From Verrucomicrobiota bacterium (lineage in GTDB: Bacteria > Verrucomicrobiota > Verrucomicrobiia > Limisphaerales > UBA1096), in the NCBI GenBank assembly GCA_014382705.1, contig JACNJE010000090.1, positions 1 through 64,000 on the forward strand: a stretch of 64,000 nt of DNA, written 5' to 3'. A program made the translations under genes and the position numbers. Under the pieces are notes generated by a model. That model was not told where the DNA came from. It worked only from the letters and a program-made list of their open reading frames with translations, and ran no database searches. Below, one piece after another: positions 1 to 64,000 of the stretch. Numbering within the stretch: the stretch's first letter is position 1; each line of letters begins with the position of its first letter.

Positions 1-101
1 AACTCCCCGCCGAAGGCCACCCCCGCGAATGGCCCCCCCTCATCAAAATGGATGAGACGACCAAGGCCAAAATCACTGGTTTTCTCGGAAAGAACGCTTG
101 A
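1..101 (+). CDS. C-terminal tail of an unrecognised protein (5' truncated by window edge)
   Basis: An open frame runs from the window edge to TGA at 99-101 and reads ...REWPPLIKMDETTKAKITGF..., ending GKNA. The composition is normal protein-like, and the frame ends just before the vapBC operator palindrome, so it is probably the 3' end of a plus-strand gene. Only about 32 residues are visible and the family cannot be named. The frame is too short for the ORF track. Confidence 0.5.
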   Translation, partial: LPAEGHPREWPPLIKMDETTKAKITGFLGKNA

Positions 102-117
102 TATGGGTGCCCATATC
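100..117. promoter_or_regulatory. Palindromic operator upstream of the vapBC-like pair
   Basis: GATATGGG-TG-CCCATATC is a perfect inverted repeat with 8-bp arms and a 2-bp spacer, 22 bp upstream of the preferred antitoxin start. VapB-family antitoxins usually repress their own operon by binding such short palindromes. The role is inferred from position and symmetry. The site overlaps the last codon and stop of the upstream gene. Confidence 0.55.
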
Positions 118-139
118 GGTGAGTATGGGTGGCTGTGTT

Positions 140-385
140 GTGAAGACGACGGTTGAAATTGCTGATGATTTGTTTCTTCGCGTGCAAAAAATGGCGCGCG
201 AGGAGAATACCACCTTCCGAGCCCTGACCGAGGAGAGCCTTCGGAACATGCTGGAATCGAAAAAACCCGCGAGAAAGAAGCTCCCACCCTTGGTGACTTT
301 TAAAGGGGGTGGGTTGACTGAGGAATTCAAGGATGCGTCTTGGGAGAAGATTCGAAATGAACTCTACCGGGGTCGAGGGGCATGA
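140..385 (+). CDS. Ribbon-helix-helix type antitoxin (VapB-like)
   Basis: This is an 81-residue protein beginning VKTTVEIADDLFLRVQKMA, the typical N-terminal beta-strand plus helix of antitoxins that partner PIN toxins. The C-terminal part (LVTFKGGGLTEEFKDASWEK) would be the toxin-neutralising tail. I chose the GTG at 140 because the family starts at this strand. ATG at 125 is an in-frame alternative, and the track start at 98 would overlap the operator. The stop overlaps the toxin start by 4 bp (ATGA), indicating translational coupling. It should bind the adjacent PIN toxin and the palindrome at 100-117. Confidence 0.8.
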   Translation: MKTTVEIADDLFLRVQKMAREENTTFRALTEESLRNMLESKKPARKKLPPLVTFKGGGLTEEFKDASWEKIRNELYRGRGA

Positions 386-819
386 TTGCCGTCGATTCGA
401 ACCTGCTGATTTATTCGCACCGGGCGGACTCCGAATTGTTTGCGGCCTCGAGCGAGTTGGTTGATTCGCTTCGGCATCAATCGGCGCAATGGGCCATCCC
501 CTGGCCGTGCGTGCATGAGTTTATCAGCATCGTCACTCACCCTAAGATTTACAACCCAGCCACCTCGATTGACCAAGCGTTGCTCGCCGTGGATTCATGG
601 CTCGCCGGTGGCAATGTCCATCTGCTTTCCGAGAGCCCCGGTTATTTTGAGAAACTGCGCAAGATTGCGGTGACTGCAAAATCATCCGGCTCCAGCATCC
701 ACGATGCGCGGATTGCGGCGCTTTGTCTGCATCACGGCGTGCGGGAGCTTTGGACGGCCGATCGCGATTTTCTTTCCTTCCCGCAGCTCAAGGTTCGCAA
801 TCCACTGATCAATCTCTGA
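382..819 (+). CDS. PIN-domain ribonuclease toxin (VapC-like)
   Basis: This 145-residue protein has the PIN-domain layout: an N-terminal Asp in MIAVDSNLLIY, an acidic residue in the middle region (VHEFIS), then DARIAAL and TADRDF carrying the remaining acidic residues. These would coordinate Mg2+ for RNA cleavage. The internal spacing and TADRDF ending fit the TTA-type VapC family found in Verrucomicrobia and Planctomycetes. It overlaps the antitoxin gene by 4 bp, so the two form one operon. The toxin appears intact. Its target RNA cannot be told from sequence. Confidence 0.85.
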   Translation: MIAVDSNLLIYSHRADSELFAASSELVDSLRHQSAQWAIPWPCVHEFISIVTHPKIYNPATSIDQALLAVDSWLAGGNVHLLSESPGYFEKLRKIAVTAKSSGSSIHDARIAALCLHHGVRELWTADRDFLSFPQLKVRNPLINL

Positions 820-859
820 ATTGTTTTTCGGTTACACCGGGGGCAGCATTGCTTCTCGC

Positions 860-1576
860 ATGTGTTGCCGGGTGGCGCAGGGTTCCGGTGGGGACAAGGT
901 CAAAAAGAAGGTGAAGGCCAAGGGCGGCGTGCCGGCGGTCGCGCCCCGGCTCAACCTTGCGCCGACTCAGGACGCATTGGTGGCTGTGTGTGGGCCAAGC
1001 GGCGCGCGGCTGGAGGCGTTGCGGTGGGGGTTGATTCCGCCTTGGGCCAAGGACAAGTCGATCGGGGCCAAGCTGGTCAACGCGCGGGCGGAGACGGTCG
1101 ACGAAAAACCAAGCTTCCGGAAACCGTTTCAGCGGCGGCGCTGCCTGTTGCCGGTGGACGGTTATTATGAGTGGGAATCGCGGCCCAGCGGCAAGCAGCC
1201 GGTTTACTACTCGATGCGTGATGGCGACCTGTTCTGTCTCGCCGGACTGTGGGAGACGTGGACGGCTCCGGAGCAGGTCGCGGAGCCGGAGCTGCCGGGC
1301 CTTGGCCTTGGCCAAGCGGAGGCCGGGACGCTGTGCACGTTCACCGTCATCACCACCACGCCCAATCGCTTGGCCAAGCGCGTGCACGACCGGATGCCGG
1401 TGATCGTGCCTCCCGCCGATTACGGCCAATGGCTCTCGCCCGAAAGCCAAGCGGCCGATCTCAAGCGGCTGCTGCGGCCGTTCGACGACGAGCCGATGCA
1501 GGAGCATTACGTCACGCCGCGCATGAACAGTCCCCGCTTCGAGTCGCCCGAGTGTATCGAGCCGGTTGCCCTCTGA
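860..1576 (+). CDS. yedK: SRAP-domain protein (YedK/HMCES family, abasic-site DNA-protein crosslinker)
   Basis: This 238-residue protein starts MCCRV, giving the Cys2 that this family uses to attach abasic sites in single-stranded DNA. The other expected residues are present: Asn in LVNARAET, Glu in GYYEW and His in VHDRMPVI. I moved the start from the track position to ATG 860 because the catalytic Cys must follow the initiator Met. Two copies of the TTGGCCAA palindrome lie inside the gene, read as GLGQAE and as NRLAKR just before the HDRMP motif. The expected role is shielding abasic sites at replication forks. Confidence 0.92.
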   Translation: MCCRVAQGSGGDKVKKKVKAKGGVPAVAPRLNLAPTQDALVAVCGPSGARLEALRWGLIPPWAKDKSIGAKLVNARAETVDEKPSFRKPFQRRRCLLPVDGYYEWESRPSGKQPVYYSMRDGDLFCLAGLWETWTAPEQVAEPELPGLGLGQAEAGTLCTFTVITTTPNRLAKRVHDRMPVIVPPADYGQWLSPESQAADLKRLLRPFDDEPMQEHYVTPRMNSPRFESPECIEPVAL

Positions 1577-1581
1577 TTTTG

Positions 1582-1593
1582 GTTGTAACTTTT
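1582..1593 (+). promoter_or_regulatory. GTTGTAACTTTT box, copy 1
   Basis: The 12-mer lies 33 bp upstream of the ATG of the EF-hand/PEP-synthase-like gene. An identical 12-mer lies 43 bp upstream of the next EF-hand gene (3820-3831). The shared position suggests a promoter or activator site common to both secreted EF-hand genes. Its function is not established. Confidence 0.3.
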
Positions 1594-1626
1594 TTGGGAC
1601 AACGGGCATCTCGTTCATCCGTGTAT

Positions 1627-3858
1627 ATGAAACAGTTGATTCGATTCACAGCCGTGGGGGTGTTTTTTGCCGTGGGGGCTTTCATGCAGGCGCAGCCTTC
1701 GCGTGGCGGGGGCGGGCCGGGGAGACCGTCATCGTTTATTTCGACGTTCCCGGTGACGATCGCGCTGGACACCAACAAGGACGGGGTCATCTCAGCCGGG
1801 GAAATTGATGCGGCTGAGACGTCGCTCAGGAAGGCCGACAAAAATGGCGACGGCAAAATCAGCGCCGACGAGTTAACACCCAACTTCGGTGGTCCCGGTG
1901 GGTTTGGCGGCCGCAGCAGCAGCAGGGGCCGGGTCGGCCGGGGCGGCGACCGGGGCGTGGAGTCGGAGATGGAGCGGATCCCGCCGGAGAAGCTTGATTT
2001 CAAGGATGGCGTGGCATCGATCCCGGACTTGAAAACGTTCGAGACTCTTTCCTACCAGGGCCCGGAGGTGATGGTGGACACGCACTTGGCCGACTGGAAG
2101 TTTGTGAAGTTTCAAATCGAGGATGTTGGCAAAGGTGAGCCGATTATTTATTTCATTAACACCAAGACCCATCGCGGCCACCCGTTTTTCATGCGAAAAA
2201 TAGGCATCGCTCGGGGCGACGGCTCGATGCGCGGCGTGCTGGTTTATCGTCCGCTCAAGAAAGCCCCCAACGGCGAGCCCGGCATGTTCACGTTTGAGTA
2301 CGAACCGAATGACCGTTATCCGTTCGAGCGCATAAAGCTTTCCTACGAGATGCTCACCCGGCACATGCCTCATCTTGAGGGGCGCCTCGGCTACTATCCG
2401 ATGCCGCGGGCCCGCCCGGTTTATTTCGAGGAAAAGACGCTGTACGATGCCGCCGAGTTTCCGGTTGTGCTCGACGAGGATCTCGAGAGTGACATCGGCT
2501 TTTTGCCGCTCAACGCCGCTGAGTCGTTTGGCCGTTTGCGCCTGATGGAGCCCGGCGAATTGCCCAGTTCCCGCGACGTTGTCGTTTACAAAACATTGCC
2601 CAACGAGATGCCCCGTGTTGCCGGCGTGATCACCGCCGTCCGGCAGACCCCCCTTTCACATGTCAATCTCCGCGCGATTCAGGATGGCGTCCCGAATGCG
2701 TTCGTCACCGGCGCGGTGGAAAACAAGGCGATCGCCTCGCTTGCGGGGAAATGGGTTTATTACAAGGTGGACCAAAACGGCTATGAACTCCGCGAGGCCA
2801 CCGAGGCGGAGGTGGACAAACATTTCGCCGGCATCCGTCCGGCCAAGCCGCAGGCACCCAAGCGCGATTTGTCGGTGAAAGAGGTTCGGCCGCTCGACAA
2901 AATCGGGTTCGGCGACTCCGCCGTTTTTGGCGTGAAGGCAACGAACTTGGCCACGCTGCACACGCTGGATTTTCCTGACGGCACAGTGCCAAGCGGCTTC
3001 GCCGTGCCGTTTCATTTTTACGACGCGTTCATGGAACACAATGGCCTGTACGACAAGGCGCGCGCGATGTTGGGCAGCGAGTCGTTCCGAAATAATCGAG
3101 ACGAACAGGTCAAGCAACTCAATGCGTTTCGCAAGCGGGTTGAGGCTGCCGCAATGCCAGGCTGGATGATGGACGGCTTGGCCAAGCTGCAAGCCGCGTT
3201 CCCGGAGGGGCAGGGGATCCGGTGCCGCTCCAGCACGAACAACGAAGATTTGCCCGGCTTCAGCGGCGCCGGCCTGTACGACTCATTCACGCACAAGCCG
3301 GACGAGGGCCACTTGGCCAAGTCGATCCAGCAGGTGTATGCCAGCCTCTGGAATTTCCGCGCGTTCGAGGAGCGTGAGTTTTACCGGATCGATCATTTTG
3401 CCACCGCGATGGGTGTGCTCGTGCACCCGAACTTTGCCGACGAGGCCGCCAACGGCGTGGCGGTGACGGATGACATCCTGTACCAAACCAAGGGCAACTA
3501 TTATCTCAACACCCAGGTCGGCGAGGATCTCGTGACCAACCCGGACGCTGACTCGATCCCCGAGGAGTTACTGCTCAACTGGTGGCGTCCGGGCGAGCAC
3601 AAGGTCATGCGCCGTTCCAGCTTGGCCAAGGGCGGTGCCCTGTTATTGAGCGCCAAACATCTCGCCCAAATGAACGAGTGCCTCGGTAAAATCCACAGCC
3701 GTTTCGCCAAGCTGTACGGCAAGTCGCTCGACGATAAAAAATTCGCGATGGAGATAGAGTACAAAGTCACCAAGACCGGCGTGCTCGCCATCAAGCAGGC
3801 ACGCCCGTGGGTGTATTTAGTTGTAACTTTTGCCGCGCTTGGAGCGTTTCCAATTTAA
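1627..3858 (+). CDS. Secreted EF-hand protein with swivel and PEP/pyruvate-binding (PPDK_N) domains
   Basis: The protein is 743 residues from ATG 1627, chosen because it gives a signal peptide (MKQLIRFTAVGVFF...). Two EF-hand loops follow (ALDTNKDGVISAGE, ADKNGDGKISADE). A middle region contains QTPLSHVNLRAIQDG, which resembles the phosphohistidine swivel of PEP-utilising enzymes. Next comes an ATP-grasp PPDK_N-like domain (RSSTNNEDLPGFSGAGLYDS ... IKQARPW). This order, swivel before ATP-grasp, is the reverse of PEP synthase. The predicted export of an ATP-grasp enzyme is odd, and its substrate is unknown. The track ORF runs 126 codons further upstream, through the SRAP gene, and that part is not real. 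Confidence 0.8.
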   Translation: MKQLIRFTAVGVFFAVGAFMQAQPSRGGGGPGRPSSFISTFPVTIALDTNKDGVISAGEIDAAETSLRKADKNGDGKISADELTPNFGGPGGFGGRSSSRGRVGRGGDRGVESEMERIPPEKLDFKDGVASIPDLKTFETLSYQGPEVMVDTHLADWKFVKFQIEDVGKGEPIIYFINTKTHRGHPFFMRKIGIARGDGSMRGVLVYRPLKKAPNGEPGMFTFEYEPNDRYPFERIKLSYEMLTRHMPHLEGRLGYYPMPRARPVYFEEKTLYDAAEFPVVLDEDLESDIGFLPLNAAESFGRLRLMEPGELPSSRDVVVYKTLPNEMPRVAGVITAVRQTPLSHVNLRAIQDGVPNAFVTGAVENKAIASLAGKWVYYKVDQNGYELREATEAEVDKHFAGIRPAKPQAPKRDLSVKEVRPLDKIGFGDSAVFGVKATNLATLHTLDFPDGTVPSGFAVPFHFYDAFMEHNGLYDKARAMLGSESFRNNRDEQVKQLNAFRKRVEAAAMPGWMMDGLAKLQAAFPEGQGIRCRSSTNNEDLPGFSGAGLYDSFTHKPDEGHLAKSIQQVYASLWNFRAFEEREFYRIDHFATAMGVLVHPNFADEAANGVAVTDDILYQTKGNYYLNTQVGEDLVTNPDADSIPEELLLNWWRPGEHKVMRRSSLAKGGALLLSAKHLAQMNECLGKIHSRFAKLYGKSLDDKKFAMEIEYKVTKTGVLAIKQARPWVYLVVTFAALGAFPI
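3820..3831 (+). promoter_or_regulatory. GTTGTAACTTTT box, copy 2
   Basis: Identical to the 12-mer at 1582-1593. It lies within the last codons of the PEP-synthase-like gene, 43 bp upstream of the second EF-hand gene. Its position supports a shared regulatory signal. Confidence 0.3.
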
Positions 3859-3874
3859 CTTAATGGTTACTGTT

Positions 3875-4495
3875 ATGAAAAAAATGACATACAAGCTGGT
3901 GATGGCTGCCACATGTCTTGGCATGGTGGCAGGTGATGCGATGGCGCAGGAACGCGGCGATCGCGACCGTCCGGAGCGGCCCGACCGCGACCGGCGTGAA
4001 GGTGCCGAGCGCCGTGAAAGGCCCGATGGGGAACGCGCCCGCCGCGATCGTGAACGCCCGGATCAAGGCAACCGTGAACGCTCCAGCCGCAGTTCACGTG
4101 AGCGTGGAGGAGAACGAGGATCAGGCAGGCCACAGTTTGGTGGGCAGGGTGGCCCCGGTGGTTTCATGCGGATGCTCCCGGTGATGGCCGCGCTGGATGC
4201 GGATGGCAACGGCGAGATATCCGCCGAGGAAATCAAGGGTGCCGTCGCCGCCCTCAAAAAGCTGGACAAAAACAAGGATGGCAAACTGACCGAAGACGAA
4301 TTGCGCCCCAGCTTCGGGGGTAGCCGCAGTGGAGGTCGTGGCGGACGCGGCGGTGCCACTGAACGCCGACCCTCCTTTGAGGGGGGGGATCGGCCAAGCC
4401 GCCGTACGGAAGCACGCGGTGATGGCGAGCGTTCGGATCGACGACGTCCCCGCGGCGGTGACGAGCGTCCGGATCGCCCCTCCCGCGAGGAATAG
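3875..4495 (+). CDS. Secreted Arg/Asp-rich EF-hand protein
   Basis: This 206-residue protein starts with a signal peptide (MKKMTYKLVMAATCLGMVAG, cleavage after AMA). A low-complexity Arg/Asp/Glu/Pro segment of RDRPERPDRDRR type follows, then two EF-hand loops (ALDADGNGEISAEE and LDKNKDGKLTEDE), and another Arg/Gly-rich tail. ATG 3875 is preferred over ATG 3863 because it begins the signal peptide directly. It is probably a calcium-binding periplasmic or surface protein. It follows the other EF-hand gene by 16 bp and shares the GTTGTAACTTTT box. No enzymatic domain is visible. Confidence 0.75.
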   Translation: MKKMTYKLVMAATCLGMVAGDAMAQERGDRDRPERPDRDRREGAERRERPDGERARRDRERPDQGNRERSSRSSRERGGERGSGRPQFGGQGGPGGFMRMLPVMAALDADGNGEISAEEIKGAVAALKKLDKNKDGKLTEDELRPSFGGSRSGGRGGRGGATERRPSFEGGDRPSRRTEARGDGERSDRRRPRGGDERPDRPSREE

Positions 4496-4513
4496 CCAAG
4501 TCACAGACATCTC

Positions 4514-4550
4514 AACCCGTTGGCCAAGCGCTTGGCCAACGGGTTTTTTT
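4514..4550 (+). terminator. Intrinsic terminator built from two back-to-back TTGGCCAA palindromes
   Basis: AACCCGTTGGCCAAGC is followed at once by its exact reverse complement, giving a 32-bp perfect palindrome at 4514-4545, and the run continues with T residues to 4550. The T-tract is on the plus strand, so it would end transcription of the EF-hand gene that stops at 4495. A further iterated-palindrome copy follows at 4561. Confidence 0.8.
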
Positions 4551-4576
4551 CGAGTCCGGCTTGGCCAAGCGCTTGG

Positions 4577-5686
4577 CTACCACACCTCGACGGGGCCCTT
4601 GGGCACCGGGATGGCTTTGCGCTTGGCCACGGCCGGTTCGTCGTCCTGCATGAACGTCGGCACCATCGGCCCCTGCCGGTAACGCTCGGTGAGTTCCCCG
4701 TCGGCGTCGGCGAATTGCTGCCGCCAGTCGAGGTAGTCGGCCAGCGCCGACTCGAAATCGTCCCGCGTCGAGATCAGTACGACCGCCTTGTTGAACGGTT
4801 TCACCGGCCCGAAGCGCTTGGCGTACCACGGGGCGACCTTGCGGAACATCAGGCAACCGCGCTGCTCGCCGAACACCTCCAGCATCAGGTCGAAGTGCCG
4901 GCGCATCACTCGTACCCGCTCCGCGAACGTCGGCTCCGGCAGCAGTTCGCCGGTCCGCAGGAGGTGTTCCGTGTGCTTGAAAATCCACGGGTTGTAAAAC
5001 GCGCCACGCCCCATGCTCACGCCGTGGCAGCCGGTGGCGTCCATCATGTGCTTCGCCGATTCCGGCGTGGTGATGTCGCCGTTGCCGATGACCGGGATGG
5101 CCCGCGCCGCCTCGACGACTTGGCGGATGCCCGTGAGATTGACTGTACCGGTGAAGCCCTGTTCGCGCGTTCGGCCGTGGATGAAAATAGCCGCCACGCC
5201 GACGTTCTCGAGCACGCGCACCAAGTCGGGTGCGGTGATGTTTTTGTCGTCCCACCCAAGGCGCATTTTGGCGGTGATGGGGATGTTCACCGCATCGACC
5301 ATCCGCTTCACGAGGTGCGCCGTGTCGTCGAGCTCGGTCATCATCGCCGAGCCGCCGCCGGTCTTGCAGACTTTGCGGACGGGGCAGCCCATGTTGATGT
5401 CGATCGAGTCCACGCCGATCGACTCGAGGTACTGCGCCGCATCGCGCATCTCCTCCGGTACTGCGCCGAACAACTGCACCGCGAACGGGCTGTCGGCCTC
5501 GTTGGTCTCGATGAGTTTCAGCGCCTTGGCGTTGCGCTCGAGCAGCGACCGGGCGTTGACGAGGTCGGTTGTGGCGAGGCTCAGGCCGCCCACCTCGCGC
5601 AGCACGAGCCGGAACGGCAGGTTCGTGTACCCGGCCAGCGGCGAGAGAAACAGGTTGGATTTCAGTTGGAGCTGCCCGAATTGCAT
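4577..5686 (-). CDS. dusB: tRNA-dihydrouridine synthase (DusB-like)
   Basis: This 369-residue TIM-barrel flavoprotein opens with FLSPLAGYTNLPFR. It carries the family signature DINMGCPVRKVCKTGGG with the catalytic Cys, an FMN-phosphate region (HGRTREQGFTG), IPVIGNGDI and GVSMGRGAFYNPWIF. It reduces specific uridines in the tRNA D-loop with NADPH via FMN. The subgroup assignment as DusB is by general resemblance. Its 3' end faces the EF-hand gene across the palindromic terminator. The long opposite-strand ORF here is a shadow. Confidence 0.93.
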   Translation of the reverse strand: MQFGQLQLKSNLFLSPLAGYTNLPFRLVLREVGGLSLATTDLVNARSLLERNAKALKLIETNEADSPFAVQLFGAVPEEMRDAAQYLESIGVDSIDINMGCPVRKVCKTGGGSAMMTELDDTAHLVKRMVDAVNIPITAKMRLGWDDKNITAPDLVRVLENVGVAAIFIHGRTREQGFTGTVNLTGIRQVVEAARAIPVIGNGDITTPESAKHMMDATGCHGVSMGRGAFYNPWIFKHTEHLLRTGELLPEPTFAERVRVMRRHFDLMLEVFGEQRGCLMFRKVAPWYAKRFGPVKPFNKAVVLISTRDDFESALADYLDWRQQFADADGELTERYRQGPMVPTFMQDDEPAVAKRKAIPVPKGPVEVW

Positions 5687-5760
5687 AAGCCCAAGCGCGG
5701 TCGCAGCTTACGGCACGCGGCAACAAAAACCGCGACAAAAAGTGTGCTTGGCCAAGGGCG

Positions 5761-7362
5761 TTATTGCACGCTCGGTCTGGTGCGAAGATCGTAGCAGGAG
5801 AGGTTGTCGTCCATTCGGAGGTAGAGCTTGCCATCGACGATCACCGGGGAGGGACACCACATGGCCTTGATGCGGGCCTTGCCCAGTTCGCGATGCGCCT
5901 TGGTGTCGGTGTCGATCATCACGAGATCGCTCCCTTTTTTCTCGAGCGCGATCAATTTCCCGTCAGCAATCACCGGGGACGAAATGGTACTCTGCCGCGA
6001 TTCCTTCCAGCGCAGTTTGCCGGTGGCTAACTCGACGCACATATGCCATTCGCCGCCGGTCAGGTACACGTGCCCGCCGTAAATCACCGGCGACGATTGC
6101 GACCGGCGCTCGGACATCGGGAAGGTCCAAACCTGCTTGGCCCCGCCCTTGGCCAAGCGATACGCCGCGAGGCCGACCGTTTCGTCCTTGCTGTAAACCA
6201 CCATCCAATCGCCGGAGATCGTCGGGGTCGAGTTGCCGCCTCCGCTTGTTTTCCAAACGGTCTTGCCGGTCTCGGGATCAACTGCAACGTACGCCCTGCG
6301 TTCGCTGCAGATAAGCCGCTTCCCCGCTTGGCCAAGCCACAGCACAGGCGAGGAGTCGCTGCTCCGCACGTCGCTGTTTTCCCAAAGCAACTCACCGGTC
6401 TTGGTATCGTACGCTGTCAACTGGCCGGCGATTAAAAACGCCCGGCAGTCATCGACCAAGAGAGAGGACGCCGGCCCTTTGCCGCGCTTGGGCAACGGTG
6501 CCGCCCAACGCTGTTTGCCGGTCTTGGCGTCCATGCAGTAAACGTGCGTGCTTCCGGCAGCAAACAATCGACCGCCGGTCACGCTGGGTGTGCTCGACGA
6601 CTTGCGGCCGGTCGGCTCGCCCGGCGCCTCGGTTTTCCAAAGGCGCCTGCCGGATTTGGCGTCGAGACAAACGACGACGTCCTTGGCCACTCGCACGGTG
6701 TTCGGAATCGCCTTGAGTAATTGGCGCTTGGCCAAGCTGCTGACCGGTTGCGCCTCCATCCACTGTTGCAGGGCCGCATCGTTCTTGAATCGTTGATCGC
6801 CCTTCTGCGCCACGTAACGCAAGTCGTTGTACGGGATCGCCGCCCGGCCTTTTTTGAACCGGCTGACCACCCAGCTTCCATTGCGCTCGGCCTGTTCTGT
6901 CGAGAGCTTTTCCGACACCCACTTTTCCGCCCACTCGTTGAGCTTGCGGCCGCGCAAACGGGGACTCAACGATTCGCGCGCCTTTTCCATTTTTACGATG
7001 AGCGATTCCGGCAGGGACAAGTTCCGATAGCCCAGCTTGCGCAAAATCAGCGCGTTGATCTCGCGGTTGTCCGACGGCTCGTCGTCGTGCCAAACGAGGC
7101 TCATGTAGGTTTTGCCGTCTGCGACCACCACGCTGCCGTGGCCGCCGTCGTCGCCGCTCGGGATCGTCTCGCTGCGCCAAAGCAGTTTCGGGCCGCTCTC
7201 CGGCCAGGCGTCCAGCAGCGGCACCCCGTCTGTCACGACACCGTTGCGCTGGCTCCCGCGCCACTGCGTCCAGTCTCCCGCCGTCCCGTCGATTGAAGCG
7301 AGAATGCAACCAATTAAAAAAACCCGATTCATGTAAACGCGGAAACGATGACGGGAGTTCAT
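5761..7362 (-). CDS. Exported PQQ-like beta-propeller repeat protein
   Basis: This 533-residue protein carries WTQWRGSQRNG, the usual opening of PVC PQQ-propeller proteins. Repeated blades follow (CLDAKSGRRLWKTEAPGEPT, CMDAKTGKQRW, AYDTKTGELLWENSDVRSS, AVDPETGKTVWKT), each of the [AC]xDxxTGxxxW type. The start at 7362 overlaps the uvrA stop by 4 bp (ATGA). An in-frame ATG at 7332 gives a cleaner signal peptide (MNRVFLIGCILASIDG) and may be the true start. It is probably periplasmic, as a scaffold or BamB-like protein. No catalytic PQQ-dehydrogenase residues were recognised. Confidence 0.82.
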   Translation of the reverse strand: MNSRHRFRVYMNRVFLIGCILASIDGTAGDWTQWRGSQRNGVVTDGVPLLDAWPESGPKLLWRSETIPSGDDGGHGSVVVADGKTYMSLVWHDDEPSDNREINALILRKLGYRNLSLPESLIVKMEKARESLSPRLRGRKLNEWAEKWVSEKLSTEQAERNGSWVVSRFKKGRAAIPYNDLRYVAQKGDQRFKNDAALQQWMEAQPVSSLAKRQLLKAIPNTVRVAKDVVVCLDAKSGRRLWKTEAPGEPTGRKSSSTPSVTGGRLFAAGSTHVYCMDAKTGKQRWAAPLPKRGKGPASSLLVDDCRAFLIAGQLTAYDTKTGELLWENSDVRSSDSSPVLWLGQAGKRLICSERRAYVAVDPETGKTVWKTSGGGNSTPTISGDWMVVYSKDETVGLAAYRLAKGGAKQVWTFPMSERRSQSSPVIYGGHVYLTGGEWHMCVELATGKLRWKESRQSTISSPVIADGKLIALEKKGSDLVMIDTDTKAHRELGKARIKAMWCPSPVIVDGKLYLRMDDNLSCYDLRTRPSVQ

Positions 7363-10262
7363 CCGGCGCGCAAGGCTTTGGAGGTGTGGCTCCGCAAGCT
7401 TTTGGCAAGGGTGGCCGGTGGGCCTTGGGCGGTGAGTTGGCCACCTTCATCGCCGGCGTCGGGGCCGAGGTCGATCACCCAGTCGGCCTGGCGGATTAAA
7501 TCCAAATTGTGCTCCACGACGATCACCGAGTGGCCCTCGTCCACGAGCCGGTGCAGCACCTTGGCCAACAGCCGAACGTCGTCGAAGTGCAGGCCGGTCG
7601 TCGGTTCGTCGAAGAGGTACAGTGTCGGGCCGGTGGCGGTTCGTCTGCTGTGCGCCTCGGCAAGACTACGGACGAGTTTGAGTCGCTGGCTTTCGCCGCC
7701 GGAAAGGGTGTTGACCGGTTGGCCAAGCCGCAGGTAGCCGAGGCCGACGTCGCTCAGCAATTGCAACTTGGCCCGCGCCCGCGCCGCCGGCCGTGAGTCG
7801 GGGTAGCCGTCGAGAAACGCGATCGCCCCGTCGGCAGTGGCGTCGAGCAGGTCGGCGATATTCCAGACCGGGCAATCGGCCAAGGGCGGTGTCAGCTTGG
7901 CCTCGAGCACGTGGTCGCGGTAGCGGCGGCCGTTGCAATCGGGGCACTTGATGAACACGTCGCTCAAAAACTGCATTTCGATTTTCTCAAAACCAGTGCC
8001 GCGGCAATGGCCGCACTGGCCCTGTGCGGAGTTGAAACTGAACGCCCCGGCCGGCAGTTCAAGTGCCTTCGCCTCGGGGCTGGCGGCGAACAGTTTACGG
8101 ATGTCATCGAACGCGCCGATGTACACCGCCGGGTTTGAGCGCGGCGTGCGGCCAAGCGACGACTGATCGACCATCATCACCGACTCGAGCGCGCGCCAGC
8201 CGGTCAGCCTGGCCAAGCGGCCGTCCGTCAGTGTGCCGCCGAGCTTGTCGAGCAGGGCAGGGAGCAGGCCGTCGCGGACGAGCGTCGTTTTGCCGGAACC
8301 GCTGACGCCGGTCACGCAAACGAGGCGGCCAAGCGGGATGTCCACCGAGAAGTCGTTCAAGTTGTTCCGGGAAAACTTGGCCAAGCGCAGTCGCGGCGTG
8401 CGCGCGGTGACGGCACGGGCCGGGGGCGGGTCGAGTTGCCTGCGGCCGGAGAGGTAATCCGCCGTCAGGGAGGTGCGGCAGTTGGCCAAGCGCGCACCGG
8501 GGCCGTCGTAAACAATTTCGCCGCCGCGCTCGCCGCGTTCCGGGCCAAGGTCAACGATATGGTCGGCTCGTCGGATGACGCCGGTTTCGTGCTCGACGAC
8601 GACGAGCGTGTTGCCGAGGTCGCGCAGATTTTCCAGCAGGCCGGCGAGTCGTTCGGTGTCGCGCGGGTGCAGCCCGACGCTTGGCTCGTCGAGCACGTAA
8701 AGCATGTTGACCAGTTTCGAGCCGAGGCAGGCGGTGAGGTTGACGCGCTGGGTTTCGCCGCCGGAGAGCGTGCGCGTCGGCCGGTCGAGCGTGAGGTAGC
8801 CAAGCCCGATGCGCACCATCGCGTCGAGTCGCCCGCGCACCTCGTCCAGCACCGGCGCGAGTGCGTCCGTTTTTTTGAGGTTGAGCCGGCCGGCGATCGT
8901 GTCGATCACGTTCGCTGCATCGCGAATGGGGAGTTGGTAAAAATCGGAGAGCGTGAGCCGGTCGCCGCTGCCGTCGGGGTCGAGCTTGAAGCGGAGCGAC
9001 TCCGGCTTGAATCGGTGTCCCTCGCACGCCGGGCAGGTCGTGTAACTTCGGTAGCGCGAGAGCAAAACGCGAACGTGCATTTTGTAAGCCTTGCTCTCGA
9101 GCCAGCGAAAATAACCGGCGACGCCGTACCAGGCGTCGGGCCAGGTGTGGCCCGGTTGACCGTAGTCCGGCGCGCCGTGGATCACCCAGTCGCGTGATTT
9201 TTTCGGCAGCTTGTTGAACGGCACATTGGTCGGGATGCCGTCCTGTTTTGCGGCGGTCATCATTTCGCGCTGACACTCGACGCCGTGCCCGGTTTGCCAC
9301 GGCTTGACGACGCCCCCGGCGATTGACTTGGTGAGGTCCGGCATCGCAAGCCGGTAGTCGATCGAGATGATCCGGCCGAACCCTTTGCAGTCGGGGCAGG
9401 CACCGACGGGGTTGTTGAAACTGAACAGCGCCGGCGACGGGTCGCGGTACTCGGTATCGCAAGCGGCGCAGTGGAAATGCTTGCTAAATCGCTGTTGACC
9501 AAGTGCTTCTGTGTGCACAGCGAGGTGGCCTTTGCCGAACTGGTACGCCTGCCCGGTAGCCTCGAGAAACCGCGCGCGACTGCCGTTGGCCAAGCGCACG
9601 CGATCCTGCACGACGGTTAGCGACGCGAGTTTGCGCTTGGCCAAACGCTTGGCCGCTTCCTCGATTCTCAGCAGTTCCGGAAGTTTGCCGCGCTTGGTTT
9701 TTGCGGCGGGATCGACGATGCGGCGGTAGCCTTGTTTGCCGATGAGTTGCAGCGACTCGGCGAGCGAAATCTTGTCCGACAACGGGACATCGAACGTGAC
9801 CAGCGCCTCGCCGGCTTGGCTGCCGTGCAGCATTTTCCAAATGGCCAGCGGCTCGTCACGGGTGACCGGTTTGCCGCAGTGGTCGCAGTGGCACCGGGCG
9901 AGGTGGGGCCACAGATTTTTCATGTGGTCGCAGACCTCGGTCATCGTGCCGATGGTCGAGCGGGTGGTGCGGACGGTGTTGCGTTGGCCAAGCGCGATGG
10001 CCGGTGGGATGCCGTCGATGCGATCGACCTGCGGCTTGTCCATCCGGTCGAAAAATTGCCGGACGTACGGCGAGAACGTCTCGACGTAGCGACGCTGCCC
10101 CTCGGCAAAGAGCGTGTCGAAGGCGAGCGAACTTTTGCCGGAACCGCTCAGCCCGGTGAACACGATCAGTTTGCCCTTGGGCAAATCGAGGTCGAGGTTC
10201 TTGAGGTTGTTGTGGCGGACGCCGCGAAGCCGGATCAGGCCGTTGGTCTCTTGGCGTGGCAA
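7359..10262 (-). CDS. uvrA: Excinuclease ABC subunit UvrA
   Basis: This 967-residue protein has two ABC ATPase modules: Walker A motifs FTGLSGSGKSS and VTGVSGSGKTT, and signatures RTLSGGETQRVNL and NTLSGGESQRLKL. Zinc-binding Cys clusters are present (CHCDHCG, CAACDTEY...CPDCKGFG, CGHCRGTGFE...CPDCNGRRY). It is the damage-recognition ATPase of nucleotide excision repair. The start is a TTG at 10262, with no better alternative near the conserved N-terminus. Several TTGGCCAA copies occur within it, including an EAAKRLAKRKLAS segment between conserved domains. uvrB and uvrC are not in the window. Confidence 0.96.
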   Translation of the reverse strand: MPRQETNGLIRLRGVRHNNLKNLDLDLPKGKLIVFTGLSGSGKSSLAFDTLFAEGQRRYVETFSPYVRQFFDRMDKPQVDRIDGIPPAIALGQRNTVRTTRSTIGTMTEVCDHMKNLWPHLARCHCDHCGKPVTRDEPLAIWKMLHGSQAGEALVTFDVPLSDKISLAESLQLIGKQGYRRIVDPAAKTKRGKLPELLRIEEAAKRLAKRKLASLTVVQDRVRLANGSRARFLEATGQAYQFGKGHLAVHTEALGQQRFSKHFHCAACDTEYRDPSPALFSFNNPVGACPDCKGFGRIISIDYRLAMPDLTKSIAGGVVKPWQTGHGVECQREMMTAAKQDGIPTNVPFNKLPKKSRDWVIHGAPDYGQPGHTWPDAWYGVAGYFRWLESKAYKMHVRVLLSRYRSYTTCPACEGHRFKPESLRFKLDPDGSGDRLTLSDFYQLPIRDAANVIDTIAGRLNLKKTDALAPVLDEVRGRLDAMVRIGLGYLTLDRPTRTLSGGETQRVNLTACLGSKLVNMLYVLDEPSVGLHPRDTERLAGLLENLRDLGNTLVVVEHETGVIRRADHIVDLGPERGERGGEIVYDGPGARLANCRTSLTADYLSGRRQLDPPPARAVTARTPRLRLAKFSRNNLNDFSVDIPLGRLVCVTGVSGSGKTTLVRDGLLPALLDKLGGTLTDGRLARLTGWRALESVMMVDQSSLGRTPRSNPAVYIGAFDDIRKLFAASPEAKALELPAGAFSFNSAQGQCGHCRGTGFEKIEMQFLSDVFIKCPDCNGRRYRDHVLEAKLTPPLADCPVWNIADLLDATADGAIAFLDGYPDSRPAARARAKLQLLSDVGLGYLRLGQPVNTLSGGESQRLKLVRSLAEAHSRRTATGPTLYLFDEPTTGLHFDDVRLLAKVLHRLVDEGHSVIVVEHNLDLIRQADWVIDLGPDAGDEGGQLTAQGPPATLAKSLRSHTSKALRAG

Positions 10263-10277
10263 TGGCCCGGGGTCGCG

Positions 10278-10802
10278 TCAGCCGTTGGCCGCGCAGGCCT
10301 TGAGATAGTCGATGATCGCCCGGTCATTGTCGCCGGCCTCGAGCGTGACACGCAGAAAGTCGACAAGGCTCGAGTTGTGCTCGCGCAGGAACGGCCGGTC
10401 ACCGCCGCAGCCGTACATCAACTCGGGCGGCAATTGGCCGGCGAGCTTGGCGCGGGCCTTGACGATGAGGCGCGGCAGCCAGGCGATGCCGTCGACCTTG
10501 TCCGACTTGGCCGGGATTTTTTCGGGGTCGATCTTGGTCATGGCCGATTCACTGCCGAGCGTGTTCACAAAATGATCGCGCCGCAACTCCGTGACGCCCT
10601 CGACCTGATCGTACTCGACGTCGTCCCAATTGATGCTGTCCTCCACGAAGTCGAACAGCTCCCGCGAGGAACAGCCGATCGTGGCGAGGAAATAGACCTC
10701 GTCCGGCTCGAAGATCGTCGTGGTGGTGGTGCGTCCAGCGCGGTAGCGCGCCTGCGCAGCCTGGTACAAATCGCGGAATCGGGTTTTCCAGTCGTCAGAC
10801 AT
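10278..10802 (-). CDS. DUF5069 domain protein
   Basis: This 174-residue protein starts at ATG 10802 (MSDDWKTRFRDLYQAAQ). The segment GIAWLPRLIVKARAKLAGQL, followed by a Cys-containing GCGGDRPFL, matches the DUF5069 family, which is common in Verrucomicrobia and Planctomycetes and has no known function. No catalytic motif or membrane segment is visible. It lies 5 bp downstream of the sugar isomerase gene and 15 bp upstream of uvrA on the same strand, so it is probably co-transcribed with them. Confidence 0.75.
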   Translation of the reverse strand: MSDDWKTRFRDLYQAAQARYRAGRTTTTTIFEPDEVYFLATIGCSSRELFDFVEDSINWDDVEYDQVEGVTELRRDHFVNTLGSESAMTKIDPEKIPAKSDKVDGIAWLPRLIVKARAKLAGQLPPELMYGCGGDRPFLREHNSSLVDFLRVTLEAGDNDRAIIDYLKACAANG

Positions 10803-10807
10803 GCGGG

Positions 10808-11632
10808 TCAGTTTCGCAAATCGACCGCCGACATCAAGCGATCCGTGGCGGAGTAGGCTTCGGTGACCCACTCGACAATTTGGGAGGGATCGGGCGCGTA
10901 CTCGAGCTCGAGGCTGATCGCGCCGTCAAATTCCAGATCCTTGATCGCCCGCAGGTAGCCTTCGAACGGCACCACGCCCCGGCCCGGCGGCAGGTCACCG
11001 TGCACCTTGCCGTCGCAGTCGGAAATATGCACGTGCCCGGCGCGGCCCTTCAGCGAGGCGAGGCTCCCGGGCGGACTGTCGCTCAGCACCATGTGGCTGA
11101 TGTCGATGTTCGCCTTGACTGCCGGATTGTCGACATCGGTCAGGAATCGATCCATCTCGCCGATGGTGTTGACGAGCGACATGTGGAACGGCTCCAACTC
11201 GATGACGATCTCGAGGTCGCGTTCGCCGGCGTAGTCGCCGAGGAGCCTGCAGTTCTCGACGGCGAAGTTCCACTGTTCCTCCGGTGGGATGACTTCCTTC
11301 TGCCAGATGTATTCGCCGATGACGAGCAGGTAGTTTTTCGCGCCAAACGTTGCGCCCATGTCGAGGTAGCGTTTGCAGCGCTCCACGTGGAAGCGCTGCA
11401 CCGACGGGTTGAAATCCACCAGCCCGACGCTCACGCCGACCACGCTGATGATCGGCAGCCCGAGTGCGTCGCAGGTTTGCTTGATGTTCGTGATCCGCTC
11501 GTTGGCGTTCGGCTCCATCGGGTCCTCAAAAATATCAACACAATCGAAACCCAGTTCCTTGGTTTTCCTGAGACCGTCCACGAGGCCAACCCCGTGCTGT
11601 TCCCAGGCCGAATTGATCATTCCCAGTTTCAT
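10808..11632 (-). CDS. Sugar phosphate isomerase/epimerase (AP endonuclease 2 TIM-barrel family)
   Basis: This 274-residue protein starts at ATG 11632 (MKLGMINSAWEQ); the track start is a weaker TTG nine bases earlier. Metal-ligand motifs typical of the xylose-isomerase-like TIM barrel are visible: VIELEPF (Glu), ANIDISH (Asp, His), HVHISD (His) and SLELEY (Glu). The substrate is probably a keto-sugar or inositol derivative, which sequence alone does not resolve. There is no signal peptide, so it acts in the cytoplasm. It heads a short minus-strand run into DUF5069. Confidence 0.82.
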   Translation of the reverse strand: MKLGMINSAWEQHGVGLVDGLRKTKELGFDCVDIFEDPMEPNANERITNIKQTCDALGLPIISVVGVSVGLVDFNPSVQRFHVERCKRYLDMGATFGAKNYLLVIGEYIWQKEVIPPEEQWNFAVENCRLLGDYAGERDLEIVIELEPFHMSLVNTIGEMDRFLTDVDNPAVKANIDISHMVLSDSPPGSLASLKGRAGHVHISDCDGKVHGDLPPGRGVVPFEGYLRAIKDLEFDGAISLELEYAPDPSQIVEWVTEAYSATDRLMSAVDLRN

Positions 11633-11692
11633 TTTGCTCAAGCCGTTGCGCGATGTTACGGAGCGGTTCGCCCCAGTGAAAGTCGAAAATGG

Positions 11693-12550
11693 TCAGACGC
11701 CGAACAACTCCTCGAGGCGGGCGCGCATCACGCCGCCGTCTACGGTCACGCCGGTCCAGTACTCGATGCCGGTGATACCTTGGTTCACCAGCATGCCCAG
11801 GCCGTCGAGCACTGTGCAGCCTCGGGCCTCCGCGTCCCGGACCAGGCAGGTTCGGGGTGGATTCGGGATCACGTCGGCCACGACCATGTTGGCGGACAGC
11901 GAATCGAGGTTAAGCGCCAGTCGTGCATCGACGTCCGGAAACAGGCCGATCGAGGTTGCGTTGATCACGACATTCATGCCCTCGGCCACCGAGTAGTCGC
12001 CGTCCCATTTTTCAAAAACCGCCTCGACAGGGGTTTTGTCATTGAGCAGCACCACCAGCTCCCGGCCGCGCTCCTCGGAACGGTTCACGATGGTAATGTG
12101 GGTCGCCCCGGCCAGCGCCACCTCGACACCGATCGCACGGGCCGCGCCGCCTGCCCCGAACATCACGATCCGTTTCCCGGCCGGGTCGACGATTTCCTCG
12201 AGTGACTTGAGGAAGCCCTTGCCGTCGGTGTTCTCGCCGATGAGTTGGTCGCCCCGGCGCACGACGCAGTTCACCGCCCCGATCACCTCGGCGGATTCGC
12301 CCAAGCCGTCGAGGTGCCGGATCACCTCCACCTTGTTTGGCAGCGAGCAGTTGAAGCCGGCCCAGTTCATCGCCCGCGCCCCGGCTACCGCCGCGCCCAA
12401 GTGCTCCGGCCCGACCTCGGTGTTGATGTAGCGCCAATGCAGGCCGTGATGCCGATAGGCGGCCTCGACCATTTCCACGGTGGGGTTCTCGGCCGCCGGC
12501 TTGGCAAACGAGCCGGTCAGACTTGGTAAAAAATTCAGTTCCTCTGGCAT
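11693..12550 (-). CDS. aroE: Shikimate dehydrogenase
   Basis: This 285-residue protein starts at ATG 12550 (MPEELNFLPSLTGSF). It shows a substrate-binding region with Lys and Asp (SLPNKVEVI, GENTDGKGF), a dinucleotide-binding loop (MFGAGGAARAIGVE) and VINATSIGLF. It makes shikimate from 3-dehydroshikimate with NADPH. The N-terminal substrate loop reads GSFAKPAAENPTVEM rather than the classical HSLSP, a variant I associate with PVC-type AroE proteins. It sits downstream of ispH. The longer track ORF start would overlap ispH and is rejected. Confidence 0.88.
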   Translation of the reverse strand: MPEELNFLPSLTGSFAKPAAENPTVEMVEAAYRHHGLHWRYINTEVGPEHLGAAVAGARAMNWAGFNCSLPNKVEVIRHLDGLGESAEVIGAVNCVVRRGDQLIGENTDGKGFLKSLEEIVDPAGKRIVMFGAGGAARAIGVEVALAGATHITIVNRSEERGRELVVLLNDKTPVEAVFEKWDGDYSVAEGMNVVINATSIGLFPDVDARLALNLDSLSANMVVADVIPNPPRTCLVRDAEARGCTVLDGLGMLVNQGITGIEYWTGVTVDGGVMRARLEELFGV

Positions 12551-12645
12551 AGCAAAATCGGCGGCGATGGTTAGTGCAGCTTGGCCATGCGTCAAGCCGC
12601 GCTTGGCCAAGCGCGAGATAGTGGCAGGGAGACCGGTTGGCGGGG

Positions 12646-13512
12646 TCAAGCCAGCTCTCGCACCTTGGCCTCCACGGCATTGATGAGGTGGTCGGGCGTG
12701 GAGGTGCCTGCCGTGATGCCAAGCGTGCCCGCCTTCGGCAGCCACTCCGGGCGGATGTCGTCCGGTCCCTGGACATGATGCACCCTCCCGCAAAACCGAC
12801 GGCACGTTCGCGCGAGTTCATGCGTGTTGTTGCTGTTCGCCCCTCCCACCACCAGGATGATGTCCGATTGTTTTGCCAACGTCTCGGCTGCGTTCTGTCG
12901 TTGCTTGGTGGGTTGGCAGACGGTATCCACAAAACGAACCTCAGCTTCCGGAAAACGCGCCCGTATATGCTCCACCAAGGCCCGAACCCGGGCAACGGGC
13001 TGTGTGGTTTGCGCCACCACGCCGAAACGGGGACGCGAATCCAACGCGTCGATTTCTTCCCTGCTCAGGACCACATCGCTTTCTGGAAAATCCTCGGTGA
13101 GTCCGCGCACCTCCACATGCCCGTGACGGCCGATGATGACCGGGTGATATCCGGCTGCCACAAGGTCGCAAACCTGCTTGTGGGCGTAATGAACGAGCGG
13201 GCAGGTGGCATCCTTCAACGTCAACCCACCCCGGTGTGCCCGGGTGCGCGCCCGGTTTGAAGCGCCATGCGCGGTGATCATCACGGTTTCTGTTTCGACT
13301 GCCTCCGGTTGATCCTCGAACCTCACGCCGCGATCCCGCAACTCTTCGAGAACCGTGGCGTTGTGCACCAGTTCGCCCAGCACCGTCAGGGGGCGCGACC
13401 GCACCTCCCGCTTGGCCAGAGTGATGGCGTCACGCACCCCGAAACACATGCCGATGTGTTCCGCCCTTAAAATGGTTAATCTAACTTTGTGATGCAAAGT
13501 ATGTGCTGTCAT
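12646..13512 (-). CDS. ispH: 4-hydroxy-3-methylbut-2-enyl diphosphate reductase IspH
   Basis: The last enzyme of the MEP isoprenoid pathway. Three Cys residues that hold the [4Fe-4S] cluster are visible (GMCFGVRDA, KDATCPLV, DTVCQPTKQRQNA), together with VVGGANSNNTHEL and ITAGTSTPDHLI. It is 288 residues from ATG 13512. Upstream in-frame starts exist, and the conserved domain begins only near residue 17. An ACTTTG-N5-CAAAGT operator-like palindrome (13484-13500) falls in the first codons, so regulation by the neighbouring winged-helix protein is plausible. Confidence 0.93.
   Translation of the reverse strand: MTAHTLHHKVRLTILRAEHIGMCFGVRDAITLAKREVRSRPLTVLGELVHNATVLEELRDRGVRFEDQPEAVETETVMITAHGASNRARTRAHRGGLTLKDATCPLVHYAHKQVCDLVAAGYHPVIIGRHGHVEVRGLTEDFPESDVVLSREEIDALDSRPRFGVVAQTTQPVARVRALVEHIRARFPEAEVRFVDTVCQPTKQRQNAAETLAKQSDIILVVGGANSNNTHELARTCRRFCGRVHHVQGPDDIRPEWLPKAGTLGITAGTSTPDHLINAVEAKVRELA
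13484..13500. promoter_or_regulatory. ACTTTG-N5-CAAAGT operator-like palindrome, copy B
   Basis: ACTTTG-TGATG-CAAAGT lies between the winged-helix regulator gene and the conserved part of ispH. Its arms are the same as those of the larger palindrome at 14473-14507. Two copies flanking a regulator gene suggest that this regulator binds both. Confidence 0.5.
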
Positions 13513-13540
13513 TGGTTTTGCATGGTTGGTCATCATGGGA

Positions 13541-13852
13541 TCAATGGGTTTTTCGGGCCTGTTTTACGATGCCCTCGAGCAGGTCTACGTATCCGGCGAA
13601 GGCGTTCGTTCCATCCTCCGTCAACCGGCACGTGGTCAGCGGACGATTGTCGTGATACGACTTGGCCACGGAGACGTACCCTGTTTTTTGCAAGGTCCGA
13701 ATGTGCGTGATCAAGTTGCCGTCCGTCATATTCAGGGCATCGCGCATTTCGGTAAACGACATTTCCCGCGCGGAGGCCAGCAGGGACATGATCGCCATTC
13801 GGTTTTTTTCATGGATCACCCGATCCAGTTGCTGGAACGATTCCGGATTCAC
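13541..13852 (-). CDS. Winged-helix transcriptional regulator (HTH_34-like, MarR/ArsR fold)
   Basis: This 103-residue protein starts at GTG 13852 (then NPESFQQLDRVIHEKNRMAI). The core MSFTEMRDALNMTDGNLITH is the recognition helix region, followed by the wing (KSYHDNRPLTTCRLTEDG). This fits the small winged-helix family that is often encoded next to a membrane protein. The GTG overlaps the stop of the upstream membrane-protein gene by 4 bp, so the two are coupled. Predicted operators at 14473-14507 and 13484-13500 suggest self-regulation and possible control of ispH. The ligand is unknown. Confidence 0.85.
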   Translation of the reverse strand: MNPESFQQLDRVIHEKNRMAIMSLLASAREMSFTEMRDALNMTDGNLITHIRTLQKTGYVSVAKSYHDNRPLTTCRLTEDGTNAFAGYVDLLEGIVKQARKTH

Positions 13853-14475
13853 TCCGTGTCCAAAGGTTCCACGGTGAGTTTCAAATAGAAACCGTAGGCG
13901 ATGTTGATACCGCCGAAGCCGATCCCCATGACCCAATGGGCGGTGTTTTCATTGAGGAAAGGCATGAGCTCCATCCCGTGCGAAAGCAGGCATAGACAGC
14001 CGATGACGACATAAAACCATCCCAGCAACTTGATCCCTCGGCGCATGAAAAAACCGGCCGCATGCAGCGCGCCTCCATACAGAATCAACCAAAGAGCCGC
14101 CAAGCGGATGCTGTCCCTGGCCTCCGGCGGGTTTAAGGTCTCCAATACCCCCAGTGCCAAGCCGGCTGTCAGCAGCGGGATCATCGCCTGTGCCACGCGG
14201 CGCGTGGGCGGGGACCAGAAATTCTCCCTGCTTTTGAGTGCCTGCCGCCGGATCAGCAACAGGGCCGGGATGGCCGAGACCACTGCCACTACGAGCCAGT
14301 AGCCGGCAAAACGGCTCGGCCCAGTCTTGTCAATGGCGTTCGCAATTCCAGCGGCGACCAATCCCAGCGTACCCACGACAAAGGCCACGGGTGCCATGGC
14401 GCGCCGGTAGAGGCTGGCCTGTTCCATCAGGCGGCGGATTGTATTGAGATTGTCTTCAGCCCAGTTCGCGTTCAC
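13849..14475 (-). CDS. Polytopic membrane protein paired with winged-helix regulator
   Basis: This protein is about 208 residues from GTG 14475 (NANWAEDNLNTIRRLMEQAS). It has roughly six hydrophobic segments (VAFVVGTLGLVAAGIA, YWLVVAVVSAIPALLL, AMIPLLTAGLALGVL, LAALWLILYGGALHAAGF, FYVVIGCLCLL, WVMGIGFGGINIAYGF). I chose the GTG because it abuts the inverted repeat and keeps the conserved NTIRRLMEQ start. ATG 14514 is the alternative and would place the repeat inside the gene. It may sense or act with the regulator. The function is unknown. The track ORF to 15792 is mostly antisense to the sialidase. Confidence 0.72.
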   Translation of the reverse strand: MNANWAEDNLNTIRRLMEQASLYRRAMAPVAFVVGTLGLVAAGIANAIDKTGPSRFAGYWLVVAVVSAIPALLLIRRQALKSRENFWSPPTRRVAQAMIPLLTAGLALGVLETLNPPEARDSIRLAALWLILYGGALHAAGFFMRRGIKLLGWFYVVIGCLCLLSHGMELMPFLNENTAHWVMGIGFGGINIAYGFYLKLTVEPLDTE

Positions 14476-14507
14476 GGATTCACTTTGTAACGCAAAGTGA
14501 ATCCGTG
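14473..14507. promoter_or_regulatory. Large operator-like inverted repeat, copy A (contains ACTTTG-N5-CAAAGT)
   Basis: CACGGATTCACTTTG and its exact reverse complement are separated by TAACG, giving 15-bp perfect arms directly at the start of the membrane protein-regulator operon. The inner ACTTTG-N5-CAAAGT core recurs at 13484-13500. It is probably the self-regulatory site of the winged-helix protein. Confidence 0.6.
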
Positions 14508-14622
14508 CAAGCATTTTTTCCGGTTGTTGTTGGAAACAGCTTGAGGGGCAATGCCCTAAAATGGGCGAGTGTGATTGAATCCACTTGAAATAAGGGGCGA
14601 TGGAATCGAGGGTCTCCGGGCA

Positions 14623-15945
14623 GTGAAACCGTTTGATTCCATTATCGTGGTTGGTTTGTTGTGCAGCCCCTATCCAGTCAACGCCGAGAGTCCGCTTGTC
14701 GAGGAACTTTCGATCGGGGTGAAAACCCCCCTGAAGGTCCGCTTGGCCAAGCCGCCCCGCGGCTTGGTTGCCGATGCGAAGCTTGGCCTGCTGCGGCATC
14801 GCGTCGTGAACGGCCAGCTGCTGCACACCGCCCGGGAGGGAGTGCGCGGGTTGTTTGAGACGCGCGGTGTCCGCACCCCGAAAGGCGATTTGCTGCTGAT
14901 GTTTCCGGAGGGCAACCATTATGCCGCCGGTAGTGGGAAGGTGAATGACATGATCGCCTATCGCTCCAGCGACAACGGTAAAACGTGGCAAGGCCCGTCC
15001 ATCGCGTTTGACATCGATTACAGTCAGCACGGGTTCATCCCGCTGATCCCCCGTGGCGGCAACCGCATTTACGCCTTTGGCACGCAGCCGATTCCCAGCA
15101 AATACAGCCGGGAAAAGGGGAGGCATGAAAACACGCCGATTGGTTTTCGTTGGTCGGACGATGACGGCCACACGTGGAGCAAGGCCACACAGATCAGGCC
15201 GACGAACGATCCCGGCTTCCTCGGCATGTCGGTCACGCGGATGTGCGAGACCGATTCCGGGGCTTGGGTGATCGGCTCGCACGCGGCGGATTGGTCCAAG
15301 AATCCGCTCATCACGCAGCAGTACATTTTGCGCAGCGAGGACAAGGGCAAGTCGTGGACGTTGCTGCCGGGTAAACGGCCCGGTGGATGGTTCTCCCCGA
15401 AGTACAGCCGGATGGATGAAGGGCGGCCCATTTCGCTCGGCAACGGTGAGGTTTATTTCATGGCGAGGACGCCCACCGGCCGCATCTGGGAGGCGCGCAG
15501 CATCGACGAAGGCAAAACGTGGAGCGATCCAAAGCCATCGCCGCTGGTTCATCCCGACGCGCCGCCGATGGTCTTCCACTTGAGCGATGGCAAGACGCTG
15601 ATCGCGTTCCACCACAACCGGCACATCAACACGCAGTACGTCGGCCTGACCGGCAAGATGGACGGCATGCGTGACCGGGCGGAGATTTGGATTTCGTTGT
15701 CCAAGGACGGCGGACGGAACTGGAGTGAGCCGCGGTTTCTCTTCACCAACGCCACCCGCCCCAACCCGGCAAAGAACGGCTGGTTCAACCACAACTCATC
15801 CTACTTGGATGCCGTGATCGACGACGGCACCATTCACCTGTTCCTGCCGCACCTTTGGAATCGCGCCGTGTATATGCGTCTTGAGGAGAAGGACTTGGCC
15901 AAGCTGCCGACCGTCCAGCAATTGGCCAAGCGCTTGGCCAAGTGA
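14623..15945 (+). CDS. Exported BNR/Asp-box sialidase-like protein
   Basis: This 440-residue protein starts at GTG 14623, which gives a signal peptide (KPFDSIIVVGLLCSPYPVNA). Five Asp-box motifs mark a six-bladed propeller: SSDNGKTW, SDDDGHTW, SEDKGKSW, SIDEGKTW and SKDGGRNW. The family includes exo-sialidases and other secreted glycosidases. Catalytic residues were not assigned, so the exact substrate is open. The gene ends inside two tandem TTGGCCAA palindromes, so the last residues read QLAKRLAK before the stop. It converges with the membrane protein at 15951. Confidence 0.82.
   Translation: MKPFDSIIVVGLLCSPYPVNAESPLVEELSIGVKTPLKVRLAKPPRGLVADAKLGLLRHRVVNGQLLHTAREGVRGLFETRGVRTPKGDLLLMFPEGNHYAAGSGKVNDMIAYRSSDNGKTWQGPSIAFDIDYSQHGFIPLIPRGGNRIYAFGTQPIPSKYSREKGRHENTPIGFRWSDDDGHTWSKATQIRPTNDPGFLGMSVTRMCETDSGAWVIGSHAADWSKNPLITQQYILRSEDKGKSWTLLPGKRPGGWFSPKYSRMDEGRPISLGNGEVYFMARTPTGRIWEARSIDEGKTWSDPKPSPLVHPDAPPMVFHLSDGKTLIAFHHNRHINTQYVGLTGKMDGMRDRAEIWISLSKDGGRNWSEPRFLFTNATRPNPAKNGWFNHNSSYLDAVIDDGTIHLFLPHLWNRAVYMRLEEKDLAKLPTVQQLAKRLAK
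15922..15942. repeat. Tandem pair of the TTGGCCAA iterated palindrome at a gene end
   Basis: TTGGCCAAGCGCTTGGCCAA forms the last sense codons of the sialidase gene and is followed by TGA. It shows the palindrome pair supplying a C-terminal tail, and it lies between two convergent genes. Confidence 0.85.
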
Positions 15946-15950
15946 CCCGA

Positions 15951-16694
15951 TCAGTCGTCCGACCGGCCATCCGTTGCCTGCTGAAGCTGTTCGCTCCAAT
16001 ATTGGAGAAAGAATTTCTTCTCCCCGAAGTTAAAGAGTGAGTCCGACTTCCCGACGATCGGGCGCAGGGTCGTGGTCATTTGGACGGTTACCAGCAGGAA
16101 AATCATGCACCAGACGAGCAGATGGCCGGTGTTGGTCATGCCCATCGCCTTCCCGGCACGGAAGATCAGGGTGAACCCGAACCCAACGCAGATCACCCAC
16201 AACACCAGCAGCAAGAAACCGATAAACAGTGCCGACGTGCTGGAGACGCTGAACAGCCAAACCACCGGGGCGAACCCGACCAACAGCAAACCGGAGAGCG
16301 CCACAATCGCGCACAGCATACCCACAACGGAACTGAACTTCGCCTTCAACCCGCCGATGCAGGTGAAGATGTAAAGGCTCGGCAGGCAGATCAGGGCGCT
16401 GAAGATCAACCCGGAAACAATCTTGAGGGGAGTCGCCCAGAGTTGGTTGCCCCATGAGAAGGTGCCCACGACGAACCCGAACACCGACAGGCAGACCACC
16501 GAAACGAGGAGGAGCACACCGTGAATCCGCCAGGAGATGTTCCCGGTTTCGAGTTCGTGAACAATGGACAGTGGCTTCTGCAGCAGTTTCCCGATCAGGT
16601 TCGAGAGAGAGGTTCCCCCTTCCAGTGGGACGTATTCATCATCGCGAATGCCCCCGTGGTTGCCCGGGTTCGGTTTACTTTTATTCCCAGTCAT
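15951..16694 (-). CDS. Integral membrane protein of unknown function (first of a pair)
   Basis: This 247-residue protein has an N-terminal hydrophilic segment (about 55 residues), then about five transmembrane helices (VLLLVSVVCLSVFGFVVGTF, IVSGLIFSALICLPSLYIF, ALSGLLLVGFAPVVWLF, ALFIGFLLLVLWVICVGFGF, LLVWCMIFLLVTVQMTTTL). The C-terminus reads LRPIVGKSDSLFNF...FFLQYW. The neighbouring gene ends in a similar way (SWNLRPYFVSPGL...NFYEAVW), so the two may be distant paralogues or partners. No known family was recognised. Confidence 0.65.
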   Translation of the reverse strand: MTGNKSKPNPGNHGGIRDDEYVPLEGGTSLSNLIGKLLQKPLSIVHELETGNISWRIHGVLLLVSVVCLSVFGFVVGTFSWGNQLWATPLKIVSGLIFSALICLPSLYIFTCIGGLKAKFSSVVGMLCAIVALSGLLLVGFAPVVWLFSVSSTSALFIGFLLLVLWVICVGFGFTLIFRAGKAMGMTNTGHLLVWCMIFLLVTVQMTTTLRPIVGKSDSLFNFGEKKFFLQYWSEQLQQATDGRSDD

Positions 16695-16726
16695 GTCTAG
16701 TTTGGTTTTGAATATAGTTCATGCAG

Positions 16727-17422
16727 TCAGGTGACATTCTTGATGGCGACCCAAACCGCCTCGTAAAAATTGCCGTTGAAGGGATCGTCCCGGAGAAACT
16801 CCACCTTGAGTCCAGGCGAAACAAAATACGGACGCAGATTCCACGACACCTGCGCCCCGACGAACAGGTTGCCGGCCAGCCAGGCAAAAAAGGCAACCGT
16901 TCCGGCCCGGCTTCTGTCCGAAAACTCCCGGACGTGTTGAAGCAATCGAGCGTGAGCGACGATGCCGGCAAATGCGATCAGCAGGGTGTGCATCAGCAGG
17001 CTGGCTCCGTGCCAGGCGTACCCCCCGGAACCGTCACCCGACGACGGCGTGTTCAGGGTCGCGAAGAAGCTGACCGGACTCAGCGCCCCAAGGATCACCG
17101 CCATGATGGCGACCCCGACCAACAGGAATTGCAGGCTTTTTCGAACGCCAATCCCGCTCCCCACCACCAGGCCCAGCAGGCCGTTGAGCAGGCCGTTCAA
17201 GAGGAGAGTGATGAGGAGGATCAGCGGCAGCTTGACTGCGACATACGCCCCCATTTCCCAGCCATTCCGGAGGCCCACGGTAAACCCGTAGGTGCCGCAC
17301 CCCAGCGCAATCAACAGCAGGCAACACCGGACGGATCCCGTTCGCGCGGCACCGATCCAGTCCGCGAGCAGCCCATTGTCCCCGCGGCATAGGGCGATGG
17401 CATTCTGAGTGGTCGGGTTCAA
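16727..17422 (-). CDS. Integral membrane protein of unknown function (second of a pair)
   Basis: This protein is about 231 residues from a TTG at 17422 (then NPTTQNAIALCRGDNGLLAD). The start is uncertain because no ATG or GTG is nearby, and another TTG lies upstream. It has about six hydrophobic segments and ends LAGNLFVGAQVSWNLRPYF...NGNFYEAVWVAIKNVT. The open frame continues upstream into the KamA gene, and that part is a shadow. Related proteins occur next to one another in other PVC genomes as far as I recall, but no function is known to me. Confidence 0.6.
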   Translation of the reverse strand: MNPTTQNAIALCRGDNGLLADWIGAARTGSVRCCLLLIALGCGTYGFTVGLRNGWEMGAYVAVKLPLILLITLLLNGLLNGLLGLVVGSGIGVRKSLQFLLVGVAIMAVILGALSPVSFFATLNTPSSGDGSGGYAWHGASLLMHTLLIAFAGIVAHARLLQHVREFSDRSRAGTVAFFAWLAGNLFVGAQVSWNLRPYFVSPGLKVEFLRDDPFNGNFYEAVWVAIKNVT

Positions 17423-17517
17423 GTTGACTGAAGCTGTATGGACTCCGCTTCCCCGGCCCCCGTTCAAAATCGGTCGGCAATCCTTGGCCAGTTCCTTCCG
17501 CTTGGCCAAGCGGTGAG

Positions 17518-18906
17518 CTAGTGGCGGGTGGCTTCCGCCTTGGCCATCGCCTCGGCCTTGAACTTGGCCAAGCGGCTGTGGATTTCGGGTTCGTTGGCCC
17601 AAAGCGCTTGGCCCCCTTCCGGCAGGCGGTGGATGGGGTCGTAGTAGTAGAAGATCTCGCCCGGCTTGGCCGTGGGCGAGGTCCACGCGGACACGCCGAT
17701 TTCGCGGTCGTAGAGTGTGTAGCTGGAGATTTCCCGCTTGCCGCCGCCGCCGGGGGCATCGCAGACGACGCGGGGCGTGTTGAAGCCGGCGATTGATCCC
17801 TGCAACCGGCGCGACAACTGTTCCGCCCTGTGCACCGTCGTGCGGAGGTGTTCGCAGCCCGGCACCATGTCGTGCAGGTAGACGTAGTACGGCTGGATGA
17901 GCAGACTGGAAAGTTTCTTGCTGGTGTAGTGCAGACAGTCGAACCCGTCGTTCACCCCGCTGATGAGTACGGACTGGTTTCGGACACGAACACCGGTTTC
18001 GGACAGCGCCTTCATCGCGCGCGAGGTCCACGCCGTGATCTCGCGGTCGGTGTTGAAGTGCGTGTGCAGCGCGACTTCCTTCATTCGCTCGCGGCCCAGT
18101 TGGCATACCTCGTCCAGCGCCGCCATCCAGTCGGTGTCGCTGGTGAATTTCATCGGCATGATGGCCAGGCCCTTTGTCGCAAACCGGATCCGGCGCACGG
18201 TGGGAATCTCCAGCAGCGTAATCCCGATCTGGCGGATCTGGTTGGGTCGCAGCAGCAGGGCGTCCCCGCCGGAGATGACGATGTCCTCCAGGTCCGGATG
18301 GTTGCGGATGTAGTCAAACGTGGCATCCCACTCGGTGGCATTCGCGCCGTAGGTGGATTTGCTTTTCACCGCCGTGCTGCCTCCGACAACCCGGCTGCGG
18401 GTGCAGAAGGAGCAGTAGACCGGGCAGAGCGTGATCGGCAAAAACAGCGCCTTGTCGGGATAACGATGCGTGAGGTACGGCGTCGCCTTGTTGCTGTCTT
18501 CGGCCAGCGAGTCGTCCATCGCGTGCGGGTGGTCGGGGACGAACTGCGAACCCAGCGGCAGGAACTGGCGGCGCACCGGGTCGTTCTCCACGTTGTCCCA
18601 CAGGATGCGCGAGAAGATGTACGGCGTGAGGCGCACGTTCATCGGGGTCTTCAGCAGGCCGTCCTCGATGTCCGCAACCAGCGACGGCGTGGCCAACTCG
18701 CGCAGTGCCTCCTGAATGCCTTGGATGGAGGTCACCGAGTGGCGCTGCTGCCAGCGGAAATCCCCGAACGTCGCGGCGTCGACATCGCGCCAGGCGGGGA
18801 TCGTCCGCCAAAACTCCGAGTGGTCGAACGCATACGTCAGCGGCCCGCCGCCACCCGGCTGGGCGCAGGGCGATTCGCTTTGTACGGTTGTTGCCTCCTC
18901 GATCAT
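17518..18906 (-). CDS. KamA-family radical SAM aminomutase
   Basis: This 462-residue protein carries a radical SAM cluster motif CPVYCSFC (CxxxCxxC) and the PLP-lysine motif APGGGGK typical of lysine 2,3-aminomutases. The region VISGGDALLL fits SAM binding. Members move an amino group between alpha and beta carbons. The substrate here may be lysine or another amino acid, and the length is closer to KamA than to EpmB (about 340 residues). It could supply beta-amino acids for osmoprotection or product formation. The 562-residue ORF on the other strand is a shadow. Confidence 0.88.
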   Translation of the reverse strand: MIEEATTVQSESPCAQPGGGGPLTYAFDHSEFWRTIPAWRDVDAATFGDFRWQQRHSVTSIQGIQEALRELATPSLVADIEDGLLKTPMNVRLTPYIFSRILWDNVENDPVRRQFLPLGSQFVPDHPHAMDDSLAEDSNKATPYLTHRYPDKALFLPITLCPVYCSFCTRSRVVGGSTAVKSKSTYGANATEWDATFDYIRNHPDLEDIVISGGDALLLRPNQIRQIGITLLEIPTVRRIRFATKGLAIMPMKFTSDTDWMAALDEVCQLGRERMKEVALHTHFNTDREITAWTSRAMKALSETGVRVRNQSVLISGVNDGFDCLHYTSKKLSSLLIQPYYVYLHDMVPGCEHLRTTVHRAEQLSRRLQGSIAGFNTPRVVCDAPGGGGKREISSYTLYDREIGVSAWTSPTAKPGEIFYYYDPIHRLPEGGQALWANEPEIHSRLAKFKAEAMAKAEATRH

Positions 18907-18987
18907 CGGCGATGCCTGTGCGGCACGGTCAATCAGGACGCCCAGTATAACGGCATGGCTGCATTTTACGAGTCTATTCAGCCTGCC

Positions 18988-19440
18988 TCACCGCTTGGTT
19001 TTGGAGGTGACCTTGATCTCCGAGATGACCATTTCCCTGTCGATCGCCTTGCACATGTCGTAGATCGTCAGCGCGGCGGTCGAGACCGCCGTGAGCGCCT
19101 CCATCTCGACGCCGGTCCTGGCCGAGATGCGGGCCGAGGCGGTGATGATGATCCGGTCGCGGCTGGCCGGGATTTCAAAACAGACCTCCGCGTGGGAGAT
19201 CGGCAGCGGGTGGCAGAGCGGGATCAACTCGGCGGTTTTTTTCGCGGCCATGATGCCGGCCAGGCGGGCCGTCGCCAGCACGTTGCCCTTGGCCGTGTCG
19301 CCGCTCTCGACCGCGTTGAGCGTGGCTGCGGCCAGGCGGATCTCGCCGCGGGCCGTCGCCTCGCGCGCCTGCTCCGGCTTGGCCGAGACGTCGACCATGC
19401 GGGCCTCGCCGTCGGCGTCGATATGGGTCAGTTCACTCAT
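18988..19440 (-). CDS. moaC: Cyclic pyranopterin monophosphate synthase MoaC
   Basis: This 150-residue molybdenum-cofactor enzyme has the expected motifs: ELTHIDADGEARMVDVS at the start, AKGNVLATARLAGI, IPLCHPLPISH, TGVEMEALTAVS and YDMCKAID, with the catalytic Lys residues in AKGN and CKAID. It converts the MoaA product to cPMP. Its ATG overlaps the panB stop by 4 bp, so the two are translationally coupled although their pathways differ. No other moa gene is in the window. Confidence 0.96.
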   Translation of the reverse strand: MSELTHIDADGEARMVDVSAKPEQAREATARGEIRLAAATLNAVESGDTAKGNVLATARLAGIMAAKKTAELIPLCHPLPISHAEVCFEIPASRDRIIITASARISARTGVEMEALTAVSTAALTIYDMCKAIDREMVISEIKVTSKTKR

Positions 19441-20210
19441 GCGCTCGGCTTGGCCAAGCCATCCTTCCAGCCGCGAATCATGCCAACCATGCGTTCCCGG
19501 AGCAACTCATCCGGCTGAATGTGTCTGGGGATAAAGTCCGGCGAGGTGCCGAGCAGGTCGGTGGTCACCAAGATTTGTCCGTCGCAGCGTTTGCCGGAAC
19601 CGATCCCAATGGTCGGAATGTCAACCAAGCGCGTAATCTCACCGGCGACGGCCGGTGTCACAAGCTCGAGCACGACGCCGAACGCGCCGGCTTGGCCAAG
19701 CGCTTGGGCATCGGCAAGCAGCGCCTCCCGCTGCGCCTCGTCGCGGCCCTTGACCCGGTAACCGCCCTCCTCGAGCACGTGCTGCGGCAGCATGCCCAAG
19801 TGGCCAAGAAACGGAATGCCGGCGGCGCGGATCGCCTCGACCTGCGGAAGGATCGCCCGGCCGCCCTCGGCCTTGACCGCCTCGGCACCGGCGTCGGCCA
19901 AGCGCTTGGCCGACTCGACGGCTTGCTCCGGCGTCTCGTAAGTCTCAAACGGAAGGTCGGCGACGACAAGGCCGCGTGGCTTGGCCCGGGCGACGGCGCG
20001 GATGTGGTGCTCCATCTCCTCGAGCGTGACATGCGTGGTGTCCGGGTAGCCGAGAACGACCATCCCGAGCGAGTCGCCGACAAGCAGCAACGGCACCCCA
20101 GCAGCGTCGAGCAACTTGGCCATGGGGAAGTCGTACGCGGTCAGCGCCGCGATCGGCTCGTGGCCCTTGCGTTGTCGAATCGTTTGCGGCGTCTCCCGTG
20201 TCTCGCTCAA
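19437..20210 (-). CDS. panB: 3-methyl-2-oxobutanoate hydroxymethyltransferase PanB
   Basis: This 257-residue protein has PanB motifs: ALTAYDFPMAKLLDAAG, LLVGDSLGMVVLGYPDT (metal site), ADLPF, KAEGG, GHLGMLPQ and IPTIGIGSG. It makes ketopantoate for CoA synthesis using methylene-tetrahydrofolate. No ATG fits, so I chose TTG 20210, which is supported by a GGGGAGAA ribosome-binding site 9 bases upstream. The C-terminus (DGLAKPSA) comes from a TTGGCCAAG copy. It overlaps moaC by 4 bp. The longer track ORF fuses it wrongly to the pseudopilin region. Confidence 0.94.
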   Translation of the reverse strand: MSETRETPQTIRQRKGHEPIAALTAYDFPMAKLLDAAGVPLLLVGDSLGMVVLGYPDTTHVTLEEMEHHIRAVARAKPRGLVVADLPFETYETPEQAVESAKRLADAGAEAVKAEGGRAILPQVEAIRAAGIPFLGHLGMLPQHVLEEGGYRVKGRDEAQREALLADAQALGQAGAFGVVLELVTPAVAGEITRLVDIPTIGIGSGKRCDGQILVTTDLLGTSPDFIPRHIQPDELLRERMVGMIRGWKDGLAKPSA

Positions 20211-20257
20211 GCGGCAAGGTTCTCCCCGGTTCGCCGCGCGCTCAAGCGCAAACTCGG

Positions 20258-20989
20258 TTACCCGCCGCGCTTCGGATCGAGCCACGGCGTGCCGGACCAG
20301 TACCACTTGAACGACGGCAGCGACTCGGCGTGGCCGTCGGTGAAGCTGACATTGCTCTTGGTGTTGTGGCGCAGGTGCGGGCCGCCCCAGTTCGGGTCGC
20401 CGGAGGTGACGCAGCCGCCACAGGGCGCGCTGTTGCCGGGATCGTGAACAATCCAGCAGCCGGCTTTTTCCGGCGACTGCGGGGTGACGCATTTCTTCGG
20501 GTTGGTGGTGTTGACCGGCCGGCTGCCGCCGTCGGTCTTGTAAACGAGCGTGGCGGGGCTGCGGACGGCGCTTTCCTTGAGCGGGGCATATTCCCAGACA
20601 CCGGGCCAGTTGCAGCCGCCGAGCCGAAAGTTTGCGGCATAGTTGTTCGTGGTTCGGCCAAAGTCGTAAATCGTCTCCTTGGTCTTGAACGGCTTGCTGG
20701 GGCAACGAAGGGTCTTTTTGGTTTCCTGATACGGCAGCAGATAATTGAACCACGACGTGCGGTTTTGCTGGCTGCCCACCAGCGTGAAGGTCCAGGCGAA
20801 GCGGTCGCCGTTGTCGCCGGTGTACATTTTCGAGGCGAGCGTCAACTGCTTGATGTTGTTGAGGCAGTAGATTTCCTGCCCCTTGGCCTTGGCCTTGGCC
20901 AAGGCTGGCAACAGCAGGGCGGCCAGGATGGCAATGATCGCGATGACCACCAGCAGCTCGATCAGCGTGAATGCGCGGTGGCGTTTCAT
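20258..20989 (-). CDS. Type II secretion-like pseudopilin (prepilin N-methylation domain)
   Basis: This 243-residue protein starts at ATG 20989. The prepilin signal [15 protein letters not shown] has the cleavage-relevant Phe and the Glu at position +5, followed by a long hydrophobic helix ending in [13 protein letters not shown]. The C-terminus has [13 protein letters not shown], the terminal DG/H motif found in the large pseudopilin families of Verrucomicrobia, Lentisphaerae and Planctomycetes. These are processed by prepilin peptidase and are predicted to sit in or on the envelope. The Cys-rich patch (APCGGC) is unusual. A TTGGCCAA copy lies just upstream of the start. Confidence 0.87.
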
Positions 20990-21003
20990 GGCTTGGCCAA
21001 GCG

Positions 21004-22017
21004 TTACGGCTTGGCACCCCAGTTGAGCAGGCGGCCCCTGCGGCTGGGCTTGTCCGGGGCGTTTTCGCTGCGCTGCAGCACGTTTTTGATGTCCACCTTT
21101 TTGGAGATGTGAAGCAAGGTCCGTTCCTTGGCCGCCCCGCTGAATTTTGACGAGGCCGCCTTGCTGCGCGCGGTCCCGCGCTTGGCCTTCCATTTGCCCG
21201 GCGCGGTCTTTGTATTGCCCGGTGCCTTGCGGCCGGAGAATTGGTTGGGATCGGCGGCCCGGCGCCGGGCTTCGAGGGCGTCCTGCTTGAGCTTGCGCAG
21301 AAACTCCAGCACGGCGGCGGTCTCGCGGCTGGCGGCGACGTCCGGGCGCAACACGCCGTTGGCCAGATTTTCGCGGACCTCGAGCGGCGTGATATCGAGA
21401 TCGGGATTGAGCTTGCGTAACTCGCGCCGCACGGCGGACACGACCGGGTCGCTCAACATCATCGCGCCGAGGTAGTGGCGGTTGGTCACCTCCAGCCGGA
21501 GGCGGAAGTGATCCAGCCCCGCGCTCCGGTGCCCCTCGCGCGTCAGCAGGAACAGCGTCTCGAGGTGCGCGTCGCGGCTGGGCTGCATATGCGACAGGTC
21601 AAATGCCAGGACGACCGGTGTCTCCGGCCGGGTGTTGCCGGTGTCCTCGACATGATGCACCTGCCAGCCGATGCCGTTGGTCAGGACGATCCACTCGACG
21701 CCGTTGAGCAGCGCGTGCTGCGAGGTCGCCAGCAGGTAGCGGTCGTCTGGCGCGGCACCGACCGGGCTGACGCGCACCAGCATGGCGGCCGAGCCGCCGG
21801 AATGAATCGCGAAATCGTAAACCGCCTCGCGGTTGTCCAGCTCCGACGTCACCTCCGTGTAGCGGTCGAACCCGAACAGGTCCGACAACAGGTCGAGCGC
21901 CAGTGTGGCGGTGTCCGCGCGGCTGGCGTCGCGCTCCCGCGCCGCCTTGAGCAGCGGCTTAAACCGGCGCAACCCGGCGCGGAGACGTTCCCGGACTTTT
22001 TTCGTGATCTTGGCCAT
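21004..22017 (-). CDS. Protein with N-terminal type I restriction HsdR_N-like fold, probably catalytically inactive
   Basis: In this 337-residue protein, residues about 35-135 ([50 protein letters not shown]) follow the layout of the HsdR_N-type PD-(D/E)xK nuclease fold. Where the catalytic ExK should stand there is VRV, so activity is doubtful. A C-terminal Lys/Arg/Ala-rich region (about 80 residues) may bind nucleic acid. No methylase or specificity subunit is nearby, so it is not a restriction system. The function is unknown. The gene precedes the pseudopilin by 14 bp. Confidence 0.6.
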
Positions 22018-22115
22018 TTGACCGGACGGACGGGTGATTCAAAGCAAGCCACCTGCCAAAAGCAAGCCGACAATGCACTTGAAATGGCCCCGTTTGTCGC
22101 CCCTAATCGCCGCGC

Positions 22116-23189
22116 ATGAACAAGCGCTCACTCCAATTTCTACAGACGTTGGTCAACACTCCCAGCCCTTCCGGCCATGAATCTCGCGGCTTGCGCGTCT
22201 GGATGGACTACGTCAGCCAGTACGCCGACGAGACCTATTCCGACGCCTACGGCAACTGTGTCGCCGTGCTCAACAAGGGCGGCGGCCCGAGGCTGATGCT
22301 CGCCGGTCACGCCGACGAGATCGGCATGACGGTCAACTTCATCGACGCCGACGGCTACGTTTACGTGCGGCGACTCGGCGGCACCAACCCGGCGATCACC
22401 CGGGCACAGCGCGTCATCGTTCATTCCCGCAAAGGCCCGGTGACGGGCGTCGTCGGCAGTGTCGCGCCGCACCTCATGCGCACCGACACCGGCGCGCCGA
22501 AGGCGCCAAAAATTCACGAGGTGTTCATCGACATCGGCGCCCGTTCCCGCAAGGCCGCTGAGAAACTCGTCCGCGTCGGAGACCCGATTACGCTCAATGA
22601 CCAGTTCGAGATTCTGCGCGACGACCTCGTCGTGGCGCGGGCGTTCGACAACCGCGTCGGCACGTGGGCCGTGGCCGAGACACTGCGCCTGCTCAAGACC
22701 GGCAAAGCCAAGCTCAACGCCGAGGTGTGCGCCGTCGCCAACACGATGGAGGAGGTCGGCCTGTTCGGTGCGCGGCAGATCGCCTACTCGCTGCACCCCG
22801 ACGTCGCGCTGGTGATGGACGTCACCCACGCAACCGACTACCCGACCGTGGACAAGCGGCAGCACGGCGATATCAAGGTGGGGCAGGGGCCGACCGTCAC
22901 CCACGGAAACTGCAACCACCCCGAAGTCATCAAGCGCGTCGAGCAAGTGGCCAAGCGGCTGAAGATCAAGTTGCAACACGAGGCGATCTCCGCGACGAGT
23001 GGCACCGACACCGACGCCGTGTTCTGGACGCGCGGCGGCATCCCGAGCGGCCTCATCAGCCTGCCCAACCGCTATATGCACTCGCCGGTGGAAGTCGTCA
23101 GCTTGGCCGACCTCGAGCAGATCCCGCAGCTCATGGCTGGCTTCGCCAAGTCGCTGAAAAAAGGCGAGCAATTCAAAGTAAAGATTTAG
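22116..23189 (+). CDS. M42-family dinuclear metallopeptidase (glutamyl/deblocking aminopeptidase type)
   Basis: This 357-residue protein has all the metal and catalytic motifs in order: LAGHADEIGM (His, Asp), RAFDNRVG (bridging Asp), NTMEEVGLFGA (catalytic Glu-Glu), LVMDVTHATD (Asp) and RYMHSPVE (His). M42 enzymes form large tetrahedral peptidase complexes in the cytoplasm. The stop codon TAG sits in a one-base variant of the iterated palindrome (TTAGCCAAGCG). It converges with lpxA across a structured repeat. Confidence 0.93.
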   Translation: MNKRSLQFLQTLVNTPSPSGHESRGLRVWMDYVSQYADETYSDAYGNCVAVLNKGGGPRLMLAGHADEIGMTVNFIDADGYVYVRRLGGTNPAITRAQRVIVHSRKGPVTGVVGSVAPHLMRTDTGAPKAPKIHEVFIDIGARSRKAAEKLVRVGDPITLNDQFEILRDDLVVARAFDNRVGTWAVAETLRLLKTGKAKLNAEVCAVANTMEEVGLFGARQIAYSLHPDVALVMDVTHATDYPTVDKRQHGDIKVGQGPTVTHGNCNHPEVIKRVEQVAKRLKIKLQHEAISATSGTDTDAVFWTRGGIPSGLISLPNRYMHSPVEVVSLADLEQIPQLMAGFAKSLKKGEQFKVKI

Positions 23190-23208
23190 CCAAGCGCTTG
23201 GCCAAGCG
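23188..23208. repeat. Palindrome pair (one degenerate copy) after the M42 peptidase gene
   Basis: AGCCAAGCGCTTGGCCAAGCG consists of a degenerate TTAGCCAAG copy overlapping the stop codon, then an intact CGCTTGGCCAAGCG. It follows the same head-to-tail spacing as the pairs at 4514 and 15922. Confidence 0.75.
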
Positions 23209-23217
23209 CCAATCAGC

Positions 23218-23408
23218 ATCGGGCTGAAAGCCTGATTTTACGTAGCCGAGGGCAACGCCCTTGATATCGAACCGACAAATCCAACGTGCCCTGCAAGGGC
23301 ATTTTAATCATAAAAAAATACGGTTGAACACCCCTGCAGGGCTGTTTGTTATTGCGCTGATTCCAAGGGCGCAGCCCTCGGCTACGGAAAAGTCGCCTTA
23401 CAGGCGAC
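23218..23408. repeat. Structured intergenic element with long inverted arms (REP/MITE-like)
   Basis: The outer arms CGTAGCCGAGGGCAACGCCC (from 23241) and GGGCGCAGCCCTCGGCTACG (to 23386) pair with two mismatches over 22 bp. Smaller hairpins lie outside (ATCGGGCT-GAA-AGCCTGAT at 23218-23236, GTCGCC-TTACA-GGCGAC at 23392-23408) and inside (GCCCTGCAAGGGC). It fills the gap between the convergent M42 peptidase and lpxA genes. It looks like a small non-autonomous repeat; no transposase is present. It may also act as a bidirectional terminator. Confidence 0.6.
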
Positions 23409-23412
23409 AACT

Positions 23413-24186
23413 TCAGCGCTTGGTGTGGGAGCAGGTGCCGCGCTGGCTGGCGGCGACGAAGTCGATGAGCTGTCCCGCCAGTACGCCGGTGAACTCGGCG
23501 CGGGCTTTTTCCAGCGCGTCTTTCAACAGGTCGCCGCTGAGGAAAATCGCGTGATACGTTTTCTTGAGCTGCGACCGTTCCTCAGCGGAGAACCCGGCGC
23601 GCTTGAGGCCGACGCTGTTGAGGCCGCACATGCCGTTGATGCCGCGCACGATCGTGAATGGCGGCAGGTCGAGGCTCACCCCGGCGCAGCCCTGCATCAT
23701 GGCGAACGCGCCAACCCGGCAGAACTGGTGCACCACGGCGTTGCCGGAGAGGAACGCGCCGTCGCCAATCATCGCATGACCGCCAACCAGCGCGCCGTTG
23801 GCGAGAATGACTTTGTTGCCGATGATGGCGTTGTGGCCGACGTGGCTGTTGGCCATGAAAAAGTTTTCCGATCCGATCCGCGTGTCTTCGTCGGGCGTGT
23901 TGGAGCGATGGAGGGTGACGTTTTCGCGGAAGGTGTTTCGCTCGCCGATGATGAGCCGGGTCGGCTCGCCGCTGTACTTCAAATCTTGCGGCGCGGCGCC
24001 GATGACGCAGCCGGTGTGAAACCGGTTTTCCGCGCCGATTGCGGTGTGGCCGGTGAGGTGAACATGCGGGCCAAGCTCGCAGCCGGCGCCGAGCGTAACC
24101 TGTTCATCGATGATTGAGAACGGGCCGACCCGGACGCTTTCGTGCAGCTGCGCGTTCGCGTGGATGATGGCGGCGGGGTGGATCAT
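23413..24186 (-). CDS. lpxA: UDP-N-acetylglucosamine O-acyltransferase LpxA
   Basis: This 257-residue left-handed beta-helix protein has hexapeptide repeats from IHPAAIIHANAQL onward. It contains the LpxA active-site region ANSHVGHNAIIGNKVILANG, where the catalytic His is expected, and GCVIGAAPQDLKY. It carries out the first step of lipid A synthesis, so the organism has an outer membrane with lipid A or a precursor. Its ATG overlaps the radC stop by 4 bp. The other lpx genes are not nearby. Confidence 0.95.
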   Translation of the reverse strand: MIHPAAIIHANAQLHESVRVGPFSIIDEQVTLGAGCELGPHVHLTGHTAIGAENRFHTGCVIGAAPQDLKYSGEPTRLIIGERNTFRENVTLHRSNTPDEDTRIGSENFFMANSHVGHNAIIGNKVILANGALVGGHAMIGDGAFLSGNAVVHQFCRVGAFAMMQGCAGVSLDLPPFTIVRGINGMCGLNSVGLKRAGFSAEERSQLKKTYHAIFLSGDLLKDALEKARAEFTGVLAGQLIDFVAASQRGTCSHTKR

Positions 24187-24890
24187 GCGTAAAAATAACC
24201 AAGCTCGCGCAGCGACGCGTAATCCTTTTCGCGCTCCGCCGTGCGGCGGCCAAGGATGATGTGGTCCAGCACGTCGATTTTCAACAACTTGCCGGCACGG
24301 ATAATGTCGCGCGTGAACTTGATGTCGGCCTCGGACGGGGTGGGGTCGCCGCTCGGGTGGTTGTGCGCGAGGAACAGCGCCGAGGCGTTGGCGGTGATCG
24401 CGGGGCGGAACACGTCGCGCGGATGTGTCGTCAGCGAGTCGAGCGTGCCGCGCGCGAGCGTCTCCACACGGATCAGCCGCCGCTTGGCGTTTACCAGCAC
24501 GACGTGGAAATGCTCGACCTCCAGCAGCCGGTTGTCCTCGCGAAGCAGTTGGGCGAGTTTTTCCGGCGTGTCGAGCACCGGCAGCTCGTGGCGCAACTCG
24601 TCAGCCATGCGCTTGGCCAGGCTGAAGGCGCTCTTGAGTGTGACCGCCTTGTCGCGGCCGACGCCTTTCACGCACAACGCCTCGACCGGCGCCTTGGCCA
24701 GCGCGTCGAGCGTGCCAAACTTGTTGAGCAGCGACTGGGCGACATCGATCGCCGACAGGCCCTGCGTGCCGGTGCGCAGCAAAATGGCGATGAGTTCACT
24801 GTCCTTGAGCGCGTCGGCGCCCTTGGCCAATAGCCGTTCGCGCGGCTTCTCGCTGTCGGGCAAATCCTTGATGCGGGTGGCCTCCGGCAT
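24183..24890 (-). CDS. radC: RadC-family JAB/MPN-domain protein
   Basis: This 235-residue protein has the N-terminal RadC region (IKDLPDSEKPRERLLAKGAD), a helix-hairpin-helix region (LCVKGVGRDKA) and the C-terminal JAMM metal motif HNHPSGDPTPSEAD. The family name dates from an early DNA-repair assignment that was later withdrawn for E. coli, so the true role is uncertain. It is coupled to lpxA by a 4-bp overlap and starts 3 bp after the sulfatase gene, so all three may share a transcript. Confidence 0.94.
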   Translation of the reverse strand: MPEATRIKDLPDSEKPRERLLAKGADALKDSELIAILLRTGTQGLSAIDVAQSLLNKFGTLDALAKAPVEALCVKGVGRDKAVTLKSAFSLAKRMADELRHELPVLDTPEKLAQLLREDNRLLEVEHFHVVLVNAKRRLIRVETLARGTLDSLTTHPRDVFRPAITANASALFLAHNHPSGDPTPSEADIKFTRDIIRAGKLLKIDVLDHIILGRRTAEREKDYASLRELGYFYA

Positions 24891-24893
24891 GGG

Positions 24894-26354
24894 TCATTTT
24901 TCGGCGGCCTTGCGTTGGCGTCGGCGTTCCCGCTTGGGCTTGGTCGTTTTGTTTTTTGACGGCTGCGCGTTGACGGTTTTGTCCCACGAATTTGCCTCGC
25001 GCGGGCGATAGAGCGGCCGGCCGTCCACCTTTGGCTGGTTGTCGATGACGGCTTGAAATTTTTTCAGCGCGGCCAAGTGCTCCGGCTTCTCGCTGTCGAG
25101 CAGGTTTTTTTGCTCGAGAGGATCGGTTTTAAGGTCGTACAGCGCGGCGATTTTTGGCTCGTGCTCGAGCCAAACCTTGTAACGCTTGTCGCGAAATACC
25201 CGGTCGGCGAAGTCGCGCGTGCCGCGCACGCCGTTTTTGTCGAGTCGGCCCGCGCCGTGGCCAAGCGCCATGATCCAGTCGCGCGGCGAGTCGTCCGCCT
25301 GGCCAAGCAGCAGGGGAGCGAACGACTTGCCGTCGAGCGGGACGCCGCTGGGCAGCTGCGCTTGGCCAAGCTCGGCGAAGGTCGGCAGCAGGTCGGCGAA
25401 GTCGGTGAGGGCGTCGGTCTCGCGGCCGCCCGGGACGAGGCCGGGGCAGTTGACGATGAACGGTTGGCAGACACCACCCTCGTACTTGGAGGCTTTGCCG
25501 CCGCTTGGCCGATTGCCATCGACCGTGCCGAGCAGGCCGCCGCTGGTGCCGTTGTCGGTGGTGAAAATCACGATCGTCCGCTCGCGGATTTTCAACTCAT
25601 CCAGCGCGCCGACCAAGCGCCCGACGAGGGTGTCGGTGTAACGCACCATCCCCTTCAGTTTGTCCCTGCCCGTGGCGGCTTTCGGTTCGTCGGGTGTCGG
25701 CACGAGCGGGCCGTGGGTGAGGGCCATCGGGAAGTAGAGCATCATCGGCTCGTCGCGATGCTGCTTCATGTAATCGATGAGGAAGTTGCAGTAAACGTCC
25801 GGCCCGAATGTGCCCTCGTAGGTTTTGCTGCCGGAGCGGGTATGAATGTAGGCGTCCCAGTAACGTTTGCCGCTCGGCGGGTTGCCGGTCTCGTAGCCGG
25901 TCCAGACCGCCCAGTCATCGAAGCCGTGTTTTTTTAAGGCGTTGGGTTCGATGCGAAAGTCGTTAATCTGCCACTTGCCGGCGATCGCGGTGGCGTACCC
26001 GGCGCGCTTCATCACGGTGGCGAAGGTGGTGTACTTGGCCCAGTCGAAGTAGCCGATCCCCCAGCGCGGGACGTCCCAGTGGTTGACCCAGCCGGTGCGC
26101 CACGGGTATTGGCCGGTGAGCAGCGTGGCGCGGGTGGGGGTGCATTGTGGCATCGACCAGGCGTTGTGAAACTTGAGGCCACCCTTGGCCAAGCGGTCGA
26201 TGTGCGGTGTCTCTATGTCGTCCGCGCCGTAGCAGGAAATCCAATCCTTGCCGAGGTCGTCGACCATGATGAACAGGATGTTCGGCTTGGCTGCGGAAAT
26301 GGTTTGCAGGCCGAACGCACAAAGGATTGTCAGGGAAAAAAACAGGCGTTGCAC
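24894..26354 (-). CDS. Exported type I sulfatase (formylglycine-dependent)
   Basis: This 486-residue protein starts at GTG 26354, giving a signal peptide (QRLFFSLTILCAFGLQTISA). The metal site IMVDDLGKD and the maturation motif CTPTR (in MPQCTPTRATLLTG) are intact; the Cys becomes formylglycine. FTTDNGTSGG supplies further metal ligands. It probably removes sulfate esters from algal or host glycans in the periplasm. A basic tail (Lys/Arg-rich, about 25 residues) ends the protein. No maturase is nearby. The track start is a TTG in the upstream palindrome region. Confidence 0.92.
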   Translation of the reverse strand: MQRLFFSLTILCAFGLQTISAAKPNILFIMVDDLGKDWISCYGADDIETPHIDRLAKGGLKFHNAWSMPQCTPTRATLLTGQYPWRTGWVNHWDVPRWGIGYFDWAKYTTFATVMKRAGYATAIAGKWQINDFRIEPNALKKHGFDDWAVWTGYETGNPPSGKRYWDAYIHTRSGSKTYEGTFGPDVYCNFLIDYMKQHRDEPMMLYFPMALTHGPLVPTPDEPKAATGRDKLKGMVRYTDTLVGRLVGALDELKIRERTIVIFTTDNGTSGGLLGTVDGNRPSGGKASKYEGGVCQPFIVNCPGLVPGGRETDALTDFADLLPTFAELGQAQLPSGVPLDGKSFAPLLLGQADDSPRDWIMALGHGAGRLDKNGVRGTRDFADRVFRDKRYKVWLEHEPKIAALYDLKTDPLEQKNLLDSEKPEHLAALKKFQAVIDNQPKVDGRPLYRPREANSWDKTVNAQPSKNKTTKPKRERRRQRKAAEK

Positions 26355-26384
26355 GGCGGAACCGTAGCCGCCCCGCCGCCCCAA

Positions 26385-26406
26385 GCCAAGCGCTTGGCCA
26401 AGCGGG
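26385..26406. repeat. Palindrome pair between RND gene end and sulfatase start
   Basis: GCCAAGCGCTTGGCCAAGCG fills the short gap between the efflux permease stop and the sulfatase start. It has the same head-to-tail spacing as the other pairs. Confidence 0.75.
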
Positions 26407-26410
26407 TTGG

Positions 26411-29400
26411 TTACAGCTTATCCTCCGGGCCGAAGAAAAAGGTGCGGAGGTCCTCGAGGATGAGGTACATCGCGGGGACGAGGATCAGGGTGATGACGGT
26501 GGCGAAGATGACGCCGAAGCCAAGCGAGATGCCCATCGGCACGAGGAACTTGGCCTGCAAACTTTTCTCGAGCAGCAGCGGCGTGAGGCCGGCGAAGGTG
26601 GTGAGCGATGTGAGCAGGATCGGCCGGAAACGGGCCATGCCGGCTTGGCGCGCCGACTCCATTTCGCTCAGGCCGATGCCGCGTTTGCGGTTGACGTAGT
26701 CGACCATCACGAGGCTGTCGTTGACCACCACGCCGGTCAGCGCCACCACGCCGAAACCGGAGAGGATCGTGACCTCCATGCCCATCACGACGTGTCCCCA
26801 CACCGCGCCGATGAGGCCAAACGGGATCGCCGCCATGACGATCAGCGGCTGGATGTATGAGCTGAACGGGATCGCCAACAGCGCGTAAATAATGATCAGC
26901 GCGACAATGTAGAGGTACTGCAGGCTGGCGAGGGTCTCGGCCTGCTCGCTCTTCTCGCCCTCGAACGACCAGTAGATGCCGGGGAATTCCAGCTGCATTC
27001 GGGGGAGCAACTCGGTCTCGAGTTTGCCGTTGATCTCCTGCGAGTTGCCGATGGCGGCATCGACGTCGGCGGTGACGTTGACGGCGCGCCGCCGGTCGAT
27101 GCGCCGGATCGATTCGTAGCCCCGACCGTATGTCACGCCGGCCGCCTCGGCGAACGGCACCTCGACACCGCCCGGCAGGCGGACGCGCATCTGCTCGAGG
27201 TTGGCGATGCTGCGGCGTTCGTCGCGAGGATAACGCAGCATGACCTTGACGTCGTCGCGACCGCGCTGGAGCCGCTGCACCTCGTCCCCGTAAAACGCCT
27301 GCCGCACCTGCCGCGCGAGGTCGGCCTGCGACAAGCCAAGCGCCTCGGCTTCCGGCTTGATTGTCAACTGCACCTCCTCCTTGCCCTGGCGGAACGAGTC
27401 GGCGATGTCGGTGACGCCCTTGAGCTTGGCCAATTCCTGCTTGAGCCAAGCGGCGGCGTTTTGCAGTTGGCCAAAGTCCGCGCCGGCAAGCACGACGTTG
27501 ATCGCGTCGCCGGCCTGGAAGATGTCGGCGGTGAACTGCAGTTCCTCGGCCTCCGGCATGTCGCCGACGATCTCGCGCCACAGCCGTGCGACCTCGTAGC
27601 TGTTGAACATCCGTTCCTCCGCCGGTGAGGCTTCGATGTGCACCTCGCCGGTATGCGCGCCCTTGATGGAGGCGATCGTCCTGCCGCCGGCACGGCCCTG
27701 GTCGGTCATGAACGGCTGGCTGCCCACCGAGCTGAGCATGTGGCGCACGATGCTGGGATGCCCCTCCGGCGTTTTGGCGTCGAGCCGTTTGCCCACCTCC
27801 ACGGCGGCATTCTCAAGTTTCTTCACGGCGCGCTGGGTTTCCTCGGTGGTGGTGCCCAGCGGCATGGTGACCGAGGCGGCCACATTGTCGCCCTCCACCG
27901 GCGGGAAAAAGACGAAACGAATGTGTCCGCCCGCCACAAATCCCATCGTGATCGCGAACACCGCCACGGCGATGGCCATGGTCAGGTAACGCCACTCGAG
28001 GCACCACCGCAGGCTCGGCTTGTAAATGCGCAGGATGAAGTGGTCCATCCGCACGACGAACCGGTGCTGAAACCGCCGCCATCCGCCGACGAACCCGGTG
28101 CCTTCGGCGATGTTGTCGACCTTCCGCAGGTTGCTGAGATGTTTTGGCAGGATGAACAGCGACTCGATCAGCGAGAAAAACAGCGTCGGGATCACGATCA
28201 ACGGTATGAACTTCATGATCTTGCCGGTGTTGCCTGCGGTAAAAATCATCGGCGCGAAGGCGGCAATCGAGGTAGCCACGGCGAAGGTCACCGGCTTGGC
28301 CATCTCGACCGCGCCGGCGATCGCGCCCTTCAGCCCGGGCGTGCCGCGCTCGTGGTGTGCGTGGATGTTTTCGCCGATCAGGATGGCGTCATCCACCACG
28401 ATCCCGAGCACCACGATGAAGGCGAAGAGCGAGATCATGCTGATCGACACATCCAGCGTCGGCATCAGCCAGAACGTCCCCAGAAACGAGATCGGGATGC
28501 CGAGGCTCACCCAGAAGGCGAGGCGGAAACGCAGGAACAACGCCAGCACGAGGAACACCAGGCAAAAGCCGGTGAGCCCGTTGCGGATCATCAGGTCGCG
28601 CCGCCCGCGCAGATAGGTTGAGTCATCCTGCCAGGTCGTCAGATCGATGCCTTCCGGATAACGGTGCCTCGAGCCGTCAATATATTCGTGGACTGTTTCA
28701 GAGATGGCGATGGCGCTCTCCTCGCCGACGCGAAACACCTTCACGAGCGCGCACGGTTTCCCGTCGAAGAACGACTCTTGGTCGTCATCCTCGAAGTCGT
28801 CGCGGATCGTTGCCACTTGGCCAAGCCGCAGCCGCGTGCCGTCCGGGCGCGTTCGCAGCACGATTTGCTCGAATTCGACCACGCGCTTGGCCTGGCCCTT
28901 GGTTCGCAGCAGGATTTCGCCGCCGCGATCGGCCTTGATCGTGCCGCCCGGCAGGTCGATGGAGGAACTCCGCACCGCCCGGGCCACCTCGTCGAACGTC
29001 AGGCCGTATTGCCTCAGCGAGTCCTCGGGAACCTCGATCGACACCTCGAGATCGCGCACGTTGGCCAGTTCCACCTGCGTGATACCGGGCAGCGCCATCA
29101 ATTCGTCGCGCACCCGCGAGGCGTAATGCCGCAGTGTCGCCTCGGAGACCCCGTCCGCCTTGCCGGACACGGCGACGTTGATCACCTGCTTGCGCATGAT
29201 GATCTCCTCGATCACCGGCTTCTCGGCCTCCTCGGGGAAGGTGTCGATGGCATCGACGCGCGCCTTGATCTCGTCAAGCGCGCGGGAGGCGTCCGCGCCC
29301 GGCGTCAACTCGACCATGATTGCGGCGGCGTTTTCCGTGGAGGTCGAGTTGACCTGTTTCACATCCGTCAGGCCGTATACCGCCTCCTCGATTTTTTGGC

Positions 29401-29593
29401 AGACGCCCTCCTCGACCTCTTCCGGCGCCGCGCCGGGGTACGGCACGGCGATGTAAATCATGTCCGACGAAAACTCGGGGAACACCTCCTGCCGCAGCGT
29501 CCCGATCGACAGGAAACCGACAACGACGATGAACATCGCCATGATGTTAGCGGCGACGCCGTTCTTCGCGAACCATTCGATCAGGCTGTTCAT
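26411..29593 (-). CDS. RND efflux permease (AcrB/HAE1-like)
   Basis: This 1060-residue inner-membrane protein has the typical RND architecture: an N-terminal helix, a large periplasmic loop (PYPGAAPEEVEEGVCQKIEEAV), a TM cluster containing VVDDAILIGENIHAH with the proton-relay Asp residues, a second periplasmic loop, and a C-terminal TM cluster (VVVNDSLVMVDYVN). It exports drugs or toxic compounds using proton motive force. It overlaps the adaptor gene by 4 bp and is the last gene of the tetR-OMF-MFP-RND operon. Confidence 0.94.
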   Translation of the reverse strand: MNSLIEWFAKNGVAANIMAMFIVVVGFLSIGTLRQEVFPEFSSDMIYIAVPYPGAAPEEVEEGVCQKIEEAVYGLTDVKQVNSTSTENAAAIMVELTPGADASRALDEIKARVDAIDTFPEEAEKPVIEEIIMRKQVINVAVSGKADGVSEATLRHYASRVRDELMALPGITQVELANVRDLEVSIEVPEDSLRQYGLTFDEVARAVRSSSIDLPGGTIKADRGGEILLRTKGQAKRVVEFEQIVLRTRPDGTRLRLGQVATIRDDFEDDDQESFFDGKPCALVKVFRVGEESAIAISETVHEYIDGSRHRYPEGIDLTTWQDDSTYLRGRRDLMIRNGLTGFCLVFLVLALFLRFRLAFWVSLGIPISFLGTFWLMPTLDVSISMISLFAFIVVLGIVVDDAILIGENIHAHHERGTPGLKGAIAGAVEMAKPVTFAVATSIAAFAPMIFTAGNTGKIMKFIPLIVIPTLFFSLIESLFILPKHLSNLRKVDNIAEGTGFVGGWRRFQHRFVVRMDHFILRIYKPSLRWCLEWRYLTMAIAVAVFAITMGFVAGGHIRFVFFPPVEGDNVAASVTMPLGTTTEETQRAVKKLENAAVEVGKRLDAKTPEGHPSIVRHMLSSVGSQPFMTDQGRAGGRTIASIKGAHTGEVHIEASPAEERMFNSYEVARLWREIVGDMPEAEELQFTADIFQAGDAINVVLAGADFGQLQNAAAWLKQELAKLKGVTDIADSFRQGKEEVQLTIKPEAEALGLSQADLARQVRQAFYGDEVQRLQRGRDDVKVMLRYPRDERRSIANLEQMRVRLPGGVEVPFAEAAGVTYGRGYESIRRIDRRRAVNVTADVDAAIGNSQEINGKLETELLPRMQLEFPGIYWSFEGEKSEQAETLASLQYLYIVALIIIYALLAIPFSSYIQPLIVMAAIPFGLIGAVWGHVVMGMEVTILSGFGVVALTGVVVNDSLVMVDYVNRKRGIGLSEMESARQAGMARFRPILLTSLTTFAGLTPLLLEKSLQAKFLVPMGISLGFGVIFATVITLILVPAMYLILEDLRTFFFGPEDKL

Positions 29594-30834
29594 TCGTCGA
29601 GTTCAGATCGGTTCGTCCCGCGCACCTCCACGGCCATGCCATTGATCGCCCCCGCGATCAGTGAGGTGATCACCTGCTCACCCGCCCGGATGCCATTTGT
29701 GACCACCACGTGCCGGGCGTCTGCGTAGGAGACCGCCACCGGCCTGAATGTAAGCCAGTGTTGGGGGTTGGGCTGCCGGTATCCGAGCCACTTTTGCGTG
29801 GTGCTTTCTTCGTTCACGATCCAGACGCGATCCCTCCTGCGAAGCGCCTCCCGCGGCAGCACGACGGCGTTCTCCTGCGTGCGGCCATCGATGCTGGCCT
29901 GCACGAACGTTCCGTTGCGCAGCGGCGCACCATTGCGCTTGGCCAAGCCGTACGGGTCGGCAACCTGAGCCACCACGTAGACCATCCGGTTCACCGGGTC
30001 GACCGTTTCCTCCGAGCGCACAAGTTGCCCCTGCCACTCTGTCCGTTTTCCGTTGGCAAGGGCGCTGAGCGTGACTCTGGGCGCTTGGCCAAGTGCGGAA
30101 TCCGTGCCGGGGATGGGCAGATTGATGAAACCCAAGTCACTGGCAGTCAAAGGCAAACGCACTTCAGCAACATCGGTGGCGAACAACTCACCCAGCGGCG
30201 TGGCCAAGGCGACGATTTGCCCCGGGCGCACATTGGCCTTGGCCACCATGCCGTCGAATGGCGCGCGGATTTCGCACCGGTCGAGGTTGCGCCTGGCCGT
30301 CTCCTCAGTGGCGCGGGCGGCCTCAAGTGCGGCGCGGGCGCTGGCCAGCTGTGGCTCGCGCGCCTGCAGGCCAGTCGGCTCCTCTTGCTTGAGCAACTGC
30401 CATTCACGGCGGACGACGTCGGCCTCATTGATTTCCGTCAGCAACCGCAGCTCGGCCTGGGCGACCTGGGCTTTGGCTTGCGTGAGTGCCAGCTCGTAAT
30501 CCCTCGGGTCGATCGTGAGCAACACGTCGTCCTTCGCGAAAACCTGTCCGGCGTTGAACGACTCCGCGACCGAGACGACCCTGCCACTGACTTCGCTGAC
30601 AAGCCGAACGCTCGTCCGGGGCAGGGCGGTTCCCTGTGATGGGATCCGGTACGTGTGCGGCGCTGTCACGGCGGTGTGCACCTCCACGCTTGGCGGCTTC
30701 GGCATGGCAACCTGCGATTCCGGCACTCGGCCGGACTGCACCAGCACGGCGGCGAGGCCGATGCCGACAACGGCCACGGCGAACGTGCTGATGATTTTCA
30801 GCCATCGGTTGGGGTTACTGCCTTGCGGTTCCAT
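29590..30834 (-). CDS. RND efflux periplasmic adaptor (membrane fusion protein)
   Basis: This 414-residue protein has an N-terminal membrane anchor (IISTFAVAVVGIGLAAVLV), a beta-barrel/lipoyl half (GRVVSVAESFNAGQVFAKDD), a coiled-coil hairpin rich in Ala/Glu/Arg, and the second lipoyl half (RCEIRAPFDGMVAKANVRPG). It links the permease to the outer-membrane channel. It overlaps the OMF gene by 20 bp and the permease by 4 bp. A TTGGCCAA copy encodes SALGQAPRV in the barrel region. Confidence 0.93.
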   Translation of the reverse strand: MEPQGSNPNRWLKIISTFAVAVVGIGLAAVLVQSGRVPESQVAMPKPPSVEVHTAVTAPHTYRIPSQGTALPRTSVRLVSEVSGRVVSVAESFNAGQVFAKDDVLLTIDPRDYELALTQAKAQVAQAELRLLTEINEADVVRREWQLLKQEEPTGLQAREPQLASARAALEAARATEETARRNLDRCEIRAPFDGMVAKANVRPGQIVALATPLGELFATDVAEVRLPLTASDLGFINLPIPGTDSALGQAPRVTLSALANGKRTEWQGQLVRSEETVDPVNRMVYVVAQVADPYGLAKRNGAPLRNGTFVQASIDGRTQENAVVLPREALRRRDRVWIVNEESTTQKWLGYRQPNPQHWLTFRPVAVSYADARHVVVTNGIRAGEQVITSLIAGAINGMAVEVRGTNRSELDE

Positions 30835-32239
30835 CGTTCTTCAATGTTTCAAATCCGCCGCCCAGGGCGAGGTGTAAATTGACCCGGTTCTCGAGTTGGC
30901 GCCGCCGTGCCGCCCACCACCGGCTCTCGGCGGTGACCGCGCGCCGGCGCGCCTCGAGCAGTGCGATCACGCTGCCAAGCCCGTGGTCGTATCGCTCCTG
31001 CGCGGTTTGCGCGGCGGCTTGCGACTGCTCGTACGCGGTGCCCAGCGCCGCGTCCATGGCGGCCAGTTGTTGTGCGGCGTCGAGCGCGTTTTCCACCTCG
31101 CCCATCGCGTTGAGCATCGTCGAGCGAAACGATTCCTCCGCGGCCTTCAGGTTGGCGCGTTGCAGGCGGACGTTGGCACGCAGCCGGCCGGCCTGGAACA
31201 CCGGCTGGGTCAGGTTGGAGGCGACGTTCCAGACCACCGAGTCGCCGGAGAGCAGTCCGTCGAGTTCGCTTGTCGAGGTGCCGCCGCTGGCGGTCAGGCT
31301 GATCTGCGGGTAGAGCGTCGCCTTGGCCTGCGCGAGCGTCGCGCCGGTGGCGAACAGCCGCTGCTCGGCGGCGACGAGATCGGGTCGACGGGACAGAATC
31401 TCCGCCGGCACCCCGGCCGGGATCGCTGCGGGCAACAGGGGCAGTTCCTTTGGGATCGCCATCTTGTTGGCCGGGAATTGGCCAAGCAGGATTTCCAAAC
31501 GCCGGATTGACTGGGTGGCAACCGACTCCAGTTCAGCAGCTTGCGCCTCCGATCCGGCGAGGTTGGCCTTGGCCAGGCGCAGATCCAGCGACGTTAAAAT
31601 CCCCTGTTCGAACCGGGCTTCAACTTGCCCAACGGTCGTCTCGTGCGTGGAGACGGCAAACTTGGCCAAGCGCGCCTGTTGCCGCGACTCGATGGCCAGC
31701 AACCACGCCTTGGCCACTTGGCCGGCGAGTGAGTGGCGCGTCCCGGCGAACTCCGCCGCCCGGCCAAGCGCGTTCGCCCGTGCCAGGCGTTTGCCGGCGC
31801 GTACCCGGCCCCAGAGGTCGAGTTCCCATTGGGCACCGAGCGTGAGGTGGTGACTTTGGCTGAGAAAGGAGTCGGGCATGTTGGGAATCTTCACGCCGAA
31901 TTTCGCCAGGTTCATCTGGCTGGCCGACAAGCCGCCGCTGAGCCCGATCTGCGGCCACTGATCCGCGCCGGCAATCCTCGCCTCCGCCCACGCGGCCTCG
32001 AGCCGGGCGGCGGCACTCCAGACATCCGGATTCGCGGCGAGGGCGTGCCCGATCGCCTCGCTCAGCCGGTCATCGCCAAACGTGTGCCACCAAAACGCCG
32101 GTGCCTGGCCGTCGCCTTCGCCGGGATTCGTCCATCGTGCCGGGAGTTCAGCGGCAAAATCGCGGGCCGTCCGGTGGGAGTCGGTGGCGCAACCGGCGAG
32201 CAGCAAAACCGCCGCCGTGATGGAGAGTGTCCGGCGCAT
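30815..32239 (-). CDS. Outer-membrane efflux lipoprotein (NodT/OprM family)
   Basis: This 474-residue protein starts at ATG 32239 with a lipoprotein signal (ITAAVLLLAGC, lipobox Cys). FWWHTFGDDRLSEAI and later SRRPDLVAAEQRLFATGA plus LTQPVFQAGRLRANV are classic for NodT-type channels. The start is preceded by AGAAGTA and shares one base with the tetR stop (TAATG). It is the outer-membrane duct of the efflux complex. Many TTGGCCAA or one-mismatch copies give its frequent LAK and LGQ tripeptides. Confidence 0.94.
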   Translation of the reverse strand: MRRTLSITAAVLLLAGCATDSHRTARDFAAELPARWTNPGEGDGQAPAFWWHTFGDDRLSEAIGHALAANPDVWSAAARLEAAWAEARIAGADQWPQIGLSGGLSASQMNLAKFGVKIPNMPDSFLSQSHHLTLGAQWELDLWGRVRAGKRLARANALGRAAEFAGTRHSLAGQVAKAWLLAIESRQQARLAKFAVSTHETTVGQVEARFEQGILTSLDLRLAKANLAGSEAQAAELESVATQSIRRLEILLGQFPANKMAIPKELPLLPAAIPAGVPAEILSRRPDLVAAEQRLFATGATLAQAKATLYPQISLTASGGTSTSELDGLLSGDSVVWNVASNLTQPVFQAGRLRANVRLQRANLKAAEESFRSTMLNAMGEVENALDAAQQLAAMDAALGTAYEQSQAAAQTAQERYDHGLGSVIALLEARRRAVTAESRWWAARRRQLENRVNLHLALGGGFETLKNDGTARQ

Positions 32240-32898
32240 TACTTCTTTTTGTGTGGACGCGTGGGCGGGCTGACTTTTGCACGGAAGCCGGCAGCGGTGA
32301 AATCGATCAACCGCCGCACGGTGGACTCGTAGTCGGACGCGTTGGCATCGGTGCCGGTGAAACGGACGAGCAGGTCGGCGTTGCATAGCGTGTGCGCCAT
32401 CGCGCCGGCCATGAAGTGCGAGCGCCAGTCGGTCTCCTCCTTGGTCAGTCCCGGCAACGCGGCCTCTAACGCGGCTCCGAACTGGATGATCACCTCGGCC
32501 AATTCCCCCATCATGAACTTGTGCAGCCCCTCGTTGCGCTCGCCCATCACGCGCCCGACGAGCCGCGCGAACGTGGGGCCGGCCTTGGGGTCGGCCTGCA
32601 CGCGGAACAACGGGCGAAACAGGCAGTCGAGTACGCGCTCGAGTTTCAGCGGTCGCCGACCGGACTTGGCCCGGATCTCCGCAAGCTTGGCCAGACGCTC
32701 CCCGTTGATCGGGCGGAGCCGCCGGGCGATCACCGCGTGAACCAGCGCCTGCTTCGAGCCGAAATGGTAATGCACCGCCGCGAGGTTGACCTTGGCCGCC
32801 GCGATGATGTTGCGCAGCGACACGGCATCAAATCCCTTTTGCGCAAAGAGCCGCTCCGCTGTGTTGAGAACCCGCGTTTTGGTATCTGTCTTTGCCAT
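32239..32898 (-). CDS. TetR-family regulator of the efflux operon
   Basis: This 219-residue protein starts at ATG 32898 (MAKTDTKTRVLNTAERLFAQ). The helix-turn-helix is VSLRNIIAAAKVNLAAVHYHF, a strong TetR signature. The C-terminal region (LPGLTKEETDWRSHFMAGAM) fits the CecR/YbiH-type ligand domain. It is the first gene of the efflux operon, and a palindrome at 32903-32920 lies immediately upstream, so it probably represses its own operon until an efflux substrate binds. Confidence 0.93.
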   Translation of the reverse strand: MAKTDTKTRVLNTAERLFAQKGFDAVSLRNIIAAAKVNLAAVHYHFGSKQALVHAVIARRLRPINGERLAKLAEIRAKSGRRPLKLERVLDCLFRPLFRVQADPKAGPTFARLVGRVMGERNEGLHKFMMGELAEVIIQFGAALEAALPGLTKEETDWRSHFMAGAMAHTLCNADLLVRFTGTDANASDYESTVRRLIDFTAAGFRAKVSPPTRPHKKK

Positions 32899-32902
32899 TT
32901 GA

Positions 32903-32920
32903 TTCAAACGACTGTTTGAA
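32903..32920. promoter_or_regulatory. TetR-type operator palindrome
   Basis: TTCAAAC-GACT-GTTTGAA is a perfect 7-bp-arm palindrome starting 5 bp upstream of the tetR ATG, and is followed by further GTTT/AAAC half-sites. Size, symmetry and place fit a TetR operator controlling the efflux operon. Confidence 0.6.
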
Positions 32921-33028
32921 ACAGGCGTTTGTTTTAACTGCCGCCGCCCCGGCCGTCAATCCTGTTTTTTTTGGATTGCGCCGCCAAGGTTCACATTTGG
33001 CCGGTTGCCGCTTGGCCGGGGGGATTCC

Positions 33029-33049
33029 GCTTGGCCAAGCGCTTGGCCG
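33029..33049. repeat. Palindrome pair upstream of the DUF1080 gene
   Basis: GCTTGGCCAAGCGCTTGGCC lies about 20 bp upstream of the DUF1080 start codon, in the tetR/DUF1080 divergent gap. It has the same spacing as other pairs but no T-run. Confidence 0.7.
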
Positions 33050-33068
33050 GGGGCACTCTCCGCGCATC

Positions 33069-34223
33069 ATGTGTTTCCACAAAAAGAGGAGCGTTTGTCT
33101 TGTCGCCGCTGTTTTATTGTCGGCTGTGTCGGTTGCTGCCGCGGAGGAGGGGTTTCGGCCGCTGTTTAACGGGAAGGATCTTTCCGGCTGGGTGCCGGTG
33201 AACACGGCACCATCAACTTGGTTGGTGCGAGACGGGATGATCGTCTGTTCGGGAAAACCGATCGGCGAGTTGCGCACGGAGCGGATGTACCAGAATTTCA
33301 TCATGGAGGTGGAGTGGCGGCACATGAAGCCGCGTGGCAACGCCGGGATTTTTGTCTGGGCGGATGACATCACGGCGCGCGGTCAGCCGTTTCATCGCAG
33401 CGTCGAGGTGCAGGTGTTGGAGAATGCCTACGGGAACTCCGGGGGGCACACGGTGCATGGCGACATTTTCCCGATCCACGGCGCGACGATGACCCCGGTC
33501 AACGGCCGGGGCGGCAGCCGGGCGTTCCCGACGGAGTTTCGGTCCAAGCCAAGCCCGGAGTGGAATCATTACCGGATCGTTTGTGACGACGGGGAAATCT
33601 CGCTCGCGGTCAACGGCAAGGTGGTGACGCGCGGCAAAGAGGCCAGCCCGCGCAAGGGTTACATCTGCCTCGAGTCGGAGGGGGGCATTGTGCATTACCG
33701 CAACCTGCGAATTAAGGAACTGCCGGCGACACCGCTGGAGCCGGGGCAGGTGGCCATCGCCAATCGCGGCTATCGTTGCCTTTACAACGGCGTCGATTTT
33801 TCCGGTTGGCGCGTGTCGGAGGGGTGGCAGTCGCGGGATTGGGTGTTGCGGTACAACGGCCAGCCGGACGCGGTTGGCCAAGCGATCGAGACCACCGAGT
33901 CGTTCGGTGACTTTGGGTTTATCTTCGACGTTCGCGTGTCGGGGGAGACCCAGCCGTGCGCGGTTCGGCTTCGTGGCTCGGCGGCGGCGGCCGTCACGAT
34001 TACGCCTTCGTTGTACAAAGACGTTTTGGTTTTGAAGGGACGCAACTGGAACCGATTCGAGGGCGTTCTGCGCGGCGACCGGCTCAGTTTACGCCTCAAC
34101 GGCAAGCCGGTTTACACCGGCAAAAAACTAAATGATGTGCCGGCCAAGGGACCGTTGAAGATCGTGGCGACCGGCCCGATCGACTTTGCGAACGTGTACA
34201 TCCGCAGCTTGGCCAAGCGCTGA
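33069..34223 (+). CDS. Exported double DUF1080 (3-keto-disaccharide hydrolase-like) protein
   Basis: This 384-residue protein has a signal peptide (SVCLVAAVLLSAVSVAAA) and two concanavalin-like halves. Half one has FRPLFNGKDLSGW, NAGIFVWAD, SVEVQVLE and EWNHYRIVC. Half two has YRCLYNGVDFSGW, FGDFGFIFDVRVSG and WNRFEGVLRGDRLSL. The LFNGKDLSGW motif defines DUF1080, some members of which cleave 3-keto glycosides. The protein ends SLAKR from a TTGGCCAAGCG copy that abuts the stop. It is probably periplasmic and involved in sugar breakdown. Confidence 0.87.
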   Translation: MCFHKKRSVCLVAAVLLSAVSVAAAEEGFRPLFNGKDLSGWVPVNTAPSTWLVRDGMIVCSGKPIGELRTERMYQNFIMEVEWRHMKPRGNAGIFVWADDITARGQPFHRSVEVQVLENAYGNSGGHTVHGDIFPIHGATMTPVNGRGGSRAFPTEFRSKPSPEWNHYRIVCDDGEISLAVNGKVVTRGKEASPRKGYICLESEGGIVHYRNLRIKELPATPLEPGQVAIANRGYRCLYNGVDFSGWRVSEGWQSRDWVLRYNGQPDAVGQAIETTESFGDFGFIFDVRVSGETQPCAVRLRGSAAAAVTITPSLYKDVLVLKGRNWNRFEGVLRGDRLSLRLNGKPVYTGKKLNDVPAKGPLKIVATGPIDFANVYIRSLAKR

Positions 34224-34448
34224 CCCCGTCCGGCGGGTCAGTCGCTCTCCCTGAACGCCATCCATTGCCCGGCATGGCCGCCCTAAAACAGCTTCAGTTT
34301 GTTGCCGTCCACCTCGAAGCCCAAGCGTCTGGCACGCCTGCCGCGACTCCTCGGGGGGGGCACTCGTGGCTTGCTCTCGGATGGGGGCTTCCCGACACTC
34401 GGCCGCTGGCGCGCTGCTTGATGGCGCGAACACCGGAACCCCGCAGAC
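34224..34448. other. Intergenic gap without recognisable gene
   Basis: About 225 bp between the DUF1080 gene and the receiver gene. A short hairpin (TGACCC...GGGTCA) follows the DUF1080 stop, without a T-run. Short ORFs here look like shadows. No RNA gene or repeat was recognised. Confidence 0.4.
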
Positions 34449-34889
34449 ATGGGAAAGACAATACTGGTTGTGGATGGTTCGCCGACCTGGCGGAAGTTGG
34501 TTCAGGTGACGCTGACTGCGGCCGGCCACGAGGTGCTCGAGGCGGAGGACGGGGCGCAGGGACTGGAACTCGCAGAGACTGAACCGGTGGACATCATTTT
34601 CTCCGGCTGCCAATTGGCTGACATGGATGGCCCGACCTTCACGCGAAAGATTCGCTCCCTGCCGGGTCACAAGGAAACGCCGTTGATCGCCATCTCGGAC
34701 CGCCCGGACGACGAACGGAAAGAGGCCGCAAAATCGGCGGGGGGAACCGGCTGGATGGTGCAGCCGGTGATGCCCGAGAAATTGATCGTGGCGGCGGAGG
34801 GGTTCGCGGCGCGCATTGACCTGCTCGAGGCCAAGGCCAAAAAGAAAGCCGAGTTGAAGAAAAAAAGGGACGAGGCCGCCGCCGGTTAA
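34449..34889 (+). CDS. Stand-alone receiver-domain protein lacking the phosphoacceptor Asp
   Basis: This 146-residue CheY-like fold starts ATG 34449 (GKTILVVDGSPTWRKLV). It aligns well with receivers, but three key positions differ: the acidic pair is DG instead of DD, the acceptor position is Gly in IIFSGCQLADMDG, and the conserved Lys is Gln in VQPVMPEKL. It therefore probably cannot be phosphorylated in the normal way. The C-terminus is a short charged helix (LEAKAKKKAELKKKRDE). It may work as a constitutive or protein-binding pseudo-receiver. No histidine kinase is nearby. Confidence 0.8.
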   Translation: MGKTILVVDGSPTWRKLVQVTLTAAGHEVLEAEDGAQGLELAETEPVDIIFSGCQLADMDGPTFTRKIRSLPGHKETPLIAISDRPDDERKEAAKSAGGTGWMVQPVMPEKLIVAAEGFAARIDLLEAKAKKKAELKKKRDEAAAG

Positions 34890-34922
34890 AGTGCCCTCCG
34901 CCTGCATTCATCGGTTTGTAGT

Positions 34923-37361
34923 TCAGGGCAGGAACAGGAACTCGTTGGCGTTGAACAGGGCGCGGCAGAAGGCTTCGAGCGACTGTTCGGCAACGAGCCG
35001 CCCGGCGTCGGCCAGTTCCCCGGGGGTCGGCTCGCGGCCAAGCGCGAGTTGGCAGGCCCGCGCCACCTGCGCGCGGGGGTCGTCCCCCGTCTCGTGCCGA
35101 AGGCGGTTGGCCAAGCGGCCGGCCTGCTGCAGCACGAACGGGCTGTTAAGCAGGCTCAACGACTGCAGCGGCGTGGTCGAGCGGCTGCGGCTGGGCACGG
35201 TCTGGTTGAAGTCGGGGCAGTCGAACACGCCGAACGTCGCTTCCCGCTCCTGCCGCACTTTTGTCATGTACAGCATCCGCCGCCAGTCGGCCGGGCCGTA
35301 GTTTTTTTTCGGGTGATAGTGGCGGACGTTTTCCGCCTCGACTTCGAACCCGCTGAAGCCTGGGCCGCCCATTCGCGCATCCAGCGTGCCGGCGACTCGT
35401 AGGATGTTGTCGCGAATGGCCTCCGCCTCCAGCCGGCGCGGCGGGAAACGCCACAGCAACCGGCTGCCGCCATCGACGGCGAGCGCCTCGCGGCGCGGCT
35501 GGCTCGATTGCCGCCAGACGCGGGAGGTCAGGATCAGCCGGTGCATCCGCTTGAGCGACCAGCCGGAGGAGACCAGCTCCGCCGCCAGCCAATCGAGCAG
35601 TTCCGGGTGCGTGGGGCGCGACCCGTTCGCGCCGAGGTCGTTGAGCGTCGCAGCGAGGCCGGTGCCGAAGTGGTGCTTCCACAGCCGGTTGACAATCACC
35701 CGCGCCGTGAGCGGGTTGTCCGGTTCCGTGATCCATTCCGCCAACGCGATGCGCCGCTGCTGCTCGGGCGCGCTTGCCGGGAGGCCAAGCGCGCCGCCGA
35801 GCGCGCCGATGCTGTTCGGCCTGACGGCGTCCCGCTTGGCCAACGGGTCTCCGCGATACAGCACGTGGGTCGCCTCCGGCTGGCGAAAGGTGCCGGCGTA
35901 AACCGTGCGCCGCATCTCGGCATGGATTTTGCCCAGGCGCTGTTCGTCCCCGGTCAAGCGCTTGGCCAAGGCCGCGGCCTGTTCCGCTTCCTCGCCCTTC
36001 AAACGGGTCAACAGGTACTCGAGCTTGGTTTGAGTCGTGTCGCCGGTCGGCGGCCGGTCGGCGGAGTCGGCAACGGGCCGCCATTGGCCAAGCTCCATCG
36101 CGACTTCAAATGTATACTCGACGGCCAGCCGGTCGCTGTAGCGGCCCTCGCGGTCACGCGCCCATTTGATGCGGGAGATGAGCGCCGGCTTGGCCAACTC
36201 GATCTGCACCCACGCATCGGTGCTGCTATTTGCGATCCAGCTTCGCGGGTTGCCGTAACGGCCGTCGTGGACGAAGGCAAGTTGGTGGATCGGGTTGCCG
36301 CCATCGAGGTAGACGCCGGAGGCGGTGGCCGTGGCCCCGGCGCTGGCCAGCGCGACATTTTTGCCTTCGGAAAAAATCTCGAGTTCATCCACGCACGGCT
36401 CGGACTGGTTGGCCCGCGCGATGTTGAAGCGGATGAACCGCGCCCGCACTGGCTCGAACGTCTCCTCGTTGCCCCGCGCGTTCACCGGCGGCTTGAAACG
36501 GGGCACGAGCGCCTCGAGTCGCGTCAGTTTCTTTTTTGCGGCGTCGATCCGCCCGGCGAGCCTGGCCTGTTCCTGTGCCCGTGCGGGATCGGTAGTTTGT
36601 CGAACGGCGCGCTCCGCATGGTTCACCCCGGCGAAGACCGCCTGCAGTGAGTAGTAGTCGCGCATGGTCACCGGGTCGAATTTGTGGTCGTGGCAGCGCG
36701 CGCAACCCAGCGTCAGTCCGAGGAACGCCGTGCCGGTGGTGTTGATCATGCCGTCGAGTTCGTTCTGCCGCTGCATCAGCGTGAGGTTGATGTCCTGGCT
36801 CTTGACGAGGTCGTACGGCCCCGCGACGAGGAAGCCGGTGCCTGTACCGTCGCCAACGGCGTCCCCGGCCAGTTGCGCCCGCACGAACCGGTCGTACGGC
36901 AGGTCTTGGTTGAAGGCGTCCACCACCCAGTCGCGGTACGGCCAGGCGTTGGGCCGCTCTCGGTTGGTTTCGTAGCCGTGCGTCTCGCCGTAGCGAATGA
37001 CATCGAGCCAATGCTGCGCCCAACGTTCTCCGAGCCGGGGATCGTCCAGCATGCGGTCGACCAGCCGCCCCCATGCGTCCGGCCGGGAATCGTTCACGAA
37101 CGCCGCCACCTCTGCGGGCGACGGCAGCATCCCCAGCATGACGAGATGGAGGCGGCGGATGAGCACCGGCCGCTTGGCCAAACGGGACGGGGCGAGGTTC
37201 GCCTCGGTGAGCTTGGCGAACACGAACGAATCGACGGCGTTGGCCGGTCGCTGCGCTTGGCCAAGCGCCGGGAGCGCGGGCCGCTGCACCGGCTTGAGCG
37301 ACCAATGCCCTGCCCATGCCGCAAGCGGGAAAACCAACACCCATGTTAACCAGCGTCTCAT
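34923..37361 (-). CDS. DUF1549/DUF1553 (Planctomycete cytochrome-type) protein
   Basis: This 812-residue exported protein begins with a signal peptide (MRRWLTWVLVFPLAAWAGHW). The N-terminal half has the DUF1549 pattern (IRRLHLVMLGMLPSPAEVAA, WAQHWLDVIRYGETHGYE) and a CxxCH in GCARCHDHKFDPV. The C-terminal half has DUF1553 motifs (RVIVNRLWKHHFGTGL, ELLDWLAAEL, PRRLEAEAIRDN). The usual N-terminal PSCyt1 cytochrome domain is absent. It pairs with the DUF1501 gene 10 bp upstream, the standard PVC arrangement, possibly for extracellular polymer breakdown. Function remains unknown. Confidence 0.9.
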   Translation of the reverse strand: MRRWLTWVLVFPLAAWAGHWSLKPVQRPALPALGQAQRPANAVDSFVFAKLTEANLAPSRLAKRPVLIRRLHLVMLGMLPSPAEVAAFVNDSRPDAWGRLVDRMLDDPRLGERWAQHWLDVIRYGETHGYETNRERPNAWPYRDWVVDAFNQDLPYDRFVRAQLAGDAVGDGTGTGFLVAGPYDLVKSQDINLTLMQRQNELDGMINTTGTAFLGLTLGCARCHDHKFDPVTMRDYYSLQAVFAGVNHAERAVRQTTDPARAQEQARLAGRIDAAKKKLTRLEALVPRFKPPVNARGNEETFEPVRARFIRFNIARANQSEPCVDELEIFSEGKNVALASAGATATASGVYLDGGNPIHQLAFVHDGRYGNPRSWIANSSTDAWVQIELAKPALISRIKWARDREGRYSDRLAVEYTFEVAMELGQWRPVADSADRPPTGDTTQTKLEYLLTRLKGEEAEQAAALAKRLTGDEQRLGKIHAEMRRTVYAGTFRQPEATHVLYRGDPLAKRDAVRPNSIGALGGALGLPASAPEQQRRIALAEWITEPDNPLTARVIVNRLWKHHFGTGLAATLNDLGANGSRPTHPELLDWLAAELVSSGWSLKRMHRLILTSRVWRQSSQPRREALAVDGGSRLLWRFPPRRLEAEAIRDNILRVAGTLDARMGGPGFSGFEVEAENVRHYHPKKNYGPADWRRMLYMTKVRQEREATFGVFDCPDFNQTVPSRSRSTTPLQSLSLLNSPFVLQQAGRLANRLRHETGDDPRAQVARACQLALGREPTPGELADAGRLVAEQSLEAFCRALFNANEFLFLP

Positions 37362-37370
37362 CGCAAAAAA

Positions 37371-38834
37371 CTATGCCAGCACACCATGGATGACTTCGCC
37401 CTCCACGTCGGTCAAGCGGCGCTCGAGTCCGTCGTGGTAGAAGGTCAGCCGTTCATGTTCCAGCCCGAGCAGGTGCAGGATCGTGGCGTGAAAATCATGC
37501 ACTGTGACGACGTCCTCTGCCGCTTTGTAGCTGAACGCGTCCGTCGCGCCGTGGGTATGGCCACGCTTCACCCCGGCTCCGGCCAGCCATGCGGTGAAGC
37601 CGTCCGGGTTGTGGTCGCGCCCGCTCGCCCCGGCCTGGAAGGTCGGCATCCGGCCGAACTCGGTGCACCAAACGACGAGGGTCTGCTCCAGCAGGCCGCG
37701 CTGTTTCATGTCAGTCAACAGGGCGGCGACCGGCTGGTCGAGCACCGGGCCGTGCTTGGCGTACTGCTCCGCGAGCGCCTTGTGGCCGTCCCAGTTGCTG
37801 ACGCCCTCGCCGCCGGTCTGGTAGGCGCCGTTGAACAGTTGCACGAACCGCACGCCCTGCTCGACGAGCCGCCGCGCGAGGATGCAGTTCCGGGCGAAGG
37901 CGACCTTGAGCGGGTTGCGCGAATCGTCCGCGCCGTATGACCGCAGCACGTGCGCCGGCTCGGCGGAAAGGTCGCTGACCTCCGGCACGCTCAACTGCAT
38001 GCGCGCCGCCAACTCGTGGCTGGCGATGCGTGCCGCCAGTTCCGACTCGCCGGGGTAACGCTCGAGGTGCCGCTGATTCATCCGCCGGAGAAAGGCGCGC
38101 GTCGCCATGTCGGTTTCGGCGGAGATGCTTTCCGGCCGGGCGAGGTTTTGGATCGGCTTGGCCGCGTTGAACGCCGTTCCTTGGAACGCCGCCGGCAGAA
38201 AACCGGCACCCCAGCAGTTGACGCTCGACTGCGGCGTGCCGCGCGGGTCGGGGATGGCGACGTACGCCGGCAGGTTGTCGTTCTCGCTGCCAAGCGCGTA
38301 ACTTGTCCACGCGCCCATGCTCGGGAAGCCTTCCAGCGTGTTGCCGGTGCACATGAAATTTTCGCCCGGGCCGTGCGTGTTCGTCCGGCCGGTGAGCGAG
38401 TGGATGAAGCACAGCTCGTCCGCCATCTGCCCGATTTGCGGCACGAGATCGGAGATGAATTTGCCGCTTTGGCCGTACGGCTGGAACGCCCATGGGCTGC
38501 GGTTCAGGCTGCCTTGTTTGCCTTGGAAGGTGACGAGACCGTCGGCCCCCGGCAGCGCTTGGCCATGGCGCGCGATGAGTTCCGGCTTGTGGTCGAAGGT
38601 GTCAATCTGGCTGCACGCCCCGGAGCAGAAAATCACCAGCACCTGCCGCGCCTTGGGCGGTTGATGCGCATGCCGTGCGGCGTACGGCTTGGCCGGTGCG
38701 ATGTCCGGCCGGATCGGCGGCTTGGCCGCCCGGGCGCCGAGCAGTTGGCCAAGCGCAATCCCGCCCAGCCCCATGCCGGAGTTCACCAAAAACTGGCGCC
38801 GGCCAAGCAGCGGATTGGATGCCTCAAGTTTCAA
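37371..38834 (-). CDS. DUF1501 protein with Tat-type signal
   Basis: This protein is about 487 residues from TTG 38834 ([19 protein letters not shown]), where GRRQFL followed by a hydrophobic stretch is a twin-arginine signal. The body carries DUF1501 features ([63 protein letters not shown]), related to the alkaline phosphatase/sulfatase fold. The track start at 38885 is a TTG created by a TTGGCCAAG copy and adds the residues MAKLAKR. It is a partner of the DUF1549/1553 protein. Confidence 0.88.
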
Positions 38835-38932
38835 TGTTTCCGGCGGAAATTTACACGATTCGCGCCGCTTGGCCAGCTTGGCCAAGCGCGATTGCGCTTC
38901 GGGGCGATTTCTGACATCGTTCCGCCCACAAA

Positions 38933-40633
38933 ATGCGTTTCACTCTTCAATCCTCGGTTGGCCGCCGTTTGGCTTCGTGGCTCCTTTTGTCAATCATTTG
39001 CCTCGCCGGCGTGGCCGCATCGGCGCAGGAGACCTTGCCGCTCCTGCCGAAGTGGACCCGTTTCCAGGGCGAGTTGGTCAGCCTCAAGGCGTACGACAAC
39101 CCGATACAGGAGGTGCAACTCAAGGCCGTGTTCACCTCGCCCGCCGGTGAGGAACATGAGGTCGACGGTTTCTGGGATGGTGGCAATGACTGGAAGGTTC
39201 GCTTCCTCCCCGATCTCGCCGGCAAGTGGACATTTCAAATCACCTGTTCCGACGAGGAAAACCGCGGACTGCACAACCTCTCCGGCGCGTTCCGCTGCAC
39301 CGCACCGCTGGGCCGCAACGCCCTCACCCGGAGTGGGCCGGTTCGCGTGTCGCGCGACCGCACGCACTTTGTGCACGAGGACGGCACGCCGTTTTTCTGG
39401 ATGGCCGACACCGCGTGGAACGGCCCGCTCAAGTCAAACGAGTTCGACTGGAAACATTATTTGACCGAGCGCAAGCGGCAAGGTTTCACCGCTGTTCAGT
39501 GGGTCGCCACGAGCTGGCGCGGCGCGCCGGACGGCGACGCCGACGGCAACAAGGCGTTCCAGGGCAAAGAAAAAATCAGCATCAACCCGGGCTTTTTCCA
39601 GCGGCTCGACCGCCGCATAGACGCGATTAACGACGCCGGTCTGCTCAGCGTGCCGGTGTTGCTGTGGGCGATTCGCGGCGACGAAAACCCGGTGAACACC
39701 TTGCCCGACGACCAGGCGATCCTGTTGGCCCGCTACATGATCGCGCGCTGGGGTGCAACGTACGGTGCCTGGTTTCTCGGCGGAGACGGCGACTACTCCG
39801 GCACACACGCCGCCCGCTGGCGCACGCTTGGCCAGGCGGTGTTCGGCGGCAAGCAGCACTTCCCCGTCTTCATGCACCCGAAGGGAAAGAGCTGGGTCTT
39901 CGATGAGTTCCGCGACGAAAAATGGATGACCGCGCTGGGCTACCAGAGCGGCCACGACATCAACGACGCAACCAACAACTGGATCCACCATGGCCCGGCC
40001 TCGCGCGACTGGGCCAAGCTCCCGCACCGGCCGGTGGTCAACATCGAGCCGGCTTACGAGGGCATTCCCAGCTACAGCAAAAAGCAGCCGATCACCGCGC
40101 ACGAGGTTCGACGCGCCCTGTACTGGAGCCTGCTCAACGCGCCGACCGCCGGCGTGAGTTACGGCGCAGCCGGCGTCTGGGGCTGGGACGACGGCGACGC
40201 GCCGACCCCCGGCCATCCCAACGCCGGCACACCGCCCGCCTGGCGCGATGCGCTGCACTTCGAGGCCGGCGAACAGGTTGCGCACCTGTCGGCCCTGTTC
40301 CAGTCGATTCCCTTTCAGTCCCTCCGACCGGACAGCGGCGTGCTGGCCGAGCAACCCGGCGACGAGGCCCTCCCCGAGTACGCCGCCGCCGCCAGTTCCG
40401 GCGACGGGCGCTTGGTGGTCGTTTACACGCCGGTCGAGAAGCGTCTCAAAATCAACGTGGCCCGGCTGCCCACGCCGTTGATCGCCGCGTGGGTCAATCC
40501 GCGCACCGGCGAGCGCTCCACCGTGTTGGCGGTGCTGCGCGGCACGGCGCTCGAGTGCCCGGCCCCCGGCCCCGGCGACTGGCTGCTGCTGCTCCGCTCC
40601 AAGCCGGCCGAGCCGGAACTCACTGAAAACTGA
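38933..40633 (+). CDS. Exported DUF5060/DUF4038 glycoside hydrolase-like protein
   Basis: This 566-residue protein has a signal peptide ([19 protein letters not shown]). An N-terminal beta-sandwich (DUF5060-like, [20 protein letters not shown]) is followed by a DUF4038 TIM-barrel ([42 protein letters not shown]) and a C-terminal beta domain ([17 protein letters not shown]). Related proteins act on apiose- or arabinose-containing or other plant glycans. It is divergent from the DUF1501 gene and just upstream of tilS. Confidence 0.86.
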
Positions 40634-40636
40634 TTC

Positions 40637-41992
40637 ATGCATCCGCTCGCCGAGAGAGTGGGCGACATCATCCGGGTGCAAACCCTCTTCCCGGGCGGCG
40701 GCGGCATCGTCGTGGCCGTGTCCGGTGGCATCGACTCGATGGCGTTGCTGCACCTGCTTTCCACCCCCGCGCTTGGCCTGCGGGATCGCCTGGTTGCCGC
40801 CCACTTCGATCACCGACTCCGCGGCGCGGAGAGCGACGCCGACGCGGCGTTTGTCGCGCAGGCAGCCGGGCGGCTTGGGTTGCCATTTGAGTCCGATCGT
40901 GGCGACACGCGGCAACTCGCCGTCGAGACCGGCGACGGCGTCGAGGCGGCCGCCCGCCAACTGCGCCACGGTTTTTTCGCCCGCTTGGCCAAGCGCCTGG
41001 GAGCCGTGGTCGCCCTGGCGCACCATGCCGATGATCAAATTGAGACGTTTTTCCTGCGGCTGCTGCGCGGTGCGGGCAACCGCGGCTTGGCCGGCATGCG
41101 GCCGGTCGCGCCATCGCCAGCTGATCCCGGCGTGACGCTGGTTCGCCCGTTGCTCGGCATCCGGCGCGATGAAATTGTCGAGTACGCAACGCGGGAGGGG
41201 ATCGGGTTCCGCGAGGATGCGACGAATGCCGGCACGCGCTTTCTCCGCAATCGCATTCGGCACGAACTGCTGCCGCAACTTGCCGGGAAGTTCGGCGCGT
41301 CGGTGAGCCGCCAAGTTCTCAAGGCGATGCAGCTTGCCGGTGACGCGGCCGACTGCATTGACGGCCTTGCCGCCGAGTGGACGGGTGTACCGCCATTCAA
41401 CCAGCTGTCAATCGCCGTGCAGCGGCAGGTTGTGCAGCGCCAACTGTTCGCGCTTGGCGACGAGCCGTCGTTTGACTTGGTGGAGTCGTTGCGGCTCGAG
41501 GTCGGCCGCGTCATCGAAGTGGCCCCCGGCCGGCGGCTGCGACGCAACGCCGATGGCCAAGTGGAGGCCACCGCCTCCACCGTCGAGCCGGAATTCTCGC
41601 TGGCCAAGCACGAAGTCAGCCTCGCTGGCCAAGCGGGCGAAGCCGAATTTGGCGGCCTGAAAATCGGCTGGGAACGCGTGGCCGGCGGCTTGGCCAAATG
41701 GCGGGAGGTTGGCCAGGCGGAGAATCGTGAAGTCTTTGATGCCGAGTCGCTTGGCCAAGCGATCACCCTGCGGCACTGGCGGCCCGGTGACCGCTACCAA
41801 CCGATTGGCCATGCCGGCACCGCCAAGCTGCAGGATCTGTTCGTGAACCAAAAAATCCCCAAGGCCGAGCGCCGCCAACTGGTCGTCGCCGAAGCCGCCG
41901 ATGGACGGTTGTTCTGGGTTCAAAAACTCCGCATCGCCGATGGAGGCAAGGTCACCGACTCGACCCGCGAACTGATTCTGCTCCGTTGGTAA
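40637..41992 (+). CDS. tilS: tRNA(Ile)-lysidine synthase TilS
   Basis: This 451-residue protein starts ATG 40637. The PP-loop is VAVSGGIDSMALL, with the HFDHRLRGAESDADA, ALAHHADDQIETFFLRLLRG and GIGFREDATNA motifs typical of TilS, and a C-terminal lysidine domain (LRHWRPGDRYQPIG, KIPKAERRQLVV). It modifies C34 of tRNA-Ile(CAU). It contains several palindrome-derived LAKR, LAKW and LGQA tracts, mainly in the less conserved region. Its 3' end overlaps the thiH 3' end by 41 bp. Confidence 0.94.
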   Translation: MHPLAERVGDIIRVQTLFPGGGGIVVAVSGGIDSMALLHLLSTPALGLRDRLVAAHFDHRLRGAESDADAAFVAQAAGRLGLPFESDRGDTRQLAVETGDGVEAAARQLRHGFFARLAKRLGAVVALAHHADDQIETFFLRLLRGAGNRGLAGMRPVAPSPADPGVTLVRPLLGIRRDEIVEYATREGIGFREDATNAGTRFLRNRIRHELLPQLAGKFGASVSRQVLKAMQLAGDAADCIDGLAAEWTGVPPFNQLSIAVQRQVVQRQLFALGDEPSFDLVESLRLEVGRVIEVAPGRRLRRNADGQVEATASTVEPEFSLAKHEVSLAGQAGEAEFGGLKIGWERVAGGLAKWREVGQAENREVFDAESLGQAITLRHWRPGDRYQPIGHAGTAKLQDLFVNQKIPKAERRQLVVAEAADGRLFWVQKLRIADGGKVTDSTRELILLRW

Positions 41993-43163
41993 GGATGGCG
42001 GCGTCCCAGTCTTTCCAGACCGGCTCGTAGCCGAGGCGGGTGAGGGTCGAGGCGACGGCGCTGGGCTCGCGTTCGTCGGCGATGTCAAACTGGCCGGTGG
42101 CGGCCCACTCGCTGGAATCTTCCGCCAACTCTTGGATTCGCCCGCGCTGGGTGTAGTGGAGGTTGTCCCGCCCGGCGCCGGTGTAGCCGCCCGGCTCGGT
42201 GTGACTCCCGGCGCTCATCATCGTGACCCCCAGCGGAATCAGCCGGTCGCGCAGACGGGCCGGTTCGCGGGTGGAGAGGACGATGCCGGCGTCCGGCAAA
42301 AACAGCCGAAGCGCGCAGATGGCCTGGACGAGGGCGCGGTCGTCGAATTCGGTCAACGGCTCGAACTCGCCGGCGCACGGGCGGAGCCGCGGCAGCGACA
42401 GGGTAAGTTGCGCCTTCCAGCAGTGCCGCAGCAGGTATTGCGCGTGGGCGGCGAGGCAGAGGGTCTCGCGCCGCCAGTCGCCCAGCCCGTACAGCGCCCC
42501 GATCCCGAGCCGCCGGAAGCCGGCTGCGTGGGCGCGCTCCGGCGTCTCGAGCCGCCAGTCGAAGTTGCGCTTGGGGCCGGAGGTGTGCATCTCCGCATAG
42601 ATGTCACGGTCGTAAGTTTCCTGATAAACGACGAGTCCCTCCGCGCCGGCTTGGGCGAGGGGCCGGTATTCGTCGGTTTCCATCGGGCCAACCTCAAGTG
42701 AGATCGATGGCACGGCGTCGCGCAGTGCCTTGACGCAGTCGGCGAGGTAGCCGCTGGAGACGAACTTGGGATGCTCGCCGGCGACGAGCAGGATGTTGCG
42801 AAAACCGTGCCCGGCGAGCGCCCTGGCCTCGCGCACGACCTCGTCGACCGAGAGGGTCACGCGCAGGATCGGGTTGTCGCGCGAGAAGCCGCAGTATTGG
42901 CAGTTGTTGATGCACTCATTGGAGAGGTAAAGCGGCGCGAAGAGCCGGATGACCCTGCCGAATCGCTGCTGGGTCAGCTGGTGGGCGCGCCTGGCCAACG
43001 GCTCAAGTTGGCCGGCGGCGGCGGGGGAGAGCAGGGCGGCGAGGTCGGCCAGCCCGAGGTCGCGCTTGGCCAAGGCGTCCGACGCCTCGGCAGCGGAGGC
43101 ATCGCGGGCTTGGCCCCAAAGTGCATCGATGGGCAACCGGTCAAATTGGCCGACAAAACTCAC
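41952..43163 (-). CDS. thiH: 2-iminoacetate synthase ThiH (radical SAM)
   Basis: This 403-residue protein starts at GTG 43163 (SFVGQFDRLPIDALWGQ). The radical SAM motif is CINNCQYC, followed by GFSRDNPILRVTLSVDEV, EVGPMETDEY, VYQETYDRDIYAEMH and SLPRLRPCAGEF. ThiH splits tyrosine to give dehydroglycine for the thiazole ring of thiamine. No other thi gene is in the window. The last 41 bp overlap tilS on the opposite strand, and the extra residues (TNGAESVRGSSR) may be non-conserved. Confidence 0.92.
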   Translation of the reverse strand: MSFVGQFDRLPIDALWGQARDASAAEASDALAKRDLGLADLAALLSPAAAGQLEPLARRAHQLTQQRFGRVIRLFAPLYLSNECINNCQYCGFSRDNPILRVTLSVDEVVREARALAGHGFRNILLVAGEHPKFVSSGYLADCVKALRDAVPSISLEVGPMETDEYRPLAQAGAEGLVVYQETYDRDIYAEMHTSGPKRNFDWRLETPERAHAAGFRRLGIGALYGLGDWRRETLCLAAHAQYLLRHCWKAQLTLSLPRLRPCAGEFEPLTEFDDRALVQAICALRLFLPDAGIVLSTREPARLRDRLIPLGVTMMSAGSHTEPGGYTGAGRDNLHYTQRGRIQELAEDSSEWAATGQFDIADEREPSAVASTLTRLGYEPVWKDWDAAILTNGAESVRGSSR

Positions 43164-43251
43164 AGAGCCACGTTACCGGAGCGCCCGCGCTTGGCCAAGC
43201 GTGGTTGTCATTTGGCGTCGGGATGAATACGGTTTCCGCGTTGCTCGTGAT

Positions 43252-43258
43252 GGAGGAG
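43252..43258 (+). promoter_or_regulatory. Strong ribosome-binding site fixing the start of the small membrane protein
   Basis: GGAGGAG lies 6 bases before ATG 43265. It decides against the longer in-frame starts in the track, including ATG 43223. Confidence 0.6.
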
Positions 43259-43264
43259 CGCCGG

Positions 43265-43444
43265 ATGTTTGGATTGAGGAAAAAAAAGCCGAAGGACGGG
43301 GATGAGGAGCATCGCTATTATCTGCTCCCCGGCATGGGGCGCTCCAACCGGCGATATCGGAATAAAATCCAACTGTGGAGCATTATCGCCGGGATTGTCG
43401 GCTCCGCGTTGATCGGCACCGCCCTCTGGCTGCTCAATCGCTGA
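43265..43444 (+). CDS. Small single-pass membrane protein
   Basis: This 59-residue protein is MFGLRKKKPKDGDEEHRYYL..., with a basic, Tyr-containing N-terminus (LLPGMGRSNRRYRNK) and one C-terminal transmembrane helix (LWSIIAGIVGSALIGTALWL) ending LNR. Start ATG 43265 is supported by GGAGGAG at the right distance. The topology is probably N-in. No family is recognised, but the clean ribosome-binding site and protein-like sequence support a real gene. It ends directly at a 34-bp tandem duplication. Confidence 0.65.
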   Translation: MFGLRKKKPKDGDEEHRYYLLPGMGRSNRRYRNKIQLWSIIAGIVGSALIGTALWLLNR

Positions 43445-43511
43445 GCCGGGTTAAGCTTTCAACTCGGCCAATTCCTCAGCCGGGTTAAGCTTTCAACTCG
43501 GCCAATTCCTC
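43444..43511. repeat. Exact 34-bp tandem duplication at converging gene ends
   Basis: The unit beginning AGCCGGGTTAAGCTTTCAAC occurs twice in a row without mismatch (43444-43477, 43478-43511). It carries the last codons and stop of the M3 peptidase gene, so the second stop-carrying copy is untranslated. This is probably a recent slippage duplication. Confidence 0.9.
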
Positions 43512-45206
43512 TCGTAGCAGCTTGGCCATGGGGGCGACGGTTTCGCGGCTGAAATCGAGCCGCGTGTTGCACCGCTCGAACAGTTCCGGCAACGGCCTTG
43601 AACCGCCCAGTGCGAGCGCGGCCTTGTAGTCGGCCAGCGCTTGGGCGTGATCCTGTTTGCTGTTGGCCCAGACCTGCAGCGCCCCGAGTTGGGCGATGCC
43701 GTACTCGATGTAGTAAAACGGGTGCAGGAAAATGTGCAGTTGACGATGCCACAGCTTGGCCCGGGCGCGCTCGTGGCCGCTCCAGTCGACACCGCCGCCG
43801 AAGCGCTCCATCAAGCCGTCCCACGCCGCGTCGCGCTCGGCGACCGAGTGGCCGGGGTTCAGGTAGAGCCAATGCTGGAAGGCATCGACCGTGGCGATCC
43901 ACGGGAACACGAACAGGATGCCCTCGAGGTGGGTGATCCGCGCGCGGCGCACTTCCTCCGCGTCGTAAAACTCGCCGAGGTGTTCGCCGCCGAGCAGCTC
44001 CATCGCCATCGAGGCGACTTCGCAAAACTCGATTGGCGCGTGGCGGTACGAGTGCAGCGGTTCCTCCTGGCAGGCCATGGTGTGAAAGGCGTGCCCGGCC
44101 TCGTGCAACAGCGTCTCGACATCGCGCTGCACGCCGATCGCGTTCATGAAAATGAACGGCAGCCGCGCCTCGGCCAATGAATCCTGATAGCCGCCGGGCG
44201 CCTTGCCCTTGCGGTTGGCCAGGTCGAGCAGGTCAAGTTCCTGCATGGTGCGAAACCAGCCGGCGAGGTCGCCGTCGAGCCGGTCGAAGATCGCCTGCGT
44301 GCGGCCGATCAACTGCGGCACCTCGTCGAACGGCTTGAGCGGCGGACGGCCGTGCGGGTCGGTTGCGGTGTCCCACGGCTTCACCGAATCGATGCCGAGT
44401 GCGGCCCGGCGCTCGTCATGCAACTCCTTGAGCAGCGGCACCATTTCCTGCTCGATGGCGTCGTGAAACGCGAGGCAGTCGTCCGGTGTGTAGTCGAACC
44501 GGCCTTTGCGCCGGTGCGCGTAGTCGCGGTAGTTCGGGAATCCGGCGTTGGCGCTCATCTGGTTGCGCCGCTTGGCCAAGTCGTCGAGTTGGGCGTCGAT
44601 GGTTTCGGCCTCCTCGAGCCGCCGGTTGGCGGTCAGTTTCCACGCCTCCTGCCGCCGGGCGCGGTCGGTCTCCTCGAGGTAGCGGCCCATCTGCACGACG
44701 GTTTGTTCCTTGCCGTCGAACTGCACGGCGAGGCCGCCGATGAGTTTTTGGTACTGTTGGCCAAGCTTGGCCGTCTCGGTCTCGATCGGGACGTTCTCGG
44801 GCCGGAACAGCTCGACCTCGAGTGCGGCGTCGCGGGTGAACACCTCGTAGCGCTTGGCCTGGAGACCGTCTCGGTGCGGGTGCTCGGCGAGCGCCTTGGC
44901 CAAGCGGAAGCTGCGTTTTTTTTCTTCCGGATCAATTTTTTCGATGAAATCGAGGTGGGCCTGCTCGGCGGTTTTGTCGTCCGTTTGGCAGGTCATGGCG
45001 ATGTAGCGCTTGGAGCTTTCCTCGGCGATGGCGGCGGAGATTTCCTCCCAGTTGAGAATGGCCAGCTCGAGTTGGGCGGCATCGTCGGCGGCGTTGAGCT
45101 GCCGCTCGAGTTGGTCGAAGAGCGGCGCGAGCGCGGCCCAGTCGCCGGGGTTCAAGTCGGCCGGCACAAACGTGTGCGGTGTATGGAGAGCGATATTTTC
45201 AAACAT
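43485..45206 (-). CDS. M3-family oligoendopeptidase (PepF-like)
   Basis: This 573-residue protein starts at ATG 45206 (MFENIALHTPHTFVPADL). The zinc motif is HEAGH in VETLLHEAGHAFHT, with the downstream Glu in CEVASMAMELLGGEHLGEF. Other M3 landmarks are GRFDYTPDDC and HPFYYIEYGIAQLGALQVW. It cleaves short peptides in the cytoplasm. Its start overlaps the FkbM gene end by 8 bp. The stop lies in a 34-bp tandem duplication. Several palindrome copies give LAKALAE, KLGQQ and DLAKRRN. Confidence 0.92.
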   Translation of the reverse strand: MFENIALHTPHTFVPADLNPGDWAALAPLFDQLERQLNAADDAAQLELAILNWEEISAAIAEESSKRYIAMTCQTDDKTAEQAHLDFIEKIDPEEKKRSFRLAKALAEHPHRDGLQAKRYEVFTRDAALEVELFRPENVPIETETAKLGQQYQKLIGGLAVQFDGKEQTVVQMGRYLEETDRARRQEAWKLTANRRLEEAETIDAQLDDLAKRRNQMSANAGFPNYRDYAHRRKGRFDYTPDDCLAFHDAIEQEMVPLLKELHDERRAALGIDSVKPWDTATDPHGRPPLKPFDEVPQLIGRTQAIFDRLDGDLAGWFRTMQELDLLDLANRKGKAPGGYQDSLAEARLPFIFMNAIGVQRDVETLLHEAGHAFHTMACQEEPLHSYRHAPIEFCEVASMAMELLGGEHLGEFYDAEEVRRARITHLEGILFVFPWIATVDAFQHWLYLNPGHSVAERDAAWDGLMERFGGGVDWSGHERARAKLWHRQLHIFLHPFYYIEYGIAQLGALQVWANSKQDHAQALADYKAALALGGSRPLPELFERCNTRLDFSRETVAPMAKLLREELAELKA

Positions 45207-45912
45207 GAGTTTTTTGAAGAGTCTGGTTTTTGAGGACGAACAGGAGGGTTCCCTGCCGGTCCGTGGAGACGCCGCAAAGGTGGACGTCATACTTTAGGCG
45301 GAGCTCCTCGGTAAAGTATTTGCGGGCGGCAATGGCGTGGTACTCGACGAAGATGTTGCGGATGGGCACGTCCGGCGCGCCGGTGAGCACCTCGTGGAGA
45401 ATCTCCGGCTCAGCGGTCTCGGCGTCCACCTTGAGCAGATCCACCGAGGTGAGTTGCAGTCGCCCGAGTTCGTTGCTGAGTTTTTTCGTGACGATTTCCT
45501 CGCCGCCGAGGTCGTCCGGCCATCCGTCGCCGGGCTGCAGGGTGGACGCCCCGGAATGCCCCCCCGGGGCGTGGTGCAGCCGGAAGGTGCCTTCCCGGTT
45601 CCAGATGCCGCATGGGTGGGTCTCGATGCCGTCGATCGCGCCGACGTTGGCCGACAGCAACTCGTACGTGGGCGCGCTGGGCTCGTAGCAAATGACGCGC
45701 GCGCCGGGATAGTGGGACTTGAAATAGAGCGCCGCCGCGCCGCAGTTGCTGCCGATGTCGATGATCACCGGCGTGTCGCCGCTGAGGCGCGCCTTGGCCA
45801 AGGGAAAGTCCCGGCCCTCGAGCACGGAGAGGATCATTCCCCGCTCGGCTTGGGGATAGGCAAACGCGTGCTCGCGGTCGCCGAGCCGGATTTGATGGGT
45901 GTCGAGCGCCAT
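45199..45912 (-). CDS. FkbM-family methyltransferase
   Basis: This 237-residue protein starts at ATG 45912 (ALDTHQIRLGDREHAFAYPQ). The SAM-binding loop is VIIDIGSNCGAAALYFKSHY. ICYEPSAPTYELL and the conserved LLKVDAETAEPEIL are typical of FkbM proteins, which methylate sugars, polyketides or other glycans. The start codon is fused to a TTGGCCAAGCGG copy (CATTGGCCAAGCGG on the plus strand), so the palindrome lies directly at the initiation site. It overlaps the M3 peptidase gene by 8 bp. Confidence 0.88.
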   Translation of the reverse strand: MALDTHQIRLGDREHAFAYPQAERGMILSVLEGRDFPLAKARLSGDTPVIIDIGSNCGAAALYFKSHYPGARVICYEPSAPTYELLSANVGAIDGIETHPCGIWNREGTFRLHHAPGGHSGASTLQPGDGWPDDLGGEEIVTKKLSNELGRLQLTSVDLLKVDAETAEPEILHEVLTGAPDVPIRNIFVEYHAIAARKYFTEELRLKYDVHLCGVSTDRQGTLLFVLKNQTLQKTHV

Positions 45913-46064
45913 TGGCCAAGCGGAGTCGGCTGTCCATCCGCTGCCGGGGAGTAAATGAAAGAGAACCCCACACGGTCGAGACAATTTAACCGGCGCAATT
46001 TCCGGGGCGTTTTATTTCTCGAAACACCGGAGGGCTGGCGCTAGACTCCCGCCTCTCGCGCAAG

Positions 46065-46700
46065 GTGGAAAACCCAGAGGAAAACCAGGTTGAACCGTCC
46101 GACTCATCCGTCGGCGAATCCGTTGGCCAAGCGGAGGGACCGAGGGATCCATCGGAACCCGGCACGCCGGAGCCGGCCGGGGAACGGCGCGGCTTCATCA
46201 AGTTTCTCTGCGCATTTATCGGCACGCTTATCAGCGCGGTGCCGTTTGGCGCGGGTGTGTGGTCGTATCTCGATCCGTTGGCCAAGCGCAACAAGGGCGG
46301 CGGCGGGGGTGACGGTTTCGTCAGGGTCGCCTCGCTTGACGCGATTCCCGCTGACGGCACGCCGGCCAAGTTCTCCATCGTGGCTGACAAGGTGGATGCG
46401 TGGAACCGGTTCTCGAATGTCAGCATCGGCGCGGTGTATCTGCGGCTTGTCGATGGCATGCCAAGCGCGCTGCACACGGTCTGCCCGCACCTGGGCTGCT
46501 TCGTCGATTATCGGCCGGGTAAAAAAGATTTTTTCTGCCCGTGCCACAACAGCAATTTCAAGCTGGACGGCAGCATTGTCGAGGGTGTGAGCCCTCGTGC
46601 GATGGATGGACTCAGGATTGAGGTTCGCAACAAGACGGAGGTGTGGGTGAAATTCCAGAATTTTCAGCCCGGCCACAGCCACAAAGTCCCGGTGTCATGA
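46065..46700 (+). CDS. qcrA: Rieske iron-sulfur subunit of a quinol:cytochrome c reductase
   Basis: This 211-residue protein starts at GTG 46065. After a Pro/Glu-rich N-terminus it has one membrane anchor (FIKFLCAFIGTLISAVPFGAG) and a Rieske domain with both ligand boxes, CPHLGC and CPCHNSNF, for the 2Fe-2S cluster. The stop overlaps the cytochrome b start by 4 bp (ATGA), so the two form the core of a bc-type complex. Two palindrome copies lie in the N-terminal part (SVGQAEG, DPLAKRNK). Confidence 0.93.
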   Translation: MENPEENQVEPSDSSVGESVGQAEGPRDPSEPGTPEPAGERRGFIKFLCAFIGTLISAVPFGAGVWSYLDPLAKRNKGGGGGDGFVRVASLDAIPADGTPAKFSIVADKVDAWNRFSNVSIGAVYLRLVDGMPSALHTVCPHLGCFVDYRPGKKDFFCPCHNSNFKLDGSIVEGVSPRAMDGLRIEVRNKTEVWVKFQNFQPGHSHKVPVS

Positions 46701-48676
46701 GGTCGCTGCTGGACTGGATCGACCACCGCACCGGCATCCGCAGCCTGACGCGCGAGGCGTTGTTCGAGAACATCCCCGGCGGCTCCCGCTGGCGCTACGT
46801 CTGGGGCAGCACGCTGACGTTCACGATCTTCGTGCAATTCATCACCGGCATTTTTTTGTGGATGGGGTACAGCGCCAGCTCCGGTGACGCGTGGGAGTCG
46901 GTCAATTACATCCAAAACGAGATGGCCGGCGGCTGGCTGCTGCGAGGCATCCACCACTGGATGGCGCAGCTCATGCCGGTGCTGTTGCTGCTGCACCTGA
47001 TGCAGGTCGTCGTGGACGGCGCGTACAAGGCGCCGCGCGAGGTGAATTACTGGTTCGGGGTCCTGTTGCTGCTGCTGGTGTTGGCCCTGTCGTTGACCGG
47101 CTACCTGCTGCCGTGGGATCAAAAGGGATTTTGGGCCACGAAGGTTGCCACCAACCTGATCACCCTCGTGCCGTTTGTCGGGCCGGAGCTGCAGCAGCTT
47201 GTGATCGGCGGCACCGAGTACGGGCACCACACGTTGACGCGTTTCTTCGCACTGCACGCCGGCGTGTTGCCGGGCCTGCTGGTGCTGCTGATCGTCGGGC
47301 ATATCTACCTGTTCCGCCGCCACGGCATCACGCCGGCCGAGCCGGTCACCAAGCGCGACGCCTATTTCTGGCCGGATCAGGTGTTCAAGGATGTTGTCGC
47401 CTGCCTCGCGGTCACGGTGGCGGTGCTGGCGGTGGTGCTCTGGTCTCACGGCGCGCATCTGGGTTCGCCGGCCGACCCGTCCGAGCCGTATTCCGCCGCG
47501 CGGCCGGACTGGTATTTCCTGTTCCTGTTCCAGTTCCTCAAGCTGCCGTTTTTTGCCGGGGAGAAAGAGGTGTGGGGCGCGATTTACATCCCCGGCATGG
47601 CCGTCGCCCTGATTTGCCTGATGCCGTTCATCGGCCGCTGGAAGCTGGGGCATGTGTTCAACGTCGGCGTCATCTTTGTGTTTCTCGGCGGCGCGGGCGC
47701 GCTGACGTACCTGGCCAAGCAGGAGGATGTCGACGGGCCGAACAGTGCCACGTATCTCAAGGGCGTGCTTGCTGACACCCGCGACGCCCAGCGCGTGACC
47801 GCCTTGGCCAGGGGCAGGGGCATCGAGTCCACCGCGTTGTCGCTGCTCAAGGATGACCCGAAAACGCAGGGCGCGCGTCTGTTCGCGCAGCACTGCGCGA
47901 GCTGCCACCGCTACGACGGCCACGACGGCCTGGCCGTGGAGTTGGCCAAGGCCGAATCACACGATGACTTGGCCAAGCGCACGGGAGTGTCGAGCCGCTT
48001 TCTCTCCGGCGACGCCGTTCATCCCGACTGGCTGGCACGAAAAACCGGCACGCAGGACGAATGGCAGCCGGTGAAGTCGGTTTTGAAGGCCAAGGCCGAA
48101 GGCCCATTCGACGTGATCGCCAGCGTGTCTCCACCGGAAAAACCGAGCGCTCCGGATTTGAACGGTTTCGCCACCCGCCAATGGATTCGTGACCTGCTCG
48201 ATCCCGATCAATACCTCAGCGCCCGCTACTTCGGAGGCACTGCGCATGGGGAGGGCGCGATGTACAAAAAATTTCTCAACCGCAAGGTTCGCAAGTACGA
48301 TGCCGAGGAAAAGGCGATGCTCGAGCTCGTCGTGTTCGCGCTTTCCGCAGAGGCCAAGCTCCTTTCACAGGCAGAGGACGACAAGGCCGATGCTGATAAA
48401 ATCAAGCAGGGCATCGACCACCTGATCGACGACATCGGCTGCGTGGACTGCCACGCGTTTGGCGAGCCGGATCCCGACGCCGACGGCCCCGACCTCACCG
48501 GCTACGGCTCGCGCCAATGGATCATCGACTTTGTGAAAAATCCGGAGCACGAAAAGTTTTATCCCGACAACAACGACCGCATGCCGGCGTTCGGCGTGAA
48601 AAAGATTTTGACCGACAAAGAGGTCGGCCTGATCGCCGACTGGCTGCGAGGCGACTACTTCGAGCCGGTTCGCTGA
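46697..48676 (+). CDS. Cytochrome b fused to a C-terminal di-haem cytochrome c domain
   Basis: This 659-residue protein starts at ATG 46697. The first 350 or so residues are cytochrome b with paired His ligands (GIHHWMAQ...LLLHLMQ and ALHAGVLPG...VGHIYL) and a PDWYF quinol-site motif where PEWY is usual. The hydrophilic C-terminal 270 residues carry two c-type haem motifs, CASCH and CVDCH, with a candidate Met ligand in DRMPAFG. It therefore replaces a separate cytochrome c1. With the Rieske subunit it would move electrons from quinol to a soluble carrier or oxidase. Confidence 0.93.
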   Translation: MRSLLDWIDHRTGIRSLTREALFENIPGGSRWRYVWGSTLTFTIFVQFITGIFLWMGYSASSGDAWESVNYIQNEMAGGWLLRGIHHWMAQLMPVLLLLHLMQVVVDGAYKAPREVNYWFGVLLLLLVLALSLTGYLLPWDQKGFWATKVATNLITLVPFVGPELQQLVIGGTEYGHHTLTRFFALHAGVLPGLLVLLIVGHIYLFRRHGITPAEPVTKRDAYFWPDQVFKDVVACLAVTVAVLAVVLWSHGAHLGSPADPSEPYSAARPDWYFLFLFQFLKLPFFAGEKEVWGAIYIPGMAVALICLMPFIGRWKLGHVFNVGVIFVFLGGAGALTYLAKQEDVDGPNSATYLKGVLADTRDAQRVTALARGRGIESTALSLLKDDPKTQGARLFAQHCASCHRYDGHDGLAVELAKAESHDDLAKRTGVSSRFLSGDAVHPDWLARKTGTQDEWQPVKSVLKAKAEGPFDVIASVSPPEKPSAPDLNGFATRQWIRDLLDPDQYLSARYFGGTAHGEGAMYKKFLNRKVRKYDAEEKAMLELVVFALSAEAKLLSQAEDDKADADKIKQGIDHLIDDIGCVDCHAFGEPDPDADGPDLTGYGSRQWIIDFVKNPEHEKFYPDNNDRMPAFGVKKILTDKEVGLIADWLRGDYFEPVR

Positions 48677-48691
48677 ACCCCGCGCTTGGCC

Positions 48692-49312
48692 ATGGACACC
48701 GCCAAAGCCATTCGCCACCTTAAAAAAGTCGATCCCGACTTGGACAGGGTCATCCGGCACATTGGCCCGAGCGATCTCAAGCCGGACAAGAGCCGCACGA
48801 TATACGCCTCACTCGTCCGCTCGATCGTGTACCAGCAACTCACCGGCAAAGTGGCGGCGATCATCTTCGGCCGGTTTCTTGAGCTGTTCCCTGGCCGGAA
48901 ATTCCCCGAACCGGAGAGGGTGTTGCGAAAGCCGTTCGAGCAATTGCGCGGCGTCGGGCTTTCCAACCAAAAAGCCAGCTACATTCGCAACATCGCCCAA
49001 GCGGCGAATGACGGCATTGTGCCGGACTCGCGCCGGGCCAACCGCATGAGCGACGACGAGTTGATCGAGCAACTGACCTCCATCAAGGGTGTTGGCCGAT
49101 GGACAGTCGAGATGCTGCTCATCTTCCGGCTGGGCCGGCCCGACGTGCTGCCGGCGACTGATTACGGTGTCCAGAAAGGCTTCGCCTTGGCCAAGCGCTT
49201 GGCCGAACTCCCCAAGCCGAAAGAACTGCTCGCTGCCGGCGAACGGTGGGCACCGTACCGCACCACCGCCGCTTGGTACCTCTGGCGCACCACTGACACC
49301 GCTACGCCTTAA
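48692..49312 (+). CDS. DNA-3-methyladenine glycosylase (AlkA/HhH-GPD family)
   Basis: This 206-residue protein starts at ATG 48692 (DTAKAIRHLKKVDPDLDRVI). It has the HhH motif LTSIKGVGRWTVEMLLIF followed by the catalytic Asp in LPATDYGVQKGF. It removes alkylated purines in base excision repair. The N-terminal TBP-like domain of E. coli AlkA is absent, as in many short homologues. A palindrome pair encodes ALAKRLAELP. The gene ends against a 16-bp palindrome shared with the MFS gene end. Confidence 0.9.
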   Translation: MDTAKAIRHLKKVDPDLDRVIRHIGPSDLKPDKSRTIYASLVRSIVYQQLTGKVAAIIFGRFLELFPGRKFPEPERVLRKPFEQLRGVGLSNQKASYIRNIAQAANDGIVPDSRRANRMSDDELIEQLTSIKGVGRWTVEMLLIFRLGRPDVLPATDYGVQKGFALAKRLAELPKPKELLAAGERWAPYRTTAAWYLWRTTDTATP

Positions 49313-49328
49313 AGCCAAGCGCTTGGCT
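49313..49328. repeat. Palindrome half-pair between converging alkA-like and MFS genes
   Basis: AGCCAAGCGCTTGGCT is a perfect 16-bp palindrome. It is the centre of a TTGGCCAAGCGCTTGGCCAA pair with shortened ends. It overlaps the MFS stop codon. Confidence 0.7.
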
Positions 49329-50583
49329 ACTCGCTGATCTCCTCGGTCACGGCTTGGGTGGGGTGATTTTCCCGGGTCTGTTTGATGGTCGGGATCAGCA
49401 GGAGGGCGGAGAGGAGGATCAACCCGCCGCTGATCTGGCTCAGGCTGCTAACGGCTAGGCCGGAGGCCAGAACGCTGAAGCCGATCACCGGAGCGAGCAC
49501 GCCCCGGACGCCGGTGAAAAAGGTGTGTACTGACATATAGTCGGCCACGCGGTTGGGCGGCGCGAGCTTGGTCACCCACAGGCCCCACGCGATGTCGCCG
49601 CCGGCGTGCGCGATGCCGAAGCAGATTTGCCCGGCCACCATGCCGGCCATCGTGTCGCTGTTGAAGAAGATGAGGATCCCCGCCGCGAAAAACAAGTTCA
49701 GCACGGCGCGAAGCAGGAAGATGTTGATCCGGTCGAACATCCATCCCCAGAACGGGTTGAGCAGGAGCCGGAACACATTCGGGATGACCAGCGTAAGCGC
49801 GGCGATGACGAACTCGCTTTTTTCCAGGCCGTAAACCGGGTTGGCCAGGTAGTCGACCCGGATCGGGATCATCATCAGGTTCCCGAAGCCCATCATCATC
49901 CAGCAGATCAGCGCGTGCCGGAAGAGCCGGTCGCTCCGCGCGAAGCGCAGCGCCCGGAACGGATGCCCGCCGGCGTCGCCCTCGAGCGGCCGGGACGGCA
50001 GTTGTCTCAAGCAATGCCACGACCCCAGGAACGCGAGGCCGAAGATCACCAGCAGCCAGCGGTAGCTGCCCAGGCTGGCCTGCCCGTCGGCGCCGGTTTG
50101 GGTGAGCACCCACCCGGCGAGAAAGCTGAACACCCCGGCGGCGAGCACCCGGAACGACACCGCCCGCGCAAAATAATGCCCGCGCCTGGCGTCGGGATAA
50201 TTGTCGCGGAACACCTGCGTGAGCAGCGGGATCGCGCCGGTCGAGCACGACATCGCCACGATGCTCCCGACGGCGAACAACGGCAGCCACGGCACGGCGG
50301 CCATCAGGAAAAACAACGCCGCGCCGAGCAGCGCCATGCGGGCGGCCGCGGTGGCGGCGGGAAGTCCGCGCGACTGGACCACGGTGACGACCACCGGCGT
50401 GAGCAGCAGGCCCACACTGGCGGCGGTTGCGACCAGCGCCTTGCCCACCAGCCCCGTCTCCCCAAACCCCTTGACCACGGTCAGCAGGAGGAACGTGGTG
50501 CCGGCGGTCTCGAGAATGCCGTTGCTGATGGCCCGGCGCTGCTCGAGTTTGAAGGTGGCTTGGGTCCGCTCGGCAAGATTCAT
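49327..50583 (-). CDS. Major facilitator superfamily transporter
   Basis: This 418-residue protein has about 11-12 hydrophobic helices (ALVATAASVGLLLTPVVVTV, MALLGAALFFLMAAVPWLPL, and so on). The inter-domain loop GWMFDRINIFLLR resembles the MFS motif A region. It has no fused domains. The substrate is unknown. The N-terminus is cytoplasmic (NLAERTQATFKLEQRRAISN), consistent with MFS. It faces der divergently across 94 bp, so the two may share a promoter region. Confidence 0.84.
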   Translation of the reverse strand: MNLAERTQATFKLEQRRAISNGILETAGTTFLLLTVVKGFGETGLVGKALVATAASVGLLLTPVVVTVVQSRGLPAATAAARMALLGAALFFLMAAVPWLPLFAVGSIVAMSCSTGAIPLLTQVFRDNYPDARRGHYFARAVSFRVLAAGVFSFLAGWVLTQTGADGQASLGSYRWLLVIFGLAFLGSWHCLRQLPSRPLEGDAGGHPFRALRFARSDRLFRHALICWMMMGFGNLMMIPIRVDYLANPVYGLEKSEFVIAALTLVIPNVFRLLLNPFWGWMFDRINIFLLRAVLNLFFAAGILIFFNSDTMAGMVAGQICFGIAHAGGDIAWGLWVTKLAPPNRVADYMSVHTFFTGVRGVLAPVIGFSVLASGLAVSSLSQISGGLILLSALLLIPTIKQTRENHPTQAVTEEISE

Positions 50584-50677
50584 CCGGGATGCGCATTGTC
50601 CACGAATCGGGCCGGTTGGCGATGCATAAAAAAAGCGCCGCCTCGCCCTTGCCGCGCGAACCGGCTACAACAGCGCC

Positions 50678-52309
50678 GTGCCGGGAGTGGTAGCCATCGT
50701 CGGTCGGCCCAATGTCGGGAAGTCGGCCCTGTTCAATTGTATTGCGCGCAGGCGCGTTGCGATCGTGCATGACCGTCCCGGCGTCACGCGCGACCGGCTC
50801 AGTGCCGAGGTCGAGTGGCTGGGGCACCCGTTCACGCTGGTGGACACGGGCGGCATCGGCTTGCTCAAGGGCGAGCGGGGCGGGGACGACTTTGCGCGGG
50901 AGATCGTCACCCAGGTCGAGGTCGCGCTCGAGGACGTGGACGTGATTTTACTCGTCGTCAGCGTGCAGGAGGGTGTCGCACCGATGGATTTCGAGGTGGC
51001 GGCCATGCTCCGCGAGGCCGGCAAGCCGGTGTTCGTGATGGTCAACAAGGTGGACACCGCCGCGCACGAGCCGGGCGTCGACGAGTTCGCCGAGCTGGGC
51101 TTCGAGCGGCTGTTCCCGGTCAGCGCGCTGCACGCGCGGGGCATCGACCTGCCGCTTGGCCAGGCGGTCGGCCTGTTGCCAGAGCGCTTGGCCAAGCCGG
51201 AGGAGCCGGCCGATGCCGAGCCGCCGCTCAACATCGCCATCGTCGGCCGCCCGAATGTCGGCAAGTCGTCGATCATCAACGCCCTCACTCGTTCGGAGCG
51301 GGTCATCGTCAGCGAGATTTCCGGCACCACGCGCGACGCCATCGACGTGCCGTTCGAGGTCGAGACCGACGGCGTCCGGCAGCGCTACAACCTCATCGAC
51401 ACCGCCGGCATCCGCAAGCGGCGGCGTATCAAGGATGCGGTGGAGTTTTTCAGCGTCAACCGTTCCGACAAGGCCATCGAGCGGTGCGACCTCGCCGTGC
51501 TGGTGATGGACGCCGCCGAGGGCGTCACCGAGCAGGACAAAAAAATCTGCGACCGCATCACCGAGACCGGCTGCGCCTGCGTCATCGTCGTCAACAAGTG
51601 GGATCTGTTCCGGGCCGGACTGGAGAAGGCCCGAAAGCAGGAGGCCAAAAAGAGCGCCGCGCAGGGCGGCCGAAAGGTCAGCCGCAAGAAACAGGAACAG
51701 CTCATGTACGACGAGTTCGGCAAATGGGTGAAGTCGAACCTGTTTTTCATCGACTATGCGCCGGTGATTTTCACGTCCGCGATCGAGGGGTTCCAGCTCG
51801 ACCGCCTGCTTGAGGCGATCCGCTACGTCAGTTCGCAGCTCCAGAAAACCACGCCGACGAGCCTGCTCAACCGCACGCTGCAGTCTGCGCTGGAGCGCAA
51901 CCCCGCGCCCAGCTCAAAGGGCCACCGGCTCAAGCTCTTTTACGCCACACAGGTTCAGTCGAAGCCGCCGACGTTTCTGCTTTTTGTCAACCGCAAGGAG
52001 CTGCTGAGCGACAACTATTCGCGCTACCTCATCGGCGTGCTGCGCAAGGCGTTCGGCTTCGAGGGCTGCCATATCCGGCTCGTGGCCAAGCCGCGCCCGA
52101 AAAGCATCGAGCCGGTCCGCCGCAAAACGACGGTCAAAAGCCGGACGAGCAAAAAAGTCACCAAGCGCGAAATCCAAAAAATCCGCGACGAGACCAAGCG
52201 CAAGAAGGATGCGAAGAAAAAAGCCATCCGAAAAGGCGCCAAGCCACCCGGAGCCAAGCGCCCCAAAAAACGCCCTGCCAAAAAAGACCGCCCCCGAAAG
52301 TCACCCTAA
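50678..52309 (+). CDS. der: Double GTPase Der (EngA), ribosome assembly
   Basis: This 543-residue protein starts at GTG 50678 (PGVVAIVGRPNVGKSALF). It has two G domains, each with a P-loop (GRPNVGKS), DTGG/DTAG, and NKVD/NKWD, and a C-terminal KH-like domain. It helps 50S ribosome assembly. It is about 50-100 residues longer than most Der proteins because of a very Lys/Arg-rich tail (TKRKKDAKKKAIRKGAKPPG and onward). Two palindromes sit between the G domains (PLGQAVG, LAKPEE). Confidence 0.95.
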   Translation: MPGVVAIVGRPNVGKSALFNCIARRRVAIVHDRPGVTRDRLSAEVEWLGHPFTLVDTGGIGLLKGERGGDDFAREIVTQVEVALEDVDVILLVVSVQEGVAPMDFEVAAMLREAGKPVFVMVNKVDTAAHEPGVDEFAELGFERLFPVSALHARGIDLPLGQAVGLLPERLAKPEEPADAEPPLNIAIVGRPNVGKSSIINALTRSERVIVSEISGTTRDAIDVPFEVETDGVRQRYNLIDTAGIRKRRRIKDAVEFFSVNRSDKAIERCDLAVLVMDAAEGVTEQDKKICDRITETGCACVIVVNKWDLFRAGLEKARKQEAKKSAAQGGRKVSRKKQEQLMYDEFGKWVKSNLFFIDYAPVIFTSAIEGFQLDRLLEAIRYVSSQLQKTTPTSLLNRTLQSALERNPAPSSKGHRLKLFYATQVQSKPPTFLLFVNRKELLSDNYSRYLIGVLRKAFGFEGCHIRLVAKPRPKSIEPVRRKTTVKSRTSKKVTKREIQKIRDETKRKKDAKKKAIRKGAKPPGAKRPKKRPAKKDRPRKSP

Positions 52310-52323
52310 CGCTTGGCCAAGCG
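52310..52323. repeat. Iterated palindrome 14-mer directly after der stop
   Basis: CGCTTGGCCAAGCG begins at the base after the der TAA. It is an example of the full 14-bp form in non-coding DNA. Confidence 0.85.
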
Positions 52324-52337
52324 CGAGCGAGATCCAC

Positions 52338-52471
52338 GGGAGGGGCGAGTTCCACCTCGCCCCAAATCCCCTGTCAAACAAACATGGATGAACAGGGTGG
52401 ACGGGAATGGTTTTGTGCTGCCTGTGCAGCAACTTTGGTTATTTTGGGGCAAGGTGGAACTTGCCCCTCCC
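52338..52471. repeat. Structured intergenic element with 26-bp inverted arms
   Basis: GGGAGGGGCGAGTTCCACCT (continuing CGCCCC, 52338-52363) pairs with GGGGCAAGGTGGAACTTGCC (continuing CCTCCC, 52446-52471) with two mismatches over 26 bp. Each arm is itself a small hairpin, and inner hairpins (CCCTGT/ACAGGG, GCTGC-CTGT-GCAGC) are present. Size and design resemble the element at 23218-23408. It lies between the converging der and TPR genes. No protein is encoded there. Confidence 0.6.
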
Positions 52472-52479
52472 AGCCGGGG

Positions 52480-55400
52480 CTACGGCTGGGCCAAGCGGTG
52501 GAGTTCGTTGGCGACCTGGCCGATCACTTCGGGCCAAGCGCCGGCGGTTTGCTGCCGGAACAGTCTTGTGTTCGGGTACCACGGCGTGTCGCCGCGACCG
52601 AGCAGCCAGCGCCAGTCGGCGGCGAACGGCAGCAGCACCCACGTCGGTTTGCCCAGCGCGCCGGCCAAGTGCGCCATGGCGGTGTCCACCGTCACGACCA
52701 AATCCATCGACCCGATCAACCTCGCGGTCGAGGCGAAGTCGCTGATGTGCGGCGAAAGGTCGGTGACGCAGTCGGTGGCATCGATGATTCGGCGGGCCTC
52801 GTCGCTGGGCTCCAGTTGCAGGTTGAACCAAGCGAAATCGCCGCACGCGCCGAGCAACTCAGCAAGCAGCCCGGCCGGCAGCGAGCGGTTGTCGGCCCAC
52901 GAGCGGCTGCGGCCGGCCCAGACCACGCCGATTTTTAGCGTGCCGACATCGGGCGCGACTCCCGCCGGTTCTGCGAAAAGGTAGCGGCCGTTTTCGCCGT
53001 TGGGCACAGTCTCCGGCGTGGTGCCAAACGCCAGCGGCGCGCTCAGCATCGGCAGCGCGAAGTCGGCACTTGGCACCGGTTCGCCCGGTTCGAAAACCTG
53101 CGACACGCCGGGGAGCGTTTGCAGGAGGGCGCTCAATCCCGGCTGGCACTCAATCACGACGCTCGCACCGGCGTTGGCTAAGTGAGGTGCGTAGCGGCAA
53201 AACTGCAGCGTGTCGCCAAATCCCTGCTCGGCGAACAGCAGCAGCGTTTTGCCGGCAAGTGGCTCGCCGTTCCAGCGGGGGATGCCGGGGTGCCTGGGCG
53301 CGAAGAGCGAATTGTCGGTCTGCCAACGCGCCTCGTAATGTTTCCAACCGTCGTTCCAGCGGCCGGCGGCCAACTCGGCGATCGCGAGGTTGAATGGCCC
53401 GTCCGGGTTGCGCGGCTCGGCGGCAATGAAATCGTTGAAAGCGGCGATGGCTTCCTCCACGCAGTTTTGCGCCTGCAACGCGACACCGAGGTTGAGCAGC
53501 GTATCGGGATGCCCGGGATGATGCCGGAGCACCGAGCGGCAGGTGGCTTCGGCGGCGGCGGGGTCGTCGCGCTCGAGTTGCAGCTTGGCCATGTTGACGC
53601 CGGCCATCGGCTGCCCCGGCTGCCCCTGCAGGATGTGCCAGAAACATTCCTCGGCGAGCGCGGATTCCCCAAGGTCGCGGAGCGTGAGGCCGAGGTTGAC
53701 CATGGCGTCGGTGTAGTCGCCGTCGAGATCGACGGCCCGCTTGTAGGCTTGGGCGGCGGTGAGGTAGTCGCCCCCGTCCTGCGCGACTTGGCCAAGGTTG
53801 AACTGCGCTGCGGCGAGGGCGGGGTTAAGCCGGGTCGCCCGCCGGTAGTCGCGCCGGGCCTCGGCCGCGTGGCCAAGCGCGTAGTGGGCATTGCCGCGGT
53901 TGAAATGAAAGTCGGCGCAGCCGGACTGCAACCCGATGGCACGGTCGTACGGGCCAAGCGCCTGCTCCGCTTGGCCAAGGCCGGAGAGCAGCAGGCCAAG
54001 CTCGTGGTGGTTCTCGGCGTCGTCCGGCTGCAACTCGATGGCGCGCTCGAGGCTTGTCCGCGCCGGGTCAGCCTGACCGTTTTCGCGGAGCACCCCGGCG
54101 AGCAACCGGAGGAGGGTCGTGTTTTCGGGGTCGGCCTCGGCGGCGAGTTGGTACTGCTCGATCGCTTGGCCAAGCCGGCCCTGCTGCTGGCAGTCGATCG
54201 CCTTGGCCAAGAGGCGGGAGGCGGCCGGGGAGGGCTGTTGCCGCAGCGCGGCAGCCACGTCGGCGATGACGCTGTCCCAGTCTCCGGGCCGGGGTTGGCG
54301 GAAAATGCGCATCGTCGGATACCACGGGCTGTCGCTGCGGTTCTCCAGCCAGCGCCATTCACCGGCATACGGCAGCAGCAGCCAGACTGACCGGCCCAGC
54401 GCGCCGGCCAAATGCGCCACGGCGGTGTCGATGGTGATGACAAGATCGAGTTGTCGCAGCAACAACGCAGTGGCCGCGAAATCGGTCATCCGGGAGTCCA
54501 AATTGGTGACATCGCCAAGCTGCGCCGAGTCGGCGGGATTAGGTTTTTTTTGGAGGCTGTAAAATTGGGCGGTGTTTGATCTGGTCAGCTTGGCCAGCGC
54601 AACGATTGGCACTTCGCGCGACTCGGGCCGGTTCGCCCGCCGTGAGCCGCGCCAGACGATCCCGACCGCCAGTTTATCCTGTTGGCGGCCCGGCAACGGA
54701 ATGCCCGGGCCGGCCTTGAGCGGATTCATGAACTCGTTGCCGGGAATGGAACCGGCGTCACAGCCGAACACGCGCGGGAGACTGAGCAGCGGACATTGCA
54801 GGTCGTGGGCCGGGGGGTGTTCACCGCGGGGGATGACCTTGTCGATCCCGTCGATGCACCGCATCAGCGGGGCCAGCTCGGGCTGGCACTCGAACAGGAT
54901 GCGCCCGCCCCGTTGTTCGATCATCGGGAGGAACCGCGCAAACTGGATCGTGTCGCCGAAGCCCTGCTCCGCCCAGACGAGGAGGGTTTGCCCATCGAGC
55001 GACCCGCCGTTCCAACAGGGCTTGTCGAGGCGCGACTGGAGACTGTTGTAATGGGGCATCAGCAGCCGGTTCTCGTAGGCGGCCCAGCCGTTGGCGAAGT
55101 CGCCGGTTCGCAACAGCGCCAGTGACAGGTTGAACGCGATGCCGGGGGAGTCCGGGGCGAGTTGCCGCGCCTGTTCGTGCCGCTTCAGCGCCTCTGCCGG
55201 CTGGCCCAGCGCCATCAAGATGTTTCCGAGATTGGAAAACGATTCCGCGTGGTCCGGGAACTGGCTGACGAGTTTCTCAAAGACCAGTCGGGCTTTCTCG
55301 AATCGACCGTCACGCTTGAGTTGCAGTCCCTCCTCCGACAGAACGGGCAGCGTTTTGTCCGTGGACTCAAGGCGCAGTGCGAACCGCACCGTGTCAATGA

Positions 55401-56982
55401 CACTCCGCCAGTCGCCGGGCGTGGGTTGGCGGAAAATGCGCATGGTGGGATACCACGGGCTGTCGTCCCGGCCGTGGAGCCAGCGCCATTCGCCGGCGAA
55501 CGGCAGCAGCAGCCAGACCGGTTTGCCGAGCGCCCCCGCCAGGTGCGCCGTGGCGGTGTCAACCGTGATGACGAGATCGAGCTGCTCCATGATCGACGCC
55601 GTGGCCGCCAGGTCGGTGCAATGCGCCGCGGCATCGGTGGCGCTGGCCGCTTGGCCAAGCGTTGCCGCAGCCTCGTCACCGGGATTCAGCTGGAGGCTGA
55701 CAAAATGGGCGCGGTCGGACTCGAGCAATGTCTGGCAGTCGGTCCACTGCATCGAGCGGAAGGCGTCATTTCGGTGCCGGGGATTGCCGGCCCAAGCCAG
55801 GCCGATCTTCAATTTCTCCGCCGGCAAACCAAGCGGGAGTGGCCACTCCCCGGTTGGGCGCAGATAGGGCACTTGGCTGGGGATGGAATCGAGTGTGATT
55901 CCGAATACACGAGGCAAACCCAGCAGGGGAATCTGGATGTCGTATTCCGGAGGCGCGTCGTTTGGTGTCACCACCTTGGCCAAGCCGGGGATGCTTTCAA
56001 ACAAGCGACTCGTCTCGGGAGGGCACTCGAGGATGACAGAGCCCACGTGCCCGGCAACCGACGGGAGGCAGCGGACAAACTGGATGGAATCCCCCAGCCC
56101 CTGCTCGCAGTGGATGAGCAAGGTTTGGCCCGGGGCCGGCTTCCCGTCCCATTCCGGTTTGTCCTGATGTCGCCGCCAGCTTTGCTGTGAGGAGCGCCAG
56201 CGCCATTCGTAGTTTTCCCAGCCGTCGGCGAAATCCCCCTCCAGCAGTTGAAGCATGCCAAGCCCGTAATGGGCGTCCGGCAGCTCGGCATCCAGATCGA
56301 TCGCCCGGTGGAACCGTTCATGGGCTTCATCGAGTCGCCGGGCATCGACGAGTGCCCCGGCGAGGTTAGCAAGATAAACCGCATTGCCGGGGGTGGCATC
56401 GACCGCTTTGTGGAAACAATCGATTGCCTTGTCAATCTGCTGGGTGGCCTTGTAAACAGCGCCAAGCGTGTTGTGGGTTTCCGGTTCGTCAGGCTCGAAC
56501 TGCTTGGCCTTGAGCGCAAACTGCAGTGCTTCAACATGGCGGTTTTGCCAAAGCAATAGGGAGGAGAGATTGCGATGGGCAGTGGCCAGGGCCGGTTCGT
56601 TGGCCACGGCTTGGCGGAAGGAGTGCTCCGCCTCATCAGGACGACCCATCTGGTGGAGAAGGGTGCCGAGGTTAAGATGCGCCACGGCCAAGGCGGGATC
56701 GGCGGCGATGGCGCGGCGGTAGCATTCTTCCGCTTGGCCAAGCGCATTCGCCTGCTTGTGAAGCAGGCCAAGGTTGACATGAGCCCGGGCGTGGCACGGA
56801 TCAAGCTGCATAGCCCGCTCGTAATGCCTCTGTGCAGAGTGGGGATCGCCGGATTCTTCCTCAAACAGGCCAAGCGCAAAGTGCACATCCGGAGCGTCCG
56901 GGTTCTGCAAACAGGTCTGTTTTAGGCATGTTTCAGCCTCATCCAAACGGCCGTTCTGGATGAGATCAACGGCACGGAGCAC
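52480..56982 (-). CDS. Giant three-module TPR/GT9-like glycosyltransferase
   Basis: This protein is about 1500 residues long. Three modules repeat, each with tetratricopeptide repeats followed by a heptosyltransferase (GT9)-like domain marked by EQGFGDTLQF or EQGLGDSIQF and DLVITVDTATAHLAGALG, then WLLLPFAGEWRWL. The start is uncertain: I chose GTG 56982, before the first TPR. The track extends to TTG 57129 and adds FLACFLLYLRLLANA, which would overlap the divergent GT gene. TPR-linked transferases often build polysaccharide or glycosylate proteins. It heads the glycosyltransferase locus. Confidence 0.82.
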   Translation of the reverse strand: MLRAVDLIQNGRLDEAETCLKQTCLQNPDAPDVHFALGLFEEESGDPHSAQRHYERAMQLDPCHARAHVNLGLLHKQANALGQAEECYRRAIAADPALAVAHLNLGTLLHQMGRPDEAEHSFRQAVANEPALATAHRNLSSLLLWQNRHVEALQFALKAKQFEPDEPETHNTLGAVYKATQQIDKAIDCFHKAVDATPGNAVYLANLAGALVDARRLDEAHERFHRAIDLDAELPDAHYGLGMLQLLEGDFADGWENYEWRWRSSQQSWRRHQDKPEWDGKPAPGQTLLIHCEQGLGDSIQFVRCLPSVAGHVGSVILECPPETSRLFESIPGLAKVVTPNDAPPEYDIQIPLLGLPRVFGITLDSIPSQVPYLRPTGEWPLPLGLPAEKLKIGLAWAGNPRHRNDAFRSMQWTDCQTLLESDRAHFVSLQLNPGDEAAATLGQAASATDAAAHCTDLAATASIMEQLDLVITVDTATAHLAGALGKPVWLLLPFAGEWRWLHGRDDSPWYPTMRIFRQPTPGDWRSVIDTVRFALRLESTDKTLPVLSEEGLQLKRDGRFEKARLVFEKLVSQFPDHAESFSNLGNILMALGQPAEALKRHEQARQLAPDSPGIAFNLSLALLRTGDFANGWAAYENRLLMPHYNSLQSRLDKPCWNGGSLDGQTLLVWAEQGFGDTIQFARFLPMIEQRGGRILFECQPELAPLMRCIDGIDKVIPRGEHPPAHDLQCPLLSLPRVFGCDAGSIPGNEFMNPLKAGPGIPLPGRQQDKLAVGIVWRGSRRANRPESREVPIVALAKLTRSNTAQFYSLQKKPNPADSAQLGDVTNLDSRMTDFAATALLLRQLDLVITIDTAVAHLAGALGRSVWLLLPYAGEWRWLENRSDSPWYPTMRIFRQPRPGDWDSVIADVAAALRQQPSPAASRLLAKAIDCQQQGRLGQAIEQYQLAAEADPENTTLLRLLAGVLRENGQADPARTSLERAIELQPDDAENHHELGLLLSGLGQAEQALGPYDRAIGLQSGCADFHFNRGNAHYALGHAAEARRDYRRATRLNPALAAAQFNLGQVAQDGGDYLTAAQAYKRAVDLDGDYTDAMVNLGLTLRDLGESALAEECFWHILQGQPGQPMAGVNMAKLQLERDDPAAAEATCRSVLRHHPGHPDTLLNLGVALQAQNCVEEAIAAFNDFIAAEPRNPDGPFNLAIAELAAGRWNDGWKHYEARWQTDNSLFAPRHPGIPRWNGEPLAGKTLLLFAEQGFGDTLQFCRYAPHLANAGASVVIECQPGLSALLQTLPGVSQVFEPGEPVPSADFALPMLSAPLAFGTTPETVPNGENGRYLFAEPAGVAPDVGTLKIGVVWAGRSRSWADNRSLPAGLLAELLGACGDFAWFNLQLEPSDEARRIIDATDCVTDLSPHISDFASTARLIGSMDLVVTVDTAMAHLAGALGKPTWVLLPFAADWRWLLGRGDTPWYPNTRLFRQQTAGAWPEVIGQVANELHRLAQP

Positions 56983-57105
56983 GGAGTCTGCTACGGGATC
57001 GGGTGATTCGGCAGACTTCAGGTCGGACCTGGTTGGACAAATCGCGTTCGCCAAGAGCCGCAGATAAAGCAAAAAACAAGCCAAAAACGATTTAGTTTGG
57101 ACAAG

Positions 57106-58329
57106 TTGAACGGATACGGAAACAGTCAAAAGAACAGGGAGAATTGGCTCGGCCTAAACTGGCAGCTCGGGCTGTCGACGGGCTGGGGAATCCTGGGGTT
57201 GAACGTTGCTTCAGCCATGGAAACGGACCGTCGATTCAGGCCGGTTCCGTTCGCGGAGTTTGGCACAATTCAACCCGGTATAAACGGCTCCGCCCGGTTC
57301 ATCGCCCAACTGAATCAGCGGAGTGAGCAGACGCGCCAACACGTCGGAGCCAGGACGTCCGGCGTGTCACCGTGCGGGTTTCCCGTGGTTCACTCGTTGG
57401 GCAACAATATTCATTTTGAAGGAATACCAAAGCTGAGGGATTTCAACTTCGACGGCTCGATGAACTTTGGCATTTGTGTTTTCGAGTTCGATTTGTCAAA
57501 CGAGATCACGCTTCAAAACGCAGCCAGATTCGAGGTGGTGTTCGCGGGATGTAAATGGAATCAAGCAGTGTTAAAAAAACACGGTGTGCCGAACACAGAC
57601 CTGTTCCTGCACGGGATCGACCCTTCTTTATTTTATCCGAGACCCAAAAAAGAACAGCATCGGTTTGTCGTTTTTTCAGGTGGCAAGCTCGAATACCGAA
57701 AAGGACAGGACATCGTCGTGGCGGCATTCAGGCAGTTTGCCAAGCGACATTCGGACGCCGTCTTGGCGACCGTATGGCAAAATCCATGGGGTGCCTCGGC
57801 AAACGGTTTGGGAACCACGGGATACGTTGATGAGGATATTGATGTTGATGAAAATGGTTGCCAGAAGATTGAGGAATGGGCTGTTCGGAACGGGATTTCG
57901 CCTTCGCAAATCGTCGACTTCGGGGAGATTCCAAACGCGTTGATGCCGGATATATACAATCAAGCTTCAGTCGCGGTATTTGCCAGTCGATGTGAGGGAG
58001 GAACCAACATGATGGCGATGGAAGCCATGGCCAGCGGTGTCCCCTGTATCCTTTCAGCCAACACGGGGCATCTGGATCTGATTGATGATGACAATTGCTA
58101 TCCGCTTCTCAAACAGACATCGCTGACGACTCAGGATCTCGAGGGAAGAGGGGAGTGGGGTGAAAGCGACGTCGATGAATTGGTGGAGGCGTTGGAAAGA
58201 GTTTACCACGATCACAACGACGCAAACATGCGAGGGGCGAACGGGGCCAGGTTCATGGGGGATTGGACATGGCAAAAAAGAACTCAGCCGTTAATTGAGC
58301 GGATACATCAGGCGACTCAGAACCGATGA
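57106..58329 (+). CDS. GT4-type glycosyltransferase, paralogue 1
   Basis: This protein is about 407 residues from TTG 57106 (NGYGNSQKNRENWLGLNWQL), chosen to match the start of its paralogue; TTG 57097 is an alternative. The donor-binding region is VVFSGGKLEYRKGQDIVVAA, then SRCEGGTNMMAMEAMASGVP with the conserved E-x7-E spacing of GT-B fold retaining enzymes. It overlaps its paralogue by 4 bp. Probable role: adding sugars to an extracellular glycan. No membrane segment is seen. Confidence 0.85.
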   Translation: MNGYGNSQKNRENWLGLNWQLGLSTGWGILGLNVASAMETDRRFRPVPFAEFGTIQPGINGSARFIAQLNQRSEQTRQHVGARTSGVSPCGFPVVHSLGNNIHFEGIPKLRDFNFDGSMNFGICVFEFDLSNEITLQNAARFEVVFAGCKWNQAVLKKHGVPNTDLFLHGIDPSLFYPRPKKEQHRFVVFSGGKLEYRKGQDIVVAAFRQFAKRHSDAVLATVWQNPWGASANGLGTTGYVDEDIDVDENGCQKIEEWAVRNGISPSQIVDFGEIPNALMPDIYNQASVAVFASRCEGGTNMMAMEAMASGVPCILSANTGHLDLIDDDNCYPLLKQTSLTTQDLEGRGEWGESDVDELVEALERVYHDHNDANMRGANGARFMGDWTWQKRTQPLIERIHQATQNR

Positions 58330-59519
58330 ACGGCGCGATCGAACGGGATGGCCCGGGTTGGCTGGGGCTAAACTGGCAACTCAGCCTCTCATCAGGTTGG
58401 GGGATTGCAGGTGTGAACATGGCCCGTGTCATCGATATGGATGGCCGGTTCAAGGCAGTCCCATTGCTCCCTTCAGCACAACTGGAGCATTCCAGTGGGG
58501 CGTTTGAACCGCTTGTGGCCAAGCTCCAGCGCAGGGAGCACGAGGTCGCGAAAGCGCTTGGCCAAGCGCAGAAAGGCCGCTTGGTTTGTGACTTTCCGGT
58601 GATCCATTCAGTTGGGAACGAGATCCACGGGGAGGATATGCCGTACCCCGGCATGCCGGAGCGTGTCGGTTCCCGAAATTTCGCGGTTGTATTCTTTGAG
58701 TTCAACTCTCCCAGTGGCTTTACAACGAACAACGCCAAGAAATTTGATGTCCTATTCGGAGGTTCGACCTGGAACTCGACTGTGTTGAAGCAACACGGCT
58801 TGGCCAACGTGGATACTTTTCTGCAGGGGGTTGATCTGGAAATGTTTCATCCACGCGCAAAAACTCCCCAGGAAAGATTTGTGGTTTTCTCGGGTGGAAA
58901 GCTGGAATTCAGAAAGGGGCAGGATATTGTTATTGCCGCATTCCGTGAATTTGTAAAAACACACCGTGATGCAGTGTTGGCAACGACTTGGCACAATCCA
59001 TGGCCAAAAGCGATGAATGGAATCGTTGAAGCTGGAATGGTGGAGGGTGTTCCCCAAAAGAATTCGGACGGAGAATGGGGGATCACCGAGTGGGCCGGTG
59101 ATAATGGTGTCCCGGCCGATAACTTTCACGACCACGGATTGGTGGCGAATCACCTGATGCCCGAAGTATTTGCACAAGCCGATGTTGCCCTTTTCCCGAA
59201 CCGTTGTGAAGGCGGCACCAATCTGGTTGCGATGGAGGCGATGGCCAGCGGTGTCCCCTGTATCCTGTCAGCGAACACCGGTCACATGGATCTGATCAAC
59301 GATGACAACTGCTACCCCTTGCTCAAGCAGTCGGAAGTGACGAGTTTTACGAACACGAACGATTGGGGCGAGTCGGACGTAGCCGAAGTCGTTGAGATTC
59401 TCGAGCGAATCTATACGGATCGCCAGGAAGCCAAGCGCCGGGGTAAGCAGGCGGCAATGTTTATGCGAGATTGGTCTTGGGAGAAACGAACAGCATATTT
59501 GTTGAACCGGATAATTTAA
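58326..59519 (+). CDS. GT4-type glycosyltransferase, paralogue 2
   Basis: This 397-residue protein starts ATG 58326 (NGAIERDGPGWLGLNWQLSL). It shares the order and wording of motifs with paralogue 1: VVFSGGKLEFRKGQDIVIAA, NRCEGGTNLVAMEAMASG and ANTGHMDLINDDNCYPLLKQ. Tandem duplication is clear. It overlaps paralogue 1 by 4 bp. Unlike the GT2 genes that follow, it contains two TTGGCCAA copies, so it may have been in the genome longer. Confidence 0.87.
   Translation: MNGAIERDGPGWLGLNWQLSLSSGWGIAGVNMARVIDMDGRFKAVPLLPSAQLEHSSGAFEPLVAKLQRREHEVAKALGQAQKGRLVCDFPVIHSVGNEIHGEDMPYPGMPERVGSRNFAVVFFEFNSPSGFTTNNAKKFDVLFGGSTWNSTVLKQHGLANVDTFLQGVDLEMFHPRAKTPQERFVVFSGGKLEFRKGQDIVIAAFREFVKTHRDAVLATTWHNPWPKAMNGIVEAGMVEGVPQKNSDGEWGITEWAGDNGVPADNFHDHGLVANHLMPEVFAQADVALFPNRCEGGTNLVAMEAMASGVPCILSANTGHMDLINDDNCYPLLKQSEVTSFTNTNDWGESDVAEVVEILERIYTDRQEAKRRGKQAAMFMRDWSWEKRTAYLLNRII
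58554..58569. repeat. Full 16-mer iterated palindrome inside GT4 paralogue 2
   Basis: GCGCTTGGCCAAGCGC is read as the residues ALGQAQ in the paralogue 2 frame. Paralogue 1 has different sequence here, so the motif was gained or lost after the duplication. Confidence 0.8.
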
Positions 59520-59614
59520 TTCCATGCCAGCCCCAAAAGATAGAGTTAATAACCGGTGAACATGAAAACGATGCATAACAGTTCGGTGTCGGTGAAGTTT
59601 GGCTTGATGGGTCA

Positions 59615-60748
59615 ATGAAGATAGCGGTTGCCATCCCGACCTTTAACCGGGTTGAGTATTTGAGAAAGGCGGTTCAGTCCGTGCTGGATCAGGTGCATGA
59701 CCATGGTGTGGAACTGTACACCGTGATCTCCAATATCGCCTCGACGGATGGGACAGGCGACTACCTTGATCAGCTAAACAAAGACCATGAAAATGTGATT
59801 GTCTATAATCAGCCGGAGGACAATCGAAAGTTTCCGAACCCGTACTTTTTGGCCAGTGTGATTCCCGACGATATCGACTGGGTATGGTTGATGGGGGACG
59901 ATGACTATCTGATGCAGAAGAACACGGTACAGGATGTGTCGCGGCTAATCCGGAACCATCAGCAGAATGAGTTGTGCCTGATTCACGCTTGCCAAGGTGG
60001 CAGATCGCGATCAACGAGACAGGTGAGGGTCGGGGAGATTTTTGATTTATGCAACGAGTTTGGATATCATGAGATGTTGGGGTGGTTTTCGAGCATCGTG
60101 CTTCGCAGAAGTGAATTTGTTGATTCGATGAATGAACTCAAGGAAACACATCACTATATGCGTTCAGACACGTTGGAAGGGAGATCAAACTATTCTGCAT
60201 TTGCCCATTCCGCAGCGATCTACAAACAATGTGTGGGCAAGAAGAGTTTGTTTGTCGACTGGCCGCTTGTGGATCCACAGGATCGAAAACAAACCGAAAA
60301 AACGGCCAAGCGGTGGGCTGTTGAGAACACCCCTGAACGCTACCTGTTTGTGGCGGATGACCTGCAAAGGCTAAAGGATCTGGGATTGATCAAAAATAAA
60401 TGTTCCAGGCTTTTTTTTAGGTATCTCACGGTCAATTTTTGGGATTTGTGGCTTAGTTATTTGATGTCACTGCTGATTGATAAAGAAAAAACAGAAGCAG
60501 AATTAACTTCAGAAAAGTTTTTGACCGAATGGAACATCAATCTTGATAGGATCATGAAAGTCACTGAACTGCTTGATGATCCAAATGATATCAAGCAACT
60601 GTCCTATATGCATTTGAACGTAAAATATATGGCAGGGTGTCTTTCTAACGGCAAGTTTTTCGACCGAGCCGCTTTGGATGCCATTTCCGAACAGATTCAG
60701 ACATTGATCGTACCCTCCTATAATTTTAGTTTTTTTGCATTCGAATGA
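59615..60748 (+). CDS. GT2-family glycosyltransferase, paralogue 1
   Basis: This 377-residue protein starts ATG 59615 (KIAVAIPTFNRVEYLRKAVQ). The GT-A fold is shown by VISNIASTDGTGDYL and the DxD-like WLMGDDDYLMQKN metal and sugar-nucleotide site. The C-terminal third is more AT-rich. No transmembrane helix is obvious. It has no palindrome copies. The downstream paralogue shares long identical DNA runs, showing recent duplication. It is part of the glycan locus with the GT4 pair. Confidence 0.85.
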   Translation: MKIAVAIPTFNRVEYLRKAVQSVLDQVHDHGVELYTVISNIASTDGTGDYLDQLNKDHENVIVYNQPEDNRKFPNPYFLASVIPDDIDWVWLMGDDDYLMQKNTVQDVSRLIRNHQQNELCLIHACQGGRSRSTRQVRVGEIFDLCNEFGYHEMLGWFSSIVLRRSEFVDSMNELKETHHYMRSDTLEGRSNYSAFAHSAAIYKQCVGKKSLFVDWPLVDPQDRKQTEKTAKRWAVENTPERYLFVADDLQRLKDLGLIKNKCSRLFFRYLTVNFWDLWLSYLMSLLIDKEKTEAELTSEKFLTEWNINLDRIMKVTELLDDPNDIKQLSYMHLNVKYMAGCLSNGKFFDRAALDAISEQIQTLIVPSYNFSFFAFE

Positions 60749-60755
60749 ATTATAA

Positions 60756-61964
60756 ATGAAGATAGCGATTGCCATCCCGACCTTTAACCGGGTTGAGTAT
60801 TTGAAGAACGCGGTTCAGTCAGTACTGGATCAATCACAAGAGGAAGACATAGATCTTTACATCGTGATCTCCAACATCGCCTCGACGGATGGGACGACTG
60901 CTTACCTCGAGCAACTGAACAAAGACCATGAAACGGTGATTATTTACAATCAACCGGAGGACAATCGTATTTATCCGAACCCGTACTTTTTGGCCAGTGT
61001 AATTCCCGAGGATATCGACTGGGTGTGGTTGATGGGGGATGATGATTATCTGACTCAAAAAAACTCAGTGCAGATTGTGTCCGAGCACATCAAGAAATAC
61101 CAGGGGAAAGACTTATGCTTTTTGCATGCTTGCCAGGGGCGCAGATCGCGTTCAACGGGACAGGTGAGAGTCGCGGAGATATTCGATTTGTGTAACGAGC
61201 TCGGATACCATGAGATGTTGGGATGGTTTTCGAGCATTGTGCTTCGCAGAAATGAGTTTGTCGCCTCGATGAATACCCTCAGGGAAACACATCACTATAT
61301 GCGTTCAGACACGTTGGAAGGGAGATCAAACTATTCTGCATTTGCCCATTCCGCAGCGATCTACAAGCAATGTGTGGGCAAGATGAGTTTGTTTGTCGAC
61401 TTACCGCTTGCGGAGTCGCAGGACCAGAAACCAACTGAAGAAACGGCCAAGCGGTGGGCTGTCGAGAACACCTCAGAGCGCTATCTGTTTGTGGCGGATG
61501 ATCTGCAAAGGCTAAGGGAAATGGGATTGATTAAGCATAATTATTCCCGTGCATTCTTTAAGTATCTTAATTGGAATTTCTGGGATATTTGGCTGCTTCA
61601 TTTGACATCAGAGCTCATTAACAAGAAAAAGGCAGAACAAAAATTCGGGTTTCATTTTTCGATGAATCCGTTTGATGAAGATAAGACTTCAGCAACATAT
61701 GACTCAGAAAAGTTTTTGACAGACTGGAACAAAAAACTTGATAGGATTATGAAGGTAGCTGATTTCATGGAAAATAAAACAGACAGCAAGAATTTGTCTA
61801 TACTGTATGTATCTCTGAAATATGCCGTCAACAAACTCGTTCAAAGTAATTTTTCAGATGAGTTTGTCATGTCTATGCTTGCCGATCAGATCAAGATGCT
61901 CACGGTTCCATGCCACGATTTTGAGATTCTGAACCTCGACAAGGACACTTCTGGGAGCCTGTGA
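60756..61964 (+). CDS. GT2-family glycosyltransferase, paralogue 2
   Basis: This 402-residue protein starts ATG 60756 (KIAIAIPTFNRVEYLKNAVQ), 7 bp after paralogue 1. The motifs match paralogue 1 (NIASTDGTTAYLEQLNKDHE, WLMGDDDYLTQKN, HYMRSDTLEGRSNYSAFAHS). A 25-residue or so insert (INKKKAEQKFGFHFSMNPFD) separates the C-terminal parts. Base composition is clearly lower in GC than the rest of the window and no TTGGCCAA copy is present, which suggests acquisition. Confidence 0.85.
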   Translation: MKIAIAIPTFNRVEYLKNAVQSVLDQSQEEDIDLYIVISNIASTDGTTAYLEQLNKDHETVIIYNQPEDNRIYPNPYFLASVIPEDIDWVWLMGDDDYLTQKNSVQIVSEHIKKYQGKDLCFLHACQGRRSRSTGQVRVAEIFDLCNELGYHEMLGWFSSIVLRRNEFVASMNTLRETHHYMRSDTLEGRSNYSAFAHSAAIYKQCVGKMSLFVDLPLAESQDQKPTEETAKRWAVENTSERYLFVADDLQRLREMGLIKHNYSRAFFKYLNWNFWDIWLLHLTSELINKKKAEQKFGFHFSMNPFDEDKTSATYDSEKFLTDWNKKLDRIMKVADFMENKTDSKNLSILYVSLKYAVNKLVQSNFSDEFVMSMLADQIKMLTVPCHDFEILNLDKDTSGSL

Positions 61965-62078
61965 AGCACGGAATAAGGTCGCTGGTTCTTTCGTTGTTTG
62001 ATTTTTATCATTCCTTCCCCTTGGCCTTGCCATTTTGCCTGCTGCCGGTGAGCATCCGGCCCGGTTGGTACCGAGGTC

Positions 62079-62972
62079 ATGGCGGCGTTGATTTCCCCTG
62101 ATTTGCTGAAACGGCTCGAGCAGTTGCAACTGCTCGCGCGCCGTCGTTCCAAGAGCACCACTCGGGGTGAGCGCCGCAGCGGCGCGCGTGGCCAGTCGGT
62201 TGAGTTCGCCGACTACCGCAACTACGTCCCTGGCGACGACCTGCGCCGGATCGACTGGAACATCTACGGCCGGCTCGACCGCCTCTTCCTCAAACTATAC
62301 GAGGAGGAGCGCGAGCTTCCTGTCACCATTTTTCTCGATGCCAGCGAGTCGATGTCGTTTGGCCAAGCGCCCAAGTTCGATTTCGCTCGCCAAGTTGCCG
62401 CCGCCGTCGGCTATGTGGCGTTGTGCGGGTTCGACCGCGTCACCGTCGAGCCGTTCCCGCTGGGCGACGGCCAAGCGGGCCTCGTTGGTGAACTGCGGCA
62501 GGTGCGCGGTCGCAGGTCGTCGTTTCGTTTTTTTGGAAATCTGGCCAAGCTCAAGGCTGGCGGCACGGCGGACTTCAACCAAGCGTTGCGGCGTGGCGCG
62601 ATGAAACATCGTACACCCGGCGTGTCGGTCATCCTCAGCGATTTTCTCGATCCGGCCGGGTACGAGGAAGGACTCAAGTCGCTGGCCCATCGCGGCTCGG
62701 AGATTCACGCCGTGCAAATCCTCTCGCCGGAGGAACTCGAGCCGACGGCGTACGGCGACCTGAAGGTGATCGACTCCGAGACCGGCGTCGAGCAGGAGGT
62801 CACTTTCGGCAAATACCGCCTCAAGGCGTATCAGTCAACGGTGCAAAACTATTGCCAGCGGCTGCAGGAGTTTTGCCGTGCGCGAGGCGTGCGTTACCAA
62901 TTGGCGCGCTCCGACACGCCGCTCGACGATCTGCTGCTCAAGGCCATGCGAACCGGGGGCATGTGGCGATGA
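62079..62972 (+). CDS. DUF58 domain protein (MoxR-associated, VWA-like)
   Basis: This 297-residue protein starts ATG 62079 (AALISPDLLKRLEQLQLLAR). RNYVPGDDLRRIDWNIYGR is the DUF58 signature, followed by FLDASESMSFG, a VWA-like metal site. Such proteins sit between a MoxR AAA ATPase and BatA-type VWA proteins and are thought to act in envelope or cofactor-protein maturation. The next gene overlaps by 4 bp and is BatA-like. No moxR is visible in the 100 bp upstream. Confidence 0.9.
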   Translation: MAALISPDLLKRLEQLQLLARRRSKSTTRGERRSGARGQSVEFADYRNYVPGDDLRRIDWNIYGRLDRLFLKLYEEERELPVTIFLDASESMSFGQAPKFDFARQVAAAVGYVALCGFDRVTVEPFPLGDGQAGLVGELRQVRGRRSSFRFFGNLAKLKAGGTADFNQALRRGAMKHRTPGVSVILSDFLDPAGYEEGLKSLAHRGSEIHAVQILSPEELEPTAYGDLKVIDSETGVEQEVTFGKYRLKAYQSTVQNYCQRLQEFCRARGVRYQLARSDTPLDDLLLKAMRTGGMWR

Positions 62973-64000
62973 ATTTTCTCACACCCGAGGCGCTCGCATT
63001 CGCGGCCGCGCTGCCGGTCGTCGTGGTTTTTTACCTGCTCAAGCGCCGTCGCGTGGCGCGTCTCGTCCCGAGCACCGTCCTGTGGCAGCGCTTCCTTAAT
63101 GAGACGCAGGCCAGTTCGCCGTTCCAAAAACTGCGGCACAACTGGCTGCTCATTATCCAGCTCATCCTGCTCGCGCTGGCCGTGTTCGCGCTGACCCGTC
63201 CTTACTTCGCCGGCAAGCTCGAGAGCGGCCGGTTCATCGTCGCGATTCTCGACGTGTCGGCGTCGATGCAGGCGACCGACGTGGCGCCGAGCCGGCTTGG
63301 CCAGGCGAAGACCGCCCTGACCAGGCTGATCGACTCGATGTACGACAACGACCGCATGGTGCTGCTGCTCGCCGGCGCGGTGACGGAGGTGCGCCAGTCG
63401 CCGACCAGCGCCAAGCCGGCGTTGCGCTCCGCGCTTGGCCAAGCGCGGGCAACCGACTCGCCGACCCGGCTGCTCGACGCGATCAAGCTCGCCCAAAACC
63501 TGACGCGCAACCGCGCCAAGACCGAGGTGCATCTGTTCAGCGACGGTGTCTCGCCGGACTTGGACGATTTCGAGTTGCAGGACTTGAATCTGGCTTACCA
63601 CCGAGTGGGCGGCAGCGGCGACAACCTTGGCATCGTGTCGCTCGAGGTTCGGCCGCACCCGGAGCAGACTGGGCAACAGGCGTTATTCGCGACGGTTGCC
63701 AACGCTTCGACCAATGCGCTTGCGAGCGACGTGTCGCTGTTTTTTGGCGACCGGCTTGTGGGCAACCGGCGCGTGAGCGTCGGCGCAACCAACTCAGCGT
63801 CGCTTGTCTTCGTCGCTGGCCAAGGCACCAACGGTGTCTTTCGGTTGCAGTTGAAAAACGCCGACGCGCTCGCCGTGGACAACACCGCTTCGGTGCTCAG
63901 TCTCGCCCGGCGCAACACGCGCGCGTTGCTCGTCACCAAGGGCAACCAATTCCTCGAGCGGGCGCTGCGCAGCGTGCCCAAGCTCGACCTCGCCGTGGCG
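62969..64000 (+). CDS. BatA-like membrane VWA-domain protein (3' truncated by window edge)
   Basis: This frame is absent from the ORF track because it runs off the window. It starts ATG 62969 (NFLTPEALAFAAALPVVVVF), overlapping the DUF58 stop by 4 bp. An N-terminal BatA-type region with two TM helices (ALPVVVVFYLL, WLLIIQLILLALAVFALTRP) precedes a VWA domain with the MIDAS motif LDVSAS. A full gcgcttggccaagcgc copy at 63431-63446 encodes ALGQAR. About 344 residues are visible. Confidence 0.88.
   Translation, partial: MNFLTPEALAFAAALPVVVVFYLLKRRRVARLVPSTVLWQRFLNETQASSPFQKLRHNWLLIIQLILLALAVFALTRPYFAGKLESGRFIVAILDVSASMQATDVAPSRLGQAKTALTRLIDSMYDNDRMVLLLAGAVTEVRQSPTSAKPALRSALGQARATDSPTRLLDAIKLAQNLTRNRAKTEVHLFSDGVSPDLDDFELQDLNLAYHRVGGSGDNLGIVSLEVRPHPEQTGQQALFATVANASTNALASDVSLFFGDRLVGNRRVSVGATNSASLVFVAGQGTNGVFRLQLKNADALAVDNTASVLSLARRNTRALLVTKGNQFLERALRSVPKLDLAVA

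Follow-up and report, generated by a model that had tools for sequence, protein, structure and literature searches.

The perfect palindrome and T-run that lie behind an EF-hand protein gene at positions 4514–4550 very probably constitute an ordinary intrinsic (Rho-independent) terminator of that gene, judging from the predicted fold and from comparison with related genomes, and the apex of its hairpin would be formed by two overlapping copies of a palindromic motif, TTGGCCAA, that is iterated throughout the genome. For nearly all the remaining copies of this motif, doubled ones included, nothing points to a role as a stop signal. The window (the whole stretch of 64,000 nucleotides analyzed here) represents contig C79 of a 4.0-Mb metagenome-assembled genome (G000, ~91% complete) from a marine lineage of Verrucomicrobiota; the nearest relatives of its dusB gene carry the labels Verrucomicrobiales, Limisphaerales, or Pedosphaeraceae.

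The original prediction, a perfect 32-bp palindrome containing two TTGGCCAA copies and followed by a T-run after the EF-hand gene, proved exact in every element (Table 1). The palindrome is laid out as AACCCG-TTGGCCAA-GCGC-TTGGCCAA-CGGGTT (in full, AACCCGTTGGCCAAGCGCTTGGCCAACGGGTT). It begins 18 nt past the EF-hand stop codon, within the convergent gap ahead of dusB, and the window holds no second palindrome that reaches 24 bp. Genes were called with a simple hexamer-based caller, which was checked against obvious genes only.

Table 1. Features at and around the predicted terminator, and the second exact motif pair of the window.
Feature	Position	Strand	Basis or remark
EF-hand protein gene, 206 aa; transcript predicted to be ended by the terminator	3875..4495	+	Gene call; Pfam EF-hand_5, E 5.4e-10
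Predicted terminator hairpin: perfect 32-bp palindrome, 14-bp RNA stem, GCGC loop	4514..4545	+	Stem conserved in 12 orthologues
TTGGCCAA, copy 1 of pair	4520..4527	.	Motif count in window
TTGGCCAA, copy 2 of pair, 12 bp from copy 1, GCGC common to both	4532..4539	.	
Seven-T run, U-tract of the predicted terminator; its first two T are also base-paired within the stem	4544..4550	+	
Third motif copy and partial pair, overlapping the dusB TAG stop (TAGCCAAGCGCTTGGCCAA on the minus strand)	4561..4579	.	Minus strand without T-run
dusB, tRNA dihydrouridine synthase, convergent neighbor	4577..5686	-	NCBIfam TIGR00737, above cut-off
Sole other exact pair in the window	15922..15941	.	Within the 3'-terminal coding part of gene 14623–15945; without T-run

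Folded as RNA, the 4514–4550 segment reached approximately −24.7 kcal/mol, better than 200 of 200 shuffled sequences, and it places a stable G+C-rich hairpin immediately ahead of a T-run on the sense strand. A consensus terminator scan, whose total hits were not above shuffle expectation, recovered exactly this interval. The structure recurs at the same gene end in 12 aligned orthologues from the genus, where changes in the stem are compensated: 96.2% of the pair cells are standard, and five pairs have changed on both sides. The covariation score of these 12 related sequences, counted on a structure taken from the window's own sequence, was 0.272; shuffles gave 0.137, and sliding gave no more than 0.113. 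Chance juxtaposition of the iterated motif and a T tract would have the sheer commonness of the motif in its favor, but it is extremely improbable for a structure that 12 orthologues retain through compensatory changes and a changed apex.

The apex is the part that varies. Six genomes (G000, G004, G011, G012, G015, and G018) carry the EF-hand gene followed by CC(C/T)G-TTGGCCAAGC(G/A)CTTGGCCAA-CGGG and a T-run, and other members of the genus (G002, G006, G008, G010, G013, G014, G016, and G020) have another hairpin at the equivalent place, for example ATCCCGCTGGCCTTGGCCTGCGGGAT followed by T7. Those poorer in the 14-bp motif core described below (G002, G006, G010, G014, and G020) retain CCCG..CGGG plus T7 around a non-motif apex. 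On this comparison, the motif pair is one of several apices used by the conserved, predicted terminator. The variants in G018 and G011, where loops read GCAC and a U-G pair occurs, leave the RNA hairpin intact while the DNA palindrome is broken, which points to selection acting at the RNA level. A hairpin with a T-run was sought just after dusB in the two AT-rich relatives G001 and G005 and was not found, which means that not every member of the genus has the terminator. We also sought the ancestral apex with a dusB tree, which was weak and gave no answer. In G004 and G015 (L093, L098), an additional stretch of ~200 bp that includes a GGGAGAGG-type inverted repeat lies between the dusB stop and the conserved terminator.

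In the mechanism that we propose, the nascent RNA would fold into the 14-bp hairpin, RNA polymerase would pause on the U-tract downstream, and the transcript would be released, at an end predicted from the sequence, before running antisense into dusB. The apical stem consists of two overlapping copies of a palindrome that is specific to the genus and highly iterated (core CGCTTGGCCAAGCG), and this repeat would readily supply stem material because it is self-complementary and grows in 12-bp steps. The CCCG/CGGG base and the T-run, rather than the motif, would be what turns the copy at 4514 into a terminator. As to the order of events, we infer that the motif either entered an existing terminator or was lost from it in some lineages.

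The motif itself is strikingly abundant, with 82 copies of TTGGCCAA in the window versus 1.4 expected and 4314 (about 4,300) in its own genome, at a density of 10.9 per 10 kb. Together with its flanking bases it makes up the 14-bp core, CGCTTGGCCAAGCG. This genome has 1,167 exact copies of the core, 20 congeners have between 1 and 1,174, and 37 genomes of the order's other families have 0–8. TTGGCCAA stands at about the level of the reversed control in those families and still at 4.5–5 times that control in the poorest congeners; the palindrome is confined to this genus. We found no description of it in the literature, where open-access publications were covered. Motif copies at 12-bp spacing occur nine times against 0.76 expected. 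At one orthologous stop codon, this genome has a pair and G012 a single copy, 12 bp shorter, which suggests that pairs are probably gained when the repeat expands by 12 bp or lost when it contracts.

Intergenic copies concentrate just behind genes. The first 20 nt past stop codons hold 7.95, 8.04, and 3.01 TTGGCCAA per kb in G000, G012, and G014, respectively (genomes other than our own being sampled by their first contigs, not random ones), versus about 0–4 per kb farther from stops or upstream of starts (Fisher p = 1.6e-12, 9e-8, and 5e-5, with intergenic totals rounded). In all three genomes, this 0–20 nt palindrome peak is without T-runs. It may reflect simple tolerance, a role of RNA hairpins at 3' ends, or the way in which an uptake signal tends to be placed. 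TAG codons acting as near-matches to the motif were rejected as its source, explaining a handful of cases; the peak spans genes ending in TGA, TAA, and TAG, at varied offsets. Strict orthologous conservation was rejected as well: 4 of 12 post-stop motifs are common to G000 and G012, a share above chance (p = 0.0016), and the motifs turn over.

The geometry of the 4514 pair had first been read as recurring at 15922, 23188, 26385, 33029, and 49313. An exact TTGGCCAAGCGCTTGGCCAA is present at 15922, and the other four sites depart from the 20-mer pair, by one mismatch (23186), two (33031), three (26382), and more than three (49313); pairs with up to three mismatches total 13 in the window versus 0.01 expected. 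That such sites lie mostly at gene ends fits the window only loosely. The pair at 15922 is coding, read in frame as ...QLAKRLAK* with the stop ending at 15945, the site at 26385 lies between co-directional genes, and that at 33029 between divergent ones; genome-wide, the motif does peak just past stop codons. At 49310–49329, the space that separates the stops of two convergent genes is taken up by a palindrome, AGCCAAGCGCTTGGCT, which also overlaps the TAG that ends the minus-strand gene. The window also contains, at 52342–52364 (+) and 52446 (−), members of another dispersed hairpin family, GGGAGGGGC(A/G)AGTTCCACCT(T/C)GCCCC, which is represented at least 15 times in a 646-kb genome sample (further copies at L035:10834, L040:2152/2190, L083:7058/7096 and 15038/15076, and others). 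Several of these copies form inverted pairs ~40–100 bp apart, and the family resembles REP/BIME elements.

Motif pairs could form a general class of terminators, like inverted DUS/USS pairs, with the T-run dispensable or replaced by another signal, and the placement of the motif lends this some appeal: it reaches ~8 per kb in the 20 nt after stops versus ~2 per kb elsewhere in intergenic DNA in two motif-rich genomes, a third genome shows an equal density shape at a lower level, and half of the convergent gaps of 20–50 nt contain it. We nevertheless consider such a class very unlikely and rejected it on T-runs, location, and share of terminators. Defining a pair as two overlapping palindromes 12 bp apart with GCGC common to both, we examined 51 distinct exact pairs of the 58 in the genome, and a T-run accompanies one of them, namely that at 4520. 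Twenty-nine are intragenic and 22 intergenic (43%), a share not significantly above that of the long single copies (about 56 of 172 single 14-mers, the count of singles being approximate; p = 0.18), and the proposed excess of pairs between genes over those inside them did not emerge. T-runs beside intergenic motifs (3 of 250, 2 of 142, and 1 of 78 sides in G000, G012, and G014) were not above the background of 2.2–2.6%. A T6 within 6 nt of the motif occurs at 10 sites in the whole 4.0-Mb genome, about two of which are terminator-like; besides 4514, this is a site in C127, where CCCCGCTTGGCCAAGCGGGG plus T6 lies 12 nt past a stop codon. Intrinsic termination as such appears to be in use in this genome, since strict terminators in the 646-kb sample, chosen without regard to pairs, number 37 in sense and 16 in antisense by an identical rule. 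TTGGCCAA lies inside one of the 37, and in five a motif copy lies past the stop codon but upstream of a distinct hairpin, indicating that motif and hairpin are separate things. The analogy drawn with the inverted pairs of Neisseria and Haemophilus thus did not carry over to pairs as a class, and the terminator reading held for 4514–4550, where the fold, the orthologues, and the compensatory changes support it.

What the iterated palindrome represents is a separate matter. It is plausible, though we stop short of favoring it outright, that the palindrome is a DNA uptake-type signal gathering in tolerant places just past stops and occasionally recruited into terminators. Its density is of the order of that of known USS/DUS, and it has the hundreds to thousands of clade-specific copies that mark uptake sequences, restricted to one genus and far above the reversed control; methyltransferases of the families PF00145, PF02086, and PF01555 are nearly absent. 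The competence genes comEC or dprA were detected in 13 of 17 motif-rich versus 0 of 4 motif-poor congeners (p = 0.012, from incomplete genomes that share ancestry, with the rich/poor line drawn post hoc), while a recA control had no significant bias between the two groups. This confinement of comEC/dprA to motif-rich members makes an uptake-sequence-like role possible, but known USS/DUS are not palindromic, and the association comes from incomplete, related assemblies. We know of no palindromic uptake sequence. A fuller scenario, in which members of the genus would rely on a self-palindromic DNA uptake sequence placed preferentially post-stop and occasionally recruited by 12-bp expansion into intrinsic terminators, with lineages that have lost comEC/dprA now losing it, is possible but on the doubtful side; if true, this would be, to our knowledge, the first self-palindromic uptake sequence and the first uptake sequence in Verrucomicrobiota.

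A HIP1-like origin, in which methylation-linked repair would generate the palindrome and the copies at gene ends would have no function, strikes us as unlikely. The motif is an overrepresented GC-rich palindrome found ~once per kb both inside and outside coding DNA, like the cyanobacterial HIPs, whose model links such palindromes to methyltransferases (PMC4390886). However, a methyltransferase matching the palindrome or its core was not found among the three Pfam families searched in 21 genomes (PF02086 in none, PF01555 in none, PF00145 in one), and the sharp 0–20 nt post-stop peak is not predicted by the repair model. The single C5 DNA methyltransferase among these genomes (G000:C53:508-1560, L117) is likely a strain-specific acquisition and, present in G000 only, was rejected as the driver of the motif. 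Both the uptake-type and the HIP1-like readings are compatible with an intrinsic terminator at 4514–4550.

Followed across one genus, 4514–4550 suggests that an iterated repeat can occupy the stem of a terminator that is itself conserved. Of greater importance is the wider pattern: a palindrome, found throughout the genus, that lacks the expected methyltransferases, sits post-stop, and tracks comEC/dprA. The question of what highly iterated palindromes do becomes testable outside cyanobacteria.

Set against known systems, the 4514–4550 element is like other intrinsic terminators in its G+C-rich hairpin, the T-run directly behind it, and its short distance past a stop codon, and unlike them in that its apical stem consists of two copies of a genome-wide iterated palindrome. 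With the DUS/USS terminators of Neisseria and Pasteurellaceae it shares an abundant genomic repeat that forms the terminator stem (PMC1852404). The uptake sequence is contained in 54–57% of terminators in Neisseria and 17–29% in most Pasteurellaceae, and Neisseria USS hairpin pairs are almost never intragenic (PMC1852404), whereas the repeat described here is itself palindromic, its pairs overlap, it lies in 1 of 37 terminators, most of its pairs are intragenic, and their flanks supply no A/T tails; the large terminator share and the intergenic, T-tailed pairs of the USS/DUS class are thus lacking. The motif also resembles HIP1 and the alternate cyanobacterial HIPs, which are short G+C-rich palindromes found about once per kb in genic and intergenic DNA (PMC4390886). 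It differs from them in the near absence of the tested methyltransferase families, in its longer, 14-bp core, in the phylum that carries it, and in its strong post-stop peak.

Follow-up and report, generated by a model that had tools for sequence, protein, structure and literature searches.

The window, as we call the whole 64-kb stretch of DNA analysed here, appears to carry a hitherto undescribed switch controlling the supply of isoprenoids, consisting of a small winged-helix regulator of the HTH_34 family, a membrane protein encoded together with it, and two copies of a palindromic operator at the starts of their operon and of an ispH gene. We consider it likely that the regulator is a repressor which binds both sites, autoregulates its own synthesis and represses an accessory ispH, and that it receives its signal via the membrane partner. 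Comparative evidence argues strongly for binding of the regulator to the operator; the direction of control would be repression rather than activation, and the membrane partner would serve as input for the signal. To our knowledge few transcriptional regulators of the core isoprenoid pathway have been described and it is poorly known how bacteria match isoprenoid supply to the demand for undecaprenyl carrier, quinones and hopanoids, and with this module a regulator, an operator and a candidate sensor in the membrane become open to direct testing.

All three genes are encoded by the minus strand; read along it, the membrane protein comes first, followed by the regulator and then by ispH. The membrane protein (positions 13849–14475, 208 residues, GTG start) has six predicted helices and an AlphaFold2 model with a mean pLDDT of 89.9, and its stop codon overlaps the start of the regulator gene. 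It matches no Pfam family above cut-off, SdpI families being absent from the matches at E 0.1, its model matches no PDB fold with an E-value below 0.001, and a comparison with PDB sequences gave a single weak match (E 0.12). The regulator (13541–13852, minus strand, 103 residues, GTG start) matches PF13601 (HTH_34) over residues 18–96 with an E-value of 2.8e-25 and 88.7 bits (cut-off 27) and is not assigned to the MarR family, the profile of which scores 21.4 bits, under its cut-off of 24.6. As a palindromic site fits a dimer, the regulator is probably dimeric. The ispH gene (12646–13512, minus strand), encoding a short second HMBPP reductase isozyme, most likely starts at the ATG at 13512, a start at 13536 being possible, and its product exceeds the cut-offs of both TIGR00216 (E 7.4e-74, 248.4 bits, cut-off 187.85) and PF02401 (E 5.3e-78, 262.4 bits, cut-off 24.5). 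The translation shows GMCFGV, DATCP, DTVCQ, GHVEV, QTT, NSNN and AGTSTPD, which may correspond to the cluster cysteines and the catalytic His, Glu, Thr, Ser and Asn of E. coli IspH.

Two exact copies of the pattern ACTTTG-N5-CAAAGT, neither of them assigned a strand, flank the membrane-protein/regulator gene pair. Operator 1 (14482–14498, core ACTTTGTAACGCAAAGT) sits within a palindrome with perfect 15-bp arms (14473–14487 and 14493–14507, together spanning 14473–14507), and its core is followed after 6 nt by the GTG with which the membrane gene begins (14475). Operator 2 (13484–13500, core ACTTTGTGATGCAAAGT) lies about 1 kb away at the ispH start, some 41 nt past the end of the regulator gene, and, should ispH start at the in-frame ATG at 13512, falls within its first codons. 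The layout proposed by the sequence-only reading, in which a 15-bp-arm palindrome abuts the start of the membrane protein-regulator operon, its core recurs about 1 kb away at the ispH start and the regulator gene lies between the sites, is therefore accurate in each respect. A genome-wide search agrees with it, as these two copies are the only exact ones in the 4,017,201-base genome, the base composition of which gives a chance expectation of 0.06, and a reversed control pattern has no copies in the whole genome. The 15-bp arms of operator 1 are particular to this genome and relatives keep the 17-bp core alone, with the consensus ACTTTGYRNYRCAAAGT. Just upstream of operator 1, TTGCAC (14505–14510, minus strand) is a possible promoter −35 element, for which the consensus of the relatives is TTGACA. 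Beyond operator 1 on the opposite strand lies a gene (14575–15945) the product of which resembles, by eye, a sialidase-type repeat protein; since about 75 nt separate the start of this reading frame from the operator 1 core, its divergent control from operator 1 is conceivable.

Homologues of the regulator were found in 103 of 146 relatives, about 100 of their regulator loci were retrieved, and the regulator, ispH and the sites were located. Matches of at least 15 of 17 positions occur at site 1, upstream of the membrane gene, in 76 of 84 distinct loci and at site 2, before ispH, in 72 of 91 distinct regulator loci, counts that lean slightly upward because the consensus was read from the same loci, the exact core being derived from the window alone. 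In the rest of the same loci, serving as background, no such match was found in 410,728 positions. The proposal had been made to depend on the motif recurring near orthologous regulators, and in the neighbourhoods of the relatives it does. Site 1 in most loci lies 5–9 nt ahead of where the membrane gene starts. When 88 loci are aligned, their profile consists of TTGACA, about 5 bases and then operator 1, which would be the position expected of a repressor operator. With the start codon so near to the TTGACA-like box and site 1, this arrangement suggests a leaderless membrane/regulator transcript. Moreover, the overlap between the stop codon of the membrane gene and the start of the regulator gene is found in 97 of 103 loci. 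Within the genus of the window, operator 2 is located inside an in-frame extension of ispH, so that an overlap of operator 2 with an ispH promoter is not required there. The extension encodes a conserved TLHHKV/TLQYKA stretch, and in most members of the genus an ATG in the same frame lies a few codons further upstream; in other families ispH starts downstream of site 2. Both operator positions are kept throughout the order. Several further families of the class keep them too, and there the membrane-regulator-ispH arrangement with its sites persists at about 47–55% regulator identity. In more distant families of the phylum, with regulators about 38% identical, an upstream site is found around 690 nt before the regulator in many loci.

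The operator also accompanies ispH where the two genes have parted. In eight genomes ispH is detached from the regulator and nevertheless has an operator upstream of it. In four of these (G115, G030, G055, G063) ispH was relocated and the operator is found upstream of ispH at its new locus, with no operator left near the regulator in the four regulator loci. In G065 the operator adjoins ispH and no regulator was found in the assembly, which is 82% complete, and in G239, G311 and G338, from another family of the class, a divergent short ispH has an exact operator upstream. In addition, regulator and operator are distributed together. An exact site is carried by 50 of the 62 near-complete relatives that have the regulator and by none of the 17 that lack it (Fisher p = 6e-10), and among all genomes by 86 of 103 and 4 of 43, respectively (p = 1e-17), p-values that are indicative, as related genomes were counted as independent.

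The ispH of the locus is a second, short, accessory isozyme. A long IspH of about 410 residues is present in 78 of the 79 near-complete genomes sampled, including the genome of the window, where it is encoded besides the short ispH at a contig edge (G000:C7:42-1136); PF02401 also finds both copies, and the long one is, by its length, probably of the cyanobacterial/plant type. Near-complete genomes without the regulator have the long IspH alone, with G101 as sole exception, and no IspH was found in G077. By this pattern of presence and absence the short IspH is gained or lost with the regulator, while the long IspH stays constant. The long IspH of the window's genome has no exact copy of the operator, both genomic copies being located elsewhere. 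The feedback control of isoprenoid synthesis that had been suggested from the sequence is supported in part. A connection of ispH with the regulator and its membrane partner through the operators is strongly supported by the conservation of the sites, the operators of detached ispH genes, the co-distribution and the replacement of ispH by mvaS described below; feedback on isoprenoid synthesis as such does not follow, since the target is a second isozyme and the long IspH of this genome has no exact site. The target thereby narrows to an accessory enzyme for the final step of the MEP pathway. The puzzle also arises why one order keeps two different IspH enzymes, only one of them under the switch.

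What would surprise the specialist is an exchange of ispH and mvaS under one conserved regulator. In nine genomes from other families (G494, G466, G516, G399, G514, G528, G451, G470, G405) mvaS, encoding HMG-CoA synthase, comes immediately after the regulator, an identity supported by TIGR01835 in the three of the nine that were tested (E 1e-142, 1e-138 and 5e-150). As no PF02401 match, i.e. no IspH, was found in these nine genomes, they presumably rely on mevalonate. In three of the loci (L183, L187, L189) operators lie between the regulator and mvaS, and in the other six, which belong to one family, the site precedes the membrane gene and a short gap separates the regulator from mvaS. Since the mvaS-linked regulators are grouped with low support in the regulator tree, we make no claim of a single origin. 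As operator and regulator are conserved while the target switches between ispH and mvaS, isoprenoid supply would seem to be the output of the module.

How could such a switch operate? Briefly, the HTH_34 protein, probably a dimeric winged-helix repressor, would recognise ACTTTGYRNYRCAAAGT at operator 1, overlapping the promoter of the membrane-protein/regulator operon and thus bringing about autoregulation, and at operator 2, overlapping the start or the promoter of the gene for the accessory IspH isozyme. As the 103-residue regulator is without an obvious sensing domain, the signal is most likely supplied by the translationally coupled six-helix membrane protein, a role that, for want of a significant structural match, is read from the coupling of the genes. 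It would sense the condition of the membrane or of an isoprenoid lipid: probably, a shortage of carriers or membrane lipids derived from isoprenoids would cause the membrane protein to bind and sequester the regulator, and sequestration would relieve both promoters and lead to more IPP and DMAPP. In relatives using mevalonate the same module would act on mvaS and release it when precursors run short. A more general version, to which we give somewhat less than an even chance, is that the six-helix membrane proteins, as a new family, sense the level of a polyprenyl carrier or quinone and, via the HTH_34 repressor, sets the precursor pathway of its host. If true, one phylum would have a dedicated isoprenoid-supply sensor acting on an accessory IspH in the MEP pathway or on HMG-CoA synthase in the mevalonate pathway.

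Alternatively, regulator and membrane protein may form a generic autoregulated pair with a varying third gene, responding to a signal unrelated to isoprenoids, for example envelope or redox stress, with ispH and mvaS as effectors downstream of the response, an explanation that we regard as on the doubtful side and yet deserving serious consideration. In several loci of other classes the third gene has no known tie to isoprenoids; its product may be a B12-radical SAM protein, or else a large membrane protein or something different. The known isoprenoid enzymes therefore do not account for every output. In line with such a pair, three genomes (G081, G136 and G035) have extra exact operators (L122:2999, L120:3073 and L131:2979, respectively) near the start of genes for BchE-like B12-radical SAM proteins, those of L122 and L131 scoring over the TIGR02026 cut-off. 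In its favour also speaks that IspH is a [4Fe-4S] enzyme sensitive to oxygen (PMC8837944). However, ispH and mvaS are non-homologous genes of two alternative pathways, and their exchange is hard to explain without isoprenoid supply as part of the output.

Some further observations concern other loci. Where ispH or mvaS would be expected, the regulator is followed by a gene of the radical-SAM type at L193:3445-4860 (by Pfam) and from L053:3331 onward (by eye). Downstream of the regulator in distant families there is a recurring membrane protein with a YLEFPPLTRYV-like motif (L195:3932-5059, L210:3938-5062, L212:4767-5954); the one tested, of L195, matches no Pfam family. G377, a genome of the same class (L220, L221), contains 27 forward copies of the operator pattern, some near efflux-like genes, and these are possibly the motif of another regulator or a repeat.

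The regulator could also be an activator, or a dual regulator that forms a loop between the two sites, instead of a simple repressor, which appears unlikely to us. The distance between the sites is nearly constant across loci at about 1 kb, as looping would favour, a constancy that follows from conserved gene lengths. Furthermore, operator 2 may lie downstream of a promoter: TTTGAAC-N16-GGTC, or a close variant, is found a few bases ahead of it in 53 of 92 loci, 4 nt ahead in 49 (examples are L031, L022 and L082 and the detached loci L117 and L129), the element being absent from the genus of the window. An ECF-sigma regulon behind this element is not supported, as the element shows no clear genome-wide enrichment in 30 genomes (147 matches versus 130 for the reversed control), which leaves it at most a possible local, promoter-like role. 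Against activation speaks that operator 1 is placed between the TTGACA-like box and the start codon, the classic position for a repressor, and the stretch retrieved around each detached ispH gene contains one site and no second one, so that looping is unnecessary.

It is very improbable that the repeats act as RNA hairpins, as terminator or attenuator, and not as operators bound by a protein. Site 1 in the window's genome does fold at −26 kcal/mol owing to its 15-bp arms, but the long arms are not conserved, and site 1 stands beside a promoter-like box just ahead of a start codon. Moreover, the inner positions 7:11 of site 2 pair below chance (22 observed versus 40 expected), and this lack of compensatory pairing within the palindrome favours a DNA site and led us to reject the hairpin. 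Palindromes that happen to flank the regulator by chance or as an artefact of the neighbourhood can practically be dismissed, since, short as the motif is and not unusual as four matches in the window at two mismatches are (8 of 100 shuffles), the two exact copies in the genome far exceed expectation and both positions are conserved against an empty background.

The repressor with a sequestering membrane partner that we favour has a known counterpart, as SdpI sequesters SdpR. In architecture the SdpR/SdpI pair of Bacillus subtilis (PMC6818787), in which a small autorepressor likewise shares its operon with an integral membrane protein, is the nearest analogue. It differs in that SdpI confers toxin immunity and in gene order, protein families and target genes, and no homology of the membrane partner to SdpI was detected by Pfam at E 0.1 or by the PDB fold search. 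In the open-licence literature we found neither a description of an HTH_34 (PF13601) regulator of ispH or mvaS, an absence that is weak evidence, nor a dedicated ispH operator. Among proteins of solved structure, the regulator is closest in sequence to PH1061 of Pyrococcus horikoshii (PDB 1ub9, E 6.7e-11), which is labelled a hypothetical protein. Two IspH homologues that are not genetically redundant, LytB1 and LytB2, are reported for Mycobacterium tuberculosis, the accessible part of that report mentioning no linked HTH_34 regulator or operator pair (PMC4550268). Transcriptional control of isoprenoid supply tied to the envelope is found in Enterococcus faecalis, where CroRS affects mvaS and other mevalonate genes; CroRS, however, is a two-component system of kinase and response regulator, and its proteins are unrelated to those described here (PMC10952268). 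CrtR of Corynebacterium glutamicum is, similarly to the proposed repressor, a small winged-helix protein that represses isoprenoid genes as well as its own, and this MarR-type protein binds across the −35/−10 region (PMC5401885, PMC7432914). Whereas CrtR senses isoprenoid pyrophosphates itself and controls carotenoid genes (PMC5401885, PMC7432914), the regulator described here is an HTH_34 protein of 103 residues that has a membrane partner and is linked to the precursor enzymes encoded by ispH or mvaS.
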